A stretch of 64,000 nt of DNA from Tessaracoccus sp. MC1865 (GTDB lineage: Bacteria > Actinomycetota > Actinomycetes > Propionibacteriales > Propionibacteriaceae), in NCBI RefSeq assembly GCF_017815535.1, contig NZ_CP072596.1, positions 2,883,614 through 2,947,613 of the forward strand, written 5' to 3'. The notes under the pieces were generated by a model. The model saw only the letters and a program-made list of their open reading frames with translations. It searched no databases and was not told the origin of the DNA. The translations under genes were made by a program, and so were the position numbers. Below are positions 1-64,000 of this stretch, in pieces. Position 1 is the stretch's first letter; each line of letters starts with the position of its first letter.

Positions 1-1669
1 CGACGGAGCGCAGGGAGTCCGTCACGTTGGCGGCCACGTTGGCGTCGATGGTCTGTTCGTTGGCGGGCTTGGCCTCGTAGACCACCTGCCCGTCGCGGTC
101 CAGGACCTGCTTCACGATGTGGGTGGCGTTGCGCTGGCCGGAGTTGGCGAGCGTGGCGTAGGAGTTGGCCATGTCGACGGGGCTGACCTCGCCGAAGCCC
201 AGCGCGATGCGGTTGCCGGATTCCTCCCAGGCGGGCCCGGTGGGGGCACCCGCGTCGTTGGCGGCCTTGATCACTTCCTGCTGGCCGTTCTCCATCTGCT
301 CGGTGAGGTCGACGAACGCGGTGTTGATCGAGTCCGCCGTCGCCTTGCGCAGCGTGACCGGGCCGTACTGGTTGCTGAACTCGTTGCGGACGGGCTGGGT
401 GTCGCCGCGGGGGGTGAAGGTGTCGCCCTTGAGGATGGACTGCAGGGAGAACCCGTTGCGCAGGCCCGCGATGGTGGCGAACGGCTTGAAGGTCGACGCG
501 GCGGGGCGCTTGGTCAGCGACCAGTTGCGGGAGCTCTTCACGTAGTCGGCGCCGCCGTAGAGCGACAGCACGCCGCCGCTGGCCGTGTCGACGGAGGAGA
601 TGGCCACGTGCAGCTTGGACGGGTCAGGCGTGCCCTCCGCGTCGGCCGCGGCCTGAGCGGTGTAGCGCTGGGCCTCCTGGATGGCGGCCTCCTGCATGGG
701 TTTGCTGAGCGTGGTGACGATCCTGAGGCCGCCGCCCTGGATCTCCCCCTCGGAGAAGCCGTTGGCGAGCAGTTCGTCCTCGACCATCTTGATCAGGAAG
801 CCCTTGGGGCCGCCGTAGCGGTCGTTGACCGGCACCTCGGGGAACGTGGGCAGCGCGGGGCGCGCCGCGTCGTGCTCGGCCTGCGAGATGGCGCCCATCT
901 CGAGCATGCCGTCCAGCACGTACTGATAGCGACCCAGCAGCCTGTCGAGCTTCTCCTGGCCGCCCGAGGGGTTGAACCCGGCGGGGTTGTTCAGGATGGC
1001 CGCGAGGGCGGCGGACTCGCCGACGGTGAGGTCCTTCGAGTCCTTGAGGAAGTAGGACTTCGCGGCGGCCTGGATGCCGTACGCGCCGCGGCCGAAGTAG
1101 ATGGTGTTGAGGTAGCCCTCGAGGATCTCCTCCTTGGGCATCTCACGGCCCATCTTGGTGGCCAGGAACAGCTCGCGCACCTTGCGCGACATCGTCCGGC
1201 TGGAATCGAGGTAGAGGATCTTGATGTACTGCTGCGTGATGGTGGAGCCGCCCTGCACCTCGCCGCCGCGGGCGATCGACCAGGCGCCGCGCAGCATGCC
1301 GGGCACCGAGAATCCCGGGTCCTCCCAGAAGGACCGGTTCTCCGCCGCGATGACGGCGTCCTTCATCAACTGCGGCATCTCGTCGTAGGGGATGGTGACG
1401 CGGTTCTGCACCGCGAGCGACCCCAGCTGGTTGGCGCCGTCCTGGTAGTAGAGGAACGTCGTGTTGGTGGTGAAATCCGAGTTCGGGTCCGGCAGGTCCG
1501 TGGTGTTGTAGAGGTACGCGAAGCCGCCGATGCCCACGAGGCCACCGATGATGAACAGCACCAGGGCGGTGATGCCGATGCGCCCCCAGATCTTCCGGGC
1601 GCGCGATTTCTGCGCACCCTTCTTACCCGCAGTACGCTTCGCCGCAGCCTTCTTGCCAGTCGTGGCCAT
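1..1669 (-). CDS. Class A penicillin-binding protein (partial, C-terminus outside window)
   Basis: Bifunctional peptidoglycan synthase: an N-terminal glycosyltransferase polymerises lipid II and a C-terminal transpeptidase cross-links the peptides, outside the membrane. The first 28 or so residues are Lys/Arg-rich and cytoplasmic, then one membrane segment (about 29-53). The glycosyltransferase domain carries the catalytic Glu110 in AAENRSFW, followed by the QGGSTITQQ and RKVRE-type motifs. The transpeptidase nucleophile is Ser392 in STFK, with a SIN triad further on. About 556 residues are visible; the KTG motif would lie beyond the window edge or near it. The ATG at 1669 is preceded by a purine-rich GAGAGGGA site. 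The gene follows the MscS gene on the same strand with a 183 bp gap that should hold its own promoter. Confidence 0.93.
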   Translation of the reverse strand, partial: MATTGKKAAAKRTAGKKGAQKSRARKIWGRIGITALVLFIIGGLVGIGGFAYLYNTTDLPDPNSDFTTNTTFLYYQDGANQLGSLAVQNRVTIPYDEMPQLMKDAVIAAENRSFWEDPGFSVPGMLRGAWSIARGGEVQGGSTITQQYIKILYLDSSRTMSRKVRELFLATKMGREMPKEEILEGYLNTIYFGRGAYGIQAAAKSYFLKDSKDLTVGESAALAAILNNPAGFNPSGGQEKLDRLLGRYQYVLDGMLEMGAISQAEHDAARPALPTFPEVPVNDRYGGPKGFLIKMVEDELLANGFSEGEIQGGGLRIVTTLSKPMQEAAIQEAQRYTAQAAADAEGTPDPSKLHVAISSVDTASGGVLSLYGGADYVKSSRNWSLTKRPAASTFKPFATIAGLRNGFSLQSILKGDTFTPRGDTQPVRNEFSNQYGPVTLRKATADSINTAFVDLTEQMENGQQEVIKAANDAGAPTGPAWEESGNRIALGFGEVSPVDMANSYATLANSGQRNATHIVKQVLDRDGQVVYEAKPANEQTIDANVAANVTDSLRSV

Positions 1670-1790
1670 GTGTCCCTCTCACCGTTGACAACCACGCCGA
1701 CCCCGCAGAGCCGACCCTTTCCAGGGTAAGTGTCGCGCTCAAGCAGACCGAATCGGGGCTTTGGGCCGAGCCGCGGGTCGGGCAGAGTGA

Positions 1791-1818
1791 AGTTGTACAG
1801 CGGAGTCGATGCACAACT
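1791..1818. promoter_or_regulatory. Inverted repeat upstream of the penicillin-binding protein gene
   Basis: AGTTGTACA and TGCACAACT form 9-base arms with one mismatch around a 10-base spacer. It lies about 120 bp before the penicillin-binding protein start and 35 bp after the MscS stop. It could be a regulator site or a weak 3' hairpin for mscS; there is no T-tract. No binding protein can be assigned. Confidence 0.3.
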
Positions 1819-1852
1819 CAGATATGCCTCGGCATGCCTGGCGGGTGGCCCG

Positions 1853-2728
1853 TCAGAGCGACGGCGGCTTCATCCCGCCGGGCAGGATCGGGCCGCGGAT
1901 CCCGGCCTCCGCCAACGCCCGTTGGGCGCGGGCCCGCACGGCACGCATGGGCGCCCACTGCTGGTTGGGGCCGGTCTTGATCAGCACCTGCACCGTCATG
2001 GTGCCGCCCTCCATGGCCCCCACGCCCAGCACCGTCGGCGCCTCGAGCAACTGCTCGGCGAACTCCGGCTCCTCATCCATCCGTCCGACGGCGGCGCGCA
2101 GCAGGTCCTGCACCTTCTCCGGGTCCTCGTCGATGGCCACCGGCACGTCGATGGTGGCGGTGGAGAAGCCCTGCGACACGTTGCCGAGCGTCAGCACCTC
2201 GCCGTTGCGCACGTACCAGACGGTGCCCGTCGCGTCCCGCAGCTTCGTCACGCGGAGGGTGACCTCCTGGACGGTGCCGGTGAGGTCGCCGACGCGGATG
2301 AGGTCGCCGACCCCGAACTGGTCCTCGGCCAGCATGAACACCCCGGAGAGGTAGTCCTTCACCAACGACTGGGCGCCGAAGCCGAGAGCCACGCCGCCGA
2401 CACCGGCCGACGCGATCAGCGGGCCCATCGGCACGCCGAACGTGGCCAACACGGTGAGGAGGACGACCACCAGCAGCACGATGTCGACGACGTTGCGCAA
2501 CAGCGAGCCGAGCGTCTCCACCCGCTGGCGGTGCCTCTCGGCGCTGACGCCGCTGGCGCGGGCGAGGATGCGCCGGGCCCGGGTGCCCAGGTCGTCACCC
2601 ACGGCACGCTCGCGCGAGGCGAGGCTCTTGACCGTGCGGCCGATGGCGAACATCAGGACGAGGCGCAGGATGAGCGCCACCGCGATCACGATGCCGGCCA
2701 ACAGCAGCTTCTCCCAGAAATCAGGCAT
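1853..2728 (-). CDS. MscS-family small-conductance mechanosensitive channel
   Basis: Membrane channel that opens under membrane tension to release solutes during hypo-osmotic shock. The 291-residue protein has a first membrane segment at about 7-29, a second at about 75-97, and a pore-lining helix rich in Gly and Ala (IASAGVGGVALGFGAQSLVKD), which is the signature of the MscS pore. The beta domain follows (FGVGDLIRVGD, GTVQEVTLRVTKLRD) and then the alpha/beta C-terminal domain. The length is normal for the family. The start is placed at ATG 2728 because a CAGAAT -10 box sits 6 nt upstream on this strand, a leaderless arrangement; longer upstream reading in this frame runs antisense to cca and is a shadow. 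It diverges from cca across only 42 bp. Confidence 0.9.
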   Translation of the reverse strand: MPDFWEKLLLAGIVIAVALILRLVLMFAIGRTVKSLASRERAVGDDLGTRARRILARASGVSAERHRQRVETLGSLLRNVVDIVLLVVVLLTVLATFGVPMGPLIASAGVGGVALGFGAQSLVKDYLSGVFMLAEDQFGVGDLIRVGDLTGTVQEVTLRVTKLRDATGTVWYVRNGEVLTLGNVSQGFSTATIDVPVAIDEDPEKVQDLLRAAVGRMDEEPEFAEQLLEAPTVLGVGAMEGGTMTVQVLIKTGPNQQWAPMRAVRARAQRALAEAGIRGPILPGGMKPPSL

Positions 2729-2734
2729 GGCCAC

Positions 2735-2762
2735 ATTCTGCCCTGCGCGCGAAGGGTAGAAT
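2735..2762. promoter_or_regulatory. Divergent leaderless promoters of mscS and cca
   Basis: Both genes start within 42 bp of each other. On the minus strand CAGAAT (2735-2740) is 6 nt before the mscS ATG. On the plus strand TAGAAT (2757-2762) is 8 nt before the cca GTG. No ribosome-binding site is visible for either gene, so both transcripts probably begin at or next to the start codon. Confidence 0.55.
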
Positions 2763-2770
2763 CGACGCCC

Positions 2771-4213
2771 GTGCCCAGCTTGACCGCCGCCCAGACCAAC
2801 GCGATGCAGGAACTCCTGCGCATCGCGCCCGTCATCGATGACCTGGGCAGGCTGTTCCGCAACGCCGGCCACGAGTTGTACCTCGTCGGCGGCTCGGTGC
2901 GCGACGCGCTGCTCGGCCAACTGGGTCACGACCTCGACTTCACCACCTCCGCCCGCCCGGACCAGACGCACGCGCTGCTGAAGAAGTTCACCCCGTCGAC
3001 GTGGGACATCGGCCGCGACTTCGGCACCATCGGCGCCCACAAGAAGACCGCCGACAGCGAGTGGCAGATCGAGATCACCACGTTCCGGGCCGACATCTAC
3101 CGCAGCGAGTCCCGTAAACCCGAGGTCAACTTCGGTGACGACATCGACGGCGACCTCGTGCGCCGCGACTTCACCATCAACGCCATGGCCATCAACGTGG
3201 CCACGCGGCAGTTCGTGGACCCGTACGGAGGCCTCGAGGACCTCGCCGACGGCCTCATCCGCACCCCCGGCACACCCGAGGCCAGCTTCTCCGACGACCC
3301 GCTGCGGATGATGCGCGCCGCCCGGTTCGCCGCCCGGCTGGGCTTCACCGTCGCGCCCGAGGTGGTGCAGGCGATGAAGGACATGGCGGAGCGGATCGGG
3401 ATCGTCTCGGCCGAGCGCATCCAGGCCGAGCTGACCGGCCTGCTGCTGACCGACCAGCCCCGCGAGGGCATCGACCTGCTGGTGCGCACCGGGGTGGCGG
3501 AGATCATCCTGCCTGAGCTGCCCGCGCTGCAGCTCGAGATCGACGAGCACTCCCGGCACAAGGACGTCTACGAGCATTCGCTGACCGTGCTGGACCAGGC
3601 GATCGAGCTCGAGAAGGCCCGCGGCCACGAGCCGGACATCGTCAACCGCCTGGCCGCGTTGCTGCACGACATCGGCAAGCCGCCCACCCGCCGCTTCGAG
3701 GCGTCGAAGGTGACGTTCCACCACCACGACGTCGTCGGCGCGAAGATGGCCACCAAGCGGCTCAAGGCCCTGATGTACCCGAACACGGTGGTGAAGTCCG
3801 TGGCCAAGCTGATCGACCTCCACCTCCGCTTCCACGGGTACGCCGACGGTGAGTGGAGCGACTCGGCGGTGCGCCGGTACGTGCGCGACGCGGGCGACGA
3901 ACTCGAGCACCTGCACATCCTGACCCGGGCGGACTGCACCACCCGCAACGTGCGCAAGGCCACCAAACTGCGCCGGGCCTACGAGGAGTTGGAGTGGCGC
4001 ATCGACGAGCTCGCCGAGCAGGAGGAGCTCAGCGCGCTGCGTCCCCACCTGGACGGCACGCAGATCATGGAGATCCTGGACATCAAGCCGGGCCGCGAGG
4101 TGGGCGCCGCCTACGCGTTCCTGCTCGAACACCGCACGGAGAACGGGCCCATGGACCACGACGACGCCGTCGAGCTGCTGAAAAGCTGGTGGGCTGAGCG
4201 CAACGCTGGTTGA
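2771..4213 (+). CDS. cca: CCA-adding tRNA nucleotidyltransferase with HD domain
   Basis: Adds or repairs the 3'-CCA end of tRNAs in the cytoplasm using CTP and ATP. The 480-residue protein opens with the class II nucleotidyltransferase head: LVGGSVRDALLG (38-49) and the catalytic acidic pair Asp54/Asp56 in DLDF, then the GTIGA and RRDFTINAMA motifs (template for nucleotide choice includes the EDxxR-like segment DDPLRMMRAARFAARLG). An HD phosphohydrolase domain follows, with His299-Asp300 in LLHDIGKP. The family length fits. The GTG at 2771 is chosen because the family-typical N-terminus begins just there and TAGAAT lies 8 nt upstream; the open frame extends further back only as antisense of mscS. 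Confidence 0.95.
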   Translation: MPSLTAAQTNAMQELLRIAPVIDDLGRLFRNAGHELYLVGGSVRDALLGQLGHDLDFTTSARPDQTHALLKKFTPSTWDIGRDFGTIGAHKKTADSEWQIEITTFRADIYRSESRKPEVNFGDDIDGDLVRRDFTINAMAINVATRQFVDPYGGLEDLADGLIRTPGTPEASFSDDPLRMMRAARFAARLGFTVAPEVVQAMKDMAERIGIVSAERIQAELTGLLLTDQPREGIDLLVRTGVAEIILPELPALQLEIDEHSRHKDVYEHSLTVLDQAIELEKARGHEPDIVNRLAALLHDIGKPPTRRFEASKVTFHHHDVVGAKMATKRLKALMYPNTVVKSVAKLIDLHLRFHGYADGEWSDSAVRRYVRDAGDELEHLHILTRADCTTRNVRKATKLRRAYEELEWRIDELAEQEELSALRPHLDGTQIMEILDIKPGREVGAAYAFLLEHRTENGPMDHDDAVELLKSWWAERNAG

Positions 4214-4214
4214 G

Positions 4215-4233
4215 CCCGTCAGCGTGTGACGGG
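4215..4233 (+). terminator. Weak hairpin after cca
   Basis: CCCGTCA and TGACGGG form a 7 bp stem with a 5-base loop directly after the cca stop. There is no T-tract, so termination is uncertain. Confidence 0.3.
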
Positions 4234-4391
4234 TCCCGGCATGTACCTGGACTATCGCACCTTGACTCGCGCGACGTGGCTCCTATCGTTGGCGCTCGCT
4301 CGTGCGCGCAGCATCCACGGCCCCTCGAGGATTTCCCGCCTTGGGCCAATCCGGCACGGTTTTGTCAGTGCTGTCTATTTTAATAGTGTGT

Positions 4392-5840
4392 ATGGACGAC
4401 ATGCGTGATCTGGGGCAGCGGTACATCGCCGCGCTCTGGGACGCCGTGCCCACGTTCAGCACCGGCCACGACACGGTCGATCGGCTCGCCGGCATGGTGG
4501 CCGCGGTAGCCGAGGCCGAAGCCCAGCTGGCCGGGCTGCGGCTGCACCTCATCCACGAGGCCCGGCTCGCCGCCGCCGCACCCGTCATCGACCAGGTACG
4601 CCACTCGGTACGCACCACCACCGGCCAGGCGGTCGCCTCCCTGAAACTCGCCACAGACCTCGCCGAGCGGTTCCCGCTGATCGCCGCCGCCCTCCACGAA
4701 GGCGTCATCTCCCTCGCCCAAGCCGAGGGCATCATCGACGGCCTGCGGAAACTCCCCCGCTCCCTCACCCGCGCAGACCTGGCGAAGTGCCAGGAAGCCA
4801 TCCTCGAACACGTCGACACCCTCGGCCCGGCCGAACTGCGCGCCCTCGCCACCCGCCTCCACGAACTGGTCGACCCCGACGGCGCAGACGCCGCCGCGCA
4901 ACAACGCCTCGACGCCCAAGACCGCGCCGCCCTGCGCAACCGGTACCTGCGTTTCACCCCAGACCACCACGGCGGCACCAGAGTCACCGCGCTGCTGCCC
5001 ACCGCCCACGCCCACCTGCTCGAGGCGCAACTCGACGCCATCGAGCCGCCCCTGTCCTCCTACCGCGAGGCAGGAGAACTGCCCAGCCGGGAGGTCCGCC
5101 GCGCCGATGCCCTGGTGCTGCTGGTCTAGGCCGCCGCCGCCACCGGGCAACTGCCCGCCCACGGTGGGGACAGGCCGCAGGTCACCGTCACCCTGAACTA
5201 CGACACCCTGCTCACCGGGCTCGGCAGGGCCGGCATCGTGGGCGCCGACGATCTCGACGGGCTCTCCGCCGGCGACGCCCGCCGGTTGGCCTGCGACGCA
5301 GACCTCATCCCCGCCGTCCTCGGCGGGACCTCCCGCCCACTCGACGTCGGCCGGAAGCATCGCCTGTTCACCCCCGCCATCCGCACCGCACTCATCCTCC
5401 GCGACGGCGGCTGCGCGTTCCCCGGCTGCACCGTCCGCCCCGCCTCTTGCGAAGCGCACCACATCATCCCGTGGTGGGCCGGCGGTGAATCCTCGATAGT
5501 CAACGCAGTCCTGCTGTGTCCACACCACCACCGCCTCGTCGAGCCAGACCCGCAACAATCAGCCGAATCGCAGTGGCAAGTGCACCTGGATCCGGACACA
5601 GGGATGCCGTGGTTCACCCCACCCCGGCACATCGACCCAGCCCGCACACCACGACAACACCCCCGCCACCTACTACGCGAACTCACCCCGCCGCCCAAGG
5701 CACCACCCTGCCCTGATGGAGCACATTCTGACGCGCCGAGCTTGGAAGAACTCCTCTCGCGCAGCGCGGAGGTATGGCATGCGGCTGGAGGCGGGTTTTC
5801 TCCCGGTTCCCTGGACTTATCCGCGCCGGTTGCTGAATGA
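4392..5840 (+). pseudogene. DUF222/HNH endonuclease gene interrupted by one TAG codon
   Basis: Full-length intact relatives are the DUF222 (13E12-type) proteins of actinobacteria, with an N-terminal helical DUF222 region and a C-terminal HNH nuclease fold. Here the reading frame is continuous from ATG 4392 to TGA 5840 apart from a TAG at 5127-5129. The text on both sides joins smoothly (ADALVLLV, then AAAATGQLPAHGG), so a single G-to-T change of a GAG codon would explain it. The HNH region is intact downstream: CAFPGCTVRP, EAHHIIPWWAGG and LLCPHHHRLVE. Function of the family is not settled; copies are often numerous and probably mobile or self-spreading. Either a true pseudogene, a recoded gene, or a sequencing error. 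Confidence 0.82.
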
Positions 5841-5864
5841 TGGGGCGCGAGATCAGGAGGGCAC

Positions 5865-6524
5865 ATGATCAACTGGACCGCCGCCGACGGTGCGCTGAGC
5901 GCAGAGGTCGCGGGCTGGGCGCTGGACAGCGCCACGGACGCCATCATCGTGATCGACGAGGACGGCCTGGTGCGCGCCTGGAACCGGGCGTGCGTGGACC
6001 TGTTCGGCTGGTCGAAGGAGTACGCGCTGGGGCGCGACGTCGACTTCATGATCCCGCTGAAACTGCGCGAGGCGCACCACCGGGGCTTCTCGTCCGCGAT
6101 GCTGCGCGGCGCGCTGGCGTCGGACGGCCAAGCCCGCCGCACCAAGTCGCTGCGGGAGGACGGCGGGAGCGTCTACATCGACATGACGTTCGCTGCGCTG
6201 CGCAACGACCAGGGCGAGATGGTGGGCGCGGTCGCCGTGGCCAGGCCCGCGTCGGAGCGCGACATCCCCACGCACGGCCGCAAGCGCTACACCGGCCCGC
6301 TGGTGGACGTGACGTTCGACTCCGCGCTGTGCAACCACAACGGCCAGTGCGTGCGCACCATGCCCGAGGTGTTCAACACGGCCAACCGTCCGTGGATCAA
6401 CCCGTCGGTCGCCGATGACGCCGAACGCGAAGAGCGCCTCCGCACCACCGTGCGCAACTGCCCGACGGGGGCACTGCAGCTCGCTGAGGTCGGCTCCCCG
6501 GACGAGGACCCCGCGGCCGGCTGA
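5865..6524 (+). CDS. PAS domain fused to a divergent 4Fe-4S mono-cluster ferredoxin domain
   Basis: A 219-residue soluble protein. Residues 15-125 form a PAS sensor fold (ATDAIIVIDEDGLVRAWNRA, LFGWSKEYALGRDVDFMIP, RTKSLREDGGSVYIDMTFAAL). Residues 145-205 match the divergent 4Fe-4S mono-cluster family: Cys156, Cys162 and Cys199 in CNHNGQC and VRNCPTGAL, with the family's PEVFNTANRPWI stretch between. PAS domains bind small ligands or flavin/haem; the ferredoxin part would hold one cluster. There is no kinase, cyclase or DNA-binding output, so it may be a redox-responsive electron carrier or partner-binding sensor. A good AGGAGG site precedes ATG 5865. It follows the broken HNH gene and ends before a strong hairpin. 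Confidence 0.85.
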   Translation: MINWTAADGALSAEVAGWALDSATDAIIVIDEDGLVRAWNRACVDLFGWSKEYALGRDVDFMIPLKLREAHHRGFSSAMLRGALASDGQARRTKSLREDGGSVYIDMTFAALRNDQGEMVGAVAVARPASERDIPTHGRKRYTGPLVDVTFDSALCNHNGQCVRTMPEVFNTANRPWINPSVADDAEREERLRTTVRNCPTGALQLAEVGSPDEDPAAG

Positions 6525-6545
6525 CTGGAACGCCTCCATGAGTGG

Positions 6546-6580
6546 GGACCCCGGAGTCCTTCAACTCCGGGGTCCTCATT
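6546..6580 (+). terminator. Strong hairpin terminator after the PAS/ferredoxin gene
   Basis: GGACCCCGGAGT (6546-6557) pairs perfectly with ACTCCGGGGTCC (6564-6575) around a 6-base loop, followed by TCATT. A 12 bp GC-rich stem just past the stop codon fits a factor-independent terminator, although the T-run is short. Confidence 0.65.
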
Positions 6581-6644
6581 CAGGTGTCAGATCGCCTTCG
6601 GGGGTCCTTCGTGAGCGCTGCGCTCGTCCCTCGCTTGCCGGTTT

Positions 6645-7483
6645 TCAGGAACCGGCCGAGTACAACTTCGGGCCGTCGCTGTCGCCCGAGGTCGGCTCAG
6701 AGCCGGTACGGAACATCACGATGTTGTTGAAGACCCACTGGTTCGACTGGCTGAAGGCGTAGCCCCCGCCCGGCTTGGCGGTGGCCGCGTACACCGTCGT
6801 CCACGTGTAGCTGCGGCACGCGCCGCGGCCTGTGGCGGCGGTGTCGCACTCGGTGCGCCACTGGCGCCCACCCGAGGTGGACACCCCGTCGTCGGTCGCG
6901 CCCGCGTCGCCGAGCGGGTTGCCCTTCCACGCCGCCCGCGTCATGTAGGGCAGGTACGTCAGGTTGTTGAACGCCCAGGCGTTCTCGCGGACGTACTCGC
7001 CACCCCGGACCCGGACGATCGTGGCCCAGATCTCCGTGCGGCACCGCTCGGTCTGCGAGTAGGGCTCGCAGGTGGTCATCCACTGGCGGCCGTTGAGCTC
7101 GAAGACGCCGGGCGCCGTGTATGGCGGCTTCGGCTCGAAGCGCCCCGGAGTGCTCGGCGTGGCCCGTCGACGATCCGCTCGATGGCGTTGGTCTGGCACT
7201 GGCCCAGTCTGGCGGACCGCGCGGGCGTGCCCGGCAACGTCTCCGACGCGTAGGGCTCCACGCCCAGCCACGTCAGGTAGCGGCCATAGGCCTCCTGGAG
7301 GAAGGTGTCGAAGCGGGTGTCGCCCACCTTCGGGATGTACCTGTCAGCCACCGGGGTCAGACTGTTGAGCCCGTCCACGCGGTAGGTGGTGGTGGCCTTC
7401 TTGCGCTCGGCCGCCGAGGCGAGGAACGACGCAGCCGCACCCGATCCGTCGTCGGCCGCCAGCTCTTCGAGCCCAACGGGCAC
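6645..7483 (-). pseudogene. Truncated and frameshifted secreted-protein gene ending in the WRTEC/FNN module
   Basis: Two minus-strand frames join to one product. The upstream part (about 7483-7170) reads LEELAADDGSGAAASF through YGRYLTWLGVEPYASETL to TNAIERIVDG and matches nothing I recognise. The downstream part (about 7170-6645) starts in another frame at TPSTPGRFEPKPPYTAPG and carries a complete copy of the C-terminal module described at 6711-7100. The switch needs a one-base indel near 7165. There is no credible start codon, signal peptide or ribosome site: the recognisable frame begins right at the citrate synthase terminator (a GTG at 7483 lies in its T-tract). The gene has therefore lost its 5' end, perhaps by deletion, and its reading frame. 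Confidence 0.7.
6711..7100 (-). other. WRTEC/FNN tandem module, copy 1 (in a broken gene)
   Basis: Module of about 130 residues with two related halves. First half: NGRQWMTTCEPYSQTERC, then WAFNNLTYLPYMTR. Second half: GRQWRTECDTAATGRGAC, then NQWVFNNIVMF. The amino-acid pattern is nearly the same as in copies 2-4 of this window, although the gene is disrupted upstream. Confidence 0.8.
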
Positions 7484-7515
7484 AAAACAAGGGCCCTGGT
7501 AGACCAGGGCCCTTG
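7481..7515 (-). terminator. Terminator of citrate synthase gene
   Basis: CAAGGGCCCTGG (7488-7499) pairs perfectly with CCAGGGCCCTTG (7504-7515) around a 4-base loop, and on the minus strand it is followed by TTTTGTG. It lies 20 bp past the gltA stop: a textbook factor-independent terminator. Confidence 0.88.
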
Positions 7516-7535
7516 TCAGAGGCGGTTGGACGGGA

Positions 7536-8822
7536 TCAGCGTTCGTTGATCGGCCGGTAGTCGCGTTCCTTCTCACCGACGTAGATCTGGCGCGGGCGGC
7601 CGATCTTGCGATGCGGGTCCGCATGCTGCTCACGCCACTGCGCGATCCAGCCTGGGAGCCGGCCGAGAGCGAACAGAGCGGTGAAGTGCGACGCGGGGAA
7701 GCCCATCGCCTCGTAGATCAGGCCCGTGTAGAAGTCGACGTTCGGGTACAGCTTGCGCTCGATGAAGTACTCGTCGTTCAGCGCCGTCTCCTCCAGCTCC
7801 AGGGCCATGTCGAGGAGGTGGTTGTTCTTGTCAGTGCTGCGCAGGAGCGTGTCGGCGTGGCCCTTGATGATCTTGGCCCGCGGGTCGTAGTTCTTGTACA
7901 CGCGGTGGCCGAAGCCCATCAGCTTCACGCCGGACTTCTTGTCCTTCACCTGGGACACGAAGTCCTTGATGTTGAGGCCTTCGGCGCTGATCTCACGCAG
8001 CATCTCGAGGACCGCCTGGTTGGCGCCGCCGTGCAGCGGGCCGGACAGGGCCGCCACACCGGAGCTCATGGAGGCGTAGATGTTGGCGTCTGCAGAGCCG
8101 ACGAGGCGCACCGTCGAGGTGGAGGCGTTCTGCTCGTGATCTGCGTGGAGGATGAACAGCGTCTCGAAGGCACGTACGACGTCGGGGTCGATCTCGTACT
8201 CCTCCGACGGCGTGCCGAAGGAGAGGCGGAGGTAGTTCTCGACGTAGCCCAGCTTGGTCTGGGGGTAGAGGAACGGCGCGCCGATGGACGACTTGTAGGC
8301 GTAGGCCGCCAGCGTCGGCATGGAGCCGAGGAGCCTGAGCGACGACTCCTCCACATGCTCCGGGTTGTGCACGTCGAGGTGTTCGCGGTGGAACGCACCC
8401 AATGCGGTGACACCGGCAGCGAGCACCTGCATGGGGTGGGCCCCCCGCGGGAAGCTGCGGTACAGCTCACGGAGTCGCTCGTCGAGGGTCATGCGGCGGG
8501 AGATCTTGCCGTAGAACTCGTCGAGTTCTGCCTGGGTGGGCAGTTCGCCGTAGATGAGCAGGTAGGCCACTTCGATGAAGGTGGCTTTCTCTGCGAGCTG
8601 TTCGATGGGGTACCCGCGGTACTGCAGGATCCCCTTGTCGCCGTCGATGAATGTGATGGCCGAAGTGCACGACGCTGTGTTAACGAAGCCAGGGTCCAGG
8701 GTGGTGAGCCCCGTGCTCGACAGCAGTTTGCTGACGTCGAAACCGTTGTTCCCCTGTGTGGCCTCCACGATCGGCAGATCGAGCTCGAGATCCCCGTATT
8801 TGAGGACTCCGTTGTCGGTCAT
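7536..8822 (-). CDS. gltA: Citrate synthase
   Basis: Condenses oxaloacetate and acetyl-CoA to citrate, the entry step of the TCA cycle, in the cytoplasm. The 428-residue length and the N-terminal beta-rich segment (LKYGDLELDLPIVEATQG) match the hexameric type II enzymes. Active-site blocks are visible: FIDGDKGILQYRGYPIEQLA, the HADHEQNASTSTVR block, GPLHGGANQAV, MGFGHRVYK and NVDFYTGLIY (catalytic His, His and Asp). Start is ATG 8822 with an AGAAGGAAAGG site upstream. It is transcribed alone, with a terminator at 7481-7515. The enzyme would use the acetyl-CoA made by the ketone-acid operon downstream. Confidence 0.97.
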   Translation of the reverse strand: MTDNGVLKYGDLELDLPIVEATQGNNGFDVSKLLSSTGLTTLDPGFVNTASCTSAITFIDGDKGILQYRGYPIEQLAEKATFIEVAYLLIYGELPTQAELDEFYGKISRRMTLDERLRELYRSFPRGAHPMQVLAAGVTALGAFHREHLDVHNPEHVEESSLRLLGSMPTLAAYAYKSSIGAPFLYPQTKLGYVENYLRLSFGTPSEEYEIDPDVVRAFETLFILHADHEQNASTSTVRLVGSADANIYASMSSGVAALSGPLHGGANQAVLEMLREISAEGLNIKDFVSQVKDKKSGVKLMGFGHRVYKNYDPRAKIIKGHADTLLRSTDKNNHLLDMALELEETALNDEYFIERKLYPNVDFYTGLIYEAMGFPASHFTALFALGRLPGWIAQWREQHADPHRKIGRPRQIYVGEKERDYRPINER

Positions 8823-8901
8823 GCGTATGCCTTTCCTTCTACCCCCGTGCGACCGTCGTGGGCGCCGGTGTGGGTTCCTATGGCTGCGCCCCCACCTTAC
8901 A

Positions 8902-8936
8902 ACTTGGATCGAGTCCACAAAATCGATCGTCCAAGT
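8902..8936. promoter_or_regulatory. Imperfect inverted repeat in the gltA upstream region
   Basis: ACTTGGA (8902-8908) and TCCAAGT (8930-8936) face each other about 80 bp before the gltA start, with further partial symmetry (TCGA repeats) inside. It may be an operator for a carbon-metabolism regulator; no factor can be named from sequence alone. Confidence 0.3.
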
Positions 8937-8948
8937 CTGGAGGGGTCC

Positions 8949-8988
8949 CACCAAAACGAAGGGTCCGCCCCCGAAGGAGCGGACCCTT
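8949..8988 (-). terminator. Terminator of the DUF6458 gene
   Basis: AAGGGTCCGC (8959-8968) pairs with GCGGACCCTT (8979-8988) around a 10-base loop. On the minus strand the hairpin is followed by CGTTTTGG, giving a short T-tract. It lies just after the stop codon of the small membrane protein gene. Confidence 0.75.
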
Positions 8989-9003
8989 ATTGTTGAGTTC
9001 TAA

Positions 9004-9246
9004 TCAGAGACCGTCGTGCGATTCAGCGCGGTGCACCGTCTCGCCCGTGTTGGGATCCTGGACGGTGCGGGCCTCGGTGACGCGGGTGCGCTGCGAGGCC
9101 AGAAGTGCCCAGATGAGCCCGATGACGCCGGCGGCGATCAGGATGTAGCCGATCATGTCGAGGCTGACGTAAGGCACCTCAGCATCGACGGCCCACACCA
9201 GGATGGCGCCGATGGCCATGAGGATGATGCCAGAACCGATTCGCAT
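9004..9246 (-). CDS. Small DUF6458-type membrane protein
   Basis: An 80-residue protein with two membrane segments (about 5-20 and 32-50) joined by an acidic loop (DAEVPYVSLDMIGY) and a charged cytoplasmic tail (RTRVTEARTVQDPNTGETVHR). The opening MRIGSGIILMAIGAIL and the D-IGY pattern resemble the DUF6458 family of actinobacteria, whose function is unknown. Start ATG 9246 has an AAGGAGGAACC ribosome site. It stands alone between its terminator and the divergent transporter gene. Confidence 0.72.
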   Translation of the reverse strand: MRIGSGIILMAIGAILVWAVDAEVPYVSLDMIGYILIAAGVIGLIWALLASQRTRVTEARTVQDPNTGETVHRAESHDGL

Positions 9247-9384
9247 GGTTCCTCCTTGTTTCAGTTTCGCGTGGACGGCAGCCCACATAATCACCGTAAC
9301 GCCTTTCCACGGGCAGGTATATGGGTTTCTCTCATACTTTTGGGTGTGTTGGCATGGGTTCACCGAAAGTTAACTCGCGCGCGT

Positions 9385-9390
9385 TAATCT
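9385..9390 (+). promoter_or_regulatory. Leaderless -10 box of the Atg22-like transporter gene
   Basis: TAATCT lies 6 nt before the GTG at 9397 and no ribosome-binding site is visible. Confidence 0.5.
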
Positions 9391-9396
9391 GCGCTG

Positions 9397-10773
9397 GTGA
9401 GCACATCCGCAATCCCAGACATCACGCCGTCGCCCGAGACGACCGGTGCCCTTTCCTCGGCGCAGGCCAGTAAGGGCAAGGTCTTTTCGTGGGCACTGTG
9501 GGATTGGGGAACACAGCCTTTCGCCACGGTCATCACCACCTTCGTCTTCGCGGTCTACCTGACCAGTTCGGCCTTCGGCCCGAAGGACGAGGTCACGATG
9601 AAGCTGGCCTGGGCCACGGGGATCGCCGGGCTGTTCATCGCCCTGTTGGCCCCGGTGCTGGGCCAGGGATCAGACCGTTCCGGCAAGCGGATGTTCCACC
9701 TCAGATGGCAGACCTGGTTGCTGGCCGCCATCTGCGCCGCGATGTACTTCGTGGCGCCCGCCCCCGAGTACTTCCTGCTGGGCGCCATCCTCTTGGGCGC
9801 GGGCAACGTCGTCTCCGAGATCGCCAACGTCAACTACTACGCGGCCATCGACCAGGTGTCGACCCCGCGCAACGTGGGCCGCGTCTCCGGCCTCGGATGG
9901 GGCCTCGGCTACCTGGGCGGCATCTCCATCCTGCTGCTCATCATCGCGCTCATGGGCTCCGGCTTCGACGCGGACCAGGTGCGCCTGTCGATGCTGCTGT
10001 GTGGCGCCTGGACGCTGGTCTTCTCCATCCCGATCTTCATCGCGATCAAGGACCGCCGGCCGGCGCATCCCGCGCCGTCGCTGGGCATCGTCGGCTCCTA
10101 CCGGGCCCTCTTCAGCTCCATCAAGCGGCTGTCCCGCACCGCGCCCAACACGCTGTTCTTCCTGATCGCCGCAGCACTCTTCCGCGACGGGCTGGCCGGC
10201 GTCTTCACCTTCGGTGGCGTGCTTGCGGCCGGCACCTTCGGGTTCGAGTTCAGCGAGGTGGTGATCTTCGGCGTCGCCGCCAACGTCGTGGCCGGCGTCT
10301 CGACGATCCTCTTCGGCCTGCTCGACGACCGCCTCGGCCCCAAGAGCGTGATCATCGGCTCGCTCGTCGCGCTGGTGCTGCTCGGGCTGGGGGTGTTCGT
10401 GTTCCACGACGGCGGCAAGCCCGTGTTCTGGGGCCTCGGCCTGGCCATGTGCCTGTTCGTGGGCCCGGCGCAGTCCGCCAGCCGTTCCTTCCTCGCCCGC
10501 CTCATCCCCAAGGGCATGAGCGGCGAGATGTTCGGCCTCTACGCGACAACGGGCCGGGCCGTGAGCTTCCTGGCCCCGCTCATGTTCGGCCTGGCGATCG
10601 CGCTCGGGCTCGCGGTGACGGGCGCCGGCGACGAGGAGTCCGCGCAGCACTGGGGAATCCTCGGCATCGTCCTGGTGCTGCTGATCGGCCTGATCGTGGC
10701 GCTGTTCGTGAAGGAGCCGCCGAAGCACACGCTGCCTCCCGAGGACGAGCTCGTTGCCGCCCGCGTGGGCTGA
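9397..10773 (+). CDS. MFS transporter of the UMF1/Atg22-like type
   Basis: A 458-residue integral membrane protein with about 12 hydrophobic segments. The first segment carries the FSWALWDWGTQPFATVI motif typical of the UMF1 (Atg22-like) branch of the major facilitator superfamily; the yeast relative exports amino acids from the vacuole. Other family landmarks are YAAIDQVSTPRNVGRVSGLGWGLGYLGG and KSVIIGSLVAL. The substrate in bacteria is not known. GTG 9397 is taken as start because a TAATCT box is 6 nt upstream. The next gene begins 45 bp downstream with its own promoter. Confidence 0.85.
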   Translation: MSTSAIPDITPSPETTGALSSAQASKGKVFSWALWDWGTQPFATVITTFVFAVYLTSSAFGPKDEVTMKLAWATGIAGLFIALLAPVLGQGSDRSGKRMFHLRWQTWLLAAICAAMYFVAPAPEYFLLGAILLGAGNVVSEIANVNYYAAIDQVSTPRNVGRVSGLGWGLGYLGGISILLLIIALMGSGFDADQVRLSMLLCGAWTLVFSIPIFIAIKDRRPAHPAPSLGIVGSYRALFSSIKRLSRTAPNTLFFLIAAALFRDGLAGVFTFGGVLAAGTFGFEFSEVVIFGVAANVVAGVSTILFGLLDDRLGPKSVIIGSLVALVLLGLGVFVFHDGGKPVFWGLGLAMCLFVGPAQSASRSFLARLIPKGMSGEMFGLYATTGRAVSFLAPLMFGLAIALGLAVTGAGDEESAQHWGILGIVLVLLIGLIVALFVKEPPKHTLPPEDELVAARVG

Positions 10774-10806
10774 CCCAGGACGGGGCCGCGCGCCCCGTCG
10801 GGTGAT

Positions 10807-10812
10807 TACGCT
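10807..10812 (+). promoter_or_regulatory. Leaderless -10 box of the double hydrolase gene
   Basis: TACGCT lies 6 nt before ATG 10819; no ribosome-binding site is visible. Confidence 0.45.
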
Positions 10813-10818
10813 GGGGCG

Positions 10819-12354
10819 ATGCACCTGACGAGCACCTCGATCGACGTCCACGGCTTCCATCTGCAGGCCCTCACGTCCACCGGTGACCACGCTCGCACCC
10901 TCGTGCTGGTGCACGGGCTGGGGGTGGCGTCCAGCTACTTCGAGCCGTTGGCCGAGGCGCTGGGGCGCAGCGGCCGGCTGGTGCTGCTCAACCTGCCCGG
11001 CTTCGGGCCCACCCCAGAGCCGGACCAGACGCTCCGGATCGCCGAGTTCGCCACGTTGGCCCGCCGCGCGGTGGCCGAGCTGGGGGTCGAGGGGGCCGTG
11101 TGGATCGGGCACTCGATGGGTGCCCAGGTGGTCGTCGAGGCGGAGGCCCAGCAACCCGGGCTCTGCTCCCGCATGGTGCTGCTGTCGCCGGTGGTCGACC
11201 GCACGAGCCGCCGGGCGCGCACCCTCGTGCGCCAGTTCAGCCAGTCGGCGCTGAAGGAGAAACCCAGCTCGGCCGCCGCGTCGGTCCGGGCCTTCCTCAG
11301 CTGCGGGCCGAAGTGGATGTGGCAGATCTTCCCCGCGATGCTGAACTACCCCATCGAGGACCGGATCTCCCTGACCCACGTCGAGACGCTGCTCGTGGCG
11401 GGCGAACTCGACCTGATGGCGCCGCGCCGCTGGCTGGAGGAACTGGCTGATCGGGCCGGCGGCCGCGCCCAGGTCGCCGTGGTGCCGGGCGCGCACCAGG
11501 CGATGCACACCCACGCCGAGAGGGTGGCCGAGCTGATCCTGGCCTCGTCCGGGCCCGAGGACCCCACATCTGGATCCGGGGTCCGGGACGACGCCGCATC
11601 TGGATCCGGCGGGGCTGCGCCCCACCCGCCTGTCTCGGCCTGGTCGGTACTCCGCAGCCCCCGGTCGGTCCGGGTCGCCGCCCAGGACTGGGCGGTGGCG
11701 CTGCGCGACCAGTACCTCTCGCTCCGCGCCCGCAGGGACGAGACGTCCGGCACCCCAGGCGACTGCACCGGCCCCGCCGTCGTCCTCATCCCCGGCATCC
11801 TGGAGAACCCGCGATACCTGGCGCCGTTGCAGCAGTGGCTCGTCTCCCACGGGCACACGGTCCACCAGTTGCCGGCGCTCGGCTGGAACCTGCGGGGGCT
11901 CACCGCGTCCGTCAACCAGGGCCTCGACGCGTTGGAGTCGCTCGAGGTGCGCGACGCCGTCGTCGTCGCCCACTCCAAGGGCGGGCTCATCGGCAAGGCC
12001 ATGCTGCTCAGCCCCAGATCCGACGGCGTGCTGGCCGGCATGGTGGCCGTGGCGACGCCGTTCAGTGGCTCGCAACTCTGGAACCGCCTGCAGCGGATGT
12101 TCCTGCTGCGGCGCTCACCCCTCGGGCTGTTCCACCCGGAGCACCCGGAGCTCGCGGCGCTGATCGCCGAGCGGGAGGTCAACCGTCGGATCGTGTCGCT
12201 GGCCCCGGCGTTCGACCAGATGATCCCCGGCGGCTCGCATCTCGACGACGCCACGAACGTCACGCTCAGCGTCGAGGGCCACTTCCGCCCCGTGAGCGAC
12301 CCGACGGTGTGGGAGGTCATCCACGCCCACCTCCATCAGTTGGCCGACCACTAG
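10819..12354 (+). CDS. Tandem alpha/beta hydrolase fusion protein
   Basis: A 511-residue cytoplasmic protein with two alpha/beta hydrolase folds. The N-terminal one (about 1-245) has the oxyanion block VLVHGLGVASSYF and nucleophile Ser99 in GHSMGA; its charge-relay His is probably in PGAHQAMHTHAE. A flexible Gly/Ser/Pro-rich linker (about 246-275) contains two near copies of a 14-base repeat at the DNA level. The C-terminal fold (about 310-505) has LIPGILENPRYLAPLQQWL and Ser386 in HSKGG, closer to lipase or PGAP1-like esterases, with a final GHFRPV. Two intact catalytic serines suggest two esterase activities; substrates unknown. Confidence 0.82.
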   Translation: MHLTSTSIDVHGFHLQALTSTGDHARTLVLVHGLGVASSYFEPLAEALGRSGRLVLLNLPGFGPTPEPDQTLRIAEFATLARRAVAELGVEGAVWIGHSMGAQVVVEAEAQQPGLCSRMVLLSPVVDRTSRRARTLVRQFSQSALKEKPSSAAASVRAFLSCGPKWMWQIFPAMLNYPIEDRISLTHVETLLVAGELDLMAPRRWLEELADRAGGRAQVAVVPGAHQAMHTHAERVAELILASSGPEDPTSGSGVRDDAASGSGGAAPHPPVSAWSVLRSPRSVRVAAQDWAVALRDQYLSLRARRDETSGTPGDCTGPAVVLIPGILENPRYLAPLQQWLVSHGHTVHQLPALGWNLRGLTASVNQGLDALESLEVRDAVVVAHSKGGLIGKAMLLSPRSDGVLAGMVAVATPFSGSQLWNRLQRMFLLRRSPLGLFHPEHPELAALIAEREVNRRIVSLAPAFDQMIPGGSHLDDATNVTLSVEGHFRPVSDPTVWEVIHAHLHQLADH

Positions 12355-12423
12355 CCCCACCCCCGGAAGGGAAGCGACTCACGCGGCGCTCACCCGTCGT
12401 GATCGAAACGTGACCTGAAACCC

Positions 12424-12453
12424 TTGACAGGCCCTCTGCGCACAGGGCACGAT
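12424..12453 (+). promoter_or_regulatory. Candidate promoter of the importer/ketone-acid operon
   Basis: A consensus -35 TTGACA (12424-12429), an 18-base spacer, and CACGAT (12448-12453) as -10. It lies about 45 bp before the first gene and is the only good promoter seen for the run of twelve genes. The -10 is a weak match. Confidence 0.45.
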
Positions 12454-12496
12454 CCTCATACCTGAATCACCTTTCATGTTCAGCGGAAGGAACCCC

Positions 12497-13786
12497 ATGC
12501 GGACAAAGAAGCCCGTACTCGCAGCAGTAGCTGTGGGCCTGTCAATGATGCTGGCCGCCTGTGCGCCCAGCACCACTCCCGCTCCGGCCGACACCACGGC
12601 CAGCGGCGCCACCACCTCAGAGAGCGCCGGGGGCGAAACCACCTCCGGCGCCAGCGGCAGCGCGTCGGCCGAGGCCTCGGAGAGCGCCTCCGAGACCGCC
12701 ACCGGCGATCCGGTGAAGGTCGCCATCATCTACTCCAAGACCGGTCCTCTCGCCGCCTACGGCGAGACCTACTACCAGGGCTTCCAGGCAGGCCTTGACT
12801 ACGCCACCGACGGCTCCGGCGCAGTCGACGGCCGCGAGCTCGAGATCACCTACACCGACGACGGCGGTGACCCCGACAAGGCGGTCGCCGCGGCCAAGGA
12901 GGCCATCGGCAACGGCACCCAGATCATGGGCGGCACGGTTTCCTCCGGTGTCGCCGGGCCGCTCGCCGAGCAGGCCGAGCAGAACAAGGTGCTCTACATC
13001 TCCGGCCCGGCCGCGGCCGACGCCATCACCGGCATCAACCGCTACACGTTCCGCTCCGGCCGCCAGTCGCTGCAGGACGTCGCCACCACCTCCGGCCAGA
13101 TCTCTGACGGTTCCAAGGTGCTCGTGTTCGCGCAGAACAGCGCGTTCGGTCAGGGCAACGTGGCAGCCGCCAAGGCGATCCTGGAGCCCAAGGGCGCCGT
13201 CGTCTCCGAACTCCTCGTGCCGGAGGCCGAGACCGAGTTCACGCCGTTCGCGGCCCGCATCCTCGACGCGAAGCCTGATCTGGTCTTCGTCGCCTGGGCG
13301 GGAGCCACCTCCGGCGCGATGTGGCAGGCGCTGTCGCAGCAGGGCGTGCTTGAGAGCACCAACGTGATGACCGGCCTCGGCGACCTCTCCACCTACGGCG
13401 CGTACGGTGAGGCCTCCGACAAGATCAACTTCCTCAACCACTACTTCCCCGGTGCCCCGGACAACGAGGTCAACGACGCGATGGTGTCGTTCCTCGACGA
13501 GGGTGGCCACAAGGCCGATCTGTTCTCGCCCGACGGTTTCGTCGCCGCGCAGATGATCGTCCAGGCAGTGCGCGAGGGCGGCGGAGACGACGTCGAAGAG
13601 ATGATCGCCTCGCTCGAGGGCTGGGAGTTCGACGCTCCGAAGGGCCCCCAGCAGATCCGTGAATCGGACCACGCCATGATCCAGCCGATGTTCGTGGTGA
13701 AGCTCAAGGACGAGGGCGGCCAGTGGGTGCCTGAGCTCGTCGAAACCATGGACGGCGCCGACGTGGCCCCGCCGGAAGCGTCGTGA
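12497..13786 (+). CDS. ABC importer substrate-binding lipoprotein (LivJ/periplasmic-binding fold type I)
   Basis: Captures the substrate outside the membrane for the LivHMGF-type importer encoded just downstream. Signal peptide with lipobox LAAC and lipidated Cys22, then a Ser/Thr/Ala/Glu linker to about residue 70, then the type I periplasmic-binding fold (VKVAIIYSKTGPLAAYG, TDDGGDPDKAVAAAKEAI, ISGPAAADAITGINRYTFR). Total 429 residues. The family binds branched-chain amino acids, amides, urea or short acids; the neighbouring catabolic genes point to a hydroxy or keto acid rather than leucine, which is inference. ATG 12497 has a GGAAGGA site. Confidence 0.92.
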   Translation: MRTKKPVLAAVAVGLSMMLAACAPSTTPAPADTTASGATTSESAGGETTSGASGSASAEASESASETATGDPVKVAIIYSKTGPLAAYGETYYQGFQAGLDYATDGSGAVDGRELEITYTDDGGDPDKAVAAAKEAIGNGTQIMGGTVSSGVAGPLAEQAEQNKVLYISGPAAADAITGINRYTFRSGRQSLQDVATTSGQISDGSKVLVFAQNSAFGQGNVAAAKAILEPKGAVVSELLVPEAETEFTPFAARILDAKPDLVFVAWAGATSGAMWQALSQQGVLESTNVMTGLGDLSTYGAYGEASDKINFLNHYFPGAPDNEVNDAMVSFLDEGGHKADLFSPDGFVAAQMIVQAVREGGGDDVEEMIASLEGWEFDAPKGPQQIRESDHAMIQPMFVVKLKDEGGQWVPELVETMDGADVAPPEAS

Positions 13787-13796
13787 GCGGATCCTA

Positions 13797-14561
13797 ATGA
13801 TGCAAGAGACAGCTGTGGGACCAGCGCTGGAGGTCCGGGACCTCTGCTGGCAGGTGGGCGGCGCACGCATCGTGCGGGACGTGAGTCTGGCCGTCGCCCC
13901 CGGGGAGATGGTGGGGGTCATCGGCCCCAACGGTGCGGGCAAGACGTCGCTGTTCAACCTGATCAGCGGCATCAATCCGGTCAGCAGTGGCCGGGTGCTC
14001 CTCCTGGGCAAGGACGTAACGAAACACTCAGTGGCGTCCCGGGCCAGGGCCGGCCTCGGCCGCACCTTCCAGACCTCCAGCCTGTTCCCACGGTTGTCCG
14101 TCCTGGAGAACGTGCGGCTCGCGGCGCAACAGCGCCTCGGCGGCTCGCTCTCCATCCTGAAGTTCCCGCGCAGCGCCGACGACGCCACCCGTCTTGCCCG
14201 CGAGATGCTCGACATCGTGCAGTTGGGGTCCCGCCGCAGCTTCGCCGGCGACCTCAGCCACGGCGACAAGCGCAAGCTCGAGATCGCCGTCCTCCTCGCC
14301 CAGGACCCCAGCGTGATCCTCCTCGACGAGCCCATGGCTGGCGTGGCCCACGCCGACGTGCCGGGGCTCACCGAGGTCATCCGCGACCTCAACAACTTGG
14401 GCAAGACCGTCATGATCGTCGAACACCACCTCGAGGTGGTGCTCGGCCTGGTCAGCAGGGTCGCCGTCATGCACCACGGCGAACTCCTCGCGTTCGACGA
14501 GCCCGGCGCCATCATGGCCACCCCGACGGTGCAGTCGGCCTACCTGGGAGACATCGCATGA
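13797..14561 (+). CDS. ABC importer ATP-binding protein (LivG type)
   Basis: One of two cytoplasmic ATPases that drive the importer. The 254-residue protein has Walker A GPNGAGKTS, the LivG-type signature LSHGDKRKLEIAVLLA, Walker B VILLDEPMAGV and the H-loop VEHHLEVV. Two adjacent ATG codons (13797 and 13800) are both possible starts. It follows the binding-protein gene by 10 bp and its stop overlaps the next ATPase gene by 4 bp, so translation is coupled. The signature has SHGDK in place of the usual SGGQ, as in LivG proteins, where SYG or SHG variants are normal. Confidence 0.93.
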   Translation: MMQETAVGPALEVRDLCWQVGGARIVRDVSLAVAPGEMVGVIGPNGAGKTSLFNLISGINPVSSGRVLLLGKDVTKHSVASRARAGLGRTFQTSSLFPRLSVLENVRLAAQQRLGGSLSILKFPRSADDATRLAREMLDIVQLGSRRSFAGDLSHGDKRKLEIAVLLAQDPSVILLDEPMAGVAHADVPGLTEVIRDLNNLGKTVMIVEHHLEVVLGLVSRVAVMHHGELLAFDEPGAIMATPTVQSAYLGDIA

Positions 14562-15262
14562 GCCTGCTCACCGTTGAGCACCTCCGCGCCACCGTCGGCG
14601 GCCAGCAGGTCGTCGAGGACATCACGTTCGAGGTGCCCGCCAGCGGGGTCACCGCCGTGCTGGGCCGCAACGGCGTCGGCAAGTCGTCGACCCTCAAGGG
14701 CATCCTGGGCCTCTACGACCGCACCGGCACCGTCACCTTCGACGGCGAACGCATCGACCACGAACCCACCCACCGCATCGTCCAGCGCGGCATCGGCTAC
14801 GTGCCGGAGGACCGCGAGGTCTTCAGCATGCTGACCGTGCACGAGAACCTCACGCTCGCCGCGCGCCAGGACGAGCCGCGGTGGGAGTTCGTCACCCAGC
14901 TCTTCCCGGAGCTCAAGCAGCGCGCGCAGCAGCGGGCCGGCACCCTCTCCGGCGGCCAGCAGCAGATGGTCTCGCTCGGCCGCGCGCTGATCAACGACAA
15001 CCGGCTCCTCCTCATCGACGAACCGACGAAGGGGTTGGCGCCGAAGATCGTCCAGGAGGTGGCCGCCGTCCTCGACGAGGCCGCCCGCACCGTCCCGATC
15101 CTGCTGGTGGAACAGAACCTGCAGGTCATCAACCGTCTCGCGAGCCGCGTCATCGTCATCGACTCCGGCCGCGTCGTCCATACCGGCGACGCCCGCGAAC
15201 TGCTCGACGACACCGAACGTGTCCAGCGGTTCCTCGGCGTCCATGGGGAGGCCACGAAGTGA
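14558..15262 (+). CDS. ABC importer ATP-binding protein (LivF type)
   Basis: Second ATPase of the importer, 234 residues. Walker A is GRNGVGKSS, the signature LSGGQQQMVSLGRALI, Walker B LLLIDEPTKGLAPK and H-loop VEQNLQVI, all typical of LivF. The start overlaps the LivG stop (ATGA), and its own stop overlaps the permease GTG start. The LivG/LivF pairing with a binding protein and two permeases is the standard HAAT-family layout. Confidence 0.93.
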   Translation: MSLLTVEHLRATVGGQQVVEDITFEVPASGVTAVLGRNGVGKSSTLKGILGLYDRTGTVTFDGERIDHEPTHRIVQRGIGYVPEDREVFSMLTVHENLTLAARQDEPRWEFVTQLFPELKQRAQQRAGTLSGGQQQMVSLGRALINDNRLLLIDEPTKGLAPKIVQEVAAVLDEAARTVPILLVEQNLQVINRLASRVIVIDSGRVVHTGDARELLDDTERVQRFLGVHGEATK

Positions 15263-16134
15263 GCACGCTCGTCCTGTTGACCTTCACCGGGCTGGGCCTC
15301 GGCGCCCTGTACTTCCTGGTGGCCTCCGGCCTCAGCCTGATCTACGGCCTGATGGGAGTGTTGAACTTCGCCCACGGCTCGTTCCTCACCCTCTCCGCGT
15401 TCGCCGGGTTCGAGGTGGGCCGACGGCTGGGTGCCGGCACGTTCGCCGGCTTCTTCGGCTCCATCCTGGTGGGTGCGGTTGTGGGCGGTCTCTTCGCCGC
15501 GGCCACCGAACTGCTGCTCATCCGGCCGCTCTATAAACGCCACATCGAGCAACTGCTCGTCACGGTGGGCCTGTCCCTGGCCACCGTGGCGCTGTTCGAG
15601 GGCATCTGGGGCCCGGACCCGATCTTCCTGGATTCCAGCGGCTGGCTGCGCGAGACCACCGAGATCCTCGGCGCCCGCATCCCCAACGACCGCTTCGTCA
15701 CCATCCTGGCGGCGCTCATCGTGCTGGGTGGCCTGGTGCTGTTCCTCAACAAGACGCGCTACGGCCTGATCATCCGCGCCGGCGTCGAGAACCGCTCGAT
15801 GGTCACCGCGCTCGGCATCGACGTGCGCAAGGCGTTCACGCTGGTGTTCACCATCGGCGGCATCGCGGCCGGCATCGGCGGCGTGCTCGCCAGCCACTTC
15901 TTCGGCTACGTCTCGCCGCTGCTCGGCGGTTCGCTCCTGATCTTCGCGTTCATCGTCACCGTCATCGGCGGCATGGGGTCCCTCGCCGGGGCGGCCATCG
16001 CGTCGGTGCTGGTGGCGCTGCTCCAGCAGTTCGCCAACTTCTACCTCGGCGTCGGCGACTTCATCGTGGTGCTGCTGCTCGGCGTCGTCCTGCTCGTCCG
16101 CCCCCAGGGCCTCCTCGGAAAGGCCGCAGCATGA
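15259..16134 (+). CDS. ABC importer permease (LivH type)
   Basis: Membrane subunit forming half of the translocation pore, 291 residues, about eight hydrophobic segments. LSLIYGLMGVLNFAHGSF near the N-terminus and the ENRSMVTALGIDVRKAFT block (contact with the ATPase) are LivH hallmarks; GGMGSLAGAAIASVLVALLQ follows near the C-terminus. GTG 15259 is the start because it overlaps the LivF stop and the N-terminus then begins with the first membrane segment; the open frame upstream is out of register with any LivH homology. Confidence 0.92.
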   Translation: MSTLVLLTFTGLGLGALYFLVASGLSLIYGLMGVLNFAHGSFLTLSAFAGFEVGRRLGAGTFAGFFGSILVGAVVGGLFAAATELLLIRPLYKRHIEQLLVTVGLSLATVALFEGIWGPDPIFLDSSGWLRETTEILGARIPNDRFVTILAALIVLGGLVLFLNKTRYGLIIRAGVENRSMVTALGIDVRKAFTLVFTIGGIAAGIGGVLASHFFGYVSPLLGGSLLIFAFIVTVIGGMGSLAGAAIASVLVALLQQFANFYLGVGDFIVVLLLGVVLLVRPQGLLGKAAA

Positions 16135-17207
16135 AGAGGCTCCTCCCCCGCGAAGGCCGCGGTTACCTGATCGCCCTTGTCGTCGTCGTCGCCCTGTTCG
16201 TGGCGCCGCTGCTGGCCATCCCCGGCCTCGGCATCCTGCCCGGCCCCACGTATTCGGCCGGCTCCATGCACCTGATGGCGTTCACCATGCTGATGGTGGC
16301 CGTCGTGCTGTCCTACCACCTGATCTTCGGCGTCGCCGGCCTGCTGTCGTTCGGCCACGCACTGTACTTCGGCGTGGGCGTCTACGGGCTGGCCATCGTG
16401 CTGCGGAACACAGAGCTGCCGCTGCTGGCGGCGGGGGCCGTGGTGCTGGTCATCGGCATCTTCGTCGCCAATGTGCTGGGCGCCATCAGCCTGCGGGTCA
16501 GCGGCATCTCGTTCGCCATGGTGACGCTGGCGTTCGCGCAGGCCGGCAACGTGCTGGTGCGCCGCAACCCCGGTCGCCTCACCGGCGGCGAAGAGGGCCT
16601 GTCCATGGCCAGCGACAACGTGCCGGACTTCCTCATCGGCGTCATCAACACCCGCAACCTCTACTGGGTGGCGCTGGTCACCGTCGCCGTCGTCTACGTG
16701 ATCGTCGCCTGGATCGAGAACTCCCGCCTGGGCCACAACGTCGCCGCGGTGCGCGAGAACGACACCCGGGTCCGCGTGCTGGGCGGCCGCCCGTACCTGG
16801 TCAAGCTCATCGCGTTCGCCGTCGGCGGCACGTTGGCCACGTTCACCGGCATGGTGTTCCTGCTGCTCCAATCCGGCGCCTCCGCGACGGCGGTGTCCAC
16901 CGAGTTCACCATCTCGCTGCTCACCATGGTGGTCCTCGGCGGCGTGGGCTCGCGGTGGGGAGCCGTCGTCGGTGCCATCATCTACACGCTGCTGAACCAG
17001 CGCCTCAACGCGCTGGCCAGCTCGCCGGCGATCGCGGACCTGCCGGCCATCCTGCGGATCCCGTTGTCGGAGCCCATGTTCATCCTGGGCACGTTGTTCA
17101 TCCTGATCGTGCTGTTCCTGCCCGGCGGCGTGTCCGGCACGCTCAACCGCCTCGCCGGCCGCCGACGCGGGAACGACCCGCGCGAGGCGCTGGAGGACAT
17201 CGCGTGA
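16131..17207 (+). CDS. ABC importer permease (LivM type)
   Basis: Second membrane subunit, 358 residues with about ten hydrophobic segments. LivM landmarks are YHLIFGVAGLLSFGHALYFGVGVYG, the AVRENDTRVRVLGGRPYLVKL cytoplasmic loop for ATPase contact, and VLGGVGSRWGAVVGAI. It overlaps LivH by 4 bp and its stop overlaps the GTG of the acyl-CoA ligase gene, which ties import and catabolism into one translation-coupled unit. Confidence 0.92.
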   Translation: MKRLLPREGRGYLIALVVVVALFVAPLLAIPGLGILPGPTYSAGSMHLMAFTMLMVAVVLSYHLIFGVAGLLSFGHALYFGVGVYGLAIVLRNTELPLLAAGAVVLVIGIFVANVLGAISLRVSGISFAMVTLAFAQAGNVLVRRNPGRLTGGEEGLSMASDNVPDFLIGVINTRNLYWVALVTVAVVYVIVAWIENSRLGHNVAAVRENDTRVRVLGGRPYLVKLIAFAVGGTLATFTGMVFLLLQSGASATAVSTEFTISLLTMVVLGGVGSRWGAVVGAIIYTLLNQRLNALASSPAIADLPAILRIPLSEPMFILGTLFILIVLFLPGGVSGTLNRLAGRRRGNDPREALEDIA

Positions 17208-18712
17208 ACACCGACCACACGATCGACCGCTGGCTCACCGACAGCGCCCGTTCCTACCCGGACCGGGTGGCCGTCGACGACCGCGGCGTGGGCACCACCT
17301 ACGCCGGTCTGGAGCGCCGCGTCGGGCGGTTGTCGGAGCGGCTCACCCGCGGGGGCTACCGCGCGGGCGACCGCATCGCCACCGTCACCGGCAGCAGCAC
17401 CGATCACGTGGTCTGGTTCTTCGCCTGCGCCCGCCTGGGCATCGCGCTCGTCCCGCTGTCCTGGCGTTCGGCGCCGGCGGAACTGGCCCACGCCCTGAGG
17501 GTCGCCGATCCGATGCTGGTGGTGGTCGAGGACGCCTACGCCACCGTCGCGGGGGAAGGGCTGGCCCTGCTGCCGGAGCCCATCAACACCGCCAGGTTCG
17601 ACACCTACGGCGTGCCGCCCCGCGCCCACCACACGCCTGCAGGGCCGCGCCGCGGGCCGCACAACGACGACCCCCTGCTGATCATCTTCACCTCCGGCAG
17701 CACCGGCCGCCCCAAGGCCGCCGTCCTCACCCACGACACGTGCTTCTGGACCAACCTGTCCTTCTCGCGCGTCGTGCCGTTGAACCGCGACGACGTGGTG
17801 CTCTCGGTGCTGCCCCAGCACCACGCCGGCGGGTGGAACGTGCAGCCGCTGCTGGCCTGGTCGGTGGGTGCCACCGTCGTGCTGGAGCGCACGTTCGACG
17901 CCCGCCGCATCCTGCAGCTCATCCCCGCGCGCGGCATCACCGCCATGATGGGCGTGCCCACGCACTACCGGCGGCTCAGCGAGGAGTACACCTTCGCCGA
18001 GACCGACCTCTCCACGTTGCGCACCGCAGTCGTGGGCGGCGCCCCCGCCTCCGCCGCCGTGCTGCGCACCTGGCACGCCCGCGGCGTGCGACTCACCCAG
18101 GGCTACGGGCTGACCGAGGCCGGACCCAACGTGCTGTGCCTCCCGCCCGAGGACGCCCTCGAGCGGGTGGGCTCGGCGGGCCGCCCGTACCCCCACGTGG
18201 AGGTGGCGCTGGCAGAGCCGGTCAACGGCGAGCCCGTCGTCGGGCCGGCCACCGGGGAGCTGCTGGTGCGGGGGCCGGGGCTGTTCGCCGGCTACCTCGG
18301 CGACCCCGTCGCCACCGACGACGCGCTGCGCGACGGCTGGCTGCACACCGGCGACCTCGCCACCCGCGACGAGGCCGGCTACTACTCCATCCTCGGCCGC
18401 ACCGACGACGTGTACATCTCCGGCGGCGAGAACATCGCCCCCGTCGAGGTGGAGGAGGCGCTGCTGACGCATCCCGCGGTCGCCCAGGCCGCAGTCGTGG
18501 GCGTGCCGGACGACATCTGGGGCGAGGTCGGCCACGCCCACGTGGTCCTGCGCCCGGGCGCCACCGTCGACAGCGCCGAGCTGATCGCCCACGTGCGGGC
18601 GCAACTGGCCGCCTTCAAAGCCCCGGCGAGGATCACGTTCGCCGACGCCCTGCCCACCGCCGGCATCGACAAGGTCAGCCGCCGGGCACTGAGAGAAGAG
18701 AGTCGCCGATGA
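17204..18712 (+). CDS. AMP-forming acyl-CoA ligase (ANL superfamily)
   Basis: Activates a carboxylic acid to its CoA thioester through an acyl-adenylate in the cytoplasm. The 502-residue protein shows the P-loop IFTSGSTGRPKAAVLTH, the A5 block GYGLTEAGPN, the A7/A8 block DGWLHTGDLATRDEAGYYSILGR followed by TDDVYISGGENIAPVEVEEAL, and the A10 region with catalytic Lys in DKVSRRAL. Start GTG 17204 overlaps the LivM stop; the frame further upstream is a shadow of livM. The chain length of the acid cannot be read from sequence. In this operon it would activate whatever acid the importer brings in, or an acid released by the hydrolase. Confidence 0.9.
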   Translation: MNTDHTIDRWLTDSARSYPDRVAVDDRGVGTTYAGLERRVGRLSERLTRGGYRAGDRIATVTGSSTDHVVWFFACARLGIALVPLSWRSAPAELAHALRVADPMLVVVEDAYATVAGEGLALLPEPINTARFDTYGVPPRAHHTPAGPRRGPHNDDPLLIIFTSGSTGRPKAAVLTHDTCFWTNLSFSRVVPLNRDDVVLSVLPQHHAGGWNVQPLLAWSVGATVVLERTFDARRILQLIPARGITAMMGVPTHYRRLSEEYTFAETDLSTLRTAVVGGAPASAAVLRTWHARGVRLTQGYGLTEAGPNVLCLPPEDALERVGSAGRPYPHVEVALAEPVNGEPVVGPATGELLVRGPGLFAGYLGDPVATDDALRDGWLHTGDLATRDEAGYYSILGRTDDVYISGGENIAPVEVEEALLTHPAVAQAAVVGVPDDIWGEVGHAHVVLRPGATVDSAELIAHVRAQLAAFKAPARITFADALPTAGIDKVSRRALREESRR

Positions 18713-19323
18713 CGACCATCACCCCCCGCACCGCCCGCGGTGAACGCACCAAGGCCAAGATCCTGGAGTCGGCGCGCACCGCGTTCGCCACCCATGGGTA
18801 CCACGAGGCGTCGATCGTGAAGATCACCGAGGGCGCGGGCGTCGCCATGGGCACCTTCTACCTCTACTTCCCCGGCAAGGCTGAGCTCTACCACGAGGTG
18901 GTCGTCGACCTGAACCGTCAGCTGCGCAACGCCATGCGCCAGGGCAGCGACGGCGCCGCCAACCGGCTCGAGGCGGAGCGCGGCGGGTTCCGCGCCTACT
19001 TCGACTTCCTCGCCGAACACCCCGAGGTCTACCCCCTCATCCGCGAGGCCTGGTTCGTGGCCCCCGACGCGATGCGCACCCACTACACCCGCATCTTCGA
19101 GGGCTACGCCGAGGCGTTGGCCGATGCGGCAGGGCGGGCTGAGATCTCGGTGGCGAACCCGGAGGTGGCTGCGTGGGCGCTGATGGGCGTCGGCGAAGTG
19201 GTGGGCATGCGCTACCTCAGTTGGGACGCCGGCCACCCTGCCGCCAAGATCCCCGACGACGTGTTCGAGGCCGTCATGGACTTCGTCACCAACGCACTGC
19301 AACCTCGAGGAGGACACGCATGA
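18709..19323 (+). CDS. TetR-family transcriptional regulator
   Basis: A 204-residue DNA-binding protein. The N-terminal helix-turn-helix is [45 protein letters not shown]-type text (residues about 10-55, quoted in two parts here: [18 protein letters not shown] and [16 protein letters not shown]). The C-terminal helical domain would bind an effector, probably a CoA ester or the imported acid. Its gene is inside the operon it is likely to control, overlapping the ligase gene and the dehydrogenase gene by 4 bp each. No operator was identified with confidence near 12424-12496. Confidence 0.92.
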
Positions 19324-20069
19324 GCACCCCACTGAGCGACCGGAAGGCGCTCGTCACCGGCGGCGCCAGCGGCATCGGGCTCGCCTGCGCACAGGCGTTG
19401 GCCGTCGACGGCGCGCGCGTCGTCGTCGCTGATCTCAACGAGGCCGCCGCACGCGCGACCGCCGAGGAACTGGGCGGCGAGGCCTGGGTCGTCGACCTGT
19501 CCGACACCGCCGCGCTCGAGGACCTGAGCCTCGACTGCGACATCCTGGTCAACTGCGCCGGCATCCAGCGGGTCTCCCCCATCGAGGAGTTCGACCCGGC
19601 CGCGTTCCGGCTGCTGCACCGCATCATGCTGGAGGCGCCGTTCCTGCTCATCCGCGCTGCGCTGCCGCACATGTACTCGCAGGGGTTCGGCCGCATCATC
19701 AACATCTCGTCGGTGCACGGCCTGGTGGCCTCGCCGTTCAAGGCTGCCTACGTGTCGGCCAAGCACGGCCTGGAAGGGCTGTCGAAGGTGACGGCGCTGG
19801 AGGGCGGCCCGCACGGGGTCACCTCCGTGTGCGTCAACCCGGGTTACGTGCGCACCCCGCTCGTCGAGGGCCAGGTGGCGGACCAGGCCAGGACGCACGG
19901 CATCTCCGAGGCCGAGGTGATCGAGAAGGTGATGCTGGTGCAGCCGGCCGTCAAGGAGTTCGTGGAGCCCGGCGACCTGGGCGCCCTGGTGTCGTTCCTC
20001 GCCGGCCCGCACGGCCGCATGGCCACCGGCGCCAGCTATGTCATGGACGGCGGGTGGATCGCGCGATGA
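19320..20069 (+). CDS. 3-hydroxybutyrate dehydrogenase-like short-chain dehydrogenase
   Basis: NAD(P)-dependent oxidoreductase, 249 residues. Nucleotide site GGASGIG (14-20), catalytic Ser131, Tyr144 and Lys148 in [21 protein letters not shown]. The [14 protein letters not shown] stretch, the [20 protein letters not shown] segment and the C-terminal lid ([12 protein letters not shown]-type: [17 protein letters not shown]) closely follow the D-3-hydroxybutyrate dehydrogenase branch, where conserved Gln and His/Lys residues hold the carboxylate. With CoA-transferase and thiolase in the same operon, oxidation of 3-hydroxybutyrate to acetoacetate is the most economical reading; other 3-hydroxy acids are possible. 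Confidence 0.85.
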
Positions 20070-20944
20070 GCCGCCGAGACGTCACGGTGCCCGGCGGGCT
20101 CTACTGCCACGTCTGGGAACCCTCGGCCGACCCCGTCGGCACGGTGCTCGCCGTGCACGGCATCACCTCGTCATCGCGCGCCTGGGAACCATTGGCCCGG
20201 CACCTGCCCGGGTGGCGGATCGTCGCCCCGGACCTGCGCGGGAGGGGGCGGTCGAACGCCCTGCCCGGGCCGCACGGGATGGCACAGCACGCCGACGACG
20301 TGGCCGCCGCGCTGGAGCACCTCGGCATCCACCACGTGCTGCCAGTGGGGCACTCGATGGGCGGGTTCGTCTCCGTGACGCTCGCCCACCGGCACCCGCA
20401 GCTCATGGACCGGCTGGTGCTCGTCGACGGCGGCCTCCCGCTGCCGATGCCCGAGGGCCTCGCCCCGGAGGACGCGCTGCAGGCGATCCTCGGCCCAGCC
20501 GCGCAACGGCTGTCGATGACGTTCGACTCCCCCGAGGAGTACGTGGCGTTCTGGCAGCAGCACCCCGCCTTCGCCACGTGGACGCCGGACGTGGAGCGCT
20601 ACGTCCGCTACGACCTGCACGGCGACGAGGCCCCCTACCGGCCCTCCACCAGCTACGACGCCATGGCCGGCGACTACCAGGACCTGGTGCGCGCCGAGGG
20701 CAACACGTTCCTCGACGCGCTGCAGGGCCTGGCGGTGCCGACGGTGTTCCTGCGCGCCGAGCGGGGAATGATGGACGAGCCGGGCGGGCTCTTCCCCGCT
20801 GACTACGCAGCCCGGTGGGCGGCCCGGCTGCCCGAGTTCACCGTCGTGGAGGTGCCGGGGGTCAATCACTACACGATCACGTTGTCGGAACGCGGAGCCG
20901 CCGTGGTCGCCGATGCCGTGCTGCACCAGGAGGTGGCCCCATGA
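20066..20944 (+). CDS. Alpha/beta hydrolase
   Basis: A 292-residue cytoplasmic hydrolase. Oxyanion block [17 protein letters not shown], nucleophile Ser97 in GHSMGG, acid in the LRAERG region and His in VPGVNHYTI near the C-terminus. It has no signal peptide. Encoded between the hydroxy-acid dehydrogenase and the CoA-transferase with 4 bp overlaps on both sides, so it probably releases the free acid from an ester, lactone or short oligomer taken up by the importer; the substrate is inferred from context only. Confidence 0.85.
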
Positions 20945-21648
20945 CCAAGGTCCGGACCAACATCGCCGAGGCGCTGACGGAGCACCTCTTCGACGGGATG
21001 ACGCTGGCCGTCGGAGGCTTCGGGTTGTCCGGCAATCCGGTGGACCTGATTGAGATCGTCCGGGATTCGGGCGTCCGGGACCTGACCGTGGTGTCGAACA
21101 ACATGGGCGTCGACGGCGTGGGCCTGGGCATGTTGCTCGACAACAAACAGGTCCACAAGGTGCTGGCGTCCTACGTTGGCGAGAACAAGACGTTCATGGC
21201 GCAGTACATCAGCGGCGAACTGGAGGTGGAGTTCGTGCCGCAGGGCACCCTCGCGGAGCGGCTGCGTGCGGGCGGGGCCGGCATCCCCGCGTTCTACACA
21301 GCCACCGGCGTGGGCACGATCATCGCCGACGGCAAGCCGGTGCAGACCTTCGACGGCCGGGAGTACGTGCTGGAGCGCGCCATCGTCGCCGACGTGTCGC
21401 TGGTGCACGCCCACACCGCCGACGTCAGCGGCAACCTGGTGTTCAACCGGACGGCCCGCAACTTCAACCCCAATGTCGCGACGGCGGGGCGGGTGACGTT
21501 CGTTGAGGCCGAGCACATCGTCGAACTGGGCGGCATCGACCCCGACGCCGTGCACCTGCCGGGTGTCTACGTGCACCACGTGGCGCAGTATTCCGGGCGC
21601 GAGAAGCCCATCGAGCAGCGCACCGTGCGTGCGCGTCAGGAGGCTTAG
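20941..21648 (+). CDS. scoA: 3-oxoacid CoA-transferase, subunit A
   Basis: Alpha subunit of a class I CoA-transferase that moves CoA from a donor (usually succinyl-CoA) to a 3-oxo acid such as acetoacetate. The 235-residue chain carries the glycine-rich CoA site GGFGLSGNPVDLI and the family blocks VSNNMGVDGVGLGMLL, VEFVPQGTLAERLRAGGAGIPAFYTATGVGT and RTARNFNPNVATA. Its partner begins 3 bp downstream of the stop. Succinyl-CoA:3-oxoacid specificity is suggested by the overall pattern and the adjacent dehydrogenase and thiolase. Confidence 0.92.
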   Translation: MTKVRTNIAEALTEHLFDGMTLAVGGFGLSGNPVDLIEIVRDSGVRDLTVVSNNMGVDGVGLGMLLDNKQVHKVLASYVGENKTFMAQYISGELEVEFVPQGTLAERLRAGGAGIPAFYTATGVGTIIADGKPVQTFDGREYVLERAIVADVSLVHAHTADVSGNLVFNRTARNFNPNVATAGRVTFVEAEHIVELGGIDPDAVHLPGVYVHHVAQYSGREKPIEQRTVRARQEA

Positions 21649-21651
21649 ACG

Positions 21652-22299
21652 ATGGCCTGGACCCGCGACGAGATGGCGGCCATGGCGGCCGCCGAACTGC
21701 AGGACGGCGACTACGTGAACCTGGGCATCGGCATGCCCACCCTGGTGGCCAACAACCTGCCCGAGGGCGTGCACGTGGTGCTACAGAGCGAGAACGGCAT
21801 CCTCGGGATGGGCCCGTTCCCGTACGAGGGCGACGAACACCCAGACCTGATCAACGCCGGCAAGCAGACGGTGACGCTGCTGCCGGGCGCGGCTATCTTC
21901 GACTCGGCCACGAGCTTCGCCATGATCCGCGGCGGCAAGATGGCGGCCGCCATCCTGGGCGCGATGCAGGTCTCGGGCGCCGGCGACCTGGCGAACTGGC
22001 AGATCCCCGGCAAGCTCGTGAAGGGCATGGGCGGCGCGATGGACCTGGTGGCCGGCACCGACCGGGTGATCGTCCTGACGGAGCACGTCGCCAAGGACGG
22101 GTCGCCGAAGATCGTGGCCGAATGCACCTTGCCGTTGACCGGCCGGGGCGTGGTGCAGCGGATCATCACCGACCTCTGCGTATTCGACGTGGTCGACGGC
22201 GCGCTGGTGCTGCGACGCATCGCCCCCGGTCATTCGGCTGATGAGATTGAGACCAAGACCGGGGCCGAGTTCTCGGTGGAGCTGGAGGAAGTGGCATGA
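21652..22299 (+). CDS. scoB: 3-oxoacid CoA-transferase, subunit B
   Basis: Beta subunit, 215 residues, with the catalytic glutamate Glu47 in SENGILG that forms the enzyme-CoA thioester. Other family blocks are [13 protein letters not shown], the [18 protein letters not shown] segment and [13 protein letters not shown]. Its stop overlaps the thiolase start by 4 bp. Together with subunit A it would turn acetoacetate into acetoacetyl-CoA for the thiolase. Confidence 0.93.
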
Positions 22300-23477
22300 G
22301 GGACGTCGTGATCGTGGGCGGGGCCCGCACCCCGCAGGGCCGGCTGCTGGGGCAGCTGGCCTCGCTGACGGCCGTCGAGCTGGGGGCGCACGCGATTCGT
22401 TCCGCGCTGTCGCGGGCCGGGGTCGAGGCGGAGGCCGTGCAGTACGTCGTGATGGGTCACGTGATCCAGGCCGGCTGCGGGCAGAACCCGGCGAAGCAGG
22501 CGGCGGTGTCGGCAGGGCTGAGCCTGCATGTGCCCGCCGAGACGATCAACAAGGTGTGTCTTTCCGGGCTGGCCGCCGTCACGAACGCTGCCCGCCTGAT
22601 CCGGTTGGGCGAGGCCGACGTGGTGGTGGCCGGGGGCATGGAGTCGATGACCAACGCGCCGCACTTGGCGCGGGTGCGCGCGGGGGTGAAGTACGGGGCC
22701 GCTGCGCTGGAGGACTCGGTCGCCTCCGACGGGCTGGACGACGCCGCGGACTGCATCTCGATGGGGCTGCTCACCGAGCAGGGCAACGAACGGCACGGCT
22801 TCACCCGGGAAGAGCAGGACGCGGTGGCGGCCGACTCTCACGCACGGGCCGCTGCGGCCGCGGCCGACGGGGTGTTCGACGAGGAGATCGCGCCGGTGTC
22901 GATCCCGCAACGACGGGGTGAACCACTGGTGCTCGACAGCGACGAGGGCGTGCGGGCCGATTCCAGCGTCGAGACGCTGGGGAAGCTGCGGCCGGCGTTC
23001 CGTGAGGACGGGACGATCACGGCGGGCAACGCGTCGCCGATCTCCGACGGCGCCGCAGCCTTGGTGGTCACGAGCCGAGAGTACGCGGAGGCGAACGGGC
23101 TGACGGTGCTGTGCGTGGTGGGCGAGGCCGGGCAGGTCGCCGGGCCGGACACGCAGCTGCACGAGCAGCCGTCCAAGGCCCTGGCCGCTGCGCTGGCGCG
23201 CGCTGGCTGGGAGGTGGCCGATCTGGACTTCCTCGAGATCAACGAGGCCTTCGCCGCCGTCGGCCTGGCGTCGCTCAAGGAATTGGGCTTCCCGTGGGAG
23301 AGGACGAACCTGCACGGCGGTGCCATCGCGCTGGGCCACCCCGTCGGGGCATCCGGGGCCAGGTTGGCGCTGCATGCGGCGATGGAGTTGCATCGCCGGG
23401 GCGCCGGGCGTGCGGGTGTCGCCTTGTGTGGGGGTGGAGGACAGGGCGAAGCGCTGCTGCTCTCCGCCAACTCTTGA
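22296..23477 (+). CDS. Acetyl-CoA C-acetyltransferase (thiolase)
   Basis: Cleaves acetoacetyl-CoA with CoA to two acetyl-CoA, or runs in reverse. The 393-residue protein has the acyl-enzyme Cys88 in NKVCLSG, the NEAFA motif, His in [14 protein letters not shown], and near the C-terminus [14 protein letters not shown], where the usual second catalytic Cys is in the CGGG motif. It is the last gene of the operon; the downstream 250 bp contains a long inverted repeat (23551-23683) that may end the transcript. Confidence 0.93.
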
Positions 23478-23550
23478 CCGGTCCGCGAGTCGGTCGCGCC
23501 GGGCCCGTTCATAGGCGCCGACAGTAACCATCCGGCACAGCTTGCGTTTA

Positions 23551-23683
23551 GCCGTGGGCAAGGGGGCGCCCTTCGCGGTAGGTCGGGCGTTGGGGGTGCC
23601 CGCCGACGACTGGCTCGGTGGAGACCACATCTCCGGCGGGTGGGGTCCCACATGGGCGAGAAGGGCGCCCCCTTGCCCACGGC
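23551..23683. repeat. 24 bp perfect inverted repeat with 85 bp loop
   Basis: The arm 23551-23574 (starts GCCGTGGGCAAGG) and the arm 23660-23683 are exact reverse complements. The loop holds smaller GC-rich partial repeats. It occupies the gap between the convergent thiolase and radical SAM genes, so it may be a two-way terminator, but the arms are unusually long and far apart for that and there is no T-tract. A small inverted-repeat element is the alternative. No gene is seen in this 250 bp gap. Confidence 0.7.
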
Positions 23684-23727
23684 GATCCGGCCCGAGGTGA
23701 CCCCGTCGACCACCGAGGGATGTGCGG

Positions 23728-24900
23728 TCAGGCCCCCTGAGGCTGGTAGATGCAGGTGGGGTCCGACGCGAGCGGGTCGCCCAGCATGGCGTGCGCCCGC
23801 GCGCGGCTGCCGCCGCAGATCCAGTTGAACTCGCACATTCCGCACTTGCCGGAGTAGGACGACGGTTCCCGCAGCGCCTTCATCATCGGCGCCTCCGCGT
23901 AGATCTCGCGGAACGACTGCTCCTTCACCGAGCCGCACTTGTGGGGCAGGAAGCCCGACGGGTAGACGTCGCCGATGTGGTCCACGAACGCGAAACCCCG
24001 CCCGCTGTTGACGCCGATCGGCGGCCGCGGCGTGCGGCGTTCGCCCACGCTGCCCAGCAAACGCTCGGTCTCCTCGGTCAGCCAGGCGTGCAGCTCGCCC
24101 CGCTCCGGCATGGGCCGGCCCGCGGCGCGGAGGTCGTCGCGCTGGATGGCGACCCGACGGTAGTTCGGCGCCTCCGTCACCTTGACGGCGACCCGGTCGG
24201 AGACGTCGTGCAGCCAGTGCAGCACGTCCTCCATCTCCTCCGGGTCGAGCGGTTCGAGGTTGGAGCCGCGGCCCATCGGCACGAGGAACAGCACGTACCA
24301 CATGTGCGCCTTCATGCTCATGGTGGTGGCGAGCAGCTGCGGCAGTTCCCGCAGGTTGTTGCGGCAGATGGTGGTGTTCACCTGGAACCGGAACCCGTGC
24401 TTGACCACGAGCTCGGCGGCCTTCATCGTGTCGTCGAACGTGCCCTCGATGCCGCGGAACGAGTCGTGGGTCTCGGCGGTGGCGCCGTCGAGTGACAGCG
24501 AGAACGCCTTCACCCCGGCCTCCCGGACGGACGCGAGCCGCTCGTCGGTCAGCAGCGGGGTGACCGACGGCGACAGCGCGATGGGCAGCCCGATGGAGGT
24601 GCCGTAGGCGATGAGCTCCTCCAGGTCGGGGCGCTCGAAAGCGTCGCCGCCGGAGAAGATCACGATGGGCTTCGGGGTGCCGTAGGCGGCGAAGTCGTCG
24701 AGCAGGGCCTTGCCCTGCTCGGTGGTCAGCTGGCGCGGGTCCGCCCGCGTGAACGCGTCAGCCCGGCAGTGCCGACACGCCAACTGGCACGCCCGGGTGA
24801 CCTCCCACACCAGGACGTGGGGCCGATCGCCGGCGTCGTGGTGCAGGGTGCGCACCACTCCCTTCGACTGCGGCTGGTGCATGGCATGTGGGTGCGACAT
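23728..24900 (-). CDS. Radical SAM protein with C-terminal SPASM domain
   Basis: A 390-residue enzyme expected to cleave S-adenosylmethionine with a 4Fe-4S cluster bound by Cys38, Cys42 and Cys45 (CQLACRHC). The core holds GGDAFERPDLEEL and SLDGATAETHDSFRG. The C-terminal SPASM-type region has cysteines in HKCGSV, GKCGMCEFNWICGG and PTCIY for auxiliary clusters. The pattern resembles the TIGR04053 group and haem-pathway radical SAM enzymes. I saw no nearby precursor peptide or haem gene. Start ATG 24900 has TAGGAT 7 nt upstream. It is convergent with the thiolase operon. Confidence 0.88.
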   Translation of the reverse strand: MSHPHAMHQPQSKGVVRTLHHDAGDRPHVLVWEVTRACQLACRHCRADAFTRADPRQLTTEQGKALLDDFAAYGTPKPIVIFSGGDAFERPDLEELIAYGTSIGLPIALSPSVTPLLTDERLASVREAGVKAFSLSLDGATAETHDSFRGIEGTFDDTMKAAELVVKHGFRFQVNTTICRNNLRELPQLLATTMSMKAHMWYVLFLVPMGRGSNLEPLDPEEMEDVLHWLHDVSDRVAVKVTEAPNYRRVAIQRDDLRAAGRPMPERGELHAWLTEETERLLGSVGERRTPRPPIGVNSGRGFAFVDHIGDVYPSGFLPHKCGSVKEQSFREIYAEAPMMKALREPSSYSGKCGMCEFNWICGGSRARAHAMLGDPLASDPTCIYQPQGA

Positions 24901-24907
24901 GCCCGCG

Positions 24908-24913
24908 ATCCTA
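24908..24913 (-). promoter_or_regulatory. Leaderless -10 box of the radical SAM gene
   Basis: TAGGAT on the minus strand, 7 nt before ATG 24900, with no ribosome-binding site. Confidence 0.5.
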
Positions 24914-25090
24914 CAACCAGTAGTACTCAGCGACGGGGGCGGCCGACCAGCAGAGCGGCGCGGCGTGGCTGCCGAGGCTCCGACGACCAGTGGGAAACGC
25001 GGCGTGCAGCTGGCCGTCGGTGAATGCCTGACCCTGGACCCTGCGCGGCTGGGTAGGCTGAGGCCAGTCCAACAAGATAGGGGCCTGCCG

Positions 25091-26071
25091 GTGAAGGGCA
25101 TCGTCGTGTTCTCCGGGTCGGCGCATCATGAGCTGGCCGACGAGATCTGTGACCACCTGGGGCTGAGGCGCTCCGGCGTCAAGATCTCCCGTTTCAGCAA
25201 CGACTGCCTCCAGGCCCAGTTGCTGGAAAACTGCCGCCAACGCGACGTCTACATCGTGCAGCCGCTGGTGCCTCCCACCCAGGAGCACCTGATGGAGCTG
25301 CTCCTGATGATCGACGCCGCCCGCGGCGCGTCGGCAGGTCAGATCACCGCCGTCATCCCGCACTACGCCTACGCCCGCTCCGACAAGAAGGACGCCTCGC
25401 GCATCTCCATCGGCGGCAAGCTGGTGGCCGACATGCTCGCGACGGCAGGCGTCGACCGGGTGCTCACCATGGCGTTGCACGCACCGCAGGTGCACGGCTT
25501 CTTCTCGGTGCCGGTGGACCACCTCACCGCGCTGGGCGTCATCGCCGACCACTACCGCGAGCGGGACCTCACAGACTGCGTCGTCGTCTCCCCGGACCTG
25601 GGCAACGCCAAGCAGGCCACTCTCCTGTCGCGGCTGCTCAATCTCCCCGTCGCCGCGGGCTCGAAGCAGCGGCTGGCCGACGACCGGGTGGTCATCGACG
25701 CCATCGTCGGCGACGTCCGTGGCAAGCGCGCCATCGTGCTCGACGACGAGATCGCCACCGGCGGCTCAATCGTGGAGATCGTGCGCGCGCTGCAGGCCTT
25801 CGGCGCCGCCGAGGTGAGTGTCGCCTGCACGCACGGGCTGTTCACCGGCAACGCGGTCGAGAAGCTGCTGAGCGTGGACGCCATCAAGGAGATCGTGTCG
25901 ACCAACACCGTGCCTGCACCAGAGAACTTCCCGGGCCTCACGTGCCTGAGTGTCGCTCAGTTGTTCGCCAGCGCCATCGACCGGATCCACAACGGCCGCT
26001 CCGTCTCGAAGCTGTTCAACGACGTGGATCCGTCGCACGCCCCGCCGCCCCAGCCGGAGGGTCTCTTCTGA
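25091..26071 (+). CDS. Ribose-phosphate pyrophosphokinase-like protein (divergent PRPP synthetase)
   Basis: A 326-residue phosphoribosyltransferase-fold protein related to PRPP synthetase, which makes phosphoribosyl pyrophosphate from ribose 5-phosphate and ATP. Family blocks are FSGSAHHELADEICDHLG, DVYIVQPLVPP, PHYAYARSDKKD and the double-acid PRPP loop in VLDDEIATGGSI. Differences from the housekeeping enzyme: the usual SPDVGG motif reads SPDLGNAKQA, the usual DDMIDTGGT loop reads DDEIATGGS, and the flexible loop reads SKQRLADD. It may be a second, specialised synthetase or a regulatory paralogue. GTG 25091 fits the family N-terminus. A TAGGCT box lies about 35 nt upstream. Confidence 0.82.
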   Translation: MKGIVVFSGSAHHELADEICDHLGLRRSGVKISRFSNDCLQAQLLENCRQRDVYIVQPLVPPTQEHLMELLLMIDAARGASAGQITAVIPHYAYARSDKKDASRISIGGKLVADMLATAGVDRVLTMALHAPQVHGFFSVPVDHLTALGVIADHYRERDLTDCVVVSPDLGNAKQATLLSRLLNLPVAAGSKQRLADDRVVIDAIVGDVRGKRAIVLDDEIATGGSIVEIVRALQAFGAAEVSVACTHGLFTGNAVEKLLSVDAIKEIVSTNTVPAPENFPGLTCLSVAQLFASAIDRIHNGRSVSKLFNDVDPSHAPPPQPEGLF

Positions 26072-26086
26072 CCCCGTGGATGCGGG

Positions 26087-27406
26087 TCAGTCGCCCAAGC
26101 CCCGGCGGCGACGCAGCCTCTCGAGCACCTCGCGCCAGCTCGGCACGAGGACACCCTGGGATTCCATCAGCGTGCGGAGCTTCCGGCGGCTGAGCAGAAT
26201 CCCGCCGATGCCGACGATGAAGAACGGCGCCTGCAGCGCCCACGCCAGGCGCAGGTGCTCCGGCGTGTAGGCGTTGCCGCCCGCGATCCAGTCGAGGAAC
26301 ACGCCCATCAGCAGGATGAGCAGGGTGCCGCCGGTGAACGCTCCGGTGATGACGATGCCGTTGGCCGCCCCCAGCCGCGTCGACGGCAACGACGTGCGGG
26401 GGAAGTCGAAGCCGATGCCTGTGCCCGGTCCGCCCACGGCGAGGACCAGCACCAGCAGGAACAGCAGCGCCCCCGGGGCGCGCCCCGGCCAGAGCAGCAC
26501 CGCGGCCCACACCACGATCAACGAGCACACCACGATGAGCGCCAGCGTGCTGCGGCGCAGCGGATGCCGGGCGGTGAGGGCGCCGATGACAGGCCCCGCG
26601 AACATCGACGCGACAGACAGCACCGTGAACAGCCCGGACGCCTGGAGCTGCGACAGTCCTTGGGCGACGACCAGGTACGGCATGCCCCACATGAAAAGGA
26701 AGGCGTTCATCGAGAAGCCGGAGGTGAAGTGCACCCAGAAGCCGAGCTGCGTCGCCGGATGGCGCGTCACGTCGGCGATCCGCCCCGGGATCTCGCGCAG
26801 CGGGTCGACGACGATGCCCGCGTCCTCCCCCGGCGGGGCGTTGCGCACCCACCCGATGATCGCCAGCACCGCCAGCGCGCTGGCGCCGGACACCATGAGG
26901 AGCCCCAGCCGCCAGCCGAGGAGCTGGATCACCGGCAGCACGATGATCACCGAAGCGATCTGGCCGAAGCCGGCGAACATGCCGGTGATCTGGGTGAGCA
27001 CCGGGATCCGACGCGGTTCGAACCAGCGGGGCAGGAGTTTGAGGATGCCGTTGAAGATGCAGGCGTCGCCCACGCCCAGCAGGATCCGGGCGACATAGGC
27101 CAGCGGCAGCTCGGTGGCCAGGGCGAGCACCATCTGGCCAGCGACGATCACCAGGATGCCGCCGGTCAGCACGACGCGCGATCCGTACCGGTCGAGCAGC
27201 AGCCCGACGGGCACCTGGGCCAGCGCGTAGACCGCGAGCTGCAGCACCACGAAGGTAGAGATGATGCCCGGTGTGGTGCCGAAATGCTGGGCGGCCTCGA
27301 GCCCGGCCACGCCGAGCGAGGTGCGGTGCATGACGGCGACCGCGTAGGCGAGGAGGGCAACGCCCCACACCACCCAGGCCGCTCGGCCGTACCCGCTTGT
27401 ACTCAC
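26087..27406 (-). CDS. MFS transporter
   Basis: A 439-residue membrane protein with about twelve hydrophobic segments. The motif-A-like loop PVGLLLDRYGSRVVLTGG between segments 2 and 3, and WFEPRRIPVLTQITGMFAGFGQ after segment 4, place it near nitrate/nitrite or sugar-phosphate type members of the superfamily; substrate unknown. GTG 27406 is the start because TAGGGT lies 7 nt upstream; the open frame continues upstream only as a shadow. It is convergent with the PRPP synthetase-like gene (15 bp apart) and has the SRPBCC gene just upstream on the same strand. Confidence 0.83.
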   Translation of the reverse strand: MSTSGYGRAAWVVWGVALLAYAVAVMHRTSLGVAGLEAAQHFGTTPGIISTFVVLQLAVYALAQVPVGLLLDRYGSRVVLTGGILVIVAGQMVLALATELPLAYVARILLGVGDACIFNGILKLLPRWFEPRRIPVLTQITGMFAGFGQIASVIIVLPVIQLLGWRLGLLMVSGASALAVLAIIGWVRNAPPGEDAGIVVDPLREIPGRIADVTRHPATQLGFWVHFTSGFSMNAFLFMWGMPYLVVAQGLSQLQASGLFTVLSVASMFAGPVIGALTARHPLRRSTLALIVVCSLIVVWAAVLLWPGRAPGALLFLLVLVLAVGGPGTGIGFDFPRTSLPSTRLGAANGIVITGAFTGGTLLILLMGVFLDWIAGGNAYTPEHLRLAWALQAPFFIVGIGGILLSRRKLRTLMESQGVLVPSWREVLERLRRRRGLGD

Positions 27407-27413
27407 AAAACGA

Positions 27414-27419
27414 ACCCTA
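27414..27419 (-). promoter_or_regulatory. Leaderless -10 box of the MFS gene
   Basis: TAGGGT on the minus strand, 7 nt before the GTG at 27406. Confidence 0.45.
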
Positions 27420-27429
27420 CTCGTGTCGG

Positions 27430-27873
27430 TTACGGAGCCAGTGATTCGGAAAGCAAGCGCTGGAGGACCCGGCGGTAGCCGGCCCGCAGCACCGGCACGG
27501 CGAGCCAGTGGAGCCTGCGTGGCCACCACGGCAGGTGCACCGCCTGCCGCCAGATGACGGTGGCCCCGCCGTCGTCGGGCAGGCACTCCACGCGGATCAG
27601 CCCACGGATGGCGCGCCCCTGCTTGCGCAGCCGGGCCGAGCAGCGGCCGGGACCCGCGTCGATGTGTTCGACGACCATGGGGTCGTCGAAGCCGAACGGC
27701 CCGATCGCGGTGCGGGCGACGAACCGCACACCGGTCTCCAGTTCGGCGAACGAGGGCGCGGGGGCCAAGGTGGTGAAGGGGATGTGCCTGCTGTGGGCTC
27801 GGAGGTCGAGCACGCGGCTGAGCGCTTCGGGAGGCGGACAATCGGCGTGCAGCGTGACCGTGAAGCGGCTCAT
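27430..27873 (-). CDS. SRPBCC (START-like) family protein
   Basis: A 147-residue protein whose beginning (MSRFTVTLHADCPPPEALSRV), middle (TGVRFVARTAIGPFGFDD) and end (ATVIWRQAVHLPWWPRRLHW) follow the helix-grip fold used by polyketide cyclase/dehydrase-like and START-like lipid-binding proteins. No catalytic residues can be assigned. ATG 27873 has TAGGCT 7 nt upstream. It lies directly before the MFS gene on the same strand with its own promoter and may or may not be cotranscribed. Confidence 0.72.
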   Translation of the reverse strand: MSRFTVTLHADCPPPEALSRVLDLRAHSRHIPFTTLAPAPSFAELETGVRFVARTAIGPFGFDDPMVVEHIDAGPGRCSARLRKQGRAIRGLIRVECLPDDGGATVIWRQAVHLPWWPRRLHWLAVPVLRAGYRRVLQRLLSESLAP

Positions 27874-27880
27874 GGGCCCC

Positions 27881-27886
27881 AGCCTA
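27881..27886 (-). promoter_or_regulatory. Leaderless -10 box of the SRPBCC gene
   Basis: TAGGCT on the minus strand, 7 nt before ATG 27873. Confidence 0.5.
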
Positions 27887-28066
27887 CGAGGTCGCGACCG
27901 GCTCACCGCGACCCCCGAAATGGGGGTGGTAAACCGCGGGGACGGATGCCAGAATGAAATTGGCGTGCCCGTGTCGCATCTTCCCCGCCCGCTCCTGATG
28001 GGCGGCGGGTGGAAGTTCCGCCGGGCCCTGGGACAGCGTCCGCCTCGTCTATTCCCGAGGAGCATC

Positions 28067-30160
28067 ATGTCCACGACGGAAACGGCCCCAGCCCCCACCC
28101 CCATCCGCGCGATGGAGCGACGCACCGCCCAGCACCGTCGCTACCTGATGTGCCGGCCGGAGCATTTCACGGTCACCTACGCGATCAATCCCTGGATGGA
28201 GCCGGGCAGGCCCACCGACACCGCCCGCGCCATCGCGCAGTGGCAGAAGCTGCACGACCTGTATCTGAGCCTGGGCCACGAGGTGGAGCTGATCGAACCG
28301 GTCCCCGGCTATCCCGACATGGTCTACACGGCCAACGGCGGCTTCCTCATCGACGGCCGCGCCTACCTGCCGAAGTGCCTCTTCGAGGAGCGGGCCGGGG
28401 AGGCCCCGGCGTTCGCCGAGTGGTTCCGCACCCACGGCTTCGACACAGTGGAGCCGACGGAGGTCAACGAGGGCGAGGGAGATTTCCTCCTTGTCGGCAA
28501 CACCATCCTGGCCGGCACCGGGTTCCGCTCCACGGACGACAGCCACCGCGAAGTGGGGGCCATCTTCGGCCGCGACGTGGTCTCGCTGAACCTCATCGAC
28601 GCGCGCTACTACCACCTCGACACAGCCATCGCCGTGCTCGACCCCGTCCAGGGCACGGAGCACGGGGCGCCGGCCAGGGCCAACATCGCGTACCTGCCCG
28701 GGGCCTTCGACGCGGCCAGCCGCGCCATCCTCGAGGACCGCTACCCCGACGCCATCCGCGTGTCGGACGAGGACGGTGCCGTGTTCGGGCTGAACTGCGT
28801 GAGCGACGGCTACAACGTCGTCATCGCGCCCGGGGCCGAGGACTTCGCGAACCAGCTGCGCGCACGCGGCTACAACCCCATCCCGCTCGACCTGTCCGAG
28901 CTGCTGCTCGGGGGCGGCGGCATCAAGTGCTGCACCCTGGAGCTGCGCGGCAGCCACATGGCGACGGCGGGCCCGCACCCCGAAGGTGCGGAGGCGCACG
29001 TCGCCCACAACTACCACCCGCTGCCGGTGACGATCGCGTCCGCCGAGGGCGTCTGGATGACCGACGTGGACGGGAGGCGCTATCTCGACCTTCTCGCCGC
29101 CTACTCGGCGGTGAACTTCGGCCACCGCCATCCGGCACTCGTCGACGCCGCCACCCGCCAACTGGAGCGGGTCACGCTCACGAGCCGCGCCTTCATGACC
29201 GACCGCCTCGAGCCGTTCGCCGAGGCGCTCGCGAGGCTCTGCGGCAAGGACTTGGTGCTGCCCATGAACACCGGCGCCGAGGCCGTCGAGACCGGCATCA
29301 AGGTGGCCCGCGCCTGGGGTTACCGCGTCAAGGGCATCCCCACGGACAAGGCGCGCATCATCGTGGCCGCGGGCAACTTCCACGGCCGCACCACCACCAT
29401 CATCAGCTTCAGCGACGACCCCGTGGCGCACAACGACTTCGGCCCGTTCACGCCCGGTTTCGACGAGGTGCCCTACGGGGACGCCGGCGCCGTCGCCGCC
29501 GCCATCACGGAGGAGACTGCGGCGGTGCTCATCGAGCCGATCCAGGGTGAGGCGGGCGTGATCATCCCGCCCCGGGGCTACCTGCGGCGAATCCGCGAGA
29601 TCTGCGACGAGCGCAACGTGCTGTTCATCGCCGACGAGATCCAGTCAGGACTGGGCCGTGTCGGCGAGACCTTCGCCTGCGACCGGGAGGGCGTCGCGCC
29701 CGATCTCTACCTGCTGGGCAAGGCGCTCGGCGGAGGCATCCTGCCCGTCTCCGCCGTCGTCGGGGACCGCGCGGTGCTCGGCGTGCTGCGCCCCGGGGAA
29801 CACGGCTCCACCTTCGGCGGCAACCCGCTGGCCGCGGCGGTGGGGCTGCGCGTGGTGGAGATGCTGGAGACCGGCGAGTTCCAGGAGCGTGCACGCAGGC
29901 TCGGCGAGCATCTCGCCCAGGGGCTCGGGAGGCTGCTCGGGCACGGCGTCACGGCCATTCGCGTGGCCGGCCTGTGGGCGGGCGTCGACATCGATCCCCC
30001 GCTCGGCACCGGGCGCGAGATCAGCGAGAAGCTGATGGCGCGCGGCGTCCTCGTCAAGGACACGCACGGGCAGACCATCCGCATCGCGCCGCCGCTGGTG
30101 ATCGGCGAGACGGAGATCGACTGGGCGCTGGAGCAACTCCGCCTGGTGCTGGAGAGCTGA
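28067..30160 (+). CDS. Fusion of dimethylargininase/arginine-dihydrolase-type enzyme and ornithine aminotransferase
   Basis: One 697-residue chain with two enzymes. Residues about 20-295 are an amidinotransferase-fold guanidino hydrolase of the dimethylargininase type: the PDMVYTANGGF substrate block, EGEGDFLL, His183 in YYHLDTA and the C-terminal nucleophile region GGGGIKCC (Cys288 or Cys289). Residues about 310-697 are a class III aminotransferase closest to ornithine aminotransferase (AAYSAVNFGHRHP, the PMNTGAEAVETGIK block, Asp in ADEIQSGLGR, PLP Lys552 in LLGKALGGG, GSTFGGNPLA). The usual family members are separate proteins of about 260-290 and 400 residues. The chain implies direct arginine-to-ornithine-to-glutamate-semialdehyde flux. 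ATG 28067 has a GAGGAG site. Stem-loops at 27913-27930 and 27995-28020 lie upstream. Confidence 0.9.
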   Translation: MSTTETAPAPTPIRAMERRTAQHRRYLMCRPEHFTVTYAINPWMEPGRPTDTARAIAQWQKLHDLYLSLGHEVELIEPVPGYPDMVYTANGGFLIDGRAYLPKCLFEERAGEAPAFAEWFRTHGFDTVEPTEVNEGEGDFLLVGNTILAGTGFRSTDDSHREVGAIFGRDVVSLNLIDARYYHLDTAIAVLDPVQGTEHGAPARANIAYLPGAFDAASRAILEDRYPDAIRVSDEDGAVFGLNCVSDGYNVVIAPGAEDFANQLRARGYNPIPLDLSELLLGGGGIKCCTLELRGSHMATAGPHPEGAEAHVAHNYHPLPVTIASAEGVWMTDVDGRRYLDLLAAYSAVNFGHRHPALVDAATRQLERVTLTSRAFMTDRLEPFAEALARLCGKDLVLPMNTGAEAVETGIKVARAWGYRVKGIPTDKARIIVAAGNFHGRTTTIISFSDDPVAHNDFGPFTPGFDEVPYGDAGAVAAAITEETAAVLIEPIQGEAGVIIPPRGYLRRIREICDERNVLFIADEIQSGLGRVGETFACDREGVAPDLYLLGKALGGGILPVSAVVGDRAVLGVLRPGEHGSTFGGNPLAAAVGLRVVEMLETGEFQERARRLGEHLAQGLGRLLGHGVTAIRVAGLWAGVDIDPPLGTGREISEKLMARGVLVKDTHGQTIRIAPPLVIGETEIDWALEQLRLVLES

Positions 30161-30167
30161 GGCGCGC

Positions 30168-31229
30168 TCAGTCTGCCAGCGTCGAGGCGTCGATCACGTA
30201 GCGGTAGCGCACCTTCGAGGCCACCACGTTGTCGTAGGCCTCGTTGATCTGGCTGGCCGGGATCACCTCGATGATGGGCCGGACTTCGTAGTCGGCGCAG
30301 AAGTCGAGCATCTCCTGGGTCTCGCGGATGCCGCCGATGTTGGAGCCGGCGATGACGCGGTTGCCGCTGATGAGGCGGCCCAGGCCGACGGTGGCGTTGC
30401 CGTCCGACGGGAGGCCGACGTTGACGACGACACCGTGGGGCCTGGTGAGGCCGACGAGGACGTTGAGGTCCACGCCGTCTGAGATGGTCGACAGCACGAT
30501 GTCGAAGGAGGCGCGCATCTTCTTCATGGCGTCGCGGTCCTGGGTGGAGACGTAATCCGACGCGCCGAGCTTCAGCCCGTCGTCGCGCTTGGCGAGCGTG
30601 CGGCCGAATACGGTGACGTCTGCGCCCATCTTGGCGGCGAACTGCACGGCGACGTGGCCGAGCCCGCCCATGCCGATGACGGCGACCCGCTTGCCCGGCC
30701 CGGCGCCCCAGTGCTTCAGCGGGCTGTAGGTGGTGATGCCGGCGCACATGAGCGGCGCCGCGTGCTCGAGCGACATCTCGTCCGGCACGCGCATGAGGTA
30801 GTCCTGCTCGACGGTGATGCCCTGCGAGTAGCCGCCGGCGGTGGGTTCGCCGTCGCGGCCGCGGTCGTTGTAGGTGCCGACGGTGCGCTGGCCGGCGGGC
30901 GCGGTGCAGAACTGCTCCTCGCCGTCGCGGCACATCTCGCACTCGCCGCAGGAGTCCACGAAGCAGCCCACGCCGACACGGTCGCCGACGGCGAACTTGG
31001 TGACCTCTGGGCCCACCTTCGTGACCACGCCTGCGATCTCGTGACCCGCGACGAGCGGGTAGGTGGTGTCGCCCCATTCGGAGCGCGCGGTGTGGATGTC
31101 GGAGTGACAGATGCCCGCGTAGGCGATCTCGAAGTAGACCTCTGTGGGGCCGGGTTCCCGGCGGGTGATGGTGGTCTTCTCGTACCGGCCGGTGGGCGAG
31201 TCGATGGCGTAGGCGATGACCTCAGGCAT
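30168..31229 (-). CDS. Zinc-dependent NAD(P) alcohol dehydrogenase (AdhC/YahK type)
   Basis: A 353-residue medium-chain dehydrogenase reducing aldehydes or oxidising alcohols. Catalytic zinc ligands are in GICHSDIH, GHEIAG and the later Cys in PLMCAG; the structural zinc site is CGECEMCRDGEEQFC; the nucleotide fold is GMGGLGHVAVQ. YNDRGRDGEPTAGGYS is typical of the YahK/AdhC branch, which acts broadly on aldehydes with NADPH. ATG 31229 has TAACCT 7 nt upstream, and that box overlaps the stop codon of the neighbouring secreted-protein gene. It converges with the fusion gene, 7 bp apart. Confidence 0.93.
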   Translation of the reverse strand: MPEVIAYAIDSPTGRYEKTTITRREPGPTEVYFEIAYAGICHSDIHTARSEWGDTTYPLVAGHEIAGVVTKVGPEVTKFAVGDRVGVGCFVDSCGECEMCRDGEEQFCTAPAGQRTVGTYNDRGRDGEPTAGGYSQGITVEQDYLMRVPDEMSLEHAAPLMCAGITTYSPLKHWGAGPGKRVAVIGMGGLGHVAVQFAAKMGADVTVFGRTLAKRDDGLKLGASDYVSTQDRDAMKKMRASFDIVLSTISDGVDLNVLVGLTRPHGVVVNVGLPSDGNATVGLGRLISGNRVIAGSNIGGIRETQEMLDFCADYEVRPIIEVIPASQINEAYDNVVASKVRYRYVIDASTLAD

Positions 31230-31236
31230 GAACCCG

Positions 31237-31242
31237 AGGTTA
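31237..31242 (-). promoter_or_regulatory. Leaderless -10 box of the alcohol dehydrogenase gene
   Basis: TAACCT on the minus strand, 7 nt before ATG 31229 and overlapping the last codon of the upstream gene. Confidence 0.45.
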
Positions 31243-32073
31243 CTCGCCGCCCAAACCGACGAGCCATTCGGCGTCGGACTCCGGCCCGGGCATGGGCGCC
31301 TCGGCGCTGGCGTCCGGAACGGTGCAGTTCATGGGCTCGCCGGGGGGCGGGCCGAATTCCTTGCCGCCGAAGATGACGTCCTTGGCGTAGGCGTAGTACG
31401 CGTCGTGTTCGCCCGTATCGTACGGGTTGTCCAGCGCGCAGCGGCCCACGTAGTAGCCGATGACGTCTGCCCAGACCTCGGTGACCTTGCTGCCGGCGTA
31501 CTCCGAGAAGCGGCCTTCCTTGGCGTACAGCTTTGTGAAGTCGGTCCAGTAGGCCGGCTCCGAGTAGCGGTCCGAGTTGAGCACGTGGGCCAGCTCGTGG
31601 GCGACGAGGCGGGTCAGGCGTCCCTCGTCACCGGAATCCAGCGCGCGCTGGAACTTGGCGAAATCCAGGGAGACGTAGCCGCTCCTGGTGAGGCTCCAGT
31701 CGCCCCACGCGTAGCCGCGGATGTTGGTGGTGTTGATGCCGACGGTGCCGGTGACCTTGCTCTGCAGATCCGTGCGGTAGGAGGTGCACTCCATGGCGTC
31801 GAGGGTCTCCCAGAGGATCTTGATCGACGGGCGGCGCGCCTCGGTCCACTGCGAGCCGGCCAGCTTGAACCCGAAGTTGGCGGCGAGCTGCGCCTGGATG
31901 TCCTCGATGGACGCGCCGTCGGGGAACGGGAAGGTGGAGGCGCAGGGGCTGGGGATGCCGGTGACGGGGACGACCGGCTCAGGGGCGATCGGCAGCGCAT
32001 CCGCGGTGGTGGCGGCGATCGAGCCAACCGCTACAGCAGCCAGCGCTGCGAGCGAGGCGATCCATGTGCGCAC
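31240..32073 (-). CDS. Secreted HExxH protein, putative zinc peptidase
   Basis: A 277-residue protein with a signal peptide (VRTWIASLAALAAVAVGS, cleavage near ALP or ADA about residue 26). The C-terminal half carries HELAH (159-163), the zinc-binding and catalytic motif of zincin peptidases, with Glu199 or Asp203 in TEVWADVIGYY as a plausible third ligand. Four cysteines (44, 96, 213 region and near the C-terminus) could form disulfides. I do not recognise a named family. GTG 32073 is preceded by GGAGA. Upstream (32125-32134) it shares AATTCTCAGG with the M23 peptidase promoter region. Confidence 0.72.
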   Translation of the reverse strand: MRTWIASLAALAAVAVGSIAATTADALPIAPEPVVPVTGIPSPCASTFPFPDGASIEDIQAQLAANFGFKLAGSQWTEARRPSIKILWETLDAMECTSYRTDLQSKVTGTVGINTTNIRGYAWGDWSLTRSGYVSLDFAKFQRALDSGDEGRLTRLVAHELAHVLNSDRYSEPAYWTDFTKLYAKEGRFSEYAGSKVTEVWADVIGYYVGRCALDNPYDTGEHDAYYAYAKDVIFGGKEFGPPPGEPMNCTVPDASAEAPMPGPESDAEWLVGLGGE

Positions 32074-32124
32074 GTGTTGTCTCCGATGATCTTCGTCGAT
32101 TCCGACAAGACAAGAGTTCCTTAG

Positions 32125-32134
32125 AATTCTCAGG
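32125..32134 (-). promoter_or_regulatory. AATTCTCAGG motif upstream of the HExxH gene
   Basis: The ten bases AATTCTCAGG (plus strand) occur 52 nt before the start of this gene, and again at 58845-58854, 18 nt before the M23 peptidase start. Both genes are on the minus strand and encode exported peptidases. A shared regulator site is possible. Confidence 0.3.
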
Positions 32135-32277
32135 AAATCAAGCCCGGCCAATGCTACCGGTTGCCATCACTCACGGCGGCTGATTGCCGATGCCCGCCCG
32201 AGTTATCCACAGCCCTCGCGCTGAGTGCAGGAAGTGACCCCTTCGCGGCCTAGATTCGCGTTCGCAGGAGGGGGCCA

Positions 32278-32922
32278 ATGCTCAACACGGACAGACCGAC
32301 GAAACCAGACCTCACACCGCCCTCGGCGCCGCGGCCCGAGGCGGTCCAACTCCGAGCCCGGCGCAGCCCGAAGCTCATCGCGCTGGGTGTGCTGCTGGTG
32401 ACGCTGGGCGGCATAGGCGCCGCGCTGCTCTACACGATGAACGCGGACCAACGGGCCGTCGTGGCCATGGCAACCGATGTGGCCAGGGGAGACGTGGTGG
32501 ACCGCGACGACCTCATGGTGCTCGAAGTGCCCGGTTCGCTGGCGGTCGCGGCGGAGGGTGCCGAATCGCTGGAGTTGCTCGTCGGGCAGATCGCGCGCAC
32601 AGATCTGCCTCAGGGGTCCTTCCCCCTGAGCCGCCACGTGGGTGAGGACCCGCTCCCCGCAGGACAGACCCTCGTGGGCCTCCGGTTGGCGCCCGGTAAA
32701 TTGCCGGCCAGCGACCTGCCGCCCGGCACCACGGTGCGCCTGGTCGGGCTGCTCGACGGTGCCGACACCGCCGTCGACGCCCTGGTTGCCACCCGCCCGC
32801 AACTGCTCGACGACGGCGCCAGCTACGCGCTCGACGTCCAGGTGGCAGACGGGGAGGCCGACACCGTCGCCAGGCTGTCGGCAGCGGATCAGGTGGCCCT
32901 CGTCGTGACGACGGAGGGCTGA
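32278..32922 (+). CDS. SAF-domain protein, CpaB/RcpC-like
   Basis: First gene of the pilus locus. The 214-residue protein has a cytoplasmic head, one membrane segment (about 34-54, LIALGVLLVTLGGIGAALLY) and an outward SAF domain (MATDVARGDVVDRDDLMVLEV) as in CpaB/RcpC, which helps assemble Flp pili. The later segment with LPASDLPPGTTVRL is also typical. ATG 32278 has a GCAGGAGGGG site. A TAGATT box at 32251-32256 could be the operon's -10. The stop overlaps the next start by one base. Confidence 0.75.
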   Translation: MLNTDRPTKPDLTPPSAPRPEAVQLRARRSPKLIALGVLLVTLGGIGAALLYTMNADQRAVVAMATDVARGDVVDRDDLMVLEVPGSLAVAAEGAESLELLVGQIARTDLPQGSFPLSRHVGEDPLPAGQTLVGLRLAPGKLPASDLPPGTTVRLVGLLDGADTAVDALVATRPQLLDDGASYALDVQVADGEADTVARLSAADQVALVVTTEG

Positions 32923-33721
32923 TGGCTGTCATCCTCCTCACCTCCGCCACCGGCGCCCCCGGCGTGACGACGGCGTCGCTCGGCCTCGCGCTCACCTGGC
33001 CGCGCCACGTGCTGTTGGCAGATTGCGACCGCGAACCCGGCCAGTCGGTGCAGGCCGGTTATCTGCGGGGCATGGACCACGGGGGCCGGGGCCTCATGAG
33101 CCTCGCGCACCTCAACCGGGAGGGCAGCCCGTTGGCCCCAGAGCTGTGGCGCCAGACCCTCCCCCTCGTCGACGGCGGCGACGTGCAACGGCGGTTCCTC
33201 CCCGGGTTCACCTCCCCTGGCGCGTCCCGGCTCTTCGAGCATGTGTGGCCGGTCCTCGGCGAGGCGCTCGAATCGCTCGACGGCCAGGGCGTGGACGTGC
33301 TGATCGACGCGGGTCGCCTCTCGACGGGCGGCCTCCCGCTGGGGCTCCTCAGCGCCACGGACGTGGTCCTGCTGACCGTCCGTTCCTCACTCGTTCTCTG
33401 GCGGGGGCGCGGATCCACCTGCCCACGCTGAGTGACCAAGTGGCGGCGCTTCCTCAGCAGCCGGCTGTGGGCCTGGCCGTGGTGGGCGCCGGACGGCCGT
33501 ACTCCGCCTCGGAGATCGCGGCCCAATTCGCCGTGCCCGTCTGGGCCGAGGTGCCGTGGGAGCCGAAGTCCGCCGACGTCCTGAGTGACGGCGAGCGCGA
33601 GCCGCGCCGGTTCTTCGAGGGATCGTTCATGGGCCGGCTGAGGGCTGACGCGAAGGCGGTCTCCGATCGACTCAGCCGGGCGCGACAGGTGGCGACGCTG
33701 GTGAGCGGAGGTGCCAGATGA
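32922..33721 (+). pseudogene. TadZ/CpaE-like MinD-type ATPase gene with a one-base frameshift
   Basis: Related proteins sit at the pole and recruit the Tad pilus machinery. The frame from ATG 32922 reads LLTSATGAPGVTTASLGLAL (a Lys-less P-loop usual in this actinobacterial group) and VLLADCDREPGQSVQ, but runs into a stop at 33431. The rest of the protein is in the frame one base back: LAGARIHLPTLSDQVAALPQ through VPVWAEVPWEPKSADVLSDG to TLVSGGAR, stopping at 33721. Adding one C near 33392 (CTC-GTT to CTC-CGT) restores a smooth reading. The repaired end overlaps tadA by 4 bp, as expected for an operon. It may be a true mutation, an assembly error, or recoding; no slippery site is evident. Confidence 0.78.
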
Positions 33722-35169
33722 GCGTGCATGAACTCCCACCGTTGTCAGGGGCGCTCGGCAGGCTCGGCGCCTCCCCGGCCGGGCCCACGCTGCCGACGCG
33801 GGCCTCACGCGGTGCCAGCTCGCCCGCCACGCCACCGCGCCTCCCTGGGCCGCCGTCGACCGTGGACTGGCAGCTGGTGGTGACACTCCGACGGGAGGCG
33901 GCCGAGGCGATCTCGCTCGCCGGTTCCGAATGGCTCAACGGCCACGGCCAGCCCATGCCTGAGGCCGATAGACGCGTCCAGGGCCGCTCCATCATCCGAC
34001 GCGTGGTCCACGCTCACGCCCAGGCACTCGGCGACTCCGGCGAGGCGCTGTGGCCCATGGAACTCGAGACGCGCTACGCCGACGCCGTGGAGAGCGCCAT
34101 CTTCGGCTACGGGCGGCTCCAACCGCTCTTCGAGATCCCGGAGGCCGAGAACATCGAGATCCACGGCTGCGACTCCGTGATGATCCAGTACGGCGACGGC
34201 AGGCGGGTGGCCCACCCCGCCGTCGCGGATTCCGACGAGGAGCTGGTCGACGCGATCCGCTTCCTGGGCGAGACCGCCTCGCCGCCGCGCCCCTTCGACG
34301 ACCTCCATCCGACGATGACCCTCGCCCTCGGGAGCCGCTTCCGCCTGCACGCGATCGGCTTCGGCCTGTCGTACCGGCCGAGCGTCGTCATCCGGCAGCA
34401 CCGGCTCACCGACGTGACGCTGTCAGACCTGGCCGAAACCGGCATGTTGCCGCCGTACGTCGCCAGGCTGCTGCAGTCGGCGGTGCTCGCCAGGAAATCC
34501 GTGGTGATCTCGGGAGACCAGGGGGCCGGCAAGACCACCCTCCTGCGGGCACTGATTGCCGCCATCCACCCCAACGAACGATTCGGCACCCTGGAGACGG
34601 ACTACGAACTCCTGACCCACCTGCTGCACAACCGTCGCAACGTCCTCGCCCTCCAGGCCCGCGTGGGGATGGGCGAGACCTCCGGCGGCGTCGGGGTCGG
34701 CGACTACACCGTCGCAGACCTCATCCCCGAGGCGCTGCGGCAGAACCTCACCCGGCTGGTCGTCGGAGAGGTGCGTGGCGCAGAGGCTGGCGCCATGTTT
34801 GAGGCCCTGCAATCGGGCGCGGGGGTGCTGAGTACCACGCACTCCCACTCGGCCACCTCCACCATCGACCGTCTGGCCGCGCGGGTGGCGCAGGGACGCG
34901 TGCTCAGCATCGAGGACGCGATGAACCAGATCGCGCACCACATTGACTTCCTCGTGCACGTGCAACTCACCGACGACACGTGGCGCGGCGGTCAGCGTCG
35001 CCGCTTCGTCTCGGAGGTGCGCCAACTCACCGGGTCCGTCGAAGCCGGCCGCCCCGCCACGCACCTCGTCTACCGGGCGGCAACCGCCTCCCAGCAGGAG
35101 TGGTTCCAGCCTGAGGCCGCCATGTCCGCGGAACTCGCGGAGTTCGACGGGGCGTCGCTGTGGGGGTGA
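33718..35169 (+). CDS. tadA: TadA/CpaF secretion ATPase
   Basis: Hexameric ATPase that powers extension of the Flp-type pilus. 483 residues. Proline-rich N-terminal 45 residues, then the N-terminal domain (FGYGRLQPLFEIPEAENIEI), Walker A GDQGAGKTTL with Lys272, the Asp box and Walker B region (LTRLVVGEVRGAEAG), and the conserved THSHSATSTIDRLA histidine box. Typical of the TadA branch of type II/IV secretion ATPases. ATG 33718 overlaps the tadZ-like stop; tadB starts within its last codons. Confidence 0.94.
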   Translation: MSVHELPPLSGALGRLGASPAGPTLPTRASRGASSPATPPRLPGPPSTVDWQLVVTLRREAAEAISLAGSEWLNGHGQPMPEADRRVQGRSIIRRVVHAHAQALGDSGEALWPMELETRYADAVESAIFGYGRLQPLFEIPEAENIEIHGCDSVMIQYGDGRRVAHPAVADSDEELVDAIRFLGETASPPRPFDDLHPTMTLALGSRFRLHAIGFGLSYRPSVVIRQHRLTDVTLSDLAETGMLPPYVARLLQSAVLARKSVVISGDQGAGKTTLLRALIAAIHPNERFGTLETDYELLTHLLHNRRNVLALQARVGMGETSGGVGVGDYTVADLIPEALRQNLTRLVVGEVRGAEAGAMFEALQSGAGVLSTTHSHSATSTIDRLAARVAQGRVLSIEDAMNQIAHHIDFLVHVQLTDDTWRGGQRRRFVSEVRQLTGSVEAGRPATHLVYRAATASQQEWFQPEAAMSAELAEFDGASLWG

Positions 35170-36017
35170 TGGTGGCGGCCGCCATGGGGTGCGCGGTCGG
35201 GTTGGGCCTCACCCTGCTGGTGGCTGGTCTACGCCGCGCCCATCCCCTGTCCACAGCTTCATCCACAGGCCTGTGGACAAGACTCAGGCAGTGGTGGACA
35301 AGCCTCACGCCGCGTCGCAGAGCGTGGTTCGGAGGCGCCCTGGGCGCCGGCGTTCTGGTGACCGTCATCACGGGGTGGCTGCCCGCCCTGCTGTTGGTGC
35401 CCGGTGCGGCGATCATCGTGCCACTGCTGCTCATGGCCCCGCCGAACCGGGAGATCGAGGTGATCGCGGCGCTGGACAGGTGGGTCAGGCTGCTCGCCAC
35501 CGCGCTCTCCTCGGGCAAGTCCATCCGTGATGCCATCTTCGCCACCCGGCAACAAGTGCCGCCAGTCCTCACCGAGCCGGTCGTCCGGCTGTGCGTGCGC
35601 CTCGATCAGCGGTGGACGATGCGTGACGCGCTTTTCGCGCTCGCAGATGAACTCCGCTCAGCAGATGCCGACGCGGTGGTCGCCGCCCTGGTGATCGCCG
35701 CAGGCCGTGGTGGGGCCGGTGCCCGTGCCACCCTCGCGGCGCTCTCGGACACCAGCCAGGACCGGCTGCGCGCATTGCGGGAAGTGGCGGCCGAGCGCGC
35801 GAAGCCCAGGGCGGTCGTCCGGCAGGTCACCTACATCACCTTGGCCGTGCTGGGCGCGGCCCTGCTCTTCAACGGCGAGTTCTTCGCGCCCTACCGCTCC
35901 CCGCTGGGGCAACTGCTCGCCGTCACCCTGGCCTGCGCCTACCTGGGCTGCCTGGTGGTGCTGCGGCGCCAGACCGTGCCGCCCATGGCGCCGCGCTTCC
36001 TGAGGAGCCGGTCGTGA
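35166..36017 (+). CDS. tadB: TadB-like inner-membrane platform protein (type II secretion F family)
   Basis: Membrane platform of the pilus assembly system, about 283 residues. Hydrophobic segments near the N-terminus (two before residue 90) and two at the C-terminus flank a cytoplasmic helical domain (RDAIFATRQQVPPVLTE, VIAAGRGGAGARATLAALSD), the layout of the GspF/TadB family. Starts are possible at GTG 35160, GTG 35166 or ATG 35169; GTG 35166 gives the 4 bp overlap with tadA used throughout this locus. Confidence 0.86.
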   Translation: MMVAAAMGCAVGLGLTLLVAGLRRAHPLSTASSTGLWTRLRQWWTSLTPRRRAWFGGALGAGVLVTVITGWLPALLLVPGAAIIVPLLLMAPPNREIEVIAALDRWVRLLATALSSGKSIRDAIFATRQQVPPVLTEPVVRLCVRLDQRWTMRDALFALADELRSADADAVVAALVIAAGRGGAGARATLAALSDTSQDRLRALREVAAERAKPRAVVRQVTYITLAVLGAALLFNGEFFAPYRSPLGQLLAVTLACAYLGCLVVLRRQTVPPMAPRFLRSRS

Positions 36018-36889
36018 TGATGGGGCTGGCGATCGCCTTCGGCATGCTCACGGGCTTCGGGTCGTTGCTGGTGATCCGCGGGGCACTCACTGCGCCCGTC
36101 CGGCTGGACGACGCGCTGGCGCTGCTCGACCGGCGACAGACCCCGGCCGAACCAGCCGGTTCCGTGGGAGTCGACAACTGGGGTGAGCGCCTCCACCGTC
36201 GGCTCAGGCTGCCGCTCACCGCCCGGCAACAGCGGCTGCTGCTCATGCAGGACCGCACCGTCGGCGACTTCTTCGTGGAGAAGCTCGTCTGGACGGTCAC
36301 TGGATTCTTCCTCCCCGCCCTCTGGGGCGGGCTGCAGTTCGCGATGGGACGCCCGGTCGGCCTCACTCCCTTCCTGGTGGCGCTGGCCGGAGCGACCGCC
36401 GGCTACTTCATCGCGGATCTCCGGCTGCGCTCCGGCTCCGAGGAACAGAAGCGCTCAGCGGTCGACGGGATCCACACGTTCTTCGACCTGGCCGTGCTGG
36501 AACGCCTCGCCAACGCCTCGGCCGCGCAGGCTGCGGCGAACGCGGCCGCCATCTCCGACGCCGCGCTGTTCAGGCGGATCTCCGCCGGGCTCGAGCGGGC
36601 GCGGATGGAGCAGGTGCAACCGTGGCCGGAGCTCCGGCGCATCGCGGCGGAGTGGGGCATTCCGGAACTGGCAGACTTCAGCGACGTCATGCAACTCGAA
36701 GAGCAGGGCGCCGGTGTCGCCGACGCCCTCCGCGCCCGCGTGCGCGAACTGCGCGACGCGCACCTCAGCCAGCAGAAGGCGAAGGCGCAGGAGGCCAGCG
36801 AGGCGATGACCCTCTGGATGACCATCCCCGCGCTCCTGCTCGGCGTCGCCCTGGTCGCCCCGGCGCTCCTCACCCTGATCGGGGGTTGA
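36014..36889 (+). CDS. tadC: TadC-like inner-membrane platform protein
   Basis: Partner of TadB, about 291 residues from GTG 36014 (overlapping the tadB stop by 4 bp; ATG 36017 also fits). Short N-terminal membrane segment, two around residues 95-135, a cytoplasmic helical domain (TFFDLAVLERLANASAAQAA, EWGIPELADFSDVMQLEEQG) and a final C-terminal segment (IPALLLGVALVAPALLTLI). The QLEEQGAGVADALRARVRELRD block is typical of type II secretion F-family proteins in Tad loci. Confidence 0.86.
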   Translation: MMMGLAIAFGMLTGFGSLLVIRGALTAPVRLDDALALLDRRQTPAEPAGSVGVDNWGERLHRRLRLPLTARQQRLLLMQDRTVGDFFVEKLVWTVTGFFLPALWGGLQFAMGRPVGLTPFLVALAGATAGYFIADLRLRSGSEEQKRSAVDGIHTFFDLAVLERLANASAAQAAANAAAISDAALFRRISAGLERARMEQVQPWPELRRIAAEWGIPELADFSDVMQLEEQGAGVADALRARVRELRDAHLSQQKAKAQEASEAMTLWMTIPALLLGVALVAPALLTLIGG

Positions 36890-36937
36890 TGTCAAGCCTT
36901 TCTCCCCCTGTGGACAACTTTTTCGACTTTCCTGCCG

Positions 36938-36954
36938 ACCTGTGGAAAACAGGT
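36938..36954 (+). promoter_or_regulatory. Small stem-loop between tadC and the pilin gene
   Basis: ACCTGT and ACAGGT form a 6 bp stem with a 5-base loop in the 109 bp gap before the pilin gene. It could mark mRNA processing or partial termination that separates abundant pilin message from the machinery genes. Confidence 0.25.
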
Positions 36955-36998
36955 GTACCGAGCTCCCCATCAACCAGAGTGTCCTTTGAGGAGGAACC

Positions 36999-37181
36999 AT
37001 GTCAGCAATCCACCAGACCGTAGAACTCATCGTCCGCACCCTCGTTCCGGCCCCGCGGCGCGACGAGCGTGGCCTCAGCCAGAGCACCGAGAACGCCATC
37101 CTGCTCGCGGGAGCGGCCGGCATCGCCGTCATCATCATCACGGTCATCACCGCCTACGTGACCGACAACCTGCCGGGCTGA
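36999..37181 (+). CDS. Flp-like pilin subunit
   Basis: A 60-residue protein with a charged leader (VPAPRRDERG), then LSQSTENAILLAGAAGIAVIIITVITAYV as one hydrophobic stretch (residues about 28-56, longer text split: LSQSTENAILLAG and AAGIAVIIITVITAYV). This is the layout of Flp/Tad pilins: cleavage after Gly, a Glu soon after (here at mature position about 6 rather than the usual 5), and a hydrophobic helix. The strong GAGGAGGAACC site fits high expression. No prepilin peptidase is encoded in the window, so it must be elsewhere. Confidence 0.72.
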   Translation: MSAIHQTVELIVRTLVPAPRRDERGLSQSTENAILLAGAAGIAVIIITVITAYVTDNLPG

Positions 37182-37182
37182 C

Positions 37183-39873
37183 GTGAGGACTCTCGGCATC
37201 CGGTTGGCCTCGGCGGGCTCGGCGATCCTCGCCTTGGGCGCGCTGCTCGTCGGCGTGCCGTGGTTCCTGTACCGGTTCACCGACGCCACCCACCTGCTGG
37301 GGGTCGACTGGGTCGCGGCCCTCACCCTGGGGGCAGATTCCCGGCTCATCCTGGGGCTCTTCAGCGTCGTGGCCTGGGCCGCGTGGGCGGTCGTGGCGCT
37401 CACGGTGCTGCTGGAGCTGATTGCGGTCCTCAGCAGGCAGCGGATCCGCGTGACGCTGCCGGGCACCGGCTGGCTACGTCCGGCCGTCGGCGCCCTCGTG
37501 ATGGCGGCGGTGGCCTCCCCCACCCTCGCCATGGCAGATGGCGGCACCGCCCCACTTGTCGCAGAGCCACCACGCGCTCCTGCCGCCGCGGGGATGGACG
37601 CGACGGCGCCCGCCGCCTCGTCAACCGCCCCAGCCGGGCGTAGCTATACGGTGCAGCCCGGTGACGAGCTCTGGGCCATCGCAGAGCGCGAGTTGGGTTC
37701 GGGAGAGCGCTGGCGGGAGATCGTGGCGCTGAACGAGGGCGTCTCGGACGTCTCGCATCTCCACCCGGGCGACATCCTCACCCTGCCCGAAGACGCCGCA
37801 GAACCTCCGCACACCGTGGTGGTTCAGGAAGGCGACACCCTCTGGCACATCGCCGGCGCCGAACTGGGAGATCCCAGCCGCTGGCCTGAGCTGCACCGCG
37901 CCAACGCCGACATGGTGGCAGACCCGGACCTGATCGAGGTGGGGTGGGAACTCCGCCTACCTGAGGGCACTGCAGGCGCCGTCGCTCCCGTCGCAGAACC
38001 GGCCCCCGAGGCAGTCGCCGAGCCGACGACTCCCCCCACCGTCGAGCAGGCCGAGTCGCCCACCACGTCCCAACCGGGGTCACCCGAGGAGGCGGTTGCT
38101 GAGGCCGTCGGCCGGGGGTACCCCATCGACGCGGCGCCACCGGAGCACCCTCAGGATCCCGCTGCCGCGGCTGGCCAGGAGGCCACAGAGACAGACGAAG
38201 CTGCGGACGCCGACGATCAGGACACCGGATCAGCGGAGGACTTCTCCGGGATGCTCGAACCCGTGGGCGCGGCGCTGGCCAGTTCCGTGCTGCTCGGCGT
38301 GGCGACGCGGCGTCGGGCACAGGTGCTCGCCCGGGCGCTGGGCCGGCGCCTGATCCCCGTGCCCCGGCAGGTCTCGCAGTTCTGGACGGCGTTGGCGCAC
38401 AGATCCGAGACGGGGGTGGCCGGGGCCCCAGCTTCCGGACCCACCGCCGTGGTGCTCGGGTGGGACGGCGAGGAAGCCGTCAACGCGGACCTCGAGGCCG
38501 AGCGAGCCGTCCTGTTCGACGGCGACGAGGCCGTGTCGGCGCTCGGTGCCATCGTGACGGAATTGTCCTGCAACCCGTCGGCGAGCAGCGTGTCGCTGGT
38601 CGTGGTGGGCGGCGACGACTGGGTGCGGGCCATCGACGACCCACGCGTCAGCAGCGAGAACGATACGGCGGCGGGCCTTCACAGGCTGGCACGCCTCTGT
38701 TCCGAGCGCCGACTCGCGATGCGCCAGGGCACGCTGGCCGCCATGCGCGCAGACGACGACCTGCGCGATGCCTTCGCGCCCACCGTCGTCGTCTTCCTCG
38801 AACGTCTGGAACCTGCTCACCTCGACGCGGTGGGCGATGCCCTCGCGCTGGGCGAGGTGGGCGTCTCAGTGGTGGCGCCGACAGTGGGCCCATCCCCCCT
38901 GCGCTTCGCCCAGGTGCTCGTCAGCGAGGAGCAGGGTCTGTTCCGGGGTCGCACGTTCACCCCTCAACTCGTCACCGCCCCGGCCCGCCGAGCGCTCGTC
39001 GAACTGTTCGCCACCACCGGCCGGCTCGACACGGAGCCTGCGCCCTGGTGGAAGGGCGACGACGATCTCCCACCCAACGTTCTCCCCCTCCCCCGGCTGG
39101 ACCGCCCCGAGGAGCGACCCATGACCACCAGGCTCAGCTCACCGCCCCATCCCGTGCTCTCCCTCCTCGGGCCGGTGGAACTGGGCGGGACCACCGGCAT
39201 CGCCCCCACCCGAGCGCTGGGGCAGTGCCTGGAATACTGTGCCTGGCTGCTCCAGAACCCCGGCGCCACGCCCAGCCGGATGCTGCGCGACCTCCAGGTG
39301 GCGGATGCCACCCGCCGCTCGAACATGAGCTGGCTGCGCACCTGGTTGGGGGCGGACCCAGCCGGCCAGCCCTACCTACCGGACGCCTACACCGGAAGGA
39401 TCGCGCTCGACGAACGCGTCACCTCGGATTGGGAGCAGTTCGTCGCCCTGCTCAGCGGCGGCGTGAACATGGCGGGTAGCCACGCCCTCCGGGACGCCCT
39501 CGCCATGGTCCGCGGCGAGCCGCTCGGCACCTTCGGGTTCCAGTGGCAATGGGCCCAGCAACTGCGCGCCGACATGATCGCGATGATCGTCGACGCCGCC
39601 TGCGTCCTGGCGGACCGCTCGCTGGACCAGGGAGACCTCGAGACCGCCATGTGGGCCATCGCCCGGGGTCGGCTCGGCTCACCCTCAGACGACGCGCTCG
39701 CCGTGCGCGAGATCGAGGCCCTCCTCAGGACTGGGAGTCAGGCCGACGCGGAGCACGCGGTCGTCCGGCTCAACCGGGCGCTGCGGGCTGAAGGCCGTGA
39801 CCTCGAGCCGGCACTCGCCATCCGGGTCCAGGACGCGATGCAGACACCCGCCCGGCGCGCCCTGTCCGAATGA
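37183..39873 (+). CDS. Membrane protein with two LysM repeats and a C-terminal BTAD-like domain
   Basis: An 896-residue protein. Three hydrophobic segments in the first 120 residues, a Pro/Ala linker, LysM 1 from Ser154 (SYTVQPGDELWAIAERELG) and LysM 2 from His210 (TVVVQEGDTLWHIAGAELGD), an acidic Pro/Glu-rich stretch to about 345, another hydrophobic segment (GAALASSVLLGVATRRR), a long cytoplasmic-looking region, and a C-terminal helical region (about 655-896) resembling the bacterial transcriptional activation domain of SARP-type regulators, but with no clear DNA-binding part. It would sense or grip the wall through LysM and signal inward. Last gene of the pilus locus; GTG 37183 is 1 bp after the pilin stop. 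Confidence 0.8.
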   Translation: MRTLGIRLASAGSAILALGALLVGVPWFLYRFTDATHLLGVDWVAALTLGADSRLILGLFSVVAWAAWAVVALTVLLELIAVLSRQRIRVTLPGTGWLRPAVGALVMAAVASPTLAMADGGTAPLVAEPPRAPAAAGMDATAPAASSTAPAGRSYTVQPGDELWAIAERELGSGERWREIVALNEGVSDVSHLHPGDILTLPEDAAEPPHTVVVQEGDTLWHIAGAELGDPSRWPELHRANADMVADPDLIEVGWELRLPEGTAGAVAPVAEPAPEAVAEPTTPPTVEQAESPTTSQPGSPEEAVAEAVGRGYPIDAAPPEHPQDPAAAAGQEATETDEAADADDQDTGSAEDFSGMLEPVGAALASSVLLGVATRRRAQVLARALGRRLIPVPRQVSQFWTALAHRSETGVAGAPASGPTAVVLGWDGEEAVNADLEAERAVLFDGDEAVSALGAIVTELSCNPSASSVSLVVVGGDDWVRAIDDPRVSSENDTAAGLHRLARLCSERRLAMRQGTLAAMRADDDLRDAFAPTVVVFLERLEPAHLDAVGDALALGEVGVSVVAPTVGPSPLRFAQVLVSEEQGLFRGRTFTPQLVTAPARRALVELFATTGRLDTEPAPWWKGDDDLPPNVLPLPRLDRPEERPMTTRLSSPPHPVLSLLGPVELGGTTGIAPTRALGQCLEYCAWLLQNPGATPSRMLRDLQVADATRRSNMSWLRTWLGADPAGQPYLPDAYTGRIALDERVTSDWEQFVALLSGGVNMAGSHALRDALAMVRGEPLGTFGFQWQWAQQLRADMIAMIVDAACVLADRSLDQGDLETAMWAIARGRLGSPSDDALAVREIEALLRTGSQADAEHAVVRLNRALRAEGRDLEPALAIRVQDAMQTPARRALSE

Positions 39874-39876
39874 GGA

Positions 39877-39904
39877 GGGGCGGGCGGCAACCGCCACCCG
39901 CCCC
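39877..39904. terminator. Hairpin between the pilus locus and the PIG-L gene
   Basis: GGGGCGGGCGGC pairs with GCCACCCGCCCC (one C/A mismatch) around a 4-base loop, 4 bp past the LysM/BTAD stop. It lies between convergent genes and may serve both. Confidence 0.6.
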
Positions 39905-39927
39905 GCTTCACATCAACCGCTCAGGGA

Positions 39928-42900
39928 TCAGACGCGTTCCTTGAACAGCACGATGTTGTTGAACACCCACTCGTTGCTCTGGGTGAACGTGTACCCACCG
40001 GTGGGCTTCGCATGCGCCTGGTACACCGTCACCTTCGCGTAGGAGCGGCAGCCGCCCCGGCCGGTGGCAGGCGTGTCGCACTCGGTGCGCCACATGCGGC
40101 CGTCGGTCGCGGTCCATGCCCCCGTGAACCCCAGCGGGTTCTTCGCCCAGTCGGCGCGGGTCATGTACGGCAGGTAGGTGAGGTTGTTGAACGCCCAGCC
40201 CGTGGTGCGCACGAACTTCCCGTCGTCCACCTTGATGGTCGTGGCCCAGATGTAGGTCCAGCAACGCTCGGTCTGCGAGTACGCCTCACACGTGGTCTGC
40301 CACTTGCGGCCGTTGAGGTCGTGGTAACCCGGCAGCGTGTAAGGAGGCGTGCGCACGAAGTCCGGCTTACCGGGCGACGCGGGCGGCGTGACCGGCGGCT
40401 TCGTCGGCTCCACCTCGCGCAGCACCACGGGGTAGGCCCAGGCGTTGACCGCGCTGGTGGCGCTCTCCTGGAACGAGATCAGGATGGTGCCGTCCTCGCC
40501 CATCAGCGTCTCCAGGTCTGCTGCGTCCAACGCCAACCGGACGGTGGAGGCACCTGTGCTGATGGCCTTCTCGACGGAGCCGAGCAGACGCCCACCCATG
40601 TCATCGCCCCACGGCGCGGCCGCGGTGTCGGAGGCGAGGTCACAGGTGGAGAAGCCCCACTCGTCGCCCTCACAGCTGGACACCCAGACCGGGATGGCGG
40701 CGGGGTTGCCGTTCCAGGCGAAGGCACGCAGCGTGCCGGCCTTGGCGCTGGCGACGGAAATGGTGGCCCCGTCGTCGTCGAACGACACGTCCTGGACGGT
40801 GAGCGCACGGCTCGCGTCCAGACCCGCGATGGTCACGCCCCGGGCGGCGGACTGGTAGATGGTCTGAGGCGACTCGACGCCGAGCAACGCCTGATCGGGG
40901 ATCTGCGGCGTGTCCGGAGTGGTCGAACGACCCTCAGGCGCCGTGTAGCCGTCGAGGTAGGCGTGGCCCCAGCGGTACGGCTCGGACTGCTGGCTCCCGA
41001 ACGGCGACCACGCGGTGCGCGTCTTGCCGATGAAGGTAGCCACGTCGGAGTCGTACGGCGTCACGTTGAGACCCAGGTAATCCGGGTCCACCACGTTGGT
41101 CGCCTGGGAACCCGTGGGGGCGGTGCTGGTCACCACTGCCGCAGGCAGGTTCTCCAGCGGGATCTTCACCTCGACGGTGAAACCGCCGTCGACGTAGGTG
41201 CCGTCCTCGTTGAGGTCGAAGTCGACAGCCACTTCCTGGCCGGGCGAGTTGGGCCCGCCCTCAACGGTGGCGGCCAGCGGACCGGACGAGAAGCCCTGGT
41301 GGTTGTCGGCGTCGCGGCTCCAGCACGGCCCGTTGGGGCCCTGACCCGCGGCACCCGAGGCGTCGTCCGTGAACGGCATGATGCCGGTCTTGAACGTCGT
41401 CGACGTGTCGCGCGACCCGCCGAGGGGATCGAGGAGCACCTCCACCGAATCCACCAGCCAGTGGCCGAAGCAACGCTCAGGCGTGGCGGCGGCGCTGGCG
41501 ATGTTGTCCACCACGAACGCCTGGGCGTAGAGGGCGTCGCCGTGCCAGGCGAGCCTCACGGTGCTGCCCGCGCCGCAGTCGGTGCCGTCGGGATCACACG
41601 CCGCCCCCTCCCAGCGGCGGCCGATGTCGAGGGCGGGGCCGTAGAAGTCATCGGCGACACCGTCAACCACGGGCGCCACCTCAGCCTCGGGGATCACCGT
41701 GGTGGGCACCACGTACAGCCGCAGCGTCTCGGTGCTCGTCGAGCCGAGCGCGGTGGCCGTCGTCACGATCGGCACCTCCGCGATCCGCCCGCCCGGATCT
41801 GCCGGGTCAGTATGGGTGACGACGAAGTCGACCGTCGTCTGGGCGCCGGCGGCCAGCGCCGTGTACGGCTTGGTCACCTCGTCGACGGTGAAGCCGGCCG
41901 GAACGGTGACCGAGACGTTGCCGCTCTGGGGCACGGTGGTGCGGTTGCTGACGATCACGGGGATCGTCACCGACTCGCCGGCACCGATCTGGCGCTCAGC
42001 CGCGGAGCGACCCGACACGCGCGTGAACTCGTCGGCCCACGCCTCGTAGGAGGCGAAGTTGCCCCAGCGCTCGAACTGCCCCTCGACCCCGGCGACCAGC
42101 TGGACGCGGGAATCGTTGTAGGCGGTCACGGAGCCGTTGTCGAAGAGGGCCTCGATCTTGTAGCGGGCGAGCGCGGCATCCGCGGACGGGGTGACGGTGA
42201 GGGTCACGCTGGCTTCGGCGTTACTGGTGATGGGGCCGAGCTCGGGGTCGCCGGTGACGGTCCAGCCTTCGGGCAGCCCGAGGGTGACGTCGCCGGCGGC
42301 GATCGTGCCTTCACCCGACCTCGCCGTAACGGTCACGTCGAACGGCACGCCGGGGGCCTGGAAGTAGTCGCCGACGTCGATCGTGTAGGTCGAACCCAAC
42401 GGCATGCCGCCGGGATCAGCGACGAGGGTGCCGAAGAGAATGGCGTCGTCGCGCGCGTTCGCGGCGGTGCCGTTGGGCTGGAACGGCACCAGCGACTGCG
42501 CGATGCCGTAGCGCTGACAGAACGGCTCGAACACACCGGTGTGCTTGGTGCGCGCCTGGGTGGGGTGCGCCCGGTTGCCCTCGCGGCCAACCTGCGCCCA
42601 CGTCATCGGGGTGCCCGGCTCCATGCCCTGCACGTTGCCCTCGAGCCACGTGTACGGCGACTCGAACCCGGTCCACGTCCCCACGACGGTGAATTGGTTG
42701 TTGTCGGCCGGCACGAAGCCCGCGTTGCATTCAGCGGCGAGCTGTCCGCCCGTGCCGTTGGTGGCTGCGCCGGAGGTGACCACCTTCACCTGCCACGGCT
42801 CCACCGCGTCGGGGCCGGTGAGCTGCTCGGGGAAGGCGTTGGGATCCGCGGCCATTTGCACCGCCTCCCAGTTCACCCGGCCCGAGTACTGGTGGTGGCC

Positions 42901-43410
42901 GTGCCCTGCGGGGCTGGGGGCCCATCCCATCAGGATCTCCGGCTGGGTCTGGCGGATGACGTGCACCACCTGGCGCTGGATACGCTCGGAGCCCCAGACG
43001 TCCTCGGTGAGGGCGGCGCTGGTGTTGTACCAGAAGTCCACTGCGTCGATGTTGTAGATGTCGTACACGCCCGAGCGGTAGAAGGAGGTGCGGTCCTCGT
43101 TCTCGCGGCGCAGGCCGAGATCCGGGCCGGCCTCGTCGCCGACCGAGTTCGAGCCGCCCTCGCCACGCGTGAGCATGACGACGCCGCACTTGACGTCGTA
43201 GCGGTCAGTCCAGACGCCACAGGGGGTGGTGAAACCGGCGTCATCATCGGGATGGGCCCAGATGCCGAGCACATCGATCTTGTTGGGATTGACCTCGGTG
43301 GTCACGGACGGCTCGCCCACGGCGAGCTCAACGTCCTGCGCCCACGCTGGGACTTGTAGACCGAAACCGACGGCCAATGCGCCGACCAGGGCTAGCAACT
43401 TGCGTCTCAT
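39928..43410 (-). CDS. Large secreted PIG-L-family deacetylase with NEW3, sugar-binding-type and WRTEC/FNN domains
   Basis: An 1160-residue exported protein. Signal peptide to about residue 25 (LLALVGALAVGFGLQ). Residues about 45-330 are a PIG-L/LmbE-type N-acetylglucosamine deacetylase with the zinc motif His53-Pro-Asp-Asp56 (AHPDDDAG), VVMLTRGEGGSN and a second His block (GHGHHQYSG). Then two stretches with the NEW3/beta-sandwich pattern (GLPEGWTVTGDPELG, VPAGFTVDEVTKPY), a carbohydrate-binding family 9-like domain (VDGVADDFYGPALDIG, VDSVEVLLDPLGG, TVEVKIPLENLP) and, at the end, module copy 2. It likely removes acetyl groups from a surface or environmental glycan. ATG 43410 has a GGAGG site. 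Confidence 0.88.
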   Translation of the reverse strand: MRRKLLALVGALAVGFGLQVPAWAQDVELAVGEPSVTTEVNPNKIDVLGIWAHPDDDAGFTTPCGVWTDRYDVKCGVVMLTRGEGGSNSVGDEAGPDLGLRRENEDRTSFYRSGVYDIYNIDAVDFWYNTSAALTEDVWGSERIQRQVVHVIRQTQPEILMGWAPSPAGHGHHQYSGRVNWEAVQMAADPNAFPEQLTGPDAVEPWQVKVVTSGAATNGTGGQLAAECNAGFVPADNNQFTVVGTWTGFESPYTWLEGNVQGMEPGTPMTWAQVGREGNRAHPTQARTKHTGVFEPFCQRYGIAQSLVPFQPNGTAANARDDAILFGTLVADPGGMPLGSTYTIDVGDYFQAPGVPFDVTVTARSGEGTIAAGDVTLGLPEGWTVTGDPELGPITSNAEASVTLTVTPSADAALARYKIEALFDNGSVTAYNDSRVQLVAGVEGQFERWGNFASYEAWADEFTRVSGRSAAERQIGAGESVTIPVIVSNRTTVPQSGNVSVTVPAGFTVDEVTKPYTALAAGAQTTVDFVVTHTDPADPGGRIAEVPIVTTATALGSTSTETLRLYVVPTTVIPEAEVAPVVDGVADDFYGPALDIGRRWEGAACDPDGTDCGAGSTVRLAWHGDALYAQAFVVDNIASAAATPERCFGHWLVDSVEVLLDPLGGSRDTSTTFKTGIMPFTDDASGAAGQGPNGPCWSRDADNHQGFSSGPLAATVEGGPNSPGQEVAVDFDLNEDGTYVDGGFTVEVKIPLENLPAAVVTSTAPTGSQATNVVDPDYLGLNVTPYDSDVATFIGKTRTAWSPFGSQQSEPYRWGHAYLDGYTAPEGRSTTPDTPQIPDQALLGVESPQTIYQSAARGVTIAGLDASRALTVQDVSFDDDGATISVASAKAGTLRAFAWNGNPAAIPVWVSSCEGDEWGFSTCDLASDTAAAPWGDDMGGRLLGSVEKAISTGASTVRLALDAADLETLMGEDGTILISFQESATSAVNAWAYPVVLREVEPTKPPVTPPASPGKPDFVRTPPYTLPGYHDLNGRKWQTTCEAYSQTERCWTYIWATTIKVDDGKFVRTTGWAFNNLTYLPYMTRADWAKNPLGFTGAWTATDGRMWRTECDTPATGRGGCRSYAKVTVYQAHAKPTGGYTFTQSNEWVFNNIVLFKERV
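39940..40320 (-). other. WRTEC/FNN tandem module, copy 2 (PIG-L deacetylase tail)
   Basis: First half: NGRKWQTTCEAYSQTERC, then WAFNNLTYLPYMTR. Second half: GRMWRTECDTPATGRGGC, then NEWVFNNIVLF. It is the last 130 or so residues of the protein, after a Pro-rich linker (KPPVTPPASPGKP). Confidence 0.85.
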
Positions 43411-43462
43411 CAGGAAACCTCCAATGGCAACGACGGCGTTGCCCTAGTTGGATGAGGATGAT

Positions 43463-43481
43463 GGTCATACTAGGCATGACC
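43463..43481. promoter_or_regulatory. Inverted repeat in the PIG-L gene upstream region
   Basis: GGTCAT and ATGACC form a 19 bp interrupted palindrome about 53 bp before the PIG-L start. On the minus strand it contains TAGTAT, a plausible -10, so it may be an operator lying on the promoter. Confidence 0.35.
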
Positions 43482-43527
43482 TGTGTGCATTTGCGAGAGT
43501 CTGCGTGAAGTTGATTGAAAAGGGCTG

Positions 43528-44694
43528 TCAGCCCCGGGGCTCGGCGTCCGGAACGGGGCGCGCGAGGGGCGAGTCCGCATCTGAGGCCAGCGCGAACGTG
43601 CCCTCAGCCCGGCGCACGCCGTGCACCGGGTGCGTGGGGATGAGGTCTGCGAGGAACGCGTACTCCCGGCCGATGTGGGCCGCGCGGAGGTCGCCCTCCT
43701 CGCGGAGCTTCTCGAGGTTGCGCCACCAGTCGGCCAGGTCGCCCCAGCCGGGGGCGGCCAGCGAGCCGCCGAACTGCCGCACCGCCAGCGATGAGCTGAG
43801 CGAGGCGAACTGCAGTCGCTGCTCCAGGCTCCAGCCGGAGATGGTGCCCAGGATGATGGCGGCGGCGAACACGTCGCCGGCCCCCGTCGGGTCGATGGCG
43901 TCGACGGCGACGCTGGGGCAGTAGGCCTCCTCCCCCGTCGTGTTGTCGATGGCGTACGAGCCCCGCACGCCGTCGGTCACCACCGCCAGCGGCACGAGGT
44001 TGGCGAGCGCCCGGACGGCGTGGCTCGGCCGGTCCGTGCGCGTGTAGCCCATCGCCTCCACGGCGTTGGGGGTGAAGGCGTGGCACTGGCTGAGGGGGGC
44101 GAGGTGCGCCTTGTCCCAGCGCCCCGTCTCGTCGAAGCCGACGTCGGCGAACATCAGCGTGTTGTCGTGGCGGAGCTTGTCCCACCAGAGGCCGGGCCGC
44201 TTCAGGTCGACGGCAGCGGCGCGGGCTGCGGGGGCGGTGAGCAGGAGGTCGTCGAGGGGTTCAGGGAGGACGTGCTCGTGGGTGACCATGCCGCGGTCGC
44301 CCCTGAAGGCCATGGACACGGTGATGGCCGAGTGGAAGTTCTGGAAGCGCCGCGAGCAGGACAGGTCGATGTGTTCCTGGTTGGCCAGCGTGTCCCACAT
44401 CCAGTCGGCGTAGGCGTCGTCGCCGAAGCCGGTGACCAGGCCGGTGCGCAGGCCCAGCCGGGCCGTCGCCGTCGACAGGTTCGCGATGCCGCCCGGGCAG
44501 GAGCCCATGCCGGTGCTGAACAGTTCCTCGCCGGGCTCCGGGAGCCGGGGCAGGCCGGTGAAGATCAGGTCGAAGAAGAGCGGGCCGGTGGTCACCACGT
44601 CCAGCGGCGGGTCGTCGTCGCTGCGCAGATCAGCGAGCGGATCCCAGTCCCAGCAGTCGTAACAGACGGGTTCCTGGTGCTGATGCTGGTTCAT
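43528..44694 (-). CDS. PfkB-family sugar kinase
   Basis: A 388-residue ATP-dependent kinase of the ribokinase/PfkB superfamily. N-terminal GG motif GSCPGGIANLSTATARLGL, and the C-terminal signature DAIDPTGAGDVFAAA with the catalytic Asp. It has an unusual N-terminal extension of about 30 residues rich in His, Cys and Asp (HQHQEPVCYDCWDWD). Last gene of the ABC sugar operon; it overlaps the upstream permease gene by 4 bp. It probably phosphorylates the sugar brought in by the ABC system so that the GH4 enzyme can act on it; the sugar is not known. Confidence 0.88.
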   Translation of the reverse strand: MNQHQHQEPVCYDCWDWDPLADLRSDDDPPLDVVTTGPLFFDLIFTGLPRLPEPGEELFSTGMGSCPGGIANLSTATARLGLRTGLVTGFGDDAYADWMWDTLANQEHIDLSCSRRFQNFHSAITVSMAFRGDRGMVTHEHVLPEPLDDLLLTAPAARAAAVDLKRPGLWWDKLRHDNTLMFADVGFDETGRWDKAHLAPLSQCHAFTPNAVEAMGYTRTDRPSHAVRALANLVPLAVVTDGVRGSYAIDNTTGEEAYCPSVAVDAIDPTGAGDVFAAAIILGTISGWSLEQRLQFASLSSSLAVRQFGGSLAAPGWGDLADWWRNLEKLREEGDLRAAHIGREYAFLADLIPTHPVHGVRRAEGTFALASDADSPLARPVPDAEPRG

Positions 44695-45500
44695 TCCTTC
44701 GACGCTCCTTCCAGCATGCCGCTGATGAAGTAGCGCTGGAGTAGCAGGAACACCAGGATGATGGGTGCCGCGATGATCACGCCCGCCGCGGCGAGCAGCG
44801 CGTGATCCGAGGTGTACTGGCCCTTGAAGATGGCCAGGCCGAGCGGCGCGGTGCGCCACTGCCCGCCGGGGCTCATGATCAGCGGGATGAGGAACTCGTT
44901 CCAGGTCCACATGAACATCAGCACGGCCACCGTCGCGATGGACGGCAGCGACGGCGGCACGATGATGCGCCACAGCGCGGCCATGCCGGAGGTGCCGTCG
45001 ATGGCGGCCGCCTCGATGAGGTTGCGGGGCAGGGCGCGGAACTGGGCGCGCATCCAGAACGTGCCGAAGGCCACCGACTGCGCGATCTGCGGCGCGGCGA
45101 TCGCCCAGATCGTGTCCGTGAGGCCCAGGTTGCGCAGGTCGAAGAACAGCGGGATGACGATGGCCTCGGCCGGCACCATCAGGCCCAGGAGGAACAGGTA
45201 GAACAGCACCGTGGACCCGCGGAACTGCATCGTGCCGAACGCGTAGCCGGCCAGGATCGACAGGACCAGCGCCACACTCACCACGAGGAGCGCCACCAGC
45301 AGCGAGTTGGTCAGCGCCGTGCCGAAGCGGCCCAGCTCCCACGCCGTGACGAAGTTCTCCCAGTGGAACGCTCCTCCCACGACGCCGATCTGCGGGCGCA
45401 GCGAGGTGAGGAGGATGGTGATGATGGGGAACAGCGCGAAGAGCGCGAAGAGGCTCAGGATGAGGTAGTTCATCAGCTTCTCGCCGGCCGAGACCTTCAC
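44691..45500 (-). CDS. Sugar ABC transporter permease (MalG type)
   Basis: A 269-residue membrane subunit with six hydrophobic segments. The EAA loop EAAAIDGTSGMAALWRIIVPP contacts the ATPase; the opening NYLILSLFALFALFPIITILLTSL is typical of MalG-like permeases. No ATPase gene is encoded in the cluster, so a shared MsiK-like ATPase elsewhere is expected. Overlaps both neighbours by 4 bp. Confidence 0.92.
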   Translation of the reverse strand: MKVSAGEKLMNYLILSLFALFALFPIITILLTSLRPQIGVVGGAFHWENFVTAWELGRFGTALTNSLLVALLVVSVALVLSILAGYAFGTMQFRGSTVLFYLFLLGLMVPAEAIVIPLFFDLRNLGLTDTIWAIAAPQIAQSVAFGTFWMRAQFRALPRNLIEAAAIDGTSGMAALWRIIVPPSLPSIATVAVLMFMWTWNEFLIPLIMSPGGQWRTAPLGLAIFKGQYTSDHALLAAAGVIIAAPIILVFLLLQRYFISGMLEGASKE

Positions 45501-46411
45501 CGTCGCACCTCCTTCTCTTCACCGATGCGCGACACGAACACGTTGATGATGAACACCAGCAGCGTCAGCACGATCGCGACGGCCGACGCGGAGCCCACCT
45601 GCTTGAGGTTGAACGCGCGGTTGTAGACCTCATAGCTGGGCACCGTCGTCGCCGTGCCGGGCCCACCGGAGGTGGTGACGTAGACCAGGTCGAACGTCTT
45701 CAGCGCGGCGATGATCGTCAGCACGAGCGCGGTGGTGATCTCGGCGCGGACGCTGGGCAGCGTGATGGCGAAGAACTCGCGCACCGGGCCGGCGCCGTCG
45801 AGGCGGGCCGCCTCATAGAGGTCGTTGGGGATCCGGCTCATGCCGGCCAGGAGCAGCAGCATGACCAGGCCGGTGGACAACCAGAAGCCGATCATGCCGA
45901 CGGCGGGGAGCGCGAAGTCCGGGTCGCCCAGCCAGCCGCGCGCGAAGTCGCTCAGCCCGACGAGTTCGAGCACCGCGTTGAGCAGGCCGCGCGGCGAATA
46001 AATCTGGTACCAGGCGACGGCGACCACGACCAGCGCGATCACCTGAGGCATGAAAATCACGACGCGGAAGAACCCGAGGCCGCGAACCTGGCCGCGCCGC
46101 AGCACTGCGGCGAGCACGAGGCCCACCACCAGGGGCAGGATCGAGTAGAAGAAGATCAGGACCAGCGCGTGGCTGATGGCGGCGAGGAAGCGACGGTCGC
46201 CGAGCAGGTCTGCGTAGTTGCCCAGGCCCACGAAGGTGGACGGGCCGAAGCCCGGCCAGTCGTACAGCGAGAACTGGCCGGCCCTCAGCAGCGGATAGAG
46301 AAGGAAGGCGGCGTAGACGAGGAAGGCGGGCAGGAGGTACAGATAGGGCGTCGCCCGCCCGCGGATCACCGCGGACGGGTTGCCCTTCCCCCGCCTACCT
46401 CGACCTGCCAT
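45497..46411 (-). CDS. Sugar ABC transporter permease (MalF type)
   Basis: A 304-residue membrane subunit with six hydrophobic segments. The EAA loop EAARLDGAGPVREFFAITLP and the start PYLYLLPAFLVYAAFLLYPLL are typical of MalF/UgpA-like permeases of the CUT1 family, which import di- and oligosaccharides. It follows the binding-protein gene by 3 bp and overlaps the MalG-type gene by 4 bp. Confidence 0.92.
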   Translation of the reverse strand: MAGRGRRGKGNPSAVIRGRATPYLYLLPAFLVYAAFLLYPLLRAGQFSLYDWPGFGPSTFVGLGNYADLLGDRRFLAAISHALVLIFFYSILPLVVGLVLAAVLRRGQVRGLGFFRVVIFMPQVIALVVVAVAWYQIYSPRGLLNAVLELVGLSDFARGWLGDPDFALPAVGMIGFWLSTGLVMLLLLAGMSRIPNDLYEAARLDGAGPVREFFAITLPSVRAEITTALVLTIIAALKTFDLVYVTTSGGPGTATTVPSYEVYNRAFNLKQVGSASAVAIVLTLLVFIINVFVSRIGEEKEVRR

Positions 46412-46414
46412 GGG

Positions 46415-47797
46415 TCACTCGCCCGTGAAGCCCTTGTAGTCGTCCTCGAACGCCTGCAGCACCTCGTCGGCCGAGCGCTGCCCGCCGAGGACCTCCTGGA
46501 GGCCCTGGCCCGCGGTGTCGGAGAACGTGGGCGTGGCGTAGTCGAGGTACGGCAGTAGCGTGCCCTCCTGGGAGACCTTGTCGAACGCCTCGAAGATCTC
46601 CTTCTGGACGCCGGACTCAGGCGCCAGGTCGGCGGCGCCGAGCACCGGGAAGCCGCCGTTCTCGGCGATGAGCTTCATGGCCTCGTCGCTGGTGATGTAG
46701 TCGATGTAGGCCACGGCCGCGTCCTTGTTCTCGGCGTTGGCCGGGATGGAGAACGGGATGCCGGTGCCACCAGTGGTGGCGAGTTCGCCGTTGACTGCGG
46801 GCGGCGGGGCCATGAAGCCGAGGTCCTCGCCCATGACGCCCTCCATGTCGGTGCCGAGCCAGGAGCCGCCGGGCAGGAAGACGCCGGTGCCCTTGGTGAA
46901 GTCGTTCCACGCGGCGTCGTAGTCGGTGCCGTTGGGCGAGGTGCCGAAGTAGCCCTCCGCGCCCCACTTGGCGAACTGTTCCATGGCGGCCTTGTTGCCG
47001 TCGGAGACCCAGCTGGCGCCGGCGTTGCCCATGCCCAGCTTCACGGCCTCTTCGGGCTCAATGTAGTTGGCCATCAGCGGGCCGAAGACGTGGATGGCGG
47101 GCCAGCCCTCGATGTTGCCGAGGATCATCGGCTGCTCGCCGGCCTCCTTCGCCTGGTCCAGGATGGCGAAGTACTCGTCCCAGGTGGTGGGCAGTTCCGC
47201 GCCCAGTCCCTCGAGCTTCTTCTTCGAGTAGAAGATGCCGACGATCTCACCGGTCTGCGGGAGTCCGTACAGGTTGCCCTCGCCGAACGTCGTGCCGTCG
47301 GCGGAGTAGCGCACCTTCGAGAGCACCGAGGCCGGGAAGCGGTCCTCCCAGCCGTACTGCGCCGCGTACGGCGACAGGTCGGTGAGCTGACCGGCCGTGA
47401 CGAACTGGCCCATGTCGCCGCGGGCGTTGTTGACCTGGACGACATCGGGCACGTCGTTGCCGCTGAGCGCCAGGGAGACCTGCGCCTTGAGGTCGTCGAA
47501 GGACTGGCTCTGGCGGTCGATGGTGATGTTGGGGTACTTCTCCATGAACGCTTCGTTGAGGGCGACGAGCGCGTCGTTCTGGCTGCCGCGGACCTCCTGG
47601 TCCCACACGGTGAGCGTGATGTCGCCCAGGCTGGCCGGGTCGACGCTGGGCTCAGCCGCGGCGCTCGAGCCGCCGTCGGCCGGGGCGGCGGTCTCGTCCG
47701 GGGCGTCAGATCCAGGGGCGCAGGCTGCGAGCATGCTGAGCGACGCAGCGGCCGCAACGGCCGCTTTGAGCAGCCGACTGAATGGACTGGGCGACAT
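46415..47797 (-). CDS. Sugar ABC transporter solute-binding lipoprotein
   Basis: A 460-residue extracellular binding protein with a lipobox (SLSMLAAC, lipid on Cys near residue 25) and an acidic linker, then the type II binding fold of family 1 extracellular solute-binding proteins (ITLTVWDQEVRGSQNDALVA, GEIVGIFYSKKKLEGLG, FSIPANAENKDAAVAYIDYI). It would deliver an oligosaccharide or glycoside to the two permeases. ATG 47797 has AAGGAGG. First gene of the operon, divergent from the DeoR regulator. Confidence 0.92.
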   Translation of the reverse strand: MSPSPFSRLLKAAVAAAASLSMLAACAPGSDAPDETAAPADGGSSAAAEPSVDPASLGDITLTVWDQEVRGSQNDALVALNEAFMEKYPNITIDRQSQSFDDLKAQVSLALSGNDVPDVVQVNNARGDMGQFVTAGQLTDLSPYAAQYGWEDRFPASVLSKVRYSADGTTFGEGNLYGLPQTGEIVGIFYSKKKLEGLGAELPTTWDEYFAILDQAKEAGEQPMILGNIEGWPAIHVFGPLMANYIEPEEAVKLGMGNAGASWVSDGNKAAMEQFAKWGAEGYFGTSPNGTDYDAAWNDFTKGTGVFLPGGSWLGTDMEGVMGEDLGFMAPPPAVNGELATTGGTGIPFSIPANAENKDAAVAYIDYITSDEAMKLIAENGGFPVLGAADLAPESGVQKEIFEAFDKVSQEGTLLPYLDYATPTFSDTAGQGLQEVLGGQRSADEVLQAFEDDYKGFTGE

Positions 47798-47900
47798 GAG
47801 GTCCTCCTTGACTGTCTGTGGCTCTGAGTCTGCCACGTTCTGTTCGGTGATGATCGATGTTTAGCGATAATGCTTGGTCATCGGGGCTAGGGTCGGTGTC
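47798..47900. promoter_or_regulatory. Divergent promoter region of the sugar operon and the DeoR/GH4 genes
   Basis: A 103 bp gap. On the plus strand TAGGGT (47888-47893) is 7 nt before the DeoR gene's ATG, a leaderless promoter. An AT-richer stretch at 47850-47880 has repeated CGAT and opposed GATGA/TCATC blocks and is the likely place for the DeoR operator and the minus-strand promoter. Exact operator limits cannot be set. Confidence 0.4.
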
Positions 47901-48668
47901 ATGCTGACAGATGTGCGCCTCCGCAGGGTGGCGGAGTTCGTGCACGCGAAGGGCTCCGCGTCGGTGCCCGAACTCGCCAGCACGCTGGGTGTGTCCGAGG
48001 CTACCGTCCGGCGCGACCTCCAACAGCTGTCCGACGCGGGCCTCGTCGAGCGGGTGCGCGGTGGCGCCTGCCGGCCGCACAGCATCCGTCCCGAGGCCGA
48101 CCACGCCGCCTTCGACGTGGTGGCCGGGCAGGAGACCCACGAGAAGCGCCGCATTGCCAAGGCGGCCGCCGAGTTGATCAACGACGGCGACGTCGTGGCG
48201 CTCGACATCGGCACCACCGTGTTCGCCATGTGCCCCTACCTGCGGTCACGGTCCATCACGGTGGTCACGGCCTCCTTGGCGGTGGTGGCGAAACTGAGCG
48301 ACGCCCCGCACGTCGACCTCGTGGTGATGGGCGGCGTCCTCAGGCCCAATTATCAGTCGCTGGTGGGGGTGTTGACGGAGTCGTGCCTGCGTCAGGTCCG
48401 CGTCGACGTGGCGTTCCTGGGGGCCGCCGGCATCCGGCCCGACGGTGCGGTCCTCGATTCGACGCCCAGCGAGGTGCCCGTCAAGCGGGCCATGATCGAG
48501 GTGTCCACCCGTTCCTGGCTGTTGGCGGACCACGCCAAGTTCCCGGGCGCCGGATTCCTCGAGATCGCCCCCGTCACAGCCTTCACCGGACTCATCACCG
48601 ACAGCCCAGCGGGGCCGGAGTCGCTGCACCTTCCCCCTGAAACGAATCTGGAGGTTCGCTACCCATGA
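47901..48668 (+). CDS. DeoR-family transcriptional regulator
   Basis: A 255-residue sugar-responsive repressor. N-terminal helix-turn-helix (ASVPELASTLGVSEATVRRDLQQL, quoted in two parts: SVPELASTLGVSEAT and VRRDLQQLSDAGL, followed by VERVRGGA). C-terminal sugar-phosphate-binding domain of the DeoR type (INDGDVVALDIGTTVFAM, VVMGGVLRPNYQSLVG). It most likely controls both the divergent ABC/kinase operon and its own GH4 partner in response to a phosphorylated sugar. ATG 47901 is set by the TAGGGT box 7 nt upstream. Stop overlaps the GH4 gene by 4 bp. Confidence 0.92.
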   Translation: MLTDVRLRRVAEFVHAKGSASVPELASTLGVSEATVRRDLQQLSDAGLVERVRGGACRPHSIRPEADHAAFDVVAGQETHEKRRIAKAAAELINDGDVVALDIGTTVFAMCPYLRSRSITVVTASLAVVAKLSDAPHVDLVVMGGVLRPNYQSLVGVLTESCLRQVRVDVAFLGAAGIRPDGAVLDSTPSEVPVKRAMIEVSTRSWLLADHAKFPGAGFLEIAPVTAFTGLITDSPAGPESLHLPPETNLEVRYP

Positions 48669-50032
48669 AACTCGTGATCCTCGGCGGCGGCGGCTTCCGC
48701 GTACCCCTCGTCTACGAAGCGGTGGCCACAGATCCGGTGGCCATGTCGGACGGCCGGCCCTTCATCGAGGAGGTCGTGCTCTACGACACCTCCCAGGAAC
48801 GGCTCGATGGCATCGAGCGGGTCATCCGCGCGCGGGCGGCGCAGCTCGAGAATCCGCCGACGCTGCGGACCGGCACGGACCTGCGCACCGCCCTGGCGGG
48901 CGCCGACTTCATCTTCTCCGCGATCCGGGTGGGCGGGCCCGCGGGCCGGGTGAAGGACGAGCGGGTGGCGCTCGATCTCGGGCTGCTCGGCCAGGAGACG
49001 ATCGGCCCAGGCGGGCTGGCCTACGCGCTGCGGACCATCCCGGTGATGCACGAGGTCGCCACGGCCATCGCCGAGGTGGCGCCCGAGGCCTGGACCATCA
49101 ACTTCACCAACCCGGCCGGCATCGTGACGCAGTCCATGCGCCGGGTGCTCGGCGAGCGCGTCGTCGGCATCTGCGACACCCCCATCGGGCTGGTGCGGCG
49201 GGTGTCGCGGCTGCTGGGCGTCTCGCTCGAGCACGACCAGGACCGCGTGGACTACGACTACCTGGGGCTCAACCACATGGGTTTCCTCCGGTCGGTCAGC
49301 GTCGACGGCGTGGACAGGTTGCCGGAGATCCTCGCCGACGACGCCCGGCTCGACACCATCGAAGAGGCCCGGCTGATCGGCAAGGACTTCGTGCGCGCGC
49401 TCGGCGCCCTGCCCAATGAATACCTCTACTACTACTGGCACACAGACTCCGCCGTCGGACGGATCGGGCAGAACGAGCAGACCCGCGGCCAGTACCTGGC
49501 GGCGCAGCAGGGCCAGTTCTACGAGAATGTCGCCGGGGCCGCCGACCCGCTGCGCCTGTGGCACGAGGTGCTGCACGAGCGTGAGGCCACCTACATGGCC
49601 GAGGCCCGCGACGAGGAGCGCCGCGAGGAGGACATGGGCGGTGGCTACCAGGAGGTCGCGCTGCGGATGATGCGGGCGCTGGCCACGGGGCAGCCCGAGC
49701 GGATGATCCTCGACGTCGCGAACCTGTCGGACGGCCGGCGCGTGGTGCCGGAGCTGCCCGACGACGTGGTGGTGGAGGTCGCCTGTGTCGTCGATGGCGA
49801 CGGGGTGCACCCACTGCCCGTCGGGCCCGTGAGCCTCCTCGAACTGGGCCTGATGGCCCGGCTCCGCGGCGCCGAGCAGGCCATCGCCGAGGCCGCCCTC
49901 ACCCGTGATGCGGACAAGGCCTGGGAGGGCTTCGCCTCGCACCCGCTGGTCAACTCGCCGGAGCTGGGGCGCAAACTTCTCGACGGCTACATCGCCGCGC
50001 ACGAGGAGATCGCCGCGCTGTTCGCCGATTGA
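48665..50032 (+). CDS. Glycoside hydrolase family 4, 6-phospho-beta-glucosidase type
   Basis: A 455-residue NAD- and divalent-metal-dependent glycosidase that cleaves phosphorylated glycosides by an oxidation-elimination route. The NAD site is LVILGGGGFRVPLVYEA; metal ligands lie in GICDTPIGL (Cys) and YLGLNHMGFL (His); INFTNPAGIVTQSM is a family block. GH4 enzymes usually serve PTS systems, but here the importer is ABC-type and a PfkB kinase is encoded next door. Coupled by 4 bp overlap to the DeoR gene. Faces the aldolase gene convergently. Confidence 0.92.
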   Translation: MKLVILGGGGFRVPLVYEAVATDPVAMSDGRPFIEEVVLYDTSQERLDGIERVIRARAAQLENPPTLRTGTDLRTALAGADFIFSAIRVGGPAGRVKDERVALDLGLLGQETIGPGGLAYALRTIPVMHEVATAIAEVAPEAWTINFTNPAGIVTQSMRRVLGERVVGICDTPIGLVRRVSRLLGVSLEHDQDRVDYDYLGLNHMGFLRSVSVDGVDRLPEILADDARLDTIEEARLIGKDFVRALGALPNEYLYYYWHTDSAVGRIGQNEQTRGQYLAAQQGQFYENVAGAADPLRLWHEVLHEREATYMAEARDEERREEDMGGGYQEVALRMMRALATGQPERMILDVANLSDGRRVVPELPDDVVVEVACVVDGDGVHPLPVGPVSLLELGLMARLRGAEQAIAEAALTRDADKAWEGFASHPLVNSPELGRKLLDGYIAAHEEIAALFAD

Positions 50033-50095
50033 GCCGGGTGGCCGGAATGTGGAGGGCGCCGCCGAGGCCCGCCGCCCACATCTGCGCAACTCCGC

Positions 50096-50974
50096 TCAGG
50101 TGTTCGACGCGGCGTAGATGCTGCCGATCGACTCGTCGAGCAGCGCGTCGAACTCCTCCTGGGTCTGGCTCCCCATGAGCCCCTCGGTGAGGGCGCGGGA
50201 GAAGCTGGCCACGACCCCGTGCTGACGTCCGAGGCGCTCGTTGGATTCGGCGCGCGTGTAGCCGCCGGAGAGTGCGAACACCCTGAGCACCCGCGGGTGG
50301 CCGACGACGTCGCGGTACAGGTCGTCCACCTCCGGCAGCGTCAGTTTGAGCATGACCCATTCGTCGTCTGGGAGGGAGTCGAGGCCCTCCATCAGGAAGT
50401 CGTGGAGCTGCTGTTCGGCGTCCGCCTTGAGCGGGCTCTTGATGTCGACCTCGGGCTCGAGGATGGGCACCAGGCCGGCGGCGAAGATGTGCCGACCGAT
50501 GTCGAACTGCTGATCGACGGCGGCCTTCAAGCCGGCACCGGGGGTCATGACGACCGAGCGCATCTTGGTGCCGAACACCTTGTTGTCCCGCGCCTCCGCG
50601 AGCACGTCGTCGAGTTGCGGCATGTCCTTCATCAGGCGGGCGCCGGACTCCTCCTCCCGTAGGCCCTTGTCCACCTTCAGGATGGGCACCACTCCCTTGA
50701 CCTTCCACAGGTACTGGGCGGTGGGTTGTCCCTCCACCTGTCGGCGCATGGTGTCCTCGAAGAGGATGGCGCCGAGGATCCGGTCGCCGTCGAAGCTGGC
50801 GCTGGTCATGATCCGGGTCCGCATCTCGTGGACGCGGTCGAACATCTCGGTCTCATCGGCCCAGGATTCGATGCCGTAACGCTTCAGTGCGCCAGGCGTG
50901 CTGCCACCGCTCTGGTCGAGCGCGGCGATGAAGCCGGGTGCGCTCTGCATCTTTTCGAAGTGGTTCTCAAACAT
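50096..50974 (-). CDS. Class I fructose-bisphosphate aldolase
   Basis: A 292-residue Schiff-base aldolase splitting fructose 1,6-bisphosphate to triose phosphates. Family blocks: GFIAALDQSGGSTPGALKRYG (quoted in part: AALDQSGGSTPGALK), ILFEDTMRRQ, VVPILKVDKGLRE (Schiff-base or phosphate-site lysines), PILEPEVDIKSP, WVMLKLTLPEVDDLY and RVFALSGGYTRAESN. Matches the short bacterial class I type. ATG 50974 has AGAAGGGAAGGG upstream; the 5' region has a long GC hairpin and a three-copy CCATTG repeat. It sits next to the sugar locus but is transcribed on its own. Confidence 0.92.
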   Translation of the reverse strand: MFENHFEKMQSAPGFIAALDQSGGSTPGALKRYGIESWADETEMFDRVHEMRTRIMTSASFDGDRILGAILFEDTMRRQVEGQPTAQYLWKVKGVVPILKVDKGLREEESGARLMKDMPQLDDVLAEARDNKVFGTKMRSVVMTPGAGLKAAVDQQFDIGRHIFAAGLVPILEPEVDIKSPLKADAEQQLHDFLMEGLDSLPDDEWVMLKLTLPEVDDLYRDVVGHPRVLRVFALSGGYTRAESNERLGRQHGVVASFSRALTEGLMGSQTQEEFDALLDESIGSIYAASNT

Positions 50975-51004
50975 GGGGCGCCCTTCCCTTCTACGCGTGG
51001 CCGC

Positions 51005-51062
51005 GCCGGGCGGGCGGGCGACGCCGCCCGGCTCCATTGACACTTCCATTGTTCCACCATTG
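51005..51062 (-). promoter_or_regulatory. Aldolase upstream region: hairpin and CCATTG triple repeat
   Basis: GCCGGGCGG (51005-51013) pairs with CCGCCCGGC (51024-51032), a 9 bp stem in the probable 5' leader. Upstream of it CCATTG occurs three times (51034, 51046, 51057), 11-12 bp apart, about one helical turn, so on one face of the DNA. This looks like a multi-site operator. Confidence 0.4.
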
Positions 51063-51072
51063 ACTGGGGGTT

Positions 51073-51807
51073 TCAGGCGGGAGCGCGTTCCTCCTCCACC
51101 GGCCCGGGCTCCGTCCGGGACCGCACGGCGTGCCAGATGCGGTGGCAACCGATGACGACGGCGAGCCACGCCAGACCGATGGCCCAGGCGCCGAACACAT
51201 CGGTCAACCAGTGGTGCCCCAAGAAGACCCGGGAGAGGCCCATCGAGATGGCGTAGAGCGCCGCCAGACCGGCGATGAGCCAGGTGAGCCCCCGTTTCCG
51301 GTTCCAGACATGGCGGATCAGCAGGTAGGCGAGGATGCCTGCGATGACCAGCGCATTGAGGCTGTGTCCGCTGGGGAAGCTCATCGACGACTCGTAGGGC
51401 GGCACCGCCTCCGCGATGGGGGGCCGGGCCCGGCCGATGTAGTTCTTGCCCAGGACGGTGATGAGCAGCGAGCCACCCACCGCGATGACGGTGAGGATGA
51501 GGGGGGTGATGTCGCGCCAACGCCAGCACAGGAATGCGACGACGACCCCTGTGATGATCGGCTGCCAGAGGGGGCCGCCGGTGTTCGAGTACCAGGCGAC
51601 GAACGAGGTGAACCCCGGGGTGCGTGCGGCGAGGGCCCAGTCGAGTGCAGGGCGGTCCCAGGCCGCGACACCGTCCCTGTCGCCGACCGACTCGAGGATC
51701 TCTCCGAACAACTCGGTCAGGCCGATGGCCGCCAGCAGGGCGACGACGAGGGTGGTGCCGAGGAGGGCGGACGCCTTGGCTTTGGGCGTCGAGTCAGGCA
51801 GTTGCAT
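51073..51807 (-). CDS. PAP2-family membrane phosphatase
   Basis: A 244-residue membrane protein with about six hydrophobic segments. The three phosphatase motifs are present: KNYIGRARP, PSGHS and SRVFLGHHWLTDVFG, with the catalytic histidines outside the membrane. Members dephosphorylate undecaprenyl pyrophosphate, phosphatidic acid or similar lipids. ATG 51807 follows; no clear promoter. The next gene upstream (deaminase) ends 40 bp before the start. Confidence 0.9.
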   Translation of the reverse strand: MQLPDSTPKAKASALLGTTLVVALLAAIGLTELFGEILESVGDRDGVAAWDRPALDWALAARTPGFTSFVAWYSNTGGPLWQPIITGVVVAFLCWRWRDITPLILTVIAVGGSLLITVLGKNYIGRARPPIAEAVPPYESSMSFPSGHSLNALVIAGILAYLLIRHVWNRKRGLTWLIAGLAALYAISMGLSRVFLGHHWLTDVFGAWAIGLAWLAVVIGCHRIWHAVRSRTEPGPVEEERAPA

Positions 51808-51847
51808 CCGACAATGCTCGCACGGACGCCGGCCACTGGCCGCGGAC

Positions 51848-52276
51848 TCAGCCAGCTAGTTCGACGCTGAGCCCGCCGTCGCGCAGGATCTGGGCCCCGG
51901 ACGGGAGGCCCACTTCGGAGCGCACCACTTCCGTGTAGCCGGTCTCGTAGACGACCCGTGTCACGCGGCGCGAGTTGATGATCAACCGGGCGCACGTGGC
52001 GCACGGCTCGTGGGTGACGAACAGGGTGTGGCCCTCGCCGTTCCAGTTCGCAGCCAGGAGGGCATTGACCTCCGCGTGGATGAACCCGCTCTGGCCTTGG
52101 GCCATGGATTCGCGTTGGTTCGGTTCGCCGGCGGCCCGGCCGTTGTAACCGACGCCGACCACGCGGTGCCACCTGTCCAGCAGGCAGGCGCCCACCTGGA
52201 CCTTCGCGTCGGCGCTCCGGGAGGCCCAGAGGCGTGCGGTGGCGAGGCCGAGTTCGTCGAACGAGGGGCGCGTCAT
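51848..52276 (-). CDS. dCMP/cytidine deaminase-like zinc enzyme
   Basis: A 142-residue cytidine/deoxycytidylate deaminase-fold protein. The zinc site is His67-Ala-Glu69 (IHAEVNAL) and Cys92-x-x-Cys95 (PCATCARLI); VGACLLDRWHRVVGVGYNG matches the dCMP deaminase branch that makes dUMP. It is shorter than the T4-type regulatory enzymes and lacks their extra allosteric part. ATG 52276 has TAGACT 7 nt upstream and also overlaps (ATGA) the end of a probable broken small gene upstream. Confidence 0.85.
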   Translation of the reverse strand: MTRPSFDELGLATARLWASRSADAKVQVGACLLDRWHRVVGVGYNGRAAGEPNQRESMAQGQSGFIHAEVNALLAANWNGEGHTLFVTHEPCATCARLIINSRRVTRVVYETGYTEVVRSEVGLPSGAQILRDGGLSVELAG

Positions 52277-52527
52277 GCGGCTGAGTCTAGAACCCGCACA
52301 GTCCTGCACCCTCGGCGCAGCGCGGCAACGAAACCTGCGCCGCCGAGGACGAGGGCCGGTGCAGACGCCGAGGACCTGCCCCAGCACGTAGTGGGCACCC
52401 AGCAGGAGCCACCCGCTCAGGACTCCCGCAGCAGCCGCTTGGCGCCGGCGGCGCACCAGGCGACCGGCGAGGATCAGGGCGCCCGCCCGGCCACCGCCAG
52501 CACCCATCCCCAGGATCTCCGCACCAT
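52273..52527 (-). pseudogene. Probable small membrane-protein gene with two compensating frameshifts
   Basis: This fills most of a 323 bp gap between the deaminase and arfB genes. ATG 52527 has TAGGCT 7 nt upstream, like other genes here. Its frame ends 84 codons on in a TGA overlapping the deaminase ATG, a normal operon junction, but has internal stops. The start (MVRRSWGWVLAVAG) and end (ALVLGGAGFVAALRRG) read well in this frame, while the middle reads well in another (ALILAGRLVRRRRQAAA, VLSGWLLLGAHYVLGQVLG). Two opposite indels near 52480 and 52340 would restore an 84-residue protein with about three hydrophobic segments. Function unknown; alternatively the gap is just GC-rich noise. Confidence 0.4.
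52284..52289 (-). promoter_or_regulatory. Leaderless -10 box of the deaminase gene
   Basis: TAGACT on the minus strand, 7 nt before ATG 52276. Confidence 0.45.
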
Positions 52528-52586
52528 GCCTGGCAGCCTATTGCGGCACGGCAGGCGCGGGGATCCGTCTGGGGTACTGATCCTCG

Positions 52587-52592
52587 TAGACT
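52587..52592 (+). promoter_or_regulatory. Leaderless -10 box of arfB
   Basis: TAGACT lies 7 nt before ATG 52600; no ribosome-binding site is visible. Confidence 0.5.
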
Positions 52593-52599
52593 CCAGGGC

Positions 52600-53040
52600 A
52601 TGAGCGAGCTGACCGTCGACCCGGGCCCGGGGATTCCCGACGGCCTGGTCATCCCGGCCGGCGAACTGCGGGAGCGGTTCGCCCGCTCGTCCGGCCCCGG
52701 CGGTCAGGGGGTCAACACCACCGACAGCAAGGTGCAGCTCTCTTTCGACGTCCGTGCCTCGACCACGCTCACGGAGGCGCAGCGTCGGCGGGTGCTGCAC
52801 CGGCTGCGGCACAGAATGGCCGACGGGGTGCTCGCCGTCGAAGCCTCGGAGGAGCGCTCGCAACTCCGCAACCGCGCCGCCGCCCGCCAGCGGCTGGCTG
52901 CGATGCTTCGCGAGGCGCTCGCCCCGCCCCCACCGAAGCGGCGGGCCACCCGCCCGACCAGGGGATCGGTGGAACGCCGGTTGCGGTCCAAGAAGCACAG
53001 GGCGGAGCTGAAGAGCGCGCGCCGTCGCCCGGGCGAATGA
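52600..53040 (+). CDS. arfB: ArfB/ICT1-like peptidyl-tRNA hydrolase (ribosome rescue)
   Basis: A 146-residue release-factor-like protein that frees stalled ribosomes lacking a stop codon. The catalytic Gly34-Gly35-Gln36 is in SSGPGGQGVNTTDSKVQL, and there is no codon-recognition domain. The C-terminal tail (KRRATRPTRGSVERRLRSKKHRAELK region) is very basic and would lie in the empty mRNA channel, as in ArfB. Length and layout fit the family well. Confidence 0.93.
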   Translation: MSELTVDPGPGIPDGLVIPAGELRERFARSSGPGGQGVNTTDSKVQLSFDVRASTTLTEAQRRRVLHRLRHRMADGVLAVEASEERSQLRNRAAARQRLAAMLREALAPPPPKRRATRPTRGSVERRLRSKKHRAELKSARRRPGE

Positions 53041-53164
53041 GCGGGCCCTCCTTCGGCGCGACGCATTGTCGAGCGCGCTGCAATCTGCGGGCTGCGCTCG
53101 GCAATTGGTAGATCGGGACGTTTGGCCCCGGAACTGCCGCACCCGGCGTGAACCTTCGCGGTCG

Positions 53165-53479
53165 TCAATCGAGCAGCGGGATGTCCAGGTCGTAGGCCAG
53201 GACGACCGCCCGGGCGAGCTCGGCCTCTTGTGCGTAGGTCAGAAACCCGACGGTCCGGCCGAGCAGCCTGCTCGGAACGGTGACGACGTTGTCGAGGGAG
53301 ATCACGCCGTCGTGGTCGAGGCCGTTGGCAGGGCCGACCGGAACCTCGCTGGACAGGCCCTTGATGGTGGAGGTGATCGGCGCGATCGTGACTTTCGTCA
53401 TGGCAGCACGCGCGGCCGCGCGAGTCAGAACGACTGCTGGTCGTGTCTTGTCGAGCCGCACCAGGCAGATCTCGCGCAC
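53165..53479 (-). CDS. MazF/PemK-family toxin
   Basis: A 104-residue endoribonuclease-type toxin. VREICLVRLDKTRPAVVLTR is the MazF beta-barrel start, TKVTIAPITSTIKGLSSEV holds the usual Ser/Thr core, and GLDHDGVISLDNVVTVP is the conserved loop before the last strand. It would cut mRNA unless bound by the ribbon-helix-helix protein encoded 3 bp upstream. GTG 53479 is the start; ORFs on the other strand here are shadows. Confidence 0.88.
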   Translation of the reverse strand: MREICLVRLDKTRPAVVLTRAAARAAMTKVTIAPITSTIKGLSSEVPVGPANGLDHDGVISLDNVVTVPSRLLGRTVGFLTYAQEAELARAVVLAYDLDIPLLD

Positions 53480-53482
53480 GGG

Positions 53483-53716
53483 TCAGTCCTCGACGGTCGT
53501 GTGTGCGACGGACCAGTTGACCAGCTCGTCGAGCTCGTCAGTGGTGCCCCGCTCGCGCAGGATGGCGGCGTCGTGCTCGGCAACCTGACGGCGCATCTCG
53601 CGCTCGACGGCACGTGCCACGAGTGCTGCTCGGCTGGGAGCGTTGCCGGCGGCCACGGACTTGTCGAGGAAGGCCACCATGTCGTCGGGCAGGCGGATCG
53701 CGATCTGCACAGTCAT
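53483..53716 (-). CDS. Ribbon-helix-helix antitoxin
   Basis: A 77-residue protein with MTVQIAIRLPDDMVAFLDKSV, a beta strand then helices typical of ribbon-helix-helix DNA-binding antitoxins, and an acidic C-terminal tail (RERGTTDELDELVNWS) to mask the toxin. ATG 53716 has TATGAT, a perfect -10 consensus match apart from one base, 7 nt upstream, so the mRNA is probably leaderless. The pair is self-regulated in known systems. Confidence 0.85.
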   Translation of the reverse strand: MTVQIAIRLPDDMVAFLDKSVAAGNAPSRAALVARAVEREMRRQVAEHDAAILRERGTTDELDELVNWSVAHTTVED

Positions 53717-53723
53717 GTCACCG

Positions 53724-53729
53724 ATCATA
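53724..53729 (-). promoter_or_regulatory. Leaderless -10 box of the MazEF-like pair
   Basis: TATGAT on the minus strand, 7 nt before ATG 53716. Confidence 0.55.
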
Positions 53730-53778
53730 CCAGCACGGGTCCCACATCGGGATGCACGCTCATGCCGCGCTGGGGTGG

Positions 53779-54048
53779 TCATTGGCTCCTGTAGACGTCG
53801 GACCGGTGGTCGATGGCCACGATGGTGACGACGTCGGAGATGCGGTAGATGATGCGGAAGTCCCCGCGTCGTGCGCTGTGGAGGCCTTCCATTTCACGAC
53901 GCAGGGCCTTGCCGACGCGACGCGGGTTCGCGGCCACGGGCGCGTAGATGAACTCCATCGCTGCTGCGGCTACCTTCTCCGGGAGATGGATCAGGGCGCG
54001 CTTGGCAGTAGGGGTCCAGGCGATGGACAGGGGAGCGTCGTCGCTCAT
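53779..54048 (-). CDS. RelE/ParE-family toxin
   Basis: An 89-residue toxin. SIAWTPTAKRALIHLPEKV, the basic LRREMEGLHSARRGDFRIIYRI stretch (strands with the usual RxGDxRxxY motif) and a final DHRSDVYR are standard RelE/ParE features; RelE members cut mRNA on the ribosome. It overlaps the antitoxin gene by 4 bp, antitoxin first. Confidence 0.9.
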   Translation of the reverse strand: MSDDAPLSIAWTPTAKRALIHLPEKVAAAAMEFIYAPVAANPRRVGKALRREMEGLHSARRGDFRIIYRISDVVTIVAIDHRSDVYRSQ

Positions 54049-54326
54049 GCGGTGAGGGTGCGAAGGATCTCGTCCTTGGTCATGACTTCCGCGTCGCCTG
54101 CGGAGAGTTCGGTCAGGCTGGATCGGACTTGACGCATCAGCTGGGGACGGCCGGCGATGTCCAGGGTCTCTTCGAGCGAGGCGAGGTCGTCGATGCTGAC
54201 CACGACGGCCGCGGGGCGGCCATGCTTGGTGATCACCACCCGGTCGTGCTCACGTTCCACCTGGTCTACCACTTCGGACAGGTGGTTTTTGACGTCCCGT
54301 AGCGCCATCGATCCTTCCACGGTCAT
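54045..54326 (-). CDS. Phd/YefM-family antitoxin
   Basis: A 93-residue protein with MALRDVKNHLSEVVDQVERE and ITKHGRPAAVVVSIDDLASLEETL, the Phd/YefM fold that binds DNA at its N-terminus and the toxin at its C-terminus. Two starts are possible: ATG 54326, which would be leaderless (TACACT 7 nt upstream), and ATG 54308, which has a GGAAGGA ribosome site and fits the family N-terminus better. Both may be used. A perfect palindrome sits just upstream. Confidence 0.88.
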   Translation of the reverse strand: MTVEGSMALRDVKNHLSEVVDQVEREHDRVVITKHGRPAAVVVSIDDLASLEETLDIAGRPQLMRQVRSSLTELSAGDAEVMTKDEILRTLTA

Positions 54327-54342
54327 GGCTACAAGTGTAGCC
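54327..54342. promoter_or_regulatory. Palindromic operator and promoter of the RelE/Phd-type pair
   Basis: GGCTACA and TGTAGCC are perfect 7-base arms with a 2-base centre. On the minus strand the box TACACT (54334-54339) lies inside it, with TTGCAG 16 bp further up as -35. A repressor bound here would block RNA polymerase directly; the Phd-type protein is the natural candidate. Confidence 0.65.
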
Positions 54343-54416
54343 ACAATCCGGCACCCTGCAATGCGCGCATCTGCCGCGTCTGGCGCATCACATCGCAGTG
54401 ATGGATGATGTCGCCC

Positions 54417-54677
54417 ATGAGTATCGAAGCGTGGTGGCCGAAGCTTCGTCAGCAGTCCCGTGAGTATTTGATGGAAAACAACGGTGACCAGGTCCCGACC
54501 GACCTTGTCGAAGAAATCACTGGGGCAGGCGGCATCGTCAGCACCGATGCATGGTGGGTCGGCCAGAGCGGTCCAGCCGGGCTATACCTGTCGGACGAGG
54601 CGAACGACTGGATCGACGAGGTCGCCAACGGCGAGACCCCTGAACCTCGCGCGGAGGACGGCGCTCCAACAGCCTGA
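54417..54677 (+). CDS. Hypothetical acidic protein
   Basis: An 86-residue protein (SIEAWWPKLRQQSREYLMEN, then VEEITGAGGIVSTDAWWVGQ, then SDEANDWIDEVANG), acidic at the C-terminus, with no membrane segment. I do not recognise the family. ATG 54417 is chosen because GATGAT lies 7 nt upstream, although the -10 match is weak; ATG 54405 is also possible. It runs opposite to the toxin-antitoxin genes. Confidence 0.5.
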   Translation: MSIEAWWPKLRQQSREYLMENNGDQVPTDLVEEITGAGGIVSTDAWWVGQSGPAGLYLSDEANDWIDEVANGETPEPRAEDGAPTA

Positions 54678-54737
54678 CATGACGGAAACACAGCCGTGTG
54701 ATTTATCCCCGGGTGTGGGTAACCCTGTGGACAACCG

Positions 54738-55763
54738 TCACAGGAAGCGGACCCAGTTGGGGCCTGCGCCCGTCTCGAGCTGGCTCTGCAGCACCAGGTG
54801 GCCGTCGTCGTAGATCCGGTACAGCGAGGCGTGCCCGCTGCGCTCCCCCACCACGACGACATGCTCACCCTCAGGCGACACCGTCAGCCCGCGCGGCTGC
54901 GTCTCCGTATCGGTGATCACGGCCGGGCCGCGTAGCGAGCCGTCCGCTTCGACGGCGACTGCGCCCACCGTCGACTCCGTGCGCTCAGTGCACAGCAGCC
55001 ACCGGCCCCCGGCGGCCAGCGCCAGGTCCGCGCCCCACACCAGGTGACCCGCCATGGGGTCCACCCCGAACGACGACGTGTGCAGCCCCCGCGTCACGTC
55101 GAAGGCCGGGACCTCCTCGCGACAGGTCAGCCGGCCGGATTCGCCGCGTTCGAAGTGGATGGCCTCACCGGTGAACTCGGTCAGGAGGTACGCGTGGTTG
55201 CTGTCCGGCGAGAAGATGAGGTGCCGCGGCCCCGTCCCGGGCGTGGCGTGGATGAACGGTTCAGACAGTTCGGAGAGTCCGCCGTCGACGGTGGTGGCGA
55301 ACTGGGCGATGCGGTCGTCGCCCAGCGACACGAAGTAGGCGTTGTGGCCGCTCGGGTCGAACAGTGCTGCGTGCATGTTCCGGCTCTCCAGGCGTGCCGA
55401 CGGATCGCCCACCACGCCGTCGACAACGCGGTACGACGCGCCCCAGCCGCCGTGGTAGGAGGCGGCCAGCAGCATGTGGCCCTTCGGCGACACGTCCAGG
55501 TAGGCCAACGGATCCTCCACCGGGCGGCGCGCCACCTCCTGATGCCGGCCGTTCTCCCGATCGATGCGCAGCGTCAGGATCGCGGGCGCCGGCTCCGATG
55601 TGGCGACATACAGCAGGCCACGGGCATGGTCGACGGCGAACGTACTGCACCCCGCGCCGACGGCGACGTCGCTCACCCGGATCAGCTGCTCGTCGCTGAT
55701 CCGCAGGGTGGTGAGTGTGCCGCCCTTGGAGTTTCCGACCAGGACCATCGCGTCATTGCTCAT
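54738..55763 (-). CDS. Beta-propeller lactonase (6-phosphogluconolactonase type)
   Basis: A 341-residue seven-bladed propeller protein of the YbhE/lactonase family, which opens 6-phosphogluconolactone in the pentose phosphate route or related lactones. Blade-like repeats are visible (GLLYVATSEPAPAILTLRID, LAYLDVSPKGHMLLAASYHG, GPRHLIFSPDSNHAYLLTEF, PRGLTVSPEGEHVVVVGERS). GTGPRHLIFSPD and a conserved His/Arg/Glu set fit the family's active site. ATG 55763 has TAAGCT 6 nt upstream. No signal peptide. Confidence 0.85.
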   Translation of the reverse strand: MSNDAMVLVGNSKGGTLTTLRISDEQLIRVSDVAVGAGCSTFAVDHARGLLYVATSEPAPAILTLRIDRENGRHQEVARRPVEDPLAYLDVSPKGHMLLAASYHGGWGASYRVVDGVVGDPSARLESRNMHAALFDPSGHNAYFVSLGDDRIAQFATTVDGGLSELSEPFIHATPGTGPRHLIFSPDSNHAYLLTEFTGEAIHFERGESGRLTCREEVPAFDVTRGLHTSSFGVDPMAGHLVWGADLALAAGGRWLLCTERTESTVGAVAVEADGSLRGPAVITDTETQPRGLTVSPEGEHVVVVGERSGHASLYRIYDDGHLVLQSQLETGAGPNWVRFL

Positions 55764-55769
55764 GGCGCA

Positions 55770-55775
55770 AGCTTA
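55770..55775 (-). promoter_or_regulatory. Leaderless -10 box of the lactonase gene
   Basis: TAAGCT on the minus strand, 6 nt before ATG 55763. Confidence 0.4.
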
Positions 55776-55811
55776 GGCACAGGGCCGGGCACCCGGGAGG
55801 TGTTGGCCACG

Positions 55812-57671
55812 TCACGCGGGCGTGAACGACACCATCGAGTTGAACGTCCACTGATTGCGCCAGGCGTAGCTGCCCGTCCCGTCGGCGCCCACCGAGTAGG
55901 CGATCACCGAGGCCACCAGGTAGCTGCGGCAGCCGCCCCAGCCCGTGGCGGCCGTGTCGCATTCGGTGCGCCACCGCCGGCCGTTGCTCGTCCATTCGCC
56001 AGTTGTGGCCAGCGGGTTGCCGGCCCAGACCGAACGCGGCGTGGGCTTGTAGGTGAGGTTGTTGAACAGCCAGCCGGTGCTCTGCACGAACCGGCCGCCA
56101 GCCTGGCTGACCACCGTGCCCCAGATCTCCGTGCGGCAGCGCTCGGTCACCGAGTACGGCTCGCACGAGGTGCGCCAGCGCCGCCCGTTGACCAGGTGCT
56201 CGCCCGGCGTCACGTAGAGAAGCTCTGGGTTCTTCACGAAATCCGGAGGGGGCTCGACGCTCGGATGGCGCAGCCCCAGCGGACCCTTCGCCGCTTCCGT
56301 CACCAGGTTGCGCACGAGCCCGCGCGCGAACGCCTGCGACCTGGCCGGCGCGGATTCCATCCAAGGCGACACCGCCCACGCGAACGCGAACGACCCCAGG
56401 TTCACCACCCCCGCCCCGGACGGTGCCGAGTAGTACGTGATGTCCGAGAAGGCGTTGGCGTCGTTGGTGCACCGCAACGGGCTGTGCGCCACCACGACAG
56501 TGGAGTCAGGCGACTGCTTCGCCAACCGGTCGATCTCATGACCGACGAGCCCCGGGTACTGGGCGCCGGCGGTCACGCCGAGGCCCGCGAACCCCCAGAA
56601 CGTCGGATCCGTGACCACCAGGGGCGCCGTTTCCCGGGAACGAGACGCGCACGTGTACTGCGAACCCAGCAGCACGGCCTCGGGATCCGCCCCCGGGCTC
56701 CGTCGCCAGAGGTCCGTGGTGGTCGGGCCCTGCACCGGGTCTAGGCTGGCGTCCTTGTAGCTGGTCACGATGGCGCCATCGGCGTTCCACCGGATGCGCC
56801 AGTAGGCAGTGTTGGCACCGAGGAAGAGCAGGTTGGTGCCGGAGTCGCGCAACGTCTCGGCCGCGCGTCGCATCTCCCAGCTCCAGTACTCGTCGTGGCC
56901 GAGGAACACCATGGCCGGCGAGCCGGCGTACTGCGCCGCCCCTTGATGCAGCGCGAAGTTCGTGGTGTAGGAGAGAGGCACGCCCAGCGACTCGAGTTGC
57001 TGGATCAACCCCACCTCGTACTCCTGCACCTTGAGGGTGCGGTTCCCCTCGAACGCCTGGGGGCGCATGAACGAGACGCGGTGCGCGCGGTACTCGAAGG
57101 CGGAGCGCCCATCCTGGTAGCCCTGGTAGAGGCTGAAGTTGCCCATCGGGTTGTACGCCTGGTGGGTGGCCGTCGCCGACATCACCGTCACCGTGCCGCG
57201 GTGCGAGCGCGAGCGCAGGATGACCGGCACCGTCTTGGACCTGCCCGACGCGTGGCGCAGGTTCACGTAGTACATGCCCGGCAGCCAGCCGGTGGTGTCG
57301 AGGGTGTGCGTGACCTCCCACCCGGAGCAGTCCACCATGTTGCCCTCTTCGAGCGTGCAGGGCTGCTGCGCGACGCCGGGTTGGGCGGGCAGTTGCGCCA
57401 CCCTGAGCCCGCCGCGGCCGCCGTAGTCGCCGATGCGGTACACGTCAACGGCCACGCCCTGGGAGGGGCTGTGCACCCGCAGTTCCATGGGCTGGCCGGG
57501 GAGGAGGCTCTCGGCGCCGACGAATCCCTTGAGCTCCGTGTCGGTCGCCTGCTGGGCGAGGGGGACCCGCCAGTTGTGGAGGCCTTCGTCGGCCGTCGCC
57601 ACGGACGGCGTGAAGACGCTCCACACCAGGGCGATGGCGAGGAGCAGTGCTGAAGAACGCCGGAGAGCCAC
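55812..57671 (-). CDS. Secreted N,N-dimethylformamidase large-subunit-like protein with WRTEC/FNN tail
   Basis: A 619-residue exported protein. Signal peptide at 1-27 (LLLAIALVWSVFTPSVATA). A beta-sandwich part follows (QPMELRVHSPSQGVAVDVYR, TTGWLPGMYYVNLRHASG), then the N,N-dimethylformamidase beta-subunit-like catalytic region (TATHQAYNPMGNFSLYQG, VFLGHDEYWSWEMRRAAETL, LLFLGANTAYWRIRWN) and module copy 4 kb away from the next copy at the end. Related enzymes are cytoplasmic; this one is outside the membrane. Substrate unknown. GTG 57671 is the start with TATCGT 6 nt upstream. Confidence 0.82.
   Translation of the reverse strand: MALRRSSALLLAIALVWSVFTPSVATADEGLHNWRVPLAQQATDTELKGFVGAESLLPGQPMELRVHSPSQGVAVDVYRIGDYGGRGGLRVAQLPAQPGVAQQPCTLEEGNMVDCSGWEVTHTLDTTGWLPGMYYVNLRHASGRSKTVPVILRSRSHRGTVTVMSATATHQAYNPMGNFSLYQGYQDGRSAFEYRAHRVSFMRPQAFEGNRTLKVQEYEVGLIQQLESLGVPLSYTTNFALHQGAAQYAGSPAMVFLGHDEYWSWEMRRAAETLRDSGTNLLFLGANTAYWRIRWNADGAIVTSYKDASLDPVQGPTTTDLWRRSPGADPEAVLLGSQYTCASRSRETAPLVVTDPTFWGFAGLGVTAGAQYPGLVGHEIDRLAKQSPDSTVVVAHSPLRCTNDANAFSDITYYSAPSGAGVVNLGSFAFAWAVSPWMESAPARSQAFARGLVRNLVTEAAKGPLGLRHPSVEPPPDFVKNPELLYVTPGEHLVNGRRWRTSCEPYSVTERCRTEIWGTVVSQAGGRFVQSTGWLFNNLTYKPTPRSVWAGNPLATTGEWTSNGRRWRTECDTAATGWGGCRSYLVASVIAYSVGADGTGSYAWRNQWTFNSMVSFTPA
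55815..56197 (-). other. WRTEC/FNN tandem module, copy 3 (dimethylformamidase-like tail)
   Basis: First half: NGRRWRTSCEPYSVTERC, then WLFNNLTYKPTPR. Second half: GRRWRTECDTAATGWGGC, then NQWTFNSMVSF. One Arg of the usual TGRG is Trp here. Confidence 0.85.
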
Positions 57672-57677
57672 GTCCCC

Positions 57678-57683
57678 ACGATA
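57678..57683 (-). promoter_or_regulatory. Leaderless -10 box of the dimethylformamidase-like gene
   Basis: TATCGT on the minus strand, 6 nt before the GTG at 57671. Confidence 0.4.
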
Positions 57684-57687
57684 GGAG

Positions 57688-57722
57688 AATCCCTGCCCGC
57701 CGGTGCGGGCGGGGCAGGGATT
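57688..57722. terminator. Long hairpin after the M23 peptidase gene
   Basis: AATCCCTGCCC (57688-57698) pairs with GGGCAGGGATT (57712-57722), with further pairing inside the 13-base loop. It lies 29 bp past the M23 gene's stop on the minus strand and just before the next gene's promoter. Confidence 0.6.
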
Positions 57723-57750
57723 CGGGAAGCGTGCCGCGAGCGGCCGGGGG

Positions 57751-58827
57751 TCAGTCGCTGAAGCGCACCAGGTTGTTGAAGACCTCGGCGCCGCCGGCGG
57801 ACGACTTCACGTAGGTGCGGCAGGCGCCGCGACCCGTCGCGGCGGTGTCGCACTCGGTGCGCCACTGGCGACCCTGCGCGTCGCTCCAACTGGCGGTCGT
57901 GCCCAGGTCGTTGCCTACCCAGAGTTCGCGCTTGGCGGGCTTGTAGGTGAGGTTGTTGAACACCCAGCCCTCGGTGTGCAGCTCATAGCCCGCCACGTTC
58001 TCGACCATGGAGGCCCAGATCTCGGTGCGGCACCGCTCCGTCTGCGAGTACGGCTCGCAGGTGGTGCGCCAGGCGCGGCCGCCGACGGTGTGCTGACCGT
58101 CGGTCACGTAGAGCGCGACGGCGTCGATGGTGTCGGCCGCGGCGATCGCCGGCCGCTGGACGTCACGCGAGGCGGCGACCTGCGACGCGCGGTGCAGCGC
58201 GGAGGCGGGCAGCAGCGTGTTGCTCAGTGCGGGCACGGCGTAGCAGGAGCGACGTGCGTCGGCGACGACGGCGCCGTCGGAGTTGCGCGTCCAGTAGCCG
58301 CAGTAGGCGCCGCCGCTGCCGTGGACGGCGTAGCCACCCAGCTGCAGGCCCTCGATGGGCATCTCCGTGCCGGCCTTCATCAGCGTGAAGTGCACGTGGC
58401 GGAAGGTGCCACGGCCACAGGTCTCGGAGCCCGGCATGCCGGTCATCCCCAGTTTGGTACCGGCCGCCACCTGCTGGCCGGCGGCGAGGCCGGCCGGGAT
58501 GGCGCGAAGGTGGAAGTACTTCGTCTGCCAGCCGTCCTCGTGGGTGATGATGACCTCGCAGTTGGCCTTGACCGTGGTGATCACGCCATCGGCGGCGGCG
58601 ACCACGTCGACCGACGCGTTGCCGGCGGCGCCGAGATCCACGGAACTACGCACTCCGGAGGCGAACGTGTGGGTGCCGCCACCCTGGACTGTGAGGCCCC
58701 AACCCACGGGCAGCAGCATGGGGAAATCCGGAAGGGTGGCTGCGGCCTCGGCCCTCGGAGCGGTGGCGACGCTGAACACGCCAGCCAGGAGCGCCACTAC
58801 CAGGGCTCCGACAAAAGACTTTCGCAC
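57751..58827 (-). CDS. M23-family metallopeptidase with WRTEC/FNN tail
   Basis: A 358-residue exported peptidase expected to cut peptidoglycan cross-links. Signal peptide at about 1-28 (FVGALVVALLAGVFSVATA). The M23 (beta-lytic/LytM) domain has the first zinc His in GTHTFASGVRSSVDLGAA (with Asp of SSVDL), then VVAAADGVITTVKANCEVII, KYFHLRAIPAGLAAGQQV and the final HVHFTL. Module copy 4 is the last 115 residues. GTG 58827 has AAGGA upstream. The region before it has four CTCAGG/CCTGAG motifs. Confidence 0.88.
   Translation of the reverse strand: MRKSFVGALVVALLAGVFSVATAPRAEAAATLPDFPMLLPVGWGLTVQGGGTHTFASGVRSSVDLGAAGNASVDVVAAADGVITTVKANCEVIITHEDGWQTKYFHLRAIPAGLAAGQQVAAGTKLGMTGMPGSETCGRGTFRHVHFTLMKAGTEMPIEGLQLGGYAVHGSGGAYCGYWTRNSDGAVVADARRSCYAVPALSNTLLPASALHRASQVAASRDVQRPAIAAADTIDAVALYVTDGQHTVGGRAWRTTCEPYSQTERCRTEIWASMVENVAGYELHTEGWVFNNLTYKPAKRELWVGNDLGTTASWSDAQGRQWRTECDTAATGRGACRTYVKSSAGGAEVFNNLVRFSD
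57754..58092 (-). other. WRTEC/FNN tandem module, copy 4 (M23 peptidase tail)
   Basis: First half: GGRAWRTTCEPYSQTERC, then WVFNNLTYKPAKR. Second half: GRQWRTECDTAATGRGAC, then a shorter EVFNNLVRF. This copy is the shortest, lacking about 12 residues before the last motif. Confidence 0.85.
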
Positions 58828-58944
58828 GCAGATATCCTTCAGCAAATTCTCAGGGTTTCTCAGGATGAGGAGACCACCCACGGGGTGATCCCTGAAAACT
58901 GTACGAGTTTCCTGAGAGTTTCCCAAATCCTTCCTGAGGATTGC
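58828..58944 (-). promoter_or_regulatory. Upstream region of the M23 peptidase gene with repeated CTCAGG/CCTGAG motifs
   Basis: On the plus strand the motif occurs as AATTCTCAGG (58845-58854), TTTCTCAGGA (about 58857), TTCCTGAG (about 58911) and TTCCTGAG (about 58932), the first pair facing the second. The arrangement suggests a cooperative binding site around the promoter. One motif copy is shared with the HExxH gene at 32.1 kb. Confidence 0.4.
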
Positions 58945-60162
58945 TCAGATTTCTGCTAGGGGCGATGCCTCTGCGGCCGAAACCTCCCCCTTCGCGGGGC
59001 CGACGGTGAGGGCGGCGATACCGGTGGTCAGGGGCACGCTCAACACCAGGCCGATGGCCGAGCCGAGGGTGCGGACGGCCTCCCCGGCGAACATCTCGAC
59101 GCCGAGCAGGTCCAGCGGCGCCCGGGAGGTGAAGTACAGGAGGAGCAGCACGGTCAGGGCTGCGCCGGCGTAGGCGAAGACGATGGTGTAGATGGTGGAG
59201 GCGATGTGGTCGCGGCCGATTCGCATCCCCGCCGCGAACACGCGGGTCCGCGACCACTGCGGCGCTGCGCCGCGCAGCTCCCAGACGGCCGAGGCCTGGG
59301 TGATCGTCACGTCGTTGAGCACGCCGAGCCCCCCCACGATGATGCCCACCATCAGCAGGTCCTGGAAGTTGATGGCGGGCGCGAGTTGGGCGAGGTCGTA
59401 CTCGTTCTCGTCAGAGAAGCCGGACAGCCGGGCTGTCACGACAGCCACCGCGCCCAGCCCCGTGGTTACCGCGAGCCCCAGCAGCGTCCCGGCCAGCGCG
59501 GCCGAGGTGCGCACCGAGACCCCGTGCGCCACGTAGAGCACGATGAACATGATCACCGTCGACCCGGCCAGCGCCACGGCCATGCCGGATTTGCCGACGA
59601 TGACGGCCGGAAGCATGAACCCCAGCAGTACGTAGGCGGCGATGCCCAGCGCCACCAGCGCCATCAGCCCCCGCCACCTGGCGACGGCGACCACCGCAGC
59701 CACGAACAGCGCCAGCATGATCCCGATCACCGGCAGCCGGTTCACGCCGCTGAACGCATAGTGGAAGCCGTCTTCGGTGGGGATGCGGGCGACCTCTATG
59801 GAGTCGCCCGCCCTCAAGCCTGCATGCACCTGGGGGCCGGACAGCTCGACGGCGACCTCCGCCCCCTCGTCGGCCCCGCTGTCCACGACGACGCTGGCGG
59901 TCAGGCAGGCGGGCCCCTCGACGGGGCCGACGTCGGCCGATTCGCACCCCTCGACGACCTCCGTGATGGTGGCGTCCTCATACGTGACGCCGGGCACCTC
60001 GTCGACGATGGTGAGGGCGCCGCGGAGTTCGGCGCCGCTGGGCCACAGCCAGATCATGCCCGCCACGGCGAGGATGCCCACGATGGCGAGGAAGCCGACG
60101 AGGAGAGCCCGGGCGCGCTGACCCACTTCTACTGGTGCGTGTTCGCCGTGCGAGTGACCCAT
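58945..60162 (-). CDS. YibE/F-like membrane protein
   Basis: A 405-residue protein with about eight hydrophobic segments. A His-rich start (MGHSHGEHA), one membrane segment, an outer domain of about 100 residues, then the YibE/F core (PVIGIMLALFVAAVVAVARW, the GGLGVLNDVTITQASAVWEL block and TYFTS-like SRAPLDLLG). The family is sometimes linked to transport or quality control but its role is not settled. ATG 60162 has TACGTT 7 nt upstream; longer upstream reading is a shadow. Divergent from the small Cys-rich gene. Confidence 0.83.
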   Translation of the reverse strand: MGHSHGEHAPVEVGQRARALLVGFLAIVGILAVAGMIWLWPSGAELRGALTIVDEVPGVTYEDATITEVVEGCESADVGPVEGPACLTASVVVDSGADEGAEVAVELSGPQVHAGLRAGDSIEVARIPTEDGFHYAFSGVNRLPVIGIMLALFVAAVVAVARWRGLMALVALGIAAYVLLGFMLPAVIVGKSGMAVALAGSTVIMFIVLYVAHGVSVRTSAALAGTLLGLAVTTGLGAVAVVTARLSGFSDENEYDLAQLAPAINFQDLLMVGIIVGGLGVLNDVTITQASAVWELRGAAPQWSRTRVFAAGMRIGRDHIASTIYTIVFAYAGAALTVLLLLYFTSRAPLDLLGVEMFAGEAVRTLGSAIGLVLSVPLTTGIAALTVGPAKGEVSAAEASPLAEI

Positions 60163-60169
60163 GCGGGCC

Positions 60170-60192
60170 AACGTACACGGCGGACGTACACT
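60170..60192. promoter_or_regulatory. Divergent leaderless promoters of the YibE/F and DUF6767-like genes
   Basis: Minus strand: TACGTT (60170-60175) is 7 nt before ATG 60162. Plus strand: TACACT (60187-60192) is 7 nt before GTG 60200. The two start codons are only 37 bp apart. Confidence 0.5.
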
Positions 60193-60199
60193 CGAAAAC

Positions 60200-60391
60200 G
60201 TGTCGACGAACGCGGAAACCAGGCGGAAGCGGCGCCCGGACGCCAAGTGCCCGCTGCGCCCCGGGGATCCGTGCACCCTCTGCCAGATCAACGTGACCGG
60301 ACCGCACGACTGCGGCCTCGTCTATCTCATCATGGACGACCCGGAATCCCGCGAGGCCTGGGCTGAGAGCCGCCGGAAACAGCACCAGTAG
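60200..60391 (+). CDS. Small Cys-rich protein (DUF6767-like)
   Basis: A 63-residue protein with CPLRPGDPCTLCQ and GPHDCGLVYLIMDDPE. Four cysteines (two close pairs) could hold a metal. The pattern resembles the DUF6767 family found in actinobacteria, of unknown role. GTG 60200 has TACACT 7 nt upstream. It stands between the YibE/F and rhomboid genes. Confidence 0.65.
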   Translation: MSTNAETRRKRRPDAKCPLRPGDPCTLCQINVTGPHDCGLVYLIMDDPESREAWAESRRKQHQ

Positions 60392-60400
60392 GCGCGCGGG

Positions 60401-60406
60401 TACGCT
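60401..60406 (+). promoter_or_regulatory. Leaderless -10 box of the rhomboid gene
   Basis: TACGCT lies 6 nt before ATG 60413. Confidence 0.45.
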
Positions 60407-60412
60407 CGTCCC

Positions 60413-61240
60413 ATGGAAATGGCCGCGCCCGTCTGCTATCGGCACCCGAACGAACCCACCCGCATCTCGTGCCAGCGCTGCGGCCGCCCCATCTGCCCCC
60501 AGTGCATGGTGCCGGGCTCGGTGGGGTTCCAGTGCCCCGAATGCGTGCAGCAGGGGATGCAGCAGACACGGCAACACGCGCTCCCGTACGGCGGCGAGCG
60601 CACCTCCAACCCCAAGACGACCTCGATGGTCCTGGTCGGCATCAACGCCGCCATCTGGATCCTGCTGCTGCTGACCGGCGGCTACGACGGCGAGCCGATG
60701 GGCTACGTGGCGCTCACCCCCGCCATCGCCGCGTACTACGGCGAATGGTGGCAACTGCTCACCTCGGGTTTCGCGCATGTGGAGTTGTGGCACTTCGGCT
60801 TCAACATGCTGGTGTTGTACCTGCTGGGCCCCAACGTCGAGCAGATCGTGGGGCGCTGGAAGTTCCTGGCCATCTACCTCATCTCTTTGCTCGGCGGTTC
60901 TGCCAGCGTGATGCTGTTCTCCAACCCGCTGGGCTCCACGCTGGGCGCGTCGGGCGCGATCTACGGTCTCCTCGGCGCCGTGCTGCTGCTCGCCATCAAG
61001 CACAAGGGCGACGTGCGCGGCATCCTCACCTGGATCGGCATCAACGTGGCGGTGTCGTTCCTGTGGGCCAACGTGTCATGGCAGGGGCACCTGGGCGGCC
61101 TGGTGGGCGGCGTGGTGGCCACGGCCGTCGTCCTGTACCTGCCCAGGTCGGCGCGGAAATGGCAGTGGCCGCTGCTCGCCGTGCTGGCGGTCGCCTTCGT
61201 GGCCGTCAGCCTCTTCCGGGGCCTCCAGCTCGCCGGATAG
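60413..61240 (+). CDS. Rhomboid intramembrane serine protease with N-terminal zinc finger
   Basis: A 275-residue protein. Residues 8-45 form a small zinc-binding part (CYRHPNEPTRISCQRCGRPIC, CMVPGSVGFQCPEC, quoted in pieces). Seven or so membrane segments follow. Catalytic Ser180 is in GASGAIYGLLG and His226 in GHLGGLVGG; the L1-loop WxHxxFNM motif appears as ELWHFGFNMLVL. Rhomboids cut substrates within the membrane. The zinc-finger/rhomboid combination is common in actinobacteria. Confidence 0.92.
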   Translation: MEMAAPVCYRHPNEPTRISCQRCGRPICPQCMVPGSVGFQCPECVQQGMQQTRQHALPYGGERTSNPKTTSMVLVGINAAIWILLLLTGGYDGEPMGYVALTPAIAAYYGEWWQLLTSGFAHVELWHFGFNMLVLYLLGPNVEQIVGRWKFLAIYLISLLGGSASVMLFSNPLGSTLGASGAIYGLLGAVLLLAIKHKGDVRGILTWIGINVAVSFLWANVSWQGHLGGLVGGVVATAVVLYLPRSARKWQWPLLAVLAVAFVAVSLFRGLQLAG

Positions 61241-61249
61241 CGCCGCCTG

Positions 61250-62611
61250 TCACCGCCAGAGCGTGTGCTTCAGCGCCTCCTCGACGGTGGGCTCAGAGAA
61301 CCTGAACCCCGCGGTCTGGAGCTTGGCCGAGGAGACCCGCTGGTCGGTGTCGATCAGCTGGTCGTAGCCCTCGGACCCCAGGAGGACCTTGGGCCCCACC
61401 GAGGGCACCGGCAGCCAGGACCGTTTCCCGATCACCCGGGCCAGCGTCTCGGCGAACTCCCCGTTGGTGACCGGAGCGGGCCCCACCATGTTGACCGGTC
61501 CCTGCACCGACGGCGCCACCACGGCATACGTGTACGCGCGGGCCACGTCGTCGATCCCGATCCAGCTGTTCATGCCCTCCTTCGGCGACACCGGGCCACC
61601 CAGCCCCAGGAAGAACAGCGGGAGCTGCGGCAGGAGGGCCCCGCCGCCCTGGCTCAACGCGATCCCGGTGCGCATGAAGGCGGTGCGGGCCCCAGCGTCC
61701 GACGCGGCGCCGGCGGCCCCCTCCCACTGACGCACGACGTCGGCGAGGAACCCGTCGCCGGGCGCCGACTCCTCGGTCAGGAGTTCGCCCGGGCGTCGCG
61801 CGCCGTAGATGCCGATGCCCGACGCCTGGATCAGCGCGGTCGACGGGTGCTGGGCGACGGCGTCGGCCAGCGTGTGCGTGGCGTCGAGGCGTGACTGCAG
61901 GATCTTCTGCTTGTTCTTCGCGGTGAACCGGCCACCGATGGAGTGCCCGGCGAGGTTGATCACCGCGTCGACGCCTTCGAGGACGGCGGGGGGCAGGTGT
62001 CGCCCGGCGGGGTCCCACTGGATGGCGGTGCCGGGCGCGTAGCCCCGGTCCGGCGAGCGGACCAGCCGTCCGACGTGCTGCCCGGCGTTGGCGAGCAGCG
62101 CGACCAGTTGCGTGCCGATGAGGCCCGAGGCACCCGAGACGAGGATCCGGCGACTCCGCCCGTCGAGGAGCCGGTGGAGCATGAGGTCGCCCTTCATCTG
62201 GCGCGCCCTGAACCGGAAGTCGCGGTTGTGTTCCACGTCGGTGTCGAACTTCAGCCTGGGGGCGTCGAACGTGATGCGGTCGAACATCCTGGTGCCGCCG
62301 TCGGGCAGGTCGCTGAGGAACGACTCGTGGCGCCAACTGTTGAAGATGCCGCTGTCCACCATGTCGACGACCTGCACGTCGTCGCTCAGCGCCATGTAGC
62401 GGTAGGTGGCCTTCGGCTTCGGATAGGGCCGGTAGGGCAGGTGGACGCTCACGGTGAACTGGTTGCCCACGCGGTAGTCGTCCGGGTTGCCCTCGAGGAC
62501 GGTCAGGCCGCCCCCGGGGATGAAGCGCACCAGCCCACCGGGGCCGTACAGCATCCGGCGGACGAGGTCGCGCGGATGCGCGAAGTCGGTGACGTGCTCG
62601 TAGACCTTCAT
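61250..62611 (-). CDS. SRPBCC domain fused to TIGR01777-type NAD-dependent epimerase
   Basis: A 453-residue protein. Residues 1-150 are an SRPBCC-type fold (RRMLYGPGGLVRFIPGGG, DDVQVVDMVDSGIFNSWRHE) and residues about 155-453 an extended short-chain dehydrogenase of the TIGR01777 type (ILVSGASGLIGTQLVALLA, GVDAVINLAGHSIGGRFTAK, ALIQASGIGIYGARR, NSWIGIDDVARAYTYAV, with GPVNMVGPAPVTNGEFAETL near the end). The two-domain form is known; function is not. ATG 62611 has CAGGAT 7 nt upstream. Convergent with the rhomboid gene. Confidence 0.88.
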   Translation of the reverse strand: MKVYEHVTDFAHPRDLVRRMLYGPGGLVRFIPGGGLTVLEGNPDDYRVGNQFTVSVHLPYRPYPKPKATYRYMALSDDVQVVDMVDSGIFNSWRHESFLSDLPDGGTRMFDRITFDAPRLKFDTDVEHNRDFRFRARQMKGDLMLHRLLDGRSRRILVSGASGLIGTQLVALLANAGQHVGRLVRSPDRGYAPGTAIQWDPAGRHLPPAVLEGVDAVINLAGHSIGGRFTAKNKQKILQSRLDATHTLADAVAQHPSTALIQASGIGIYGARRPGELLTEESAPGDGFLADVVRQWEGAAGAASDAGARTAFMRTGIALSQGGGALLPQLPLFFLGLGGPVSPKEGMNSWIGIDDVARAYTYAVVAPSVQGPVNMVGPAPVTNGEFAETLARVIGKRSWLPVPSVGPKVLLGSEGYDQLIDTDQRVSSAKLQTAGFRFSEPTVEEALKHTLWR

Positions 62612-62618
62612 ACGGGTC

Positions 62619-62624
62619 ATCCTG
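62619..62624 (-). promoter_or_regulatory. Leaderless -10 box of the epimerase gene
   Basis: CAGGAT on the minus strand, 7 nt before ATG 62611. Confidence 0.35.
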
Positions 62625-62648
62625 TCAGGCACGCGGGAGTTTCAGGGG

Positions 62649-63212
62649 CTATCGGCCCCGACCGGGCGCCGGGAGGCCGAGCCACCCGGCGCCGGGATGG
62701 TGCCCGCCGGCGCGCTTCACCTCCGTGAGGAGCGGGTAACGCTCCCGAACCGATGCCTCCACCCGGTCATGCAGCGTCGACGCGGCCGCGGGGCAGTCCT
62801 CGCAGGCGCCGCCGAAGTTGAGCTTCAGCGTCGTGGCCGTCGCATCGGCGACTGTGATGTGGCCGCCGTGGCTCGACACGTAGCCGGCCAGCTCACCCTC
62901 CAGCACCTCGCGCGCCAGCATTCCCAGCAGTTCCCCGGAGCCCTCGGTGACCTGCCAGCCGTCGAGGTCGACGGCGGCCGCCACCGCGTCGCGGATCCGC
63001 GGGCCGTGCTCGGTCCAGGTGCGGTCCTCGGCCAACCACGTCCAGACACCGCGTCGTTCCACCATTGCCTTGGTCAACACGCCGTACTCGAGCAGCGGGC
63101 CGAGCGTGCCGGGCGCGTGCAGAACCTGGCCGACGGGGAGGTCGACGTCGGTGACCCAGCGCACGGCGCGCGGTTCGCCCGGGATCGACTGGGGGTGGAT
63201 GGCGCGTGTCAT
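62649..63212 (-). CDS. NifU C-terminal domain-like protein linked to feoB
   Basis: A 187-residue protein. The C-terminal half (about 100-170) is NifU/Nfu-like with Cys137 and Cys140 in GGACEDCPAAASTL, which would hold a bridging or transferable Fe-S cluster. The first 90 residues form another domain that I do not recognise (VTDVDLPVGQVLHAPGTLGP, TKAMVERRGVWTWL). Its ATG overlaps the feoB stop by 4 bp, so it is made with the ferrous-iron importer and may take iron from it or sense iron for it. Confidence 0.82.
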   Translation of the reverse strand: MTRAIHPQSIPGEPRAVRWVTDVDLPVGQVLHAPGTLGPLLEYGVLTKAMVERRGVWTWLAEDRTWTEHGPRIRDAVAAAVDLDGWQVTEGSGELLGMLAREVLEGELAGYVSSHGGHITVADATATTLKLNFGGACEDCPAAASTLHDRVEASVRERYPLLTEVKRAGGHHPGAGWLGLPAPGRGR

Positions 63213-64000
63213 GTGAGCACTCCCACGATCTGATGGGCCAGGAAGGCCATGAGCCAGGCGGTGAGGCCCAGGTAGCCGAAGGCGATGAGCGGCCACCGCC
63301 AGGTGCCGGTCTCGCGACGCATCACGGCCAGCGTGGACATGCACTGCAGCGCGTAGACGAAGAACACCAGCAGCGCGGCGATGGTGGGAGGCGTGAAGAC
63401 CTCCTCGCCCTCGCGCGGCCCGTCCTGGTGCCGCATTTCCGCCAACGCTCTGGCCGGGTTCTCGGGATCCGAGGCGGACGCCACCTGGCCGAGCGTCGCG
63501 ACGAAGACCTCGCGCGCGGCCAGCGACGAGATCACGCCCACGTTGACGCGCCAGTCGAAGCCCAGCGGCTCGAACACCGGTTGCACCGCGCGGCCGAGGC
63601 CGGCCGCCACCGAATGGTCCAGCGTGTAGGCGGTCACGGCCACCTCGTCGGCGGGGTCCACCCCTGCCGCCACCAGGTCGTCAGCCGAGCGCATCGGCAG
63701 GCTCAACAGCGCCCAGAGGACCACCGTCGTGACCAGGATGATCGAGGTGACCTTCCGCAGGAACGCCTTGCAGGCATCCCACACCGAGATCAGCACCGTC
63801 CTGAGCTTCGGCAGCCGGTAGGACGGCATCTCCATGTAGAACGGCAGCCCCACGCCCGAGCGCCCCACGACCCGCTTCCAGAACCACGCCGACGTCATGG
63901 CCGACGCGGCCCCCAGCACGTAGAGGCCGAACATGATGGCGCCCTGTGCCCGCACCGGGCCCCAGCCCAGCTCGGGCGGCACGAGCATCCCGATCAGCAG
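63209..64000 (-). CDS. feoB: Ferrous iron transporter FeoB (C-terminal part; 5' end outside window)
   Basis: The last 263 or so residues of FeoB: membrane segments with PFYMEMPSYRLPKLRTVL (the conserved gate region), the AFLRKVTSIILVTTVVLWAL segment, VISSLAAREVFVATLGQV (gate motif) and the C-terminal helices (LVFFVYALQCMSTLAVMRRE, two Cys-including conserved positions). The N-terminal GTPase domain would be encoded beyond position 64000. Imports Fe2+ across the membrane. Followed by the overlapping NifU-like gene. Confidence 0.93.
   Translation of the reverse strand: MLIGMLVPPELGWGPVRAQGAIMFGLYVLGAASAMTSAWFWKRVVGRSGVGLPFYMEMPSYRLPKLRTVLISVWDACKAFLRKVTSIILVTTVVLWALLSLPMRSADDLVAAGVDPADEVAVTAYTLDHSVAAGLGRAVQPVFEPLGFDWRVNVGVISSLAAREVFVATLGQVASASDPENPARALAEMRHQDGPREGEEVFTPPTIAALLVFFVYALQCMSTLAVMRRETGTWRWPLIAFGYLGLTAWLMAFLAHQIVGVLT

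Follow-up and report, generated by a model that had tools for sequence, protein, structure and literature searches.

Within the 64,000-nucleotide stretch of Tessaracoccus sp. MC1865 DNA analyzed here (the window), the same module of ~135 residues recurs at four places, attached to proteins that otherwise differ. This raises the questions of whether the module belongs to a known domain family and what it does for the proteins that carry it.

Sequence and predicted structure of the module

A sequence-only reading of the window had placed the same tail at four sites. All four were found there, on the minus strand (Table 1), and they are clearly homologous: identity to the first copy is 52 to 55%, 49 columns are invariant over ~140 residues, and a single window copy used as the query recovers the other three with E values of 7e-34 to 4e-61, far beyond chance. 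The fronts of these proteins differ, as that reading had also proposed. Pfam assigns a PIG-L deacetylase with NEW3 and CBM9 domains to one, DMFA2_C (the N,N-dimethylformamidase beta-like C-terminal domain, a profile match) to the second and an M23 domain to the third; the fourth is represented by a remnant head in another frame.

Table 1. Module copies, carrier proteins and the shared stretch (positions refer to the window unless a locus is named)
Feature	Position	Strand	Description
Module copy 1	55818-56243	(-)	C-terminal on the DMFA2_C protein; 2 residues from the stop
Exported 619-aa protein	55812-57671	(-)	Signal peptide, DMFA2_C (PF20254, E = 8e-88), module
Module copy 2	57754-58134	(-)	C-terminal; ~15 residues of half B missing
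Exported 364-aa protein	57751-58845	(-)	Signal peptide, M23 (PF01551, E = 6.5e-13), module
Module copy 3	39931-40362	(-)	C-terminal; source sequence of the AlphaFold model
Exported 1160-aa protein	39928-43410	(-)	Signal peptide, PIG-L deacetylase, NEW3, CBM9-like domain, module
Module copy 4	6705-7139	(-)	In a decayed gene whose front lies in another frame; signal peptide absent
Head remnant of copy 4	7162-7473	(-)	Matches residues 651-750 of an intact 1182-aa carrier (L115)
Shared stretch	L148:2400-12910; L168:4598-15109; L113:1184-8399 (7.2 kb)		99.9% identity

The two halves of the module had been suspected of arising by duplication, and profile-profile comparison of half A with half B bears this out (probability 99.2%, E = 2e-19, 53 columns). 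The two cysteine pairs noted earlier, 9 to 10 residues apart, are likewise a family trait: C25/C34 and C95/C105 (spacings of 9 and 10) are invariant across 138 non-redundant copies with one exception, at C25, so that 137 of the 138 copies have all four, and there is no fifth cysteine. Two disulfides are likely to form, because the cysteines are conserved and the carriers have an export signal.

Searches of the module against the Pfam, NCBIfam, PHROGs and PDB sequence libraries gave nothing above chance, in agreement with the earlier view that no named domain has this pattern; a strong match to an existing domain was looked for in particular and not found. Thaumatin-like identity, indicated at an E value of 0.0085 by a 4-row profile, disappeared with the 138-row profile, and no thaumatin is among the Foldseek fold matches listed. 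The AlphaFold model of the module (mean pLDDT, 95.2; pTM, 0.85) has eight beta strands in two sets of four and ends in a beta strand. The modeled tail of a distantly related amidase has the same layout (pLDDT, 92.6). At an E value of ≤0.001, Foldseek returned no match to either model in the PDB, or to the first model in BFVD; the best alignments (TM score, ~0.2; root mean square deviation, ~15 Å) amount to no match, and neither library yielded a wall-binding analogue. The predicted fold is therefore new with respect to the PDB and BFVD libraries. We rate the module as a new domain family, predicted to do what several unrelated domains do elsewhere.

Two of the window copies are damaged. The copy at positions 6705 to 7139 is a remnant in a decayed gene: 20 residues follow the module, and the 104 residues encoded upstream of it in the other frame match a 1182-aa carrier from T. 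antarcticus (E = 1e-17). A terminator-like site adjoins this gene at positions 7488 to 7513, where a strong inverted repeat followed by TTGTTTT lies after the stop codon of a citrate synthase gene. In half B of the copy on the M23 protein (57754-57960, minus strand), one hairpin of ~15 residues has been lost in frame relative to the homologue in L147 (genome G022). In the M23 head of the same protein, the sequence GVRSSVDLGA apparently has Arg where the first metal-ligand His would be, and HVH is retained. The L147 homologue has the same His-to-Arg change, and the M23 domain may for this reason be noncatalytic.

Distribution, placement and carriers

The complete 3.04-Mb chromosome to which the window belongs has 42 module copies, 36 of them essentially complete; 22 are C-terminal, 14 directly follow a signal peptide, and six are truncated or decayed. 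Five fragments in this genome (L162, L163, L169, L170 and L172) lack a proper gene, which are signs of frequent carrier decay. Among 40 members of the genus, 16 carry between 1 and 65 copies each and 24 carry none. Close relatives, paired according to the 5'-nucleotidase and pullulanase trees, differ wholesale, with 48 copies in G011 versus none in G029 and 44 in G003 versus none in G031. One member has a single copy (L146, G019:C62), beside a purF-like gene; this copy could be the last to survive a loss or a recent acquisition. Named records with related modules belong to Tessaracoccus, Arachnia and further Propionibacteriaceae; no other genus among the 29 sampled in the family has the module. 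Phages often borrow wall-binding domains; no module was found in phage records, plasmids or IMG/VR.

A class-wide search of 395 genomes brought up more distant relatives: four genomes from one other family (f31) have homologues, with E values of 1e-12 to 6e-24, and a further family (f24) has a fragment. A broadened profile run against 396 genomes of the phylum added nothing new. In f31, three copies lie in three neighboring genes, each at or near the C terminus. Two of the carriers are of the Amidase_2 and SpoIID types; the third is exported, has no Pfam match and contains a SEHxEGRALDVM motif that is read as M15/VldE-like. LytR-CpsA-Psr proteins attach glycopolymers to peptidoglycan, and a gene of this family (PF03816) adjoins the f31 carriers in L288, with a similar-looking gene in the same place in L285.

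In the window the module nearly always ends the protein, as first claimed, but this is false for the genome as a whole. Among 133 complete, distinct carriers the module is C-terminal in 88, directly behind the signal peptide in 42 and internal in three; none has two modules. The N-terminal carriers show the sequence AxDVYTTPGxHxVNGR at this place. N- and C-placed modules are clustered but intermixed, with 11 changes on an ill-resolved tree, which does not support two separate families. Among the CAP proteins of this genome the module is C-terminal in L154 and L179 and N-terminal in L168; its place relative to the head is therefore immaterial.

Signal peptides were detected in 121 of the 133 carriers (~91%) versus 85 of 404 control genes (21%), percentages that are approximate because the calling rule, based on hydropathy and charge, is simple and crude. 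That most carriers might lack a signal peptide was checked and is not the case. The description of the module as a tail used across this organism's exported proteins thus holds for export; it fails for "tail," given the N-terminal copies, and for "this organism," since some other members of the genus also have the module, as does, in distant form, another family.

The heads of the carriers in this genome confirm on a larger scale that the module joins unrelated fronts of surface or wall type. Pfam identifies M23, M15, YkuD L,D-transpeptidase and resuscitation-factor-type transglycosylase domains, a polysaccharide deacetylase, a C5-epimerase, three CAP proteins, two subtilases, a 5'-nucleotidase, an amylopullulanase of >2,000 aa, three DMFA2_C proteins, one PIG-L/CBM9 protein and one LRR protein; many heads are without a Pfam domain. 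The repertoire is one of wall-remodeling and surface enzymes that share no substrate, and such heads are of kinds that other Gram-positive bacteria tether. The module shows two traits expected of a cell wall attachment domain: its carriers are exported, and it is repeated genome-wide on unrelated heads. Up to 65 proteins per genome carry it, so that much of the Tessaracoccus surface proteome could be annotated in one step by recognizing it.

Predicted role in envelope attachment

The module probably attaches to the envelope noncovalently, and its predicted ligand is a wall polymer or peptidoglycan. Of all the observations, the distant relatives in f31, which sit on peptidoglycan enzymes and in two loci beside a LytR-CpsA-Psr-like gene, point most strongly to the wall as the site where it acts. 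Points against this reading are that no partner gene was found among those tested, that phage records have no module and that the Foldseek searches gave no wall-binding analogue. Mature carriers would have one copy at one end or the other, opposite the enzyme or adhesin, and all carriers would depend on the same envelope ligand. On the best reading this ligand would be a wall component that varies between lineages. Species with the ligand in their walls would tag dozens of exported proteins, and those without it would have no module and would fit the same enzymes with other tails. The all-or-none pattern among species would then arise because every carrier depends on one ligand, and we infer that loss of the ligand would account for loss of all copies. 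Gene content comparisons within the close pairs (G011/G029 and G003/G031) should point to the genes for ligand biosynthesis, and the module may serve as a display tag.

Many known wall-attachment modules were worked out in Firmicutes, and several resemble the present one in use. WxL is a C-terminal domain with a repeated conserved motif that binds peptidoglycan noncovalently (PMC5817068). Like the module, the WxL domain (PF13731, ~120 to 190 residues, in Lactobacillales and Bacillales) is an end domain of exported proteins with a repeated motif; unlike WxL, the module also occurs N-terminally, has four conserved cysteines and is found in Actinomycetota, and none of the 138 modules matches PF13731 at an E value of ≤0.1. 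SLH (PF00395) and CWB2 (PF04122) bind wall polymers noncovalently (PMC5817068) and, like the module, are found terminally on many exported proteins that are otherwise unrelated, but they work as sets of repeats, whereas the module is a single unit built from two beta halves; neither profile matches the modules. The LPXTG/sortase signal (PF00746) is likewise a genome-wide tag on surface proteins. The module differs from it in being a folded domain, often N-terminal, with no cleavage motif or membrane segment. It differs also from the type IX (Por) C-terminal domain, which is strictly C-terminal.

No partner gene was found among the sortase, CDP-glycerol polymerase and pyruvyltransferase genes tested. 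Sortase genes are present in all 40 genomes (1 to 5 copies) regardless of the module; the one near some carriers, beside a phosphoribosyltransferase gene, looks like the ordinary copy of the genus. The teichoic acid/CDP-glycerol polymerase (PF04464) does not correlate with the module and is absent from this genome. Pyruvyltransferase of the CsaB type (PF04230), the partner of SLH domains, shows no correlation either and is missing from this genome as well as from module-bearing G011, G020 and others.

Single copies at either end of very different enzymes would also suit a module of cohesin/dockerin type, docking exported proteins on a shared surface protein such as a scaffold or an S-layer-like layer, and the all-or-none spread is as compatible with one protein partner as with a glycan. 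Such docking is nonetheless unlikely, as f31 has just three copies at one locus, on wall-remodeling and adjacent exported proteins, where a wall ligand fits better. The amylopullulanase, C5-epimerase and polysaccharide deacetylase among the heads could suggest instead a carbohydrate-binding or adhesin-like module that brings enzymes to external polysaccharides or host surfaces. The substrates of the heads (nucleotides, proteins, starch and peptidoglycan) are unrelated, however, orthologues exchange the module for a tail that is not a domain, and the distant relatives reside on peptidoglycan enzymes, all of which makes substrate binding rather improbable.

A C-terminal signal for sorting or secretion, recognized by its own enzyme or machine as in the LPXTG/sortase, PEP-CTERM/exosortase or type IX systems, would likewise produce dozens of copies genome-wide and an all-or-none spread; one report (PMC1569441) describes the phylogenetic pattern of such spread as the way in which sorting systems were found. 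A signal required at the C terminus is very unlikely here because so many carriers (42 of 133) have the module N-terminally, right after the signal peptide; moreover, it contains no hydrophobic segment or basic tail, and its distribution is not followed by that of sortase genes. A domain that aids stability or folding and has no targeting function, for which the compact fold and invariant cysteines might speak, is the least credible alternative and leaves unexplained the wholesale absence of the module from sister species in which the same enzymes are retained.

Alternative tails on orthologues and mobility

Tails of the amylopullulanase and the 5'-nucleotidase were compared across the genus. 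In most module-bearing genomes both enzymes have the module. In most module-free genomes they finish with a linker rich in Pro, Lys and Asp, followed by (R/K)PGLPxTGx right at the stop codon. A few module-free genomes have another linker or tail on either enzyme, and two module-bearing genomes (G015 and G022) keep the PGLPxTGx tail on the 5'-nucleotidase. The module state changed at least five times on the 5'-nucleotidase tree, on well-supported branches, and at least four times on the pullulanase tree. A single genome has as many as 21 instances of PGLPxTGx at the stop codon, against 0 to 1 for the reversed pattern. The mean number of PGLPxTGx tags is 2.5 in module-bearing versus 6.0 in module-free genomes, a trend that is not significant (P = 0.06).

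The PGLPxTGx tail is an LPXTG-like motif without a membrane segment or basic tail and is found on many exported proteins of the genus (L217, L221, L226 to L228, L231, L235, L236, L241, L242, L244 and L245). No hydrophobic or membrane segment that readthrough or frameshifting could add was seen 3' of the stop in any frame. Since it lacks a membrane segment, the tail cannot itself be taken as a proven anchor, and the argument that one attachment device replaces another loses force accordingly. The DsA1 protein of Cutibacterium acnes has an LPXTG motif but neither a membrane span nor a charged tail (PMC5527093), and this kind of tail has therefore been seen before in Propionibacteriaceae. The resemblance of DsA1, a surface protein with a PT-rich linker, is to the alternative tail. 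It is conceivable, and we advance it tentatively, that the new fold constitutes a whole-proteome attachment system with one species-variable ligand, swapped wholesale for the PGLPxTGx tag, which would itself be an unexplained retention signal of Propionibacteriaceae. Alternation of the module with LPXTG tails that have no transmembrane segment makes the surface retention of such proteins testable.

The module also appears to travel between species. This genome and G030 share, at 99.9% identity, a stretch of ~10.5 kb that includes the L168 CAP gene, which has an N-terminal module; 7.2 kb of the stretch is also found in T. bendigoensis. It contains a TrbL/VirB6-like gene, whose match (E = 7e-5) falls slightly short of the curated cutoff, and further encodes a sortase, the module-CAP protein and a 1310-aa adhesin with T-Q ester-bond domains. 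The stretch is thus probably a conjugative element, moved recently, that carries the module among module-bearing species.
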